A stretch of DNA of 20,355 nucleotides. Origin: a virus. The position numbers and the translations under genes are program-made. The DNA lies in IMG/VR virus record IMGVR_UViG_3300025112_000249, positions 1 through 20,355 of that record; one strand, given 5' to 3'. This document shows positions 1 through 20,355 of this stretch, in pieces. The notes beneath the pieces are model-generated. The model had not been told where the DNA came from. It searched no databases and worked only from the letters and a program-made list of their open reading frames with translations. Position 1 is the stretch's first letter. Every line of letters begins with the position of its first letter.

Positions 1-873
1 CTGCGAGGCTCCAGCTTGAGTTAAAGTACCAGAAACATCTAAATTGGCATTAACATCAACTAATGTAGCATTGAGTTCGATTTCGTCTGTAGCATTAATG
101 TCCAAGACGGTAGCACTGGGGGCGTTGATATATTGAGTGGCGTCATTGAACTGAAGCGCCATCGTGCTGTTAAGAAGTAATCCAGTATCAGCAACGTGAG
201 TTAAGGTTACATCTTGATCATCACCAAAACCAATCACAGCCTCATCAGCAAGATAGAGATCACTGAATTCTAAGCTAGTGGTGCCGAGAGCCGCACCATC
301 TGAAGCATCCGGTACAAACGCTGTAGTAGCAGTTATTGTTGTACCTTGGATAGTCGAGCTACCCGTTAACGCACCATCAATCGCGGCTGCACCAGTAACT
401 TCTAACGTACCAACCTGGAGGTCAGCGAGAGCATCGACAACTGCCGCGCCTGAACCCGCGCCATCACAGTAGACAATTGCGTTTTTACCGTTCTGAACGG
501 TGACGTTTGCGCCTGAACCTTGAGATAGAATAACGGAGTAAGGCCCACCAGAACCAGAATCGGTAGTGGCGTTTTCGATGATAAAATAAGCTGGTGCTGT
601 ATTTGGGGCTATCGTAACCGTATTGTTAGCACCCAAGGCTCCCGTAAACTTAATCACGCGGTACATACCATCTTGGAGGTTTTCGGTTCCTGAACCCGGA
701 GAAGCCTCGCGAACAGTAAGAGTATGCGTAGTACCAGAAAGGGCGACCGCTTTATAGGAAGCAATACGATCAACAATATCAAGGTTGTGGTTCGTCGTGG
801 TGCCCCATGTCCCAGACTGTTCACCCGAACCAATCTTCTCAATACCAAAACCTGTAGTAAATGTTGAAGCCAT
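1..873 (-). CDS. Tail fibre protein, N-terminal 291 residues (cut by window edge)
   Basis: The reading frame opens with ATG at 873 and stays open to base 1, so the C-terminus is missing. An AGGAAAAG Shine-Dalgarno lies a few bases upstream. The protein begins MASTFTTGFGIEKIGSG, followed by a beta-rich, Gly/Thr/Ala-rich region with almost no Lys or Cys. The second half carries the DASDGAALGTTSLEFSDLYL and HVADTGLLLNST type motifs that I recall from marine phage tail fibres. Such fibres often end in an intramolecular chaperone (peptidase S74) domain, which would lie off the window. The likely role is receptor binding at the tail tip. It is the last gene visible in a run of neck and tail genes, which fits. 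The family call is from motif memory; the reading frame itself is certain. Confidence 0.8.
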   Translation of the reverse strand, partial: MASTFTTGFGIEKIGSGEQSGTWGTTTNHNLDIVDRIASYKAVALSGTTHTLTVREASPGSGTENLQDGMYRVIKFTGALGANNTVTIAPNTAPAYFIIENATTDSGSGGPYSVILSQGSGANVTVQNGKNAIVYCDGAGSGAAVVDALADLQVGTLEVTGAAAIDGALTGSSTIQGTTITATTAFVPDASDGAALGTTSLEFSDLYLADEAVIGFGDDQDVTLTHVADTGLLLNSTMALQFNDATQYINAPSATVLDINATDEIELNATLVDVNANLDVSGTLTQAGASQ

Positions 874-882
874 GTTCTTTTC

Positions 883-1542
883 CTATGCCGCTATATCTGT
901 CCATCCAGGGGACTGAGCATCAGTTATTGCAGACCATTCGGCGCTTTGCCCCGGGACTACATTACCCCAATCGGGTGATTGAGTGTCCGTTACCCCGGAC
1001 CATTCGGCGCTCTGCCCTGAAACTATACCACTCCAATCAGCATCCTGTCCCGGAACGATTATACCCCAGACAAATGCATTGCCAACCGCTGTAGAGGCTT
1101 GCACCCCTGTAGCTAACACAGCCGTGGTAATAGTTACACTTCCAACCGCCGTAGCCGCCGAAACCCCCGTGAGAGTAACGTTCGCCTCTCCGGTTACAGT
1201 TACACTACCAACCGCCGTGGCGGCGGAAACCCCGGTAACCGAAGGCTGTATGTCTACTCTTACACTTCCGGTAGCCGTAGCCGCCGAAACCCCAGTAACG
1301 GAGGGCTGTATGTCAACCCTTACACTGCCAACCGCTGTGGCGGCGGAAACCCCGGTAACGGAGGTCTGTATGTCAACCCTTACACTGCCAACCGCTGCGG
1401 CGGCGGAAACCCCGGTAACCGAAGGCTGTATGTCAACCCGCGCAGTGCCAATGGCCGTAGCAGAAGAAACCCCGGTAACTGGAAGAGAATTATTCCAGGC
1501 CCCAGAGTCCCACGTACCTCTGCCCCAACCAAGAACAGTCAT
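883..1542 (-). CDS. Two-tier tandem-repeat tail-associated protein
   Basis: This 219-aa protein is almost wholly repetitive. Residues 1-21 (MTVLGWGRGTWDSGAWNNSL) are Trp/Gly-rich. Residues 22-161 are about seven copies of a 20-22 residue unit built around VTGVSAATAVGSV. Residues 163-217 are five copies of an 11-residue unit of the form VPGQSAEWSGI or TDxQSPDWxxI. Both units suggest short beta strands stacking as a fibrous or Ig-like rod. ATG at 1542 overlaps the upstream stop (TAATG). It sits directly before the tail-fibre gene, so I infer a fibre-attachment or accessory fibre role. Related GWGRGxW-starting repeat proteins occur in marine phages, as I recall, without a defined function. The opposite strand is also open across the repeats because of the repeat composition. 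Confidence 0.75.
   Translation of the reverse strand: MTVLGWGRGTWDSGAWNNSLPVTGVSSATAIGTARVDIQPSVTGVSAAAAVGSVRVDIQTSVTGVSAATAVGSVRVDIQPSVTGVSAATATGSVRVDIQPSVTGVSAATAVGSVTVTGEANVTLTGVSAATAVGSVTITTAVLATGVQASTAVGNAFVWGIIVPGQDADWSGIVSGQSAEWSGVTDTQSPDWGNVVPGQSAEWSAITDAQSPGWTDIAA
892..1056 (-). repeat. Five 33-bp repeats coding for an 11-aa Trp unit
   Basis: Five consecutive 11-residue units each carry a single Trp (VPGQDADWSGI, VSGQSAEWSGV, TDTQSPDWGNV, VPGQSAEWSAI, TDAQSPGWTDI). Units 2 and 4, and units 3 and 5, resemble each other most, so the array may have grown by duplication of a two-unit block. Confidence 0.85.
1060..1479 (-). repeat. Tandem 60-66 bp repeat coding for VTGVSAATAVGSV units
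   Basis: From 1201 to 1480 the DNA has an exact 60-bp period with high identity between copies (for example the rows starting at 1321 and 1381). The copy starting near 1135 is 66 bp, and the leftmost copy is more diverged. The copies stay in frame within the repeat protein gene. The near-identity at DNA level in the middle of the array suggests recent slippage or gene-conversion homogenisation. Confidence 0.9.
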
Positions 1543-2051
1543 TACGCAATCCTGATCAAAGCGTTGTTAGCATCATTTGCGGGCATCGTAACGGTAAAAT
1601 TTCCCGCGCTTGAAGAACTGTCACCACCAAAGTTAATCACACACACCGAGGGTTTCGCTGCATGAGTCGTGTCCCCCGCCGTTCCTGCATTAGCTAACGT
1701 AGAATTATAGATCAGGGCTCCCCGCGCATCCGTAATAGTAGCCGAGGACCACGTAACATCTGCCATGTCTATAAACGCAGTCGGCACTGAACTGCTGTTG
1801 TCTGCAAGTCCTATCGTCACACTCGACAACGCTTCACCACCAGCGGTGTAATTTGTCCCGCTAACCTCGTTAGTTGCTGCATACCCCGTAGTGTCGGCAT
1901 CAATAGACGAACTATTGGTAAAGAGAGCTATCTTAAAGGTATCCGCTGCAATGGAACTGCCATCCCCACGGGAGTGCGAAGTCCAAAAATGAATGCCTGC
2001 GTTTATCTCACGCTTGTAAGTCCCGCAAACCGCTGATGATCCAATTGCCAT
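1542..2051 (-). CDS. Conserved phage tail structural protein, 169 aa
   Basis: I chose ATG at 2051 (MAIGSSAVCGTYKREINAGI) over the GTG one codon upstream. The AAGGAG Shine-Dalgarno at about 6 bases then has ideal spacing, and TGATG couples it to the upstream stop. The body is beta-rich with ordered motifs typical of a widespread marine-phage tail protein as I recall it: KIALFTNS near residue 40, NEVSGTNYTAGGEAL in the middle, DVTWSSATITDARGALIYN, and a C-terminal VINFGGD. No catalytic motif is seen. The Cys/Tyr N-terminus and the repetitive Ser/Thr segments fit a virion surface or tail component. The precise structural role is unknown. Confidence 0.75.
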   Translation of the reverse strand: MAIGSSAVCGTYKREINAGIHFWTSHSRGDGSSIAADTFKIALFTNSSSIDADTTGYAATNEVSGTNYTAGGEALSSVTIGLADNSSSVPTAFIDMADVTWSSATITDARGALIYNSTLANAGTAGDTTHAAKPSVCVINFGGDSSSSAGNFTVTMPANDANNALIRIA

Positions 2052-2338
2052 CACAAACTCCTTATAATATCAGCCACATCGTGTTGGCCTTGCTGCTTCA
2101 TTAAAGCATAAATGGTGGTTCTTTCATTTTCCGCCATTTTAGCCATGTAAAAAACCAATACTTTCCGTATGTGATCTCGGTAAGCAAGCGCCTGATCTCG
2201 TATCACAGGCGGGGCTGTTTCTGAAACAACCATTATTTTGTTCAACGCCATTTCTGCCATTTGTTCTGGCGAATGACCCCCGTTATTGGACGTAAAAACC
2301 AGCGCGTTGCCTACTTCACTGTGCGCTGAACCGTCCAT
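2051..2338 (-). CDS. Small conserved helical phage protein, 95 aa
   Basis: The protein is mostly alpha-helical: a Gly/Asn-rich start, a helix around PEQMAEMALNKIMVVSETAP, then PPVIRDQALAYRDHIRKVLVFYMAKMAENERTTIY and a C-terminal RSL. This matches a small conserved family that I remember as frequent in marine phage tail clusters, without assigned function. The start is ATG at 2338, only 2 bases after the upstream TAA, and the stop overlaps the next start by one base, so it is translationally coupled on both sides. The size and position suggest a tail-assembly or chaperone role, which is inference only. Confidence 0.7.
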   Translation of the reverse strand: MDGSAHSEVGNALVFTSNNGGHSPEQMAEMALNKIMVVSETAPPVIRDQALAYRDHIRKVLVFYMAKMAENERTTIYALMKQQGQHDVADIIRSL

Positions 2339-2340
2339 GA

Positions 2341-2985
2341 TTATTGTACCTGTCTTCTAACCCTGTCGTAACGATACTCGTCTCGAGTCTGCAAACCCTC
2401 ACCAAGATTCTTGAGCCATTGCAAAGATTCTTGGAAACGTTGGTTATATAGACCCAGGAGGTCAGGTTCTCCTTTTAGAAACGTGTATGCTTCTACGAGA
2501 GCCCCATACAGCAAGGACAACTCTGCGTTATCTCCTAACCAGCTAGTTCCATCAGAAGATTCCGTTATGGATTGGGGGCGGCAAAAATAATGCAACTCCA
2601 CGGTATAGTTTGAATCAGGAGTTGGAGCTATCAAGAACGTGTCTTGATCGAAATCACCGTAGTAAAGAGGAACACCCGTGGTTGTGGGATCAGGCGTGTA
2701 ATCTTGCAACATTGTCACTTGCTTGTATAAAAGAAACTCTTTGCTTGAAGAGACTATGACGCTCAAGGAGTTCTGAGCTAGGAAGTCACTTGGCTTTGCT
2801 AAAAAAGCGTTCCCAGACGTAACTGTACCTTGCGTATTCTTACGAAAAACGTCTAACTGACATTCCTTTAAAATTCGTTCTTCAGAATTCAAAATAAATC
2901 GGGGCAATTGAGTAACGAAGGTAGTCTCAGAACTTTGAACAAAGTCCTGTATAGCAGTTTTTAGAGTGGTAAAAGTATACGCCAT
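2341..2985 (-). CDS. Phage neck adaptor-like protein, 214 aa
   Basis: The start is taken at ATG 2985 (MAYTFTTLKTAIQDFVQSSE), one base after the upstream stop, rather than the ATG three codons earlier that lies inside the upstream gene. The N-terminal helix (LKTAIQDFVQ), the segment around residue 30 with RFILNSEERILKECQLD, the VPLYYGDFDQDTFLIAPTP strand region, and the final helical part with LLYGALVEAYTFLKGEPDLL follow the layout of short-tailed phage head-tail adaptors of the SU10-adaptor type. It would sit below the portal ring and join it to the tail. Family assignment rests on motif memory; a generic tail structural protein is the alternative. Confidence 0.65.
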   Translation of the reverse strand: MAYTFTTLKTAIQDFVQSSETTFVTQLPRFILNSEERILKECQLDVFRKNTQGTVTSGNAFLAKPSDFLAQNSLSVIVSSSKEFLLYKQVTMLQDYTPDPTTTGVPLYYGDFDQDTFLIAPTPDSNYTVELHYFCRPQSITESSDGTSWLGDNAELSLLYGALVEAYTFLKGEPDLLGLYNQRFQESLQWLKNLGEGLQTRDEYRYDRVRRQVQ

Positions 2986-2986
2986 C

Positions 2987-3490
2987 TTATGCACTCACAG
3001 TTACAGGACCTGCGGAAGAAGAACTTCCACCTCCTCGTACACTTCCCGTTGTTGCAGTTCCGCTGCTAGCAGTAAACGTGTATCTATCCGAATTAGTCTT
3101 GGTTATCGAATAGCCGCTGGCACTTTCTATTACAGAAGATGCAAACCCGTCAAAGGGTTCTATAGACCTAAATCTAACTACGTCTCCTGTGCTTCGTCCA
3201 TGACCCGGCTCTATTACTGTCAATACAGCGGAACCGCTAGCGGAAGAAAGAAAAGCGTCTTCTGTTAGCAACACCTCAATAGCAGGTTCTGTCCTATCCG
3301 GTCTTGGGTCTTTTAACGCTTGCGGGTCTGCCGGAATTTTAAGGACAGTCAACTGGGGTTGTTTAGCTTCCCACTCGTCTTTGCCAACAAGCATTCCGGT
3401 CCATTCTTTCCGCATGTCTTTTAGACGGTACGCCGCTCCAGAACGGTCCGAAATTCCCATGGCATGTTTGTTTGAAGCGTACCGGGGCAT
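2987..3490 (-). CDS. Tail/neck structural protein with FCCH-like beta domain, 167 aa
   Basis: The N-terminal half (MPRYASNKHAMGISDRSGAA, then KDMRKEWTGMLVGKDEWE and a Pro/Asp-rich PDRTEPA linker) resembles a conserved marine-phage family whose other members often carry Cys pairs here. No Cys is present in this copy. Residues 85-153 contain EPGHGRSTGDVVRFR and then GYSITKTNSDRYTFTA, the pattern of a small beta-barrel like the FCCH domain that recurs in phage tail proteins. A Gly/Ser-rich tail closes the protein. ATG overlaps the upstream TAA by one base. It lies between two adaptor-like genes, so a neck or tail-hub role is likely. Confidence 0.65.
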   Translation of the reverse strand: MPRYASNKHAMGISDRSGAAYRLKDMRKEWTGMLVGKDEWEAKQPQLTVLKIPADPQALKDPRPDRTEPAIEVLLTEDAFLSSASGSAVLTVIEPGHGRSTGDVVRFRSIEPFDGFASSVIESASGYSITKTNSDRYTFTASSGTATTGSVRGGGSSSSAGPVTVSA

Positions 3491-4389
3491 TAAGAAGTCG
3501 CCGTTAAGTAGCTATAAGAGGGTACTACGCTGAAACTGGCCCTGTCTCTATCTTCTTCCGCCGCCCTAAGAAACTCCTCTTCATACATTGTTTTTAATAA
3601 CGGAACACGATCCGGCGCTCTTTTTACTGAAAGGTAATAGGCCAGACCCGCAGCTAAACAGGGGTAGAACCGAAAAGGAACGTCAACAGTGTTTACTGAA
3701 GCATCCGCATCGTCCATGCGTGTCAACCGGTCATAAATCAAAACATCCGTACTGTTTTCAGGGTTGGGCCAAACCTTGATCACAGGGGTTATTTGACGAT
3801 CCACGTAAAACTGGACTGGTCTTCCAGAAGTAGTCTTGGTTGGAATACTCAAATAGTCGTCACGGCTGACGCGATTAATAGAAATGTCCGAACCACTGCG
3901 CCTTATCACAGAAGACAGAATATCTATAGTAGATCTCACCCCCGATATACTGGGGTCTGACGATATCGTAGTGCTCACCGCCGAACCACTACTGTCCGTA
4001 CTGGTTATAGTTTCTCCAGCGGTGAAAGACCCCGAAGGAATACTTAACGTGATCGTAGTTGAACTAGGTTTGGTTAGGACGATTGCGGTCGTGCCGCTTG
4101 AGGAACCGGTTATGGTATTACCAACAACAAGATTTGTGGAAGCCCCTACCGTAGCCGTTATGGTTCCTATGGGGTATTCCGAAAGACCGGATACCAGGGT
4201 CTGGTTCACCTGATCTATGGTCCAACGATTAAGACCCCGATTTGCCCAATCCGCGAAGAGGAAATTAATGGATCTTCGCGCAGTACGCGCATCGTATCCT
4301 GTACGAAACTCTAGTCCACACCGCTCAAACGCTTCTTCCACGTATTCCGCTACATTAGGTTCAAAATCCTTAGACCCGGAAACAGCCAT
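3490..4389 (-). CDS. Head-tail connector (tail tubular/adaptor-like) protein with beta insertion, 299 aa
   Basis: Residues 1-70 are helical (YVEEAFERCGLEFRTGYDAR, then SINFLFADWANRGLNRWTI), and residues 151-299 contain DILSSVIRRSGSDI, SRDDYLSIPTKTTSGRP, VWPNPENSTDVLIYDRLTRM and the helix FRFYPCLAAGLAYYLSVKR. This two-part layout matches a connector protein common in podovirus-like marine phages, joining portal and tail. Residues about 77-150 form an unusual Ser/Thr/Gly-rich segment (VGNTITGSSSGTTAIVL, then GSFTAGETITSTDSSGSA) that looks inserted. The upstream neighbour is a small structural gene; the downstream gene overlaps by one base. The connector role is inference from layout and memory. 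Confidence 0.65.
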   Translation of the reverse strand: MAVSGSKDFEPNVAEYVEEAFERCGLEFRTGYDARTARRSINFLFADWANRGLNRWTIDQVNQTLVSGLSEYPIGTITATVGASTNLVVGNTITGSSSGTTAIVLTKPSSTTITLSIPSGSFTAGETITSTDSSGSAVSTTISSDPSISGVRSTIDILSSVIRRSGSDISINRVSRDDYLSIPTKTTSGRPVQFYVDRQITPVIKVWPNPENSTDVLIYDRLTRMDDADASVNTVDVPFRFYPCLAAGLAYYLSVKRAPDRVPLLKTMYEEEFLRAAEEDRDRASFSVVPSYSYLTATS

Positions 4390-4419
4390 AGCACAAGTAG
4401 CCTTTCATAATGACACGCC

Positions 4420-4824
4420 TCAATATTGTTTTGAGCAATACAGAACTATAGAATACGTGTCCCCGCTGCTGTGCCCCACGGTTGTAAGTTGTATGTCCCC
4501 CGTCTTGCCGCCGGAAGCAGCAACATTCGGAAGACCGCTTATGTCAGAATAATCCAACGTGTCGGAATAATCCGCCGGAAGTTGTGCTGCGATAACGTCG
4601 GTAGAGGCATCCCAAAGAAGCTTGACGCCCATGCCGACATTGGAAAACACGATCTTCTGGATACGAACACCGGTACAAGAAGTTCCATCTTGAAGCGCAG
4701 ATAACCCGGAAACGTCCACTTTTGTAACAGCAGCCTCTCCAGTTCCATCGCTTGTGTTAGTGCAATAAATCACCGCAGTTTTGGGGCCATCTATTACAGT
4801 AGTAGCAGTTACGGCGTCTGCCAT
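4420..4824 (-). CDS. Small conserved virion protein, 134 aa
   Basis: The protein starts MADAVTATTVIDGPKTAVIY and is all-beta in character, with TNTSDGTGEAAVTKVDVSGL, RIQKIVFSNVGMGVKLLWDA and KTGDIQLTTVGHSSGDTYSI in that order. I recognise the order as a family often seen next to capsid and neck genes in marine phages, with no assigned function. GTGEAAVTKVDVS and GDIQLTTVGH are the most typical parts. GATAGGAGAG just upstream gives a good ribosome binding site. A strong 10-bp hairpin lies between this gene and the one upstream. Likely a head-decoration or head-completion protein; that role is inferred from position. Confidence 0.7.
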   Translation of the reverse strand: MADAVTATTVIDGPKTAVIYCTNTSDGTGEAAVTKVDVSGLSALQDGTSCTGVRIQKIVFSNVGMGVKLLWDASTDVIAAQLPADYSDTLDYSDISGLPNVAASGGKTGDIQLTTVGHSSGDTYSIVLYCSKQY

Positions 4825-4839
4825 AAGACTCTCCTATCA

Positions 4840-4862
4840 GAACGGGGGCATCGCCCCCGTTC
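4840..4862 (-). promoter_or_regulatory. 10-bp G+C-rich hairpin upstream of a start codon
   Basis: GAACGGGGGC and GCCCCCGTTC flank a 3-nt loop, all ten pairs perfect. There is no T-tract on either strand. In the transcript the hairpin sits a few bases before the GATAGGAGAG ribosome binding site of the next gene. It could be a transcript-processing or 3'-end-protecting structure, or a rho-aided terminator. Confidence 0.6.
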
Positions 4863-4874
4863 CATTATTCAGGT

Positions 4875-5390
4875 TTAGCTATCCGCGAAGGGAGTTGCAA
4901 TTGTTCCAGATCCGATAAGAACACCCTGAACAAGATACTCATTGTCAGCAATGGCGGTAATCTCAAGGTAAGAGAATTTATCTCCGCCCTGCGTTCCGCC
5001 ATTCATAGAAATCACATCGTTCGAGGCACCGGGTATGAAAACCTTATAACTGCCATCAGTAACGCCAACCGCCAGAGAGCCAAGGAATTTGTCGGTGCCA
5101 TCTGTTTTGATGTCAAGATCCGTGGCGTCGGTTCCAATGTAGAACCGGTAAACCGCACCAAGCTGGCTGTTTACATTTGGATCATCTTGCCCCGCAGAGG
5201 CCCCCTTAGAATCCGCTTGGATGGTAGGCAAGGTTACTGCACCATCCGCATCATTTATCTCTATGACGCGACCCGCATGGCTGGCGAACGTAAGAGTAGT
5301 CTCGGTAGTTATATTTACAACTGCATCGGGTCCTGCGGTTATAAATCCGCGCAACGAACGGACCGGCCCGGAAAAAGTTGTTCTAGCCAT
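4875..5390 (-). CDS. Head decoration/structural protein, 171 aa
   Basis: It begins MARTTFSGPVRSLRGFITAG and continues with FASHAGRVIEINDADGAVTL, a Lys/Asp-poor beta segment with YRFYIGTDATDLDIKTDG, and a C-terminal SYLEITAIADNEYLVQGVL. The Phe-Ser-Gly-Pro start and the GRVIEINDADGAVTLP segment recall a marine-phage structural family placed just after the major capsid gene. A decoration or head-stabilising role is therefore plausible. AAGGA lies about 10 bases before the ATG. It is the first gene after the capsid terminator-like hairpin, so it may begin a separately controlled transcript. Function not proven by sequence. Confidence 0.65.
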   Translation of the reverse strand: MARTTFSGPVRSLRGFITAGPDAVVNITTETTLTFASHAGRVIEINDADGAVTLPTIQADSKGASAGQDDPNVNSQLGAVYRFYIGTDATDLDIKTDGTDKFLGSLAVGVTDGSYKVFIPGASNDVISMNGGTQGGDKFSYLEITAIADNEYLVQGVLIGSGTIATPFADS

Positions 5391-5404
5391 AACGTAATAT
5401 CCTT

Positions 5405-5436
5405 CTCACAAAGGTTTCGCCCTAGCGTCTTGTGAG
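5405..5436 (-). promoter_or_regulatory. Inverted repeat next to a ribosome binding site
   Basis: CTCACAA and TTGTGAG are separated by 18 bases. On the transcript strand the second arm runs directly into the GAGAAGGA Shine-Dalgarno of the gene starting at 5390. It could fold over the leader or bind a dimeric protein. A short direct repeat GACGC flanks the first arm. The evidence is positional only. Confidence 0.35.
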
Positions 5437-5489
5437 CGTCTGCTGGGCCAGTCGCTAAGGCTATGTAGTCCCAGAAAAATTTATAAAGC

Positions 5490-5516
5490 AGGGGAGAGTT
5501 TTTTAGGCTCTCCCCT
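5490..5516 (-). terminator. Hairpin after the major capsid gene
   Basis: AGGGGAGAG and CTCTCCCCT form a perfect 9-bp stem with a 9-base loop, starting 5 bases after the capsid stop codon. The T-rich segment downstream on the minus strand (GCTTTATAAATTTTT) is interrupted, so it may be a partial terminator or a 3' stabiliser giving more capsid mRNA than tail mRNA. Confidence 0.6.
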
Positions 5517-5521
5517 ATAGA

Positions 5522-6430
5522 TTATGCTCCGGGGGAGCCAAAAATGCCCCGTGGGTCAGACCAGCCGAAAGCATAACGCTCCCGGGCTTTATAACGGACA
5601 TTCCCCGTATCAAAATCACCTTCCATTGAAGTTCGGACGGCGGTACGGTTAAAGCCCTTCAGACCGTTGGGTGCATCTGTCAAGATGAAGAAAGCATCCG
5701 TATCACTAAGGAAGTGATTAACGGCGTAGCCTTCCGGGAGCATACCCATGTTCCGAACTGCGTTAATGTCGTTGTCCGCAGTACCGGTGCGCAGGGTAGA
5801 TTCTAGAAGACGATCCGCTGTGAACTGAAGTTCTTTAGGAACAATCAGCTTCACGCCGCGAACCGCAACCTTCAGGCCCCGCTCGTCCACAAAGCTTGCG
5901 ATATCAATCAGGGACTGCTCAAGGCTAGTCTCGTTAAGATCCGCCGCAGTGGAGAGTTCGTTACGGAACGTACTCCCCGTTACGAGTGGGTGGTCTGTAG
6001 CGCAAAGTTCCTTGCTGTCACCGCCAGTGTAAGTGCTGTCGAAAGCATTGTTAAGGACCGCTGCGGCCTTAACCTGTTTCGTCTGACTCATACTACGGGC
6101 AAGAGCCTTTGTGTACCGACCAGCAAGCCTGTCGTACAGGTTGTCTTCGACAGCTTCTTCCGTGATCGAAAAGGCAAGGGCTATCGTTTCCATCGTATAA
6201 CGTGCTGTATAAGCTTCTTGCGCGTCATCGAAGGATACTGCACTGCCTTCTGCCTTGGTTGGGGCGCTTCCAAATCCTGAAAGCATCACCTCTTCCTCAA
6301 AAGCACGGTCCGAACTCTCCATGGAGAAGATTTCTTCGTGCTCACGATCATACTGATCATACTCCATTCCGAACAATGCGTTCAGGCCGGGTTCCAACTC
6401 TTTTACGAGTTGTGCTCTACTGATAGCCAT
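5522..6430 (-). CDS. Major capsid protein, Mu gpT-like
   Basis: The 302-aa product is close to the usual length for Mu gpT-like HK97-fold capsid proteins. The N-terminus (MAISRAQLVKELEPGLNALF) is followed by a segment around residues 35-75 (SSDRAFEEEVMLSGFGSAPT), RYTMETIALAFSITEEAVED, the TKALARSMSQTKQVKAAAVL helix, and CATDHPLVTGSTFRNELS. The late part contains RGVKLIVPKELQFTADRLLE and the C-terminal ARERYAFGWSDPRGIFGSP. These are the hallmark segments of this family as I know it. It builds the icosahedral shell. The order scaffold, two small head proteins, then capsid is standard. The protein has no evident N-terminal propeptide, consistent with a separate scaffold gene. A hairpin follows the stop codon. 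Confidence 0.9.
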   Translation of the reverse strand: MAISRAQLVKELEPGLNALFGMEYDQYDREHEEIFSMESSDRAFEEEVMLSGFGSAPTKAEGSAVSFDDAQEAYTARYTMETIALAFSITEEAVEDNLYDRLAGRYTKALARSMSQTKQVKAAAVLNNAFDSTYTGGDSKELCATDHPLVTGSTFRNELSTAADLNETSLEQSLIDIASFVDERGLKVAVRGVKLIVPKELQFTADRLLESTLRTGTADNDINAVRNMGMLPEGYAVNHFLSDTDAFFILTDAPNGLKGFNRTAVRTSMEGDFDTGNVRYKARERYAFGWSDPRGIFGSPGA

Positions 6431-6442
6431 TTTCTAAACCCC

Positions 6443-7087
6443 CTATACGCCAGTAGTTGAAGGAGTACCAGCAGCAATAGCGCCGTTGTTGCTATTGAAG
6501 TGGTTATTAAGTCGGACAATTGCACCAACGCCCGCTGCGGAGAAGTCTTCGTTAGAAGAGTCTTCTACCCAACCCATGATCCGCATTTGTAGCGCAGCCG
6601 TTGTGGCAATCGTGCTAATCGCGAGGCGACCTAACGATACACCAGTGGCGTCCGTGCCAGTAATCGCGGTTGAGAAGTTAGCGTTAGCAAAAACTGCGGC
6701 GCGTGCCGTAGCTTTACTGGTCCACGAAGCATCCGTTGCGATAACATAAAGCTGCATCGGATCGTCGTTGACATACGCCTTTACAGGGTGGTTGCTATCT
6801 GCCCCCGAACCGGGCCAGTAATTGCTCCACGTAGGTTTCCCAGTGGTACTAGAAACATACTCACAGCCCTGGAACACACCCAAAAGCCCTACCGTACCAC
6901 CCGCCGCCGCTCCTGGAGCGTCTATATAACCAGTGGAAAGAGGAATCACGGGTTCACCGTGATAAAGCTTGTTTGTGTTGCCATTCGCTATCTCATAAAG
7001 AGTATAGTTTGAAGTAGCAGTGGAATTGGCCGCGCCGCCCATCTTATTGAGCGGACGGAGGCCAAAGCTTCCGTTAATGTTAGCCAT
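6443..7087 (-). CDS. Head-associated structural protein, 214 aa
   Basis: The product starts MANINGSFGLRPLNKMGGAA and is Gly/Ala/Ser/Thr-rich, with the segments YEIANGNTNKLYHGEPVI, GGTVGLLGVFQGCEYVS and a C-terminal GVGAIVRLNNHFNSNNGA. From memory, MANINGxFGLRP proteins are found in many marine phages directly upstream of the capsid gene and are taken as head or decoration proteins. It is 12 bases upstream of the capsid start and is presumably co-expressed with it. The AAGGAG ribosome binding site lies partly in the loop of a small hairpin (7092-7109). Structural role is inferred. Confidence 0.7.
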   Translation of the reverse strand: MANINGSFGLRPLNKMGGAANSTATSNYTLYEIANGNTNKLYHGEPVIPLSTGYIDAPGAAAGGTVGLLGVFQGCEYVSSTTGKPTWSNYWPGSGADSNHPVKAYVNDDPMQLYVIATDASWTSKATARAAVFANANFSTAITGTDATGVSLGRLAISTIATTAALQMRIMGWVEDSSNEDFSAAGVGAIVRLNNHFNSNNGAIAAGTPSTTGV

Positions 7088-7091
7088 TTCG

Positions 7092-7109
7092 TTTGCTCCT
7101 TAAAGCAAA
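7092..7109 (-). promoter_or_regulatory. Hairpin exposing or masking a Shine-Dalgarno
   Basis: TTTGCT and AGCAAA pair around the loop TTAAGG, so the AAGGAG ribosome binding site of the gene starting at 7087 is split between loop and stem. Six A/T-rich pairs are weak; translation tuning is possible but unproven. Confidence 0.3.
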
Positions 7110-7128
7110 AGGGTTCAAAACAGGTGCC

Positions 7129-7596
7129 CTATTTTCTAGGGCCTCCAAACGTTACACGCGATTGTCGTTCAGGTTTCTGAATCGTCATCGAATGATGCTG
7201 CGTTTCCTTCATAAGATCGTTATCAACTGCGGTCATTGCGTCCGAACTCATTTTACCAAAGTAATCCTTACGCTCCTCAACAATCTCAATTGGAATACGG
7301 GCCAGCAACAGCCCTCCTACGCCAAAGACACCTTCATAGGTCCCGGAATCCACTGTTGGGGCCTCAAATTCAGGGTATTCTTCTTTCCGAACCAATTCCC
7401 ACCCTTCTCTCATACGGGCAGATACATTCTTTCGGTCGTCAAAACCCCTAACTTCAGACCGTATCCATCTGTGAACAAAACCTTCTGGCGGATCGGGTGC
7501 GTCTAATAAAGACGGGGGACTCCAAGGTTTCCTTTGCGTTTTTACGGCTCGGGTCTTGGATGCGCGAGGAGTACGATCAATATTGTTTTCAGACAT
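7129..7596 (-). CDS. Conserved head-cluster protein, 155 aa
   Basis: I chose the second ATG (MSENNIDRTPRASKTRAV), since AGGAA is then about 9 bases upstream; the ATG two codons earlier would be too close. The basic N-terminal tail leads to RKPWSPPSLLDAPDPPEGFV, HRWIRSEVRGFDDRKNVSAR, then VGGLLLARIPIEIVEERKDY and a C-terminal PERQSRVTFGG. I remember this order as a family regularly located between scaffold and capsid genes of marine phages; its function is undefined. Position suggests a minor head component or capsid-assembly factor. The upstream scaffold gene ends 9 bases before it. Confidence 0.7.
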   Translation of the reverse strand: MSENNIDRTPRASKTRAVKTQRKPWSPPSLLDAPDPPEGFVHRWIRSEVRGFDDRKNVSARMREGWELVRKEEYPEFEAPTVDSGTYEGVFGVGGLLLARIPIEIVEERKDYFGKMSSDAMTAVDNDLMKETQHHSMTIQKPERQSRVTFGGPRK

Positions 7597-7605
7597 TGTC
7601 ATTTC

Positions 7606-8499
7606 CTAGCGTTTGTATTTCGCGTACTGGTCTAGAGGAACCCCCAATTTATTCGCAATCGTAACTTCGCTTGGGGATAATCTCACTGTTTTGCGCCCGG
7701 ATAACCCGGAACGTGTAGCAGAAGCAACGGCCTGTTGTGGCCTGTTCCCTCCTGTAGAAGATGCTGTTCCCCAAAATTTATGGGGAAACGCTTCTCTCAT
7801 TCTCTCGTCAATCACACGATAGTACTCTGGAGTGTTTGTGTCAAAGTCTTCTTGTTCAACCAGAGTCTTGTGTATTCCAAAAGCCGCAAACGTCATGGCA
7901 TCGTCTTCGCCAAACCACGGGTTTTCCTGCGCCCATTCCGTTGCTTTCGGATCAGGCCGGGTTGGAACGGCGTTCTGTGCAGACGCGGCTTGTTGTTGTG
8001 CCTGTGCCTGTGCTTGGTACTGGGCTCTCTGCGCGGCTTCAGCTTGTTGTTGTTTAGCAGCCTTTACCCGCTCTTCCTCTATCGCAAGTTGCGACAGTTT
8101 TTTATTTATCTCTACCTGAGAAGAAGTGTCGTTGGTCGCTATGGCGGTTTCCAAGTCTCTGGACAAGGAATCGGATTGCGTAGCTACGCGGTCCCCGTAC
8201 TCTGCAATATAACCTTGATCCAGATCCTGAACCCGGTTCCTAAGCTGACTGTTCTCAGCTTGCACTCCCCTAGCATACTCAACTGCCGCCTGTTGCTGGC
8301 GTTCAGCTTCGCGCGCTTTTTTTGTAAGACGGTCGATTCGTCGCTTGACCTTCTTACTGTATTCCTCATGCTCGGGAGAAGATTCTTCAGGCTCTTGTCC
8401 CGAAACTTCGATTTCCGGAGGGTCCTCGACAACAACATCAACACTAGAAGCTGTCTCGGGAATGTCTACAACCAACTCGTCTTGAGCTTCTTCAGGCAT
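7606..8499 (-). CDS. Scaffold-like protein, 297 aa
   Basis: The architecture is typical of a capsid scaffold: a strongly acidic N-terminus (residues 1-47, rich in Glu, Asp and Pro), a long charged coiled coil at about 48-170 that includes a Gln/Ala-rich run (QQQAEAAQRAQYQAQAQAQQ), and a compact C-terminal part. Within the last part ENPWFGEDDAMTFAAFGIHK and the terminal KLGVPLDQYAKYKR are conserved motifs I recall for this family; the basic C-terminus may contact capsid subunits. It lies between the GroES-like gene and the capsid genes. GGAGA before the ATG serves as ribosome binding site. No protease domain is visible, so removal of the scaffold would need another protein. Confidence 0.8.
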   Translation of the reverse strand: MPEEAQDELVVDIPETASSVDVVVEDPPEIEVSGQEPEESSPEHEEYSKKVKRRIDRLTKKAREAERQQQAAVEYARGVQAENSQLRNRVQDLDQGYIAEYGDRVATQSDSLSRDLETAIATNDTSSQVEINKKLSQLAIEEERVKAAKQQQAEAAQRAQYQAQAQAQQQAASAQNAVPTRPDPKATEWAQENPWFGEDDAMTFAAFGIHKTLVEQEDFDTNTPEYYRVIDERMREAFPHKFWGTASSTGGNRPQQAVASATRSGLSGRKTVRLSPSEVTIANKLGVPLDQYAKYKR

Positions 8500-8513
8500 G
8501 GTTTATCTCCATG

Positions 8514-8957
8514 TTAAAAATGCAGGATATCTTCGGGGTCCTGTATAACCGCTATTACATCGTCGTCATTTAGAACGCGGACCTCTCCGCCGTCTATCTT
8601 AAACCGGGCTCCGGCATACCTTCCAAAAATAATCCAGTCCTTCTCCCGGCACCACGGCCCACTCGGAAATTTCTTACGGTCCTCATAAGCGAGGGGACCA
8701 ACTTTTAAGACATAGCCGCACACCGTAGCCACGGATTCTCTGTCAACAACAGCGTCTGGAAGAAGAACACCCCCCTGACTCTTGCCCTTTCCTCTATATG
8801 GAAGAATCAACAACCGCCAGCCCGTGGGGTTGGGCAACCGATTAAAAGTATCAATATCTAATTTTGTGGGGTCTAAAACCCGTTCTTCGGGTTTTACATA
8901 TGCGGGGTCTAAGGAAACTACGCTGGAAGTGCTGGTTAATTCGGATTTTTTGGACAT
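8514..8957 (-). CDS. Phage GroES-like co-chaperonin
   Basis: Residues about 46-140 align by eye with the Cpn10/GroES fold. GWRLLILPYRGKGKSQGGVL covers the first strand and the mobile loop; GGVLLPD corresponds to GGIVLTG of E. coli GroES and would contact host GroEL. The segment VCGYVLKVGPLAY is the next strand pair, DWIIFGRYAGARFKIDGGEV corresponds to the roof and barrel, and the ending NDDDVIAVI matches the conserved GroES C-terminus. An extra 45-residue N-terminal extension and the insertion EDRKKFPSGPWC are not in bacterial GroES. No GroEL gene is seen, so it would act with the host chaperonin, as T4 gp31 does for its capsid protein. It is directly upstream of the scaffold gene, which supports a capsid-folding role. 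Confidence 0.85.
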   Translation of the reverse strand: MSKKSELTSTSSVVSLDPAYVKPEERVLDPTKLDIDTFNRLPNPTGWRLLILPYRGKGKSQGGVLLPDAVVDRESVATVCGYVLKVGPLAYEDRKKFPSGPWCREKDWIIFGRYAGARFKIDGGEVRVLNDDDVIAVIQDPEDILHF

Positions 8958-9142
8958 TAATCTGCCTTTTCTAAGATTTCTCTTAACTCCTGTCCTATAT
9001 AATCCAAAGACTCTACGTTGCCAACTAGTTGTTTATACTCTTCGTGACTTTGTACCCCACCAGAGGTCATAATCTCTGAAACACGGTCTCGACGTTCCTT
9101 AATAACTTTTAGAAGCTTTTCGGCTAAAAAAATCCCGTCCAT
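8957..9142 (-). CDS. Small conserved helical protein, 61 aa
   Basis: The start is ATG at 9142 (MDGIFLAEKLLKVIKERRDR), overlapping the upstream TAA by one base. An in-frame ATG eight codons earlier lies inside the upstream gene and is unlikely. The whole product is two or three charged helices: residues 5-25, EEYKQLVGNVESLDYIGQEL, and a C-terminal LREILEKAD. MDGIxLxExLxKxIxxRR is a start I recall from many marine phage genomes, always small, with no known function. The stop overlaps the GroES-like start. Confidence 0.75.
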   Translation of the reverse strand: MDGIFLAEKLLKVIKERRDRVSEIMTSGGVQSHEEYKQLVGNVESLDYIGQELREILEKAD

Positions 9143-9621
9143 TATTGTTTCTTCTCTTGCTGCCAAGCACGAACCTTGCTCATGCTACGAGAACCAAACC
9201 AGAAGGCAATGATTGAAGAAAATATAACAGAGGTCTCAGGGTCCCAGATAGCAAGCAGACCCGCAGACAAATCCATGCCCTGCGTACTCACCATACTGTA
9301 CAATGTGACGCCCTTGATCGTCGCAAACAACAAAAAGAAGGCATAAGTAAGGACAGGGCGCACAGAACCCCGCAGAGCGTTGACAAAACCTCCAGCGTCA
9401 ATAGACCGGTCATGCTCATATATGCCTTTCGTCTCCGCAATGTCCGCCTCGGCGTCCAGTTCTTTTATTTTTAGCTCCGAAAGCTTATCCGCGTACTTGG
9501 CTTTTGCCTCCAGAAGAGCAATTTCCTGCTCATTTGCCTGTTTCTGCTTGAAATACCCCAAAATTTCCGGAATTATGGACGTTCCGAAGCCCAGTGCTGT
9601 CCCTAAAAGCGATATTACCAT
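9142..9621 (-). CDS. Holin-like membrane protein (GTA-type 3TM holin resemblance), 159 aa
   Basis: A hydrophobic N-terminal helix (residues 1-22) is followed by a Lys/Glu/Ala coiled coil (about 25-65), the motif YEHDRSIDAGGFVNALRGSV, a transmembrane segment at about 89-110 (RPVLTYAFFLLFATIKG) and a second at about 128-143 ending in AFWFGSRSMSK. The RPxLTY and FWFGxR motifs around two membrane helices recall the holin family described for gene-transfer-agent release (PF11351, from memory). If so, it forms membrane lesions that let an endolysin out. No endolysin is seen in this window. It is the last of four consecutive membrane-protein genes. A structural membrane role cannot be excluded. Confidence 0.6.
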   Translation of the reverse strand: MVISLLGTALGFGTSIIPEILGYFKQKQANEQEIALLEAKAKYADKLSELKIKELDAEADIAETKGIYEHDRSIDAGGFVNALRGSVRPVLTYAFFLLFATIKGVTLYSMVSTQGMDLSAGLLAIWDPETSVIFSSIIAFWFGSRSMSKVRAWQQEKKQ

Positions 9622-9630
9622 AAATCCAAC

Positions 9631-9936
9631 CTATTTCCGGCTCATATAAGCACTCATTCCCATATAAGCGCATGTAACCCCGGAAAAAGCTATGTATGCA
9701 AGCCCCAAAAGGTCACTTATGGACTTCAGTCTACTCTCACTTACCACAAAAAACAAAAGACCCGTCATCCCAGCCATGATTGCAAGAGCACACCACGCCA
9801 TATGACGCTGGGCATTCATCTTCTCAGCCGTTTCAATGGCCTCAATCGCCGCAAGGTCTGTGTCTGACACAACACCATCGCCATCAAGATCTGAATCCTT
9901 GTAACGACTGCTCCTCTCAAGCTTCTTTTGCGTCAT
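9631..9936 (-). CDS. EF-hand-like loop plus two-TM membrane protein, 101 aa
   Basis: ATG at 9936 sits in an ATGA overlap with the upstream stop, and this start is preferred to the ATG five codons upstream. Residues 16-27 (DLDGDGVVSDTD) match an EF-hand calcium loop with ligands D16, D18, D20, S24 and D27; the last position is Asp where Glu is usual. Two membrane segments follow, at about 49-69 (WCALAIMAGMTGLLFFVV) and 77-97 (ISDLLGLAYIAFSGVTCAY), with a short basic C-terminus. The layout suggests a cytoplasmic calcium-sensing or structural loop on a two-helix membrane anchor. It stands in the likely lysis cluster; a holin or antiholin role is inference. Confidence 0.65.
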   Translation of the reverse strand: MTQKKLERSSRYKDSDLDGDGVVSDTDLAAIEAIETAEKMNAQRHMAWCALAIMAGMTGLLFFVVSESRLKSISDLLGLAYIAFSGVTCAYMGMSAYMSRK

Positions 9937-10100
9937 TTCTTCGTGTTCCAAAGATCAAACAAGACCTTTACCTTGTCTTTCAACACCTCCAAGTCACCAT
10001 GCATCTTGGCGAGTACGATTATAAGCCCAATAATAGCAACGATGACCGGCCATCCCGCATTGAAAAGCTCTATGATAGATACATCCGGCCCATCCTGCAT
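9933..10100 (-). CDS. Small single-TM protein, 55 aa
   Basis: The protein reads MQDGPDVSIIELFNAGWPVI, then a membrane helix (VIVAIIGLIIVLAKM, about residues 19-33), then a charged amphipathic helix (DLEVLKDKVKVLFDLWN) ending in TKK. A short outside N-terminus, one membrane span and a cytoplasmic coiled-coil tail are typical of small phage lysis-cluster proteins. The stop overlaps the next ATG (ATGA). The ribosome binding site is weak (GGGACTGAG). The exact role (pinholin, antiholin or spanin-like helper) cannot be told from sequence. Confidence 0.65.
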   Translation of the reverse strand: MQDGPDVSIIELFNAGWPVIVAIIGLIIVLAKMHGDLEVLKDKVKVLFDLWNTKK

Positions 10101-10128
10101 GGCTCAGTCCCACGCACGTAAAAAAGAC

Positions 10129-10290
10129 TTAAAAAACGCCTCTTTCTTTCAAAAGAAATCCTACAACGCCCCCAACCATCCCAACCATAACTACGAGGGG
10201 CTGGGAAATGAGAACACCTACGCCAACGACTACACCACCCAGGGCGGCGTAACTGGAAGGCTCCTTCATGCGATTTATGATCCAGTTCAT
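10129..10290 (-). CDS. Small two-TM holin-like protein, 53 aa
   Basis: ATG at 10290 follows AAGGATTAAACAA, a usable ribosome binding site. The product opens MNWIINRMKEPSSYAALGGV and has two hydrophobic segments, about residues 14-29 and 31-48, separated by SQP, and ends in KERGVF. The MNWIxNRxKEPSxYA start is one I remember from other marine phages, where it is unassigned. A hairpin of two membrane helices with a basic N-terminus resembles class II holins. It begins the run of four membrane genes after the portal block. Holin function is an inference. Confidence 0.65.
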   Translation of the reverse strand: MNWIINRMKEPSSYAALGGVVVGVGVLISQPLVVMVGMVGGVVGFLLKERGVF

Positions 10291-10305
10291 TTGTTTAATC
10301 CTTAT

Positions 10306-10491
10306 CTAGCAAACTTTAAAGGAGCCACCACGAAGAGCCGCGCCCATTCCGCGATTTTCCCCCGATACCGAAGTGGCCTTCGACACGTTAGGCGTGGTTT
10401 CGGATTTTGCGTCGTTATAGGGGACGAACCCCTGGTCTTTTACAACAATACCTTTCCGCGCAACGCCCACGGAACTCTTTTTCTTTCCCAT
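10306..10491 (-). CDS. Small conserved basic protein, 61 aa
   Basis: The protein starts MGKKKSSVGVARKGIVVKDQ, is low in hydrophobic residues, and ends GENRGMGAALRGGSFKVC. The ending RGMGAAxRGGxFxxC is a tail motif I recall in many small marine phage proteins placed after the portal gene. It lies 12 bases after the portal stop, with AGGAG as ribosome binding site. No domain is visible; it is likely disordered or a virion-associated peptide. The function is unknown. Confidence 0.65.
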   Translation of the reverse strand: MGKKKSSVGVARKGIVVKDQGFVPYNDAKSETTPNVSKATSVSGENRGMGAALRGGSFKVC

Positions 10492-10503
10492 AATCGTCTC
10501 CTA

Positions 10504-12933
10504 TTAATCACCTTGTTTCATCATTTCGCGTTCCCGCGCCGCTTGGATTCGGGCCTCTACAATTTCTTCCTGGGACTGTATCCTCTGGGCCCCAAGATTC
10601 GCGGTAGACTGTGCCTTTTGTTGATCCAAGGCAAGACGTGCCTGATCTATCTGGTTCTCAGCCTCGTCGCGTTTTGCACGAAGTTGCAAGTCTTGTTCTT
10701 TCAAAGCAACCAAGGGGTCAGGTCCTTGCTGCCCTTCTCCACTTATCTGGGCGCTGAGTGATTTAAGCTCTTGCATGCCCTGCGCTATCTGCTCGGCAAC
10801 CATGGATTCTATTTGTAAAATCTGGTCCTCAGTCGGCGCTTGGCCTTGAAGCTGCTGCATCATCTGAGAGGACACCTGCTCCTTAGCCCCTATAGAAACA
10901 TGCTCCATAATGTGTTTTTGCAGCGCCATAGCGACCGAAGGAAGCTGCCCGACCATGGGGGAAGACCCAAAAACTAGATGAGCCATTATGTGAGCTTTGT
11001 GGTTCTGGCCTTGGAACGCCTCTAGTTCAATGTTTTCAAGTGCTTCCGAATTCTCCACTGCGGGGTCTTTAGGAACCGCCTCTTCCTGATCTATGACCTT
11101 GAGAATAGAATCAACATCTTTGACACCAAGCGCCTTGTACATCCTACGAAACGCTTCGTACATGTTATGCAAATCCGGAGCCGCTTGCGCCAACTGTAGC
11201 TCAGTCTGCGCCATAGTGACCCTTTGCGACATGGAGAATATGTTAGGATCGGAAACTGGAATAACGTCAATCCTATCATCAAAATCCTCCGATTTTATAA
11301 CGCGTTCAGCCCCTACAACGTTGTAGGGGTACTCCGGTGGGAGGGATTCTCCAAACACCTTTGCAAGAAGATCAAACTCGTCTTTCTGGGCGTAATGCAG
11401 CCGTTTATGTATGGCCGACATTACTTTGGCACCCTGCTCCAGCATTGCGATGGTAGTCCCAACCGCAGCTTGCTGGTTTCCGTCACCTACCTGTAAATTA
11501 GATACCGCAGCGAACCGCTGACCGGCCTCCACACAAAACCCCATCAACTGGAACAAGGTCTGATCCGCCCCCTTGTATGGAAGGAGCATCAGCGAATCCC
11601 GAATAGCACCTCCGGGAGAATCCACGTCCCGGAACTCGCCCGGAGACAGGGGTTCGTCATCGTTCCTGATACGAAGACCGCGAGTCTTGAAACCTGCGGG
11701 CAAGTTAGCTAAGGTCCCCGCGTCAATAAGCTGGCGTAACGCAGCAGTGGCTGTTCGGCTCAACCCGCCAATCATGTGGATTAAACCCAAGCCATAGAAA
11801 CCAAACCCGGGAAGGAACTTAAAGTGAACAAAATACTGGTTTTTCTTACGATCCTGATCCCCCTCCTTGTAGTTCCTGCGAATGCTGAGAACCTTGCCGT
11901 TATCTTCTGAAACGGTAACAACGTAAGGGAGCTTGATGCCGGTGGGTTCACCGCCGGAATCGGAATCCTCAAAGCCTTCAAGATCTAGGTCTACGTGGCA
12001 TTCAAGTAACGTGACCTCGGTATCCAAACGGCTGGGCTCTATTCCACTTATATCGTCCATCTCCTCACGGACCTCGGACGGGTCCGACTGGGATGCGGAG
12101 ACTTTAATATCGGAATAGAAACCGGCTACCTGCTTCTTCCGAAGCTCGTTCTCCGAAATTTGAATAACATGTGTTACATTCTCGGCTGTTTCCAGATCCG
12201 TAGCGGTATACGGAACAATTAGCTGTTCCGCAGGAACGAACTTGCTAACCGCACGCCCCAGGAAATCATCGTAATACACCTTTTTGAACGTAGAACCCGC
12301 TAGCGGCAGGTAAAACAGCATTTGGTCAAATTCAGGTGTGTATTCCTTCATAACACACGTGATTTGGTAATTCATAAAGTTGCGAACACGATCCGATTGA
12401 GCCTCTATGTCCGGAGAAGACTCACCCATTATCTGAGTATTTACAGGGCCCCCTGCGGGCAACAATTCACCAAAAGCCTGCGCTTGAAACTGAGTCACGG
12501 CTTCTGCAAGAAGAGGGTGCGTCACGCCTGTCGCACCACGGAACGGTTCCGCCCGCTCCTCGTATTTGAAACCTAAAAGCTCCAGACCGGTTCGGTACGT
12601 GTCTTCCCAATCTTTACGACCGTCCTTGTTAGCTTCGTACTGATCTAAAAGATCCGAAGCTATTCGAGACAGAACTCCCGTATCTGCTTCTTCTGCAAGA
12701 TTGTCATAAAACCCGGCGCTTGAAACTTGATCCATCCTTGGATCAAAATCAACGATAACACCACCGTCATCTTCCAGTTCTATGTTCAAACCGGGCGCTT
12801 CAATTATGCTGTCGTCGTCAAACGAGACTTCCGCGTCCAGACCTTCTTCCAGTTCCACGGGCGGTATCTCGTTGCGCCTTTCTACAAGAGAGGCCGTCCC
12901 GAAATTACTGCGGGGGAGCGGGTTTCTAGCCAT
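10504..12933 (-). CDS. Portal protein, P22-like long form, 809 aa
   Basis: The 809-aa protein has an acidic, disordered N-terminus (residues 1-70), then a core with YRTGLELLGFKYEERAEPFR, GATGVTHPLLAEAVTQFQAQ, EFDQMLFYLPLAGSTFKKVY and DFLGRAVSKFVPAEQLIVPY. These segments mark the clip/stem body of long podovirus-type portals. The mid region includes KFLPGFGFYGLGLIHMIGGL. About residues 690-809 form a Gln/Glu-rich helical tail that could be the barrel extending into the capsid, as in P22. The portal is a dodecameric ring at one vertex, the docking site for the terminase and the exit for DNA. Neighbours are a Pro/Gly-rich protein upstream and a small conserved protein downstream. Family call is strong; the subtype is from memory. 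Confidence 0.88.
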   Translation of the reverse strand: MARNPLPRSNFGTASLVERRNEIPPVELEEGLDAEVSFDDDSIIEAPGLNIELEDDGGVIVDFDPRMDQVSSAGFYDNLAEEADTGVLSRIASDLLDQYEANKDGRKDWEDTYRTGLELLGFKYEERAEPFRGATGVTHPLLAEAVTQFQAQAFGELLPAGGPVNTQIMGESSPDIEAQSDRVRNFMNYQITCVMKEYTPEFDQMLFYLPLAGSTFKKVYYDDFLGRAVSKFVPAEQLIVPYTATDLETAENVTHVIQISENELRKKQVAGFYSDIKVSASQSDPSEVREEMDDISGIEPSRLDTEVTLLECHVDLDLEGFEDSDSGGEPTGIKLPYVVTVSEDNGKVLSIRRNYKEGDQDRKKNQYFVHFKFLPGFGFYGLGLIHMIGGLSRTATAALRQLIDAGTLANLPAGFKTRGLRIRNDDEPLSPGEFRDVDSPGGAIRDSLMLLPYKGADQTLFQLMGFCVEAGQRFAAVSNLQVGDGNQQAAVGTTIAMLEQGAKVMSAIHKRLHYAQKDEFDLLAKVFGESLPPEYPYNVVGAERVIKSEDFDDRIDVIPVSDPNIFSMSQRVTMAQTELQLAQAAPDLHNMYEAFRRMYKALGVKDVDSILKVIDQEEAVPKDPAVENSEALENIELEAFQGQNHKAHIMAHLVFGSSPMVGQLPSVAMALQKHIMEHVSIGAKEQVSSQMMQQLQGQAPTEDQILQIESMVAEQIAQGMQELKSLSAQISGEGQQGPDPLVALKEQDLQLRAKRDEAENQIDQARLALDQQKAQSTANLGAQRIQSQEEIVEARIQAAREREMMKQGD

Positions 12934-12935
12934 GT

Positions 12936-13517
12936 TTACCTACGCCTCAGAGACATCAGACCGCCTCCGGCCATTCCCTGGAAGCCGCTCGGCATCGCTT
13001 GCGGGGGGGCCATCGGGGGGGCCATATCAGGGTGTTGCCTCATTTCGGGAGGAACCCCCGTGTATGGAGCACCGCCCATGCCTCCTGCGGCAGGGGCAGC
13101 GGCCCCCGGTTGCGGGGGGGCAAAGCGTGCTATCATTCTTTGAAGGTAATTTGCGACCTGCGGGTTTTGTCTAGCCGCTTCTAGAAGATCGGCTTGGTTT
13201 GCAGAAATAAACGCCACTACATCCTGTGTAGTTCCACTTTGCTCTAGATCTGTTAACTCTCGGACCACGGCCATCGAATCTGTACGACCACTAGCGGCCA
13301 TTACTACGTTCGAAGCATCTACAGGGGCACCCATCGCCGCACTCACACCCCGTTGTGTCGGATTTCCGACAGACTCTACAAGGTTACCGTTGGCATAACC
13401 AACGGGGCGGAAGCCCATCATGCCGCCGTCGCGCATACCCATGGCTTGCTTATATTGTTCAGCCGCCGCCATGCCTTGCGGCGTGTACGGAAATTCGCGT
13501 CCCATTACGTTAGGCAT
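12936..13517 (-). CDS. Pro/Gly/Met-rich virion-associated protein, 193 aa
   Basis: Start ATG 13517 (MPNVMGREFPYTPQGMAAAE) is preferred to the GTG four codons upstream: GGTGG is well placed, and it gives an 8-nt overlap (ATGCCTAA) with the upstream gene. MPNVMGxxFPYTxxGM is a start I recall in marine phages. Next comes MRDGGMMGFRPVGYANGN, a helical middle with DSMAVVRELTDLEQSG and NQADLLEAARQNPQVANYLQ (which recalls DUF-type portal-neighbour proteins), then a Pro/Gly/Met-rich linker, and the C-terminus MAGGGLMSLRRR. It lies 2 bases upstream of the portal gene. The role is unknown; a head-completion, portal-associated or packaged protein is plausible. Confidence 0.7.
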   Translation of the reverse strand: MPNVMGREFPYTPQGMAAAEQYKQAMGMRDGGMMGFRPVGYANGNLVESVGNPTQRGVSAAMGAPVDASNVVMAASGRTDSMAVVRELTDLEQSGTTQDVVAFISANQADLLEAARQNPQVANYLQRMIARFAPPQPGAAAPAAGGMGGAPYTGVPPEMRQHPDMAPPMAPPQAMPSGFQGMAGGGLMSLRRR

Positions 13518-13662
13518 TTCGTCGTCCACCTTTTCTGTTCTTCTCCGCGCCTCTTACCTTACCTGCATTTATACTGGCGTAAAAGACTTGATTACCCTTA
13601 CCTTTACCATACGTCTTCGTCATCTTGCGCTTTATCTTTGCGCCCTTCTTTGTCAAAGGCAT
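13510..13662 (-). CDS. 50-aa basic conserved phage protein
   Basis: This short gene runs from ATG 13662, which overlaps the upstream TAA by one base; GGAGG lies about 9 bases upstream. The peptide begins MPLTKKGAKIKRKMTKTYGK and continues with NQVFYASINAGKVRG, ending in GGRRNA. MPLTKKGxKI...YGxxKGxxVFYASxNxG is a small-protein signature I recall from many phage genomes, close to portal or terminase genes. Thirteen or more Lys/Arg in 50 residues suggests DNA or RNA binding or packaging with DNA. No mechanism can be assigned. Confidence 0.8.
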   Translation of the reverse strand: MPLTKKGAKIKRKMTKTYGKGKGNQVFYASINAGKVRGAEKNRKGGRRNA

Positions 13663-14483
13663 TAGCGGCGACCTCCAAAAGGTAAAGGTAAAGGCACCGT
13701 ATACCGGGCACCAAACCTGTAGTCGTCGTTACCGGGACGAAGGTTTGCGCTCGCGTCTCCAGAAAGTCTACCACCAATACCAAACGGGTTTTCTGCCGTT
13801 GCGCGGGCACTGACGTTGTATTGATTTGGGAGTCTGGTTTGACCAAACTTAGGGAAAGTAGCGCCTGCTTCAAGGCTTGCTTGTACCGGACCACCGGACA
13901 GCGCACCCCATCTTGCCCTGAAGTCCTCTAACGTAAACCTTGGTCCCTCGGTCGGAGGTCTAACGGAAATTTTTTCGTAAGAACCAGAAAGTTCCCCCAA
14001 ACCTCCCGGCAAATTACCACGTGCCCCGGCCCCCACCGTAATCTGCTCTGGAGGCGTCTGCCCGGGCGGTAGATCTCCTCCGCGAGTACCCCGGCTCCCA
14101 AAAAGATGTAACGGACCCACGCCTACATCAACACTGCTCATATCGACGCGCGGACCAAATTCTCCTCTCAACTGTCCCTTTAAGAGCCTTCCTGGCACCT
14201 GGGGTATGGACATTTCCGTTTCCAAAGATTCCGGAGCGCCACGTCCCAGGGCAGATAGAGCAAAGCTGGGAAATGCCGGGTTTTTTCTAGGGTTTGCTTC
14301 TACCCTACCCATACGATTAGGATCTTCAAAACTTGGACCTGTCTTTATGTTAGCGTCATAAGGAACAAACGGAAGACGAAAAGGTCCAAACGACTCTTGT
14401 GGGGTGCCTTCGACACGCGGGTCCCCTACCTCTGAGATATCTCCAAGATATTCGCTAACGGTAAGTTCTTTTAAGTTGGGCAT
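13662..14483 (-). CDS. Unrecognised protein with beta-rich C-terminus, 273 aa
   Basis: I do not recognise this protein. Residues 1-100 are Pro/Gly/Glu-rich and probably flexible (for example TPQESFGPFRLPFVPYDANI). From about residue 115 it alternates polar and hydrophobic residues with frequent Gly: VDVGVGPLHLFGSRG, ITVGAGARGNLPGGLGELSG, QYNVSARATAENPFGIGGRL, and the end YRFGARYTVPLPLPFGGRR. That pattern resembles repeated amphipathic beta strands of an outer-membrane-like or fibre protein, but there is no signal peptide. It lies 2 bases after the metallophosphoesterase gene and overlaps the next gene. A virion protein is the simplest guess. Confidence 0.6.
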   Translation of the reverse strand: MPNLKELTVSEYLGDISEVGDPRVEGTPQESFGPFRLPFVPYDANIKTGPSFEDPNRMGRVEANPRKNPAFPSFALSALGRGAPESLETEMSIPQVPGRLLKGQLRGEFGPRVDMSSVDVGVGPLHLFGSRGTRGGDLPPGQTPPEQITVGAGARGNLPGGLGELSGSYEKISVRPPTEGPRFTLEDFRARWGALSGGPVQASLEAGATFPKFGQTRLPNQYNVSARATAENPFGIGGRLSGDASANLRPGNDDYRFGARYTVPLPLPFGGRR

Positions 14484-14485
14484 GG

Positions 14486-15535
14486 CTAATTGGACCGTAA
14501 GTAAGTTAAATAATCCCGCGCTAATCTAAGGTCTTCAAATACACGTATAAACCCCGGGTGACTCTCCTCGACGCGCGGGTCAATCACAACTGACATGGTC
14601 GCGCCGTCGTCCTGACTTCCAAACTGATGCCTGCTCGCATAATCGTCCACGTACTTATACCCCCGGGTCTTTATCAAATGCGTCGATAATTTTGTATCCA
14701 CATCCTCCGTTACAAAATAACCCCACTCGTGATGGTGACCCTGCCCCAGTACCCGGATAGGTAATGACGCAAACTTGCTGGCACGCATGGGACCGTGAAG
14801 TATGTTGTATATACTGGTTCCTTTCATGCTGTGCGCCAACCATGTGGGGCACTTCTTGCCGTTAGGAAAAGCAATATTGAATTTTGCCTGCCAGTCGAAC
14901 ACATGCACCGTATTCTTTAACATCTGCTTTATAGCATAAGCATGTTCCGCACTCATAGTGTCGTGATTGCCCAGCAAACATAAAAGGTACTTCACGCCGC
15001 TCTCAACCATGAGCCACTCAACAAGCCGGTAAGCCGTGTTGCGGCTACTGTCCTGATCGGCCCACAACCGCATCAACCTGCCAGCCCACGCATTCGACGC
15101 ATCACCCATCTGTACACAGTACATCCCGGGGGTTGCTGCCATTATGCCACAGTCTTCACGCAACAAGGGCCAGTTGCACCCGTTATCGTCTACGTGCGGG
15201 TCGCCCATCAAACACAAAGCCATGGGCTTGTTGTCAGGCATGTCTATATCAAACCACTCGCGTGCCTTGTGGTGAGCGTGCTGCTTCTTGAACCGCTCAG
15301 ACATGTGGTTGATAATGTTTTCAATAGGTATGTCTTCTTCACCAAAATCCGGAAGAAGAGGAGGGGGATTGTTTTGACCAGCGGCCAAGGACTGTTTTCG
15401 CGCCTGCATTATCCGGGACCGAAGCGTGCTTTCTGCGACGTTCAAAGCACGGGCGGCTGCGGCGACAGACTCGTGACGCGCCACCGCGTCCAAACACTCT
15501 TGTAAAATGGTTCTATCTAAAGGCTTACTAGCCAT
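14486..15535 (-). CDS. HTH and calcineurin-like metallophosphoesterase fusion, 349 aa
   Basis: Residues about 10-46 form a helix-turn-helix (ARHESVAAAARALNVAESTL, then RSRIMQARK), which implies DNA binding. The body is a calcineurin-like phosphoesterase with all five signature blocks: GDPHVD (D112, H114), MGDASN (D145), LLGNHD (N190, H191), AHS (H235) and GQGHHHEWG (H267, H269). These bind two metal ions in the family. Substrate is unknown; nucleic-acid ends or cyclic nucleotides are the usual candidates. It is located between terminase and portal genes, so a role in DNA processing during packaging, or in host signalling, is possible. ATG overlaps the upstream TAA by one base. The length and motifs look intact. 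Confidence 0.85.
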   Translation of the reverse strand: MASKPLDRTILQECLDAVARHESVAAAARALNVAESTLRSRIMQARKQSLAAGQNNPPPLLPDFGEEDIPIENIINHMSERFKKQHAHHKAREWFDIDMPDNKPMALCLMGDPHVDDNGCNWPLLREDCGIMAATPGMYCVQMGDASNAWAGRLMRLWADQDSSRNTAYRLVEWLMVESGVKYLLCLLGNHDTMSAEHAYAIKQMLKNTVHVFDWQAKFNIAFPNGKKCPTWLAHSMKGTSIYNILHGPMRASKFASLPIRVLGQGHHHEWGYFVTEDVDTKLSTHLIKTRGYKYVDDYASRHQFGSQDDGATMSVVIDPRVEESHPGFIRVFEDLRLARDYLTYLRSN

Positions 15536-15822
15536 TATGTGCCTTTAGGGGGTATTTTTGGGTCGCGGGGGGTCCAACCTTGACCGGCAGACGCAACGCA
15601 GGAACGACCGCTTGCGTCGGTAATGACGATGGTCCATGAGCCGTTTTCCGATACAAATACTTCAATGAGCCTGTTGGCATCCGCCAATCCGTTAGCTGTT
15701 AATACTTCCTGCCACCTGTCCCACAGCCTTTGAACAATTTCCTCCCGTTTTGCACATATGTCTTGCGCGGAAGCCGAAGATACAGCCACGAAAAATAAAA
15801 TAAGGAAGGTTAGAAGTTTCAT
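15535..15822 (-). CDS. Small exported protein with signal peptide, 95 aa
   Basis: Start ATG 15822 (MKLLTFLILFFVAVSSASAQ) gives a compact signal peptide with a likely signal-peptidase cut after ASA at about residue 19. A GTG three codons earlier is possible. The mature part of about 75 residues has two Cys (C24 region and near C80) that could form a disulfide, and the conserved-looking stretch EVFVSENGSWTIVITDASGR followed by SCVASAGQGW. I recall homologues in marine phages and alphaproteobacteria, without assigned function. Export to the periplasm suggests surface modification, superinfection exclusion or a lysis-related role, which is inference. No clear Shine-Dalgarno precedes it. Confidence 0.7.
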   Translation of the reverse strand: MKLLTFLILFFVAVSSASAQDICAKREEIVQRLWDRWQEVLTANGLADANRLIEVFVSENGSWTIVITDASGRSCVASAGQGWTPRDPKIPPKGT

Positions 15823-15842
15823 GTCACGCACTTTTACGTGGT

Positions 15843-17309
15843 TTACGGGTCATACAAGGGCTTAACTACAAAACCACCCCGCGCCTTTTCTGTATCCGGG
15901 TCTTCATCTACAAGACGAAGGTAAGACGGGGGCTCGGGATTGAGGATGTCTTGTATTCGAGCGCGAACTGTTTCCGAGTCTACCTGGGGCCGGTCCGGAT
16001 CTATTCTAATCAACATGTCGTTACGGGTTTTGGGAAACGTGTGGTCTAGCAAACCTCTTCCGTCGCGTTGTTTAAGAAGCGCGTCTATGGAACGGATTCT
16101 GTCCGGGGAAAGGTTAGATAATATCCGCCCAAGGTCTTGGGGAAACCAATCCGATCCCACACCAAGATATTCGGAGGGCAATGAACCAAGGGCCTTGAAA
16201 AGGGTTCCTTCAGTCTCTTCCCGTTGCCTAGCCATGCTTTGAAAATACGAGTCGGGGAGGTCCGGAACAGGACCAAATGGCGACGGACTTATCCGTTCTT
16301 TCAAATCGTAAATTCGTTCAACAAGATTACTTAGTCGTTTTTCGAGGAGAGGGTCTTCTTTGCTGAGTTTTTGTATCCGCCGCTGTATCCGCTGCGTAAC
16401 ATCTCGTTTAACTGGAATACCGGTTAGATCTGAAAGTTCATTCTTTGCCGCCCTTAATCGCCGTTTGATAGTGCTTTGGGACACCTCATCCAAAGGTTTT
16501 TCCGTTCGCCCTTCAATAACGCTAAAAGTCTCCCCCGGCATGTCGTCGTCCGAGATCCCAAGTTTTTCCTTGAACGATTCAAGGCCCGGCTTGTCCATGC
16601 CAAAAAATTCATGGGTGGGCTGGGCAAGAAACTCCCGCACGTCGTTCTTTTGCTCTTCGGTTAAAAGATGCTCGTAGCCCTGCTGTAGGGCTTGGATAAG
16701 AGGAAACATCCTACGGCGCATCAAATTTCCGATACCGCTGCCGAATGTTTTTCCCTCGGGCCCTGCTTTTCCCTTGGGCCGTGGTTCGTCGCCCGAGGTC
16801 TGTGCAAGCCGGGAAGCTGCGGCGGCTGCGTCAATTGCGGTGGGTAAATTAGACTGGTCCGGGGGCCGTGAGCCAAGGCGCTTGCTGTAAAAGTCCTTCC
16901 AATCTTCAAAATCACCCCCGGGTACGGATTCTTGAAACTCCGCGTTGGTTCCCACAGGTTCCGGTAAACTAAAAACGTCTAAAACTTCAGAGGGTTCTAC
17001 AAGACGAAGACTTTGCTGGGCAGATTGCCCAAGATTGAGATCCCCCGAAGGGTCCTTCTGCCAGTGATTGCCACCCTCCAAGGTTAATATTGAAATATCC
17101 GAGGGAGAAGCCTCGAACTCCCAAGCCATTTTAGTAGCCCAGTTAAGAGCTTCCTTTGGGTCTGAGAACCCGTATACGGAGGGGTCTTGCTGATACCGCT
17201 CCCCAGTTTCAGCCTTCTCCCACAAACTTTGAGAAAGGGGATCTAGACCCCTCTTTTGGATGTCCGCCACATTTTTCGTAAAAGTTACGTGGTAAACAGG
17301 ATTAGCCAT
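15843..17309 (-). CDS. Large protein with ADP-ribosyltransferase-like N-terminus, 488 aa
   Basis: Start ATG 17309 (MANPVYHVTFTKNVADIQKR) is chosen over the ATG two codons upstream because it gives an ATGGCTAA overlap with the zinc-ribbon gene. Residues 5-80 follow a pattern seen in ADP-ribosyltransferase-fold and KptA-like proteins: YHVTFTKNVADIQKRGLDP, then SVYGFSDPKEALNWATKMAW and DISILTLEG. The enzyme call is tentative, since only the early His and the GLxP turn are recognisable. Residues 150-400 are charged and helical, without familiar motifs. The C-terminus ARGGFVVKPLYDP is nearly identical to that of the protein at 17453-18355. It could be a packaged or ejected protein acting in the host. 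Confidence 0.65.
   Translation of the reverse strand: MANPVYHVTFTKNVADIQKRGLDPLSQSLWEKAETGERYQQDPSVYGFSDPKEALNWATKMAWEFEASPSDISILTLEGGNHWQKDPSGDLNLGQSAQQSLRLVEPSEVLDVFSLPEPVGTNAEFQESVPGGDFEDWKDFYSKRLGSRPPDQSNLPTAIDAAAAASRLAQTSGDEPRPKGKAGPEGKTFGSGIGNLMRRRMFPLIQALQQGYEHLLTEEQKNDVREFLAQPTHEFFGMDKPGLESFKEKLGISDDDMPGETFSVIEGRTEKPLDEVSQSTIKRRLRAAKNELSDLTGIPVKRDVTQRIQRRIQKLSKEDPLLEKRLSNLVERIYDLKERISPSPFGPVPDLPDSYFQSMARQREETEGTLFKALGSLPSEYLGVGSDWFPQDLGRILSNLSPDRIRSIDALLKQRDGRGLLDHTFPKTRNDMLIRIDPDRPQVDSETVRARIQDILNPEPPSYLRLVDEDPDTEKARGGFVVKPLYDP
15851..15878 (-). repeat. Shared 28-bp C-terminal tag, copy 1
   Basis: This stretch codes the GGFVVKPLYD end of the 488-aa protein. It matches 17473-17500 at 24 of 28 bases, although the rest of the two genes is not visibly similar. 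Confidence 0.7.
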
Positions 17310-17460
17310 CCTCAAGGGCTCCCCAGCAGGCGTCGTTCGAGGTGCAGGTGCAATCCACGCACTGATAACGGCTCTCTACCCACGCCTTGGGTTTGTCGCA
17401 CCCGCAAACAGGGCACTTCGGGTCTTTTTCTGCAATGGAATCCGCTGGTTCGTCAGCCAT
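17302..17460 (-). CDS. 52-aa zinc-ribbon protein
   Basis: The frame runs from ATG 17460 to TAA at 17302-17304. The sequence has KCPVCGCDKPKAW followed by YQCVDCTCTSNDACWG, giving a CxxC...CxxC pair (C16, C19, C34, C37) as in zinc ribbons, with extra Cys at 21, 39 and 45. Such a mini-domain binds one Zn and usually contacts nucleic acid or a protein partner. It overlaps the upstream gene by ATGGCTGA and the downstream gene by ATGGCTAA. It sits exactly between the two proteins that share a C-terminal tag, so it may act with them. Function unknown. Confidence 0.75.
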   Translation of the reverse strand: MADEPADSIAEKDPKCPVCGCDKPKAWVESRYQCVDCTCTSNDACWGALEDG

Positions 17461-18355
17461 AGGGGCCCCTATCGTACAAGGGTTTGTCTACAAAACCACC
17501 GTTAGCCCGGTTTTCTGGTTTTCTTTCTTCTGTCAATTTTGGGGGGAAACGAGACTGTTGGTCTAGTTCATTTTCAGCCGCAGCGTTTAACTCAATTATG
17601 TAATCAACCCATCTTTTTTCCCTGCGACTAAGTTTTCTACTGTAGGGGTAGGGGATATTTTCTTGACGAGACACAACCCCCATAGCAATCCTCGCTACAG
17701 ACCAACTTACAGGACTGTTGCTTACAAAGTTTAATTTTTTTTGAGAGGGCACAACTGGTCTTGGAGTTCCTAGTCTTTTGTAAAATTGCATGGAATCCAA
17801 CACTTGCATCACACTTTCTTCCGAAAAATTTCCTTTTGGCAACTTTCCTTGTTTTCTAAGGTGTTCAAATCCTGCGTGCCCAAACTCATGTGATTCTGCC
17901 TCATTAAGGCTTATTTTTTGTAAGTTTGAAGCTTCTTTGTCAGTAAGGTTGCTTACTTTTCCGCTATGAACCAAATCCCTAAAATCGGAAGTGTTTACAT
18001 GAACCGTGCCTCTTTTAGGATCATAAACACCTCGCGTGCCGGTGCCATATATTGGGTTCTCGGGATAGTCCCCCATGGTTTGGGAGTTCTGCCTTAAAAA
18101 GGTTGCTAAAGACAAACCGGATTTGGCTAACTCTTCTTTAGAAACCCGGGGTGCCGTCACAGGGGAATAGAATTTTGAAAGATCTGTTCTGGCGTCTTCT
18201 CCTCCATGCCTTTTTGCTAAAGCGCGAAACCCCAGATAACTTAAAGGATTAAAATAAGTGTCGTTTACCCTTTCCGCCGTAAACTCTACGTCAGCTAAAT
18301 TTACCGCAGAATCATAACCTTCGGGGTATACGTTATCTTGTTGGTCGTCAGCCAT
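17453..18355 (-). CDS. Zincin-like HEFGH protein, 300 aa
   Basis: Start ATG 18355 (MADDQQDNVYPEGYDSAVNL) is preferred to one 21 codons upstream that lies inside terL, since it makes an 8-nt ATGGCTGA overlap. At residues 151-165 NEAESHEFGHAGFEH contains HExxH (H156, E157, H160), the zinc-binding and catalytic motif of gluzincin/metzincin peptidases; H165 or a downstream Glu (E179/E180) could be the third ligand. Preceding text GTRGVYDPKRGTVHVNTSDF is plausible for a beta-strand edge of the active site. The C-terminus NGGFVDKPLYDRGPYG carries the shared tag. No signal peptide is seen. It may be a virion-borne peptidase for host entry or a maturation protease; the metal motif is certain, the activity is not. 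Confidence 0.7.
   Translation of the reverse strand: MADDQQDNVYPEGYDSAVNLADVEFTAERVNDTYFNPLSYLGFRALAKRHGGEDARTDLSKFYSPVTAPRVSKEELAKSGLSLATFLRQNSQTMGDYPENPIYGTGTRGVYDPKRGTVHVNTSDFRDLVHSGKVSNLTDKEASNLQKISLNEAESHEFGHAGFEHLRKQGKLPKGNFSEESVMQVLDSMQFYKRLGTPRPVVPSQKKLNFVSNSPVSWSVARIAMGVVSRQENIPYPYSRKLSRREKRWVDYIIELNAAAENELDQQSRFPPKLTEERKPENRANGGFVDKPLYDRGPYG
17473..17500 (-). repeat. Shared 28-bp C-terminal tag, copy 2
   Basis: This stretch codes the GGFVDKPLYD end of the zincin-like protein and matches 15851-15878 at 24 of 28 bases. Confidence 0.7.
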
Positions 18356-19811
18356 AGTAACTCCGTATGTAGGTAGACGGCTCACTGTCAACCCAATCGT
18401 CGCTCGGCAACTGTACAAAATTGCCCTGACGATAACGCATCAGAGCTTGCGTGGTGCTGTCTACAAGGTCATCGTGAGCGCCATTCGGAAATGCCGCGCA
18501 CTCGTCAATAACCTCGTCCGCCCAACGTTCGTCCGGGGCCCAAATCATCCCGCTCTCAAATAGCGGAGAAACAGAATGGACCCTCGTAAGCTTATCGTTT
18601 CCTTTGCTTGGTGTAAAGTTTACAACAGGTATGCCAAGTTGCCTAAGCTCCTGAGTCAGCGGCAACCCAGAAGCCTTCGCCTCCACAATGACCGTCTCAG
18701 GCTCCCAGAAGTTGAACTGTTCCAAAGCCTGCGTTTTTAGCTCCGGAAAATCCCAGCGCCCCTTCTTTGAATCCAGAAGTATCAAATTCGCGGGACCGTC
18801 CTGCTGGGGATAAAACACACCCCACGTCGTTATCGCGCTGAAATCCGAAGTCTCCTTGCGACTGAACGCCGTGTCATAACTCTGTATTACATACTCAAGT
18901 TGCGGAATCTCCTCCTCTTCCCAACGCTTCCACCACTCCTTCTTGATGATAGCCCCTTCCTTGGACGTGGGGTTCTGCTGCCACTGCGCGTTCCACTTGG
19001 AAACAGACAACGAAGCGCGAACACCCTCCAATTCCTCCTTCTTCCAATACTCAGGCCAACAGGAATTCCCGCTCGGCATCAAAGCAGGAAACTCTATTAT
19101 CTCCCACTTGTCCGCATTCTCATCATAGCCCTGGGCCTTGATTACCTTCTCCGTCAAATCGCGCAACGACCAACGGGTCATTACAATGACAATGGCACCC
19201 CCGGGCTGCAAACGCTGCCGGGGACCCGAAGTGTACCACTCATACGCATGGTCCATGGCCGTATCAGAAAGAGCATCCTGCTCCGAATGAGGATCGTCAA
19301 TAATCAACAAATCAGCACCGCGACCGGTTATCGCACCGCCTACACCAGCAGCAAAATACTCCCCACCATGGTTCGTGGACCACCGGCCCGCAGCCTTGCT
19401 GTCAGCCTGTAGGTTTACAGAATCAAAAATATTTTGGTACTCGGATGTTGCAATGAGATTACGAACTTTACGGCCAAAGTTTACAGCTAGCTCCGCAGTG
19501 TGGGTGGTTTGGATTATCTTTGTTTTCGGCTCACGGCCAATGATCCATGACGGAAACAGGTAACTCGCGAACTCTGACTTCGTATGCCGTGGAGGCATGT
19601 TGATTATCAGACGCTTGTTTTTCCCCGTTGCAATGTCCTCGAACTTCTTTGCAATCATTCGGTGATGGGCCCCTGTAATAAATTCCGGCCAGACTTTCCT
19701 GACGTACTTCAGGAAGTCCTCCCTGCACCCTTCTACCTCTGACATCTGGGCGAGCCGAAGCTCTAGTTTTAGCCTGCGGTCTTGGACTTCCGGCGTCTCT
19801 GTTCGGAGCAT
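18348..19811 (-). CDS. terL: Terminase large subunit (TerL)
   Basis: The 487-aa product is complete and of normal length. The ATPase part has NMPPRHTKSE at 71-80 (Walker A variant with K78 and S79), ADLLIIDDPHSEQD at 166-179 (Walker B D172, D173) and VMTRW at 210-214 (coupling motif). The nuclease part has SYDTAFS (D313), VIVEAKASG (E377) and HDDLVDST (D447, D448, D451), the RNase H-like metal site. It drives DNA into the prohead through the portal and cuts it at the end. The ribosome binding site is GAGAGG, 5 bases from the ATG. A small terminase gene is not seen and may lie beyond the right edge. It is the first gene of the transcript that follows the parS/promoter region. Confidence 0.93.
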   Translation of the reverse strand: MLRTETPEVQDRRLKLELRLAQMSEVEGCREDFLKYVRKVWPEFITGAHHRMIAKKFEDIATGKNKRLIINMPPRHTKSEFASYLFPSWIIGREPKTKIIQTTHTAELAVNFGRKVRNLIATSEYQNIFDSVNLQADSKAAGRWSTNHGGEYFAAGVGGAITGRGADLLIIDDPHSEQDALSDTAMDHAYEWYTSGPRQRLQPGGAIVIVMTRWSLRDLTEKVIKAQGYDENADKWEIIEFPALMPSGNSCWPEYWKKEELEGVRASLSVSKWNAQWQQNPTSKEGAIIKKEWWKRWEEEEIPQLEYVIQSYDTAFSRKETSDFSAITTWGVFYPQQDGPANLILLDSKKGRWDFPELKTQALEQFNFWEPETVIVEAKASGLPLTQELRQLGIPVVNFTPSKGNDKLTRVHSVSPLFESGMIWAPDERWADEVIDECAAFPNGAHDDLVDSTTQALMRYRQGNFVQLPSDDWVDSEPSTYIRSYYG

Positions 19812-19827
19812 GGGAGCCTCTCACAAT

Positions 19828-19843
19828 TGTTTCACGTGAAACA
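19828..19843. promoter_or_regulatory. parS: Perfect parS-consensus palindrome
   Basis: TGTTTCACGTGAAACA is a perfect 16-bp palindrome and matches the bacterial chromosomal parS consensus (TGTTnCACGTGAAACA) at all positions. ParB dimers bind this site and load as a CTP clamp. It lies 16 bp upstream of the terL start codon, and the terL TATAAT box overlaps it by one base. Confidence 0.85.
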
Positions 19844-19870
19844 TTATATGGGATTTGTTGTAGCAAAAAA
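19843..19870 (-). promoter_or_regulatory. Candidate promoter of the terL transcript
   Basis: On the minus strand a perfect TATAAT (19843-19848) is preceded, after 16 bases, by a T-run (19865-19870) as a weak -35. The expected start point would fall inside the parS palindrome. No similar box precedes the other genes in the block, which are too close together to need one. Confidence 0.5.
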
Positions 19871-20037
19871 CGCACCCGTTAAGCCATATCATTTTTTACG
19901 GAATTATTTTCGCGGAACAAAGCCGAAGCCGTCGCCCCGCCCCCCCGTGGGCCAGATTCTCGGATCGATCGCGATAAGTCGCTGGAATCGTTGACGGAAC
20001 CGGTGCCGAGGACCCTTGCGCCATTGTACGTGATCCT
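19849..20037. other. Gene-free leader upstream of terL
   Basis: Apart from the promoter and parS, nothing coding is convincing here. The part left of about 19915 is A/T-rich, and the part right of it becomes strongly G/C-rich (a C-run at 19935-19946, GATCGATC at 19965-19972). Open frames across it lack good starts and run on from the heptamer array. Together with that array this makes more than 500 bases without a gene. Confidence 0.6.
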
Positions 20038-20345
20038 GGGCACCGGGCACCGGGCACCGGGCACCGAGCACCGGGCACCGGGCACCGGGCACCGGGCACC
20101 GAGCACCGGGCACCGGGCACCGAGCACCGGGCACCGGGCACCGGGCACCGGGCACCGGGCACCGAGCACCGGGCACCGGGCACCGAGCACCGGGCACCGG
20201 GCACCGGGCACCGGGCACCGGGCACCGGGCACCGGGCACCGGGCACCGAGCACCGGGCACCGGGCACCGGGCACCGGGCACCGGGCACCGGGCACCGGGC
20301 ACCGAGCACCGGGCACCGGGCACCGGGCACCGGGCACCGAGCACC
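20038..20345. repeat. Heptamer tandem array (GGGCACC), 44 units
   Basis: Reading in steps of seven bases gives 44 consecutive units, each GGGCACC or the single-base variant GAGCACC. The variant occupies units 5, 10, 13, 19, 22, 31, 39 and 44. Units 10-18 and 19-27 have the same nine-unit pattern, a 63-bp higher-order duplication. The array ends in GGGCCGGCCG at the window edge. It has no stop codon in any minus-strand frame, so it opens long false frames coding PGARCPV repeats. Confidence 0.95.
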
Positions 20346-20355
20346 GGGCCGGCCG

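Follow-up and report, generated by a model that had tools for sequence, protein, structure and literature searches.

Gene order of the window and its terminase–portal slot

The window, the whole stretch of DNA analysed here, is a 20,355-bp virus record with its genes on the minus strand. In minus-strand order, these encode a terminase, two proteins that share a C-terminal peptide tag and flank a zinc ribbon, a small secreted-type protein, an exonuclease-like protein, a possible beta-barrel-like protein, a MPNVMGREFPYTP protein, and the portal. The terminase large subunit gene overlaps the start of the next gene by a few bases. The probable ATG starts of the tagged genes were placed at 18355 (payload 1, zincin-like) and 17309 (payload 2), which corrects the preliminary description. 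The features are as follows.

18348..19811, minus strand: terminase large subunit (PHROG 38, E 5e-112; Terminase_6C), upstream border of the putative cargo slot
17453..18355, minus strand: tagged payload 1, a 300-aa zincin-type metallopeptidase (HEFGH) with no cysteine and a disordered tail (homologue alignment and model)
17471..17500, minus strand: C-terminal tag GGFVDKPLYD of payload 1, followed by RGPYG and the stop
17302..17460, minus strand: 52-aa zinc-ribbon protein (CPVCGC...CVDCTC), kept in many, not all, relatives
15843..17309, minus strand: tagged payload 2, a 488-aa modular protein with 0 cysteine
16935..17309, minus strand: variable N-terminal domain of payload 2, the part earlier labelled ART-like, with homologues L032 and L044 and no Pfam, PDB or ART-profile match
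16554..16778, minus strand: shared 75-aa core module of payload 2 (GIGNLMRRRMFPLIQ...HEFFG...FKEKLG)
15897..16505, minus strand: variable C-terminal domain of payload 2, common to L061 (72%) and L055 (36%)
15849..15878, minus strand: C-terminal tag GGFVVKPLYD of payload 2, followed by P and the stop
15535-15831: 98-aa protein, small secreted-type
14486-15535: exonuclease-like protein
12936..13517, minus strand: cysteine-free MPNVMGREFPYTP protein with a constant N-terminus, a variable middle and the constant C-terminal motif GGLMSLRRR
10504..12933, minus strand: portal protein, downstream border of the putative cargo slot (assigned by position and by tblastn against portals annotated in relatives)

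Judged by the terminase, the closest cultured relatives were short-tailed Pelagibacter phages of the HTVC023P/HTVC027P type, 023Pt_psg01, and DSL-LC04 (57–65% identical). The window and these relatives have a common gene order of terminase, variable genes, portal, GroES, and capsid. Elsewhere in the window, in a repeat protein at 883-1542 that is possibly fibre-like, a unit of 20 residues recurs ~5 times (60-bp tandem repeat, 1200-1479). At the contig end (20038-20349), the 7-bp unit GGGCACC is repeated ~45 times; this array could be genuine or have arisen in assembly.

We surveyed 39 complete terminase–portal slots from the nearest clade, with a small number of near-duplicates among them. Slot length ranged from 1.7 to 7.6 kb, and tagged cargo was present in 27 of the slots and absent from the other 12, showing that the slot is an optional, changing cassette. 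The tag is not required for every slot protein, since some untagged slots still held large proteins free of cysteine. The zinc ribbon between the two tagged genes had been proposed as an adaptor for them. Of the 27 tagged slots, 16 lacked it, and 7 of the 12 untagged ones carried it; this lack of association with the tag indicates that it is not a general adaptor.

Conservation and spread of the C-terminal tag

Both window proteins end in GGFVxKPLYD on the minus strand where the preliminary description had placed it, and over their first 28 bp the two tag DNAs, read side by side, are identical at 24 positions. The remainder of the proteins is dissimilar, as had also been described: BLASTP aligned the tag alone (23 columns, E 6e-4), with other segments at the level of noise. 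Plain paralogy was therefore rejected for the pair. Two outcomes had been named in advance as refuting a common tag, namely its loss in homologues and full-length homology of the two proteins; we found that homologues of both proteins retain the tag, and no full-length homology was detected. The exact codon-degenerate pattern matched the window twice, with 0 matches for a reversed control pattern. A chance origin of the tag pair is excluded.

The exact pattern was found in 16 IMG/VR contigs and two laxer codon-degenerate patterns in 45 and 69 viral contigs, giving a union of 73 for the three scans. In bacterial and archaeal genomes totalling 257 Gb, the exact pattern occurred in one place, which was unrelated. 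A total of 62 distinct C-terminally tagged proteins came from translating the terminase loci together with the hits of the exact and the first laxer scan, and every tag match in the new contigs of the third scan was also C-terminal. In a six-frame search of the 1.4 Mb of fetched loci, 102 of 105 regex matches had a stop no more than 25 residues away. Of the remaining three, two were a single internal tag counted twice, in L051, which resembles a fusion of two tagged proteins with the first tag left inside. Shuffled versions of the tagged proteins yielded 0 matches. The motif was chosen by search in part of this sample; the 80 loci fetched by terminase similarity alone carry the same tags. Among 50,697 phage records, tblastn with the tag peptide (an insensitive query) and with four tagged proteins gave no match to isolated phages, and no cultured relative with tagged proteins was found. 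Likewise, NCBIfam held no relevant match that would give the tag a name, and a literature search returned no paper with KPLYD together with phage.

The positions of the tagged proteins were consistent. Forty of the 62 lay between terminase and portal, 6 followed the terminase on contigs without a portal, and 11 preceded the portal on contigs without a terminase. One was directly after a terminase whose portal is on the other side, and 4 were on contigs with neither gene. In the fetched loci, no tag was found outside these positions.

In an alignment of 54 tagged proteins, the motif was the only conserved part. Residues G478 and Y486 were invariant, and G479, K483, P484, and L485 were conserved in at least 90%, while the residues after the tag core varied, with 1–9 of them following PLY. 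At tag residues that are fixed or nearly so, the third codon position showed ~0.9–1.7 bits of variation across the 58 distinct tag DNAs. Wobble positions that are nearly saturated while the residues stay fixed point to selection on the peptide rather than on the DNA. The payload 1 tag lies in a region of the structural model (residues 270–300) with pLDDT below 50, and such a predicted disordered tail would fit a linear docking motif.

Payload repertoire and cysteine content

When the tag was removed, the tagged proteins split into seven unconnected groups, the largest of which is a mosaic of partly overlapping modules. The 75-aa core module of payload 2 was found in 23 of the 62 tagged proteins, between different domains, and several disparate domains share one chain in L039 (1410 aa), L009, and L051. 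Pfam domains among the 54 tagged proteins included ART-PolyVal (8) and LPD23 (8), with GNAT found twice in the tagged set; polyvalent-type domains scored above Pfam cut-offs in L013, L055, and L009, and PHROGs added ParB-like and endolysin matches. In a distant clade (terminase 54–68% identical), the proteins have a constant N-terminus, then an ART-like, GNAT or other payload, and then GGFIDKPLYDTKKDIF. A common origin of this N-terminus and the 75-aa core module was considered and is not claimed (hhalign probability 24%).

Payload 1 had no Pfam, PHROG or NCBIfam match. Its HEFGH motif or a variant of it (HE..H) was invariant in six homologues, and the best PDB matches of its model (pLDDT 68, moderate) were zinc metallopeptidases (Z 6.6 over 138 residues), whereas a BFVD structural search with the model gave no significant match. 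An HExxH motif in a zincin fold, as seen in the homologue alignment and this moderate model, bears out the earlier zincin-like assignment. The ART-like label given to payload 2 found no support: Pfam, PHROG, and a sequence search of the PDB gave no match for this protein, nor did hhalign comparison with members of ART-PolyVal, and its full-length model was too poor to use (pLDDT 44).

Cysteine was nearly absent from the tagged proteins, with 2 in 28,247 residues. Same-clade terminases had 116 in 18,399 (0.63%), portals 31 in 9,543, and the exonuclease-like neighbour 7 in 349. The known ejected proteins of T7, P22, and N4 also had only 2 cysteines in 7,952 residues, compared with 52 in 8,829 (0.6%) for the shell and tail proteins of these phages and 122 in 8,725 (1.4%) for cytoplasmic phage proteins; the shell and cytoplasmic control genes were hand-picked from annotation and are not exhaustive. 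The P1 Dar proteins and T4 Alt, IPI, and gp2 were low in cysteine but not free of it (16 in 5,410). Since the effect is weaker in these contractile-tail phages, we claim the cysteine mark for short-tailed phages only. The lack of cysteine would probably be due to unfolded passage through the oxidising periplasm. Two papers on ejection proteins make no reference to cysteine. Cysteine avoidance fits ejection and is silent on the role of the tag. For the ejected proteins of short-tailed phages, it provides another, independent mark at the sequence level.

A putative docking signal for probable ejected cargo

We propose that the tag is a C-terminal docking signal by which interchangeable payloads are loaded into the virion and ejected in the style of polyvalent proteins, a reading to which we assign a probability of roughly 0.6 from the genomic evidence. 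In short-tailed marine phages, GGFVxKPLYD, placed in a disordered tail and fixed to exchangeable cysteine-free payloads of the terminase–portal slot, would most likely bring each payload to the head during assembly, with the portal vertex or inner core as the probable site. On infection, the payloads would exit together with the DNA and take effect early in the new host, as is assumed for polyvalent proteins. A receptor should exist in both clades, which favours the portal, a scaffold or the capsid. The preliminary description had suggested a recognition signal on different cargo, for example for encapsidation, portal docking or ejection. A single signal is supported by the retention of the tag in homologues of both window proteins, which lack full-length homology to each other; encapsidated and ejected cargo is favoured by location, payload repertoire, and the near-absence of cysteine, while loading, portal docking, and ejection of the tagged proteins are what we infer from these genes. 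The same holds for presence in virions, loading via the tag, the receptor, and effector action, which we infer on the same grounds. Against the docking signal we count the absence of the tag from 12 of 39 same-clade slots, the variable post-tag residues, and the N-terminal position of the known T4 and P1 signals.

The polyvalent proteins of phages and conjugative elements (Iyer et al. 2017, PMC5512222) are believed to be packaged and then injected. Like the tagged set, they include ART-PolyVal, LPD23, metallopeptidase, and ParB-like domains, adjoin virion genes, and are modular and variable. In contrast to them, many tagged payloads are individual proteins of medium size that have a single C-terminal peptide in common, and no such tag was found when PMC5512222 was searched for a tag, a packaging signal, and C-termini. 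The two window proteins match no polyvalent Pfam domain; they belong to the tagged set and are not filed as polyvalent members. T4 internal proteins and Alt, as well as P1 DarB, carry N-terminal capsid-targeting sequences (PMC5694885, PMC9024508). These resemble the tag in being short peptides on injected cargo, and the T4 signal serves several cargo proteins; however, both are N-terminal and that of T4 is cleaved, whereas GGFVxKPLYD is C-terminal in essentially all cases. No consensus signal was found for the P1 Dar proteins (PMC9024508), in contrast to the obvious tag here. The ejection proteins T7 gp14-16, P22 gp7/16/20, and N4 gp50-52 are similar to the tagged proteins in near-zero cysteine, location in a virion gene cluster, and short-tailed phage type, but they are fixed and mostly essential, while the tagged proteins are optional, interchangeable enzymes. 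The cargo-loading peptide of encapsulins, which have an HK97-fold shell, is also C-terminal and loads unrelated cargo, a likeness that we take as analogy only. By eye, KPLYD is unlike the M. xanthus encapsulin peptide LTVGSLRR (a string present in PMC5959871), and only the neighbouring SLRRR motif resembles it.

Other roles for the tag have to be weighed against docking in the head. The cargo might be ejected as proposed while the tag acts later, by coupling to the ejection channel, setting the order of exit, or binding a host factor after entry. The location and cysteine evidence applies equally to such a tag, and a disordered C-terminal tail could lead or trail during passage, but the short common peptides known on injected proteins are head-loading signals (T4 and P1; PMC9024508, PMC5694885), and we consider a later role unlikely. 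That the tag is instead a processing site for a phage or cargo protease during maturation appears quite unlikely. Zincins are frequent among the payloads, polyvalent metallopeptidases have been proposed to self-process (PMC5512222), and the L051 fusion keeps its internal tag at the joint like a cleavable linker; yet many tagged sets have no zincin (L032, L045, L061, L122), cleavage would remove little given the 1–9 residues after PLY, and a cut site would not be expected to have so long a conserved core.

The payloads could also be cytoplasmic enzymes that serve the producing cell, with the tag as a stability or localisation signal there. They are indeed enzymatic, and the slot includes clearly cytoplasmic or exported genes (the exonuclease-like and 98-aa proteins), but their near-zero cysteine sets them apart from the exonuclease-like neighbour, the terminase, and cytoplasmic phage enzymes in general (1.4%), making this very unlikely. 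A leftover of gene shuffling, in which the tag is a recombination anchor or an inherited 3' end with no peptide function, is highly improbable. Modules are swapped around constant segments, and L033 is a payload-less remnant directly after the terminase, a tiny reading frame of start plus tag alone (MAEPEFASGGLVDKPLYNNSRVIG). Post-tag tails are also more alike within a genome than expected, as only 16 of 5000 permutations reached the observed value. A DNA anchor would nevertheless conserve all positions, whereas third positions are near-saturated, and the tag is kept in frame and terminal across terminases just 54% identical.

Injection of enzymes alongside the DNA is established for phages, and the way in which a head selects a changing set of cargo is little understood. 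If the tag is the proposed docking signal, it would offer a portable loading signal, and being short and searchable, it could allow injected effectors to be catalogued in marine metagenomes with sequence as the sole input. More tentatively, and at somewhat less than even odds, different clades of marine short-tailed phages may use different C-terminal address codes (GGFVDKPLYD, GGGxxSLxxIARxM, and SLRRR-type) to load cysteine-free effectors into the head; any enzyme gaining such a tail would then become deliverable.

Further C-terminal motifs recur near the portal and in related slots. The MPNVMGREFPYTP protein encoded before the portal (12936-13517, with relatives in L024-L061) has a constant start and a variable middle, is ~135–790 aa long, and has no cysteine. 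The MPNVMGREFPYTP proteins end in GGLMSLRRR or GGLASLRRY, recalling LTVGSLRR, and this is possibly a second address tag. In a neighbouring clade (L063, L070, L079), dissimilar slot proteins end in GGGxxSLxxIARxM, possibly an equivalent tag. Giant proteins of 1,190–1,521 aa with zero cysteine occupy the terminase–portal slots of L073, L097, L098, and L071. Small near-portal proteins (10306-10491 in the window; L057:8115-8306; L022, which is HTVC023P gp32) end in RGMGAALRGGSFKVC-like motifs, which also recur.
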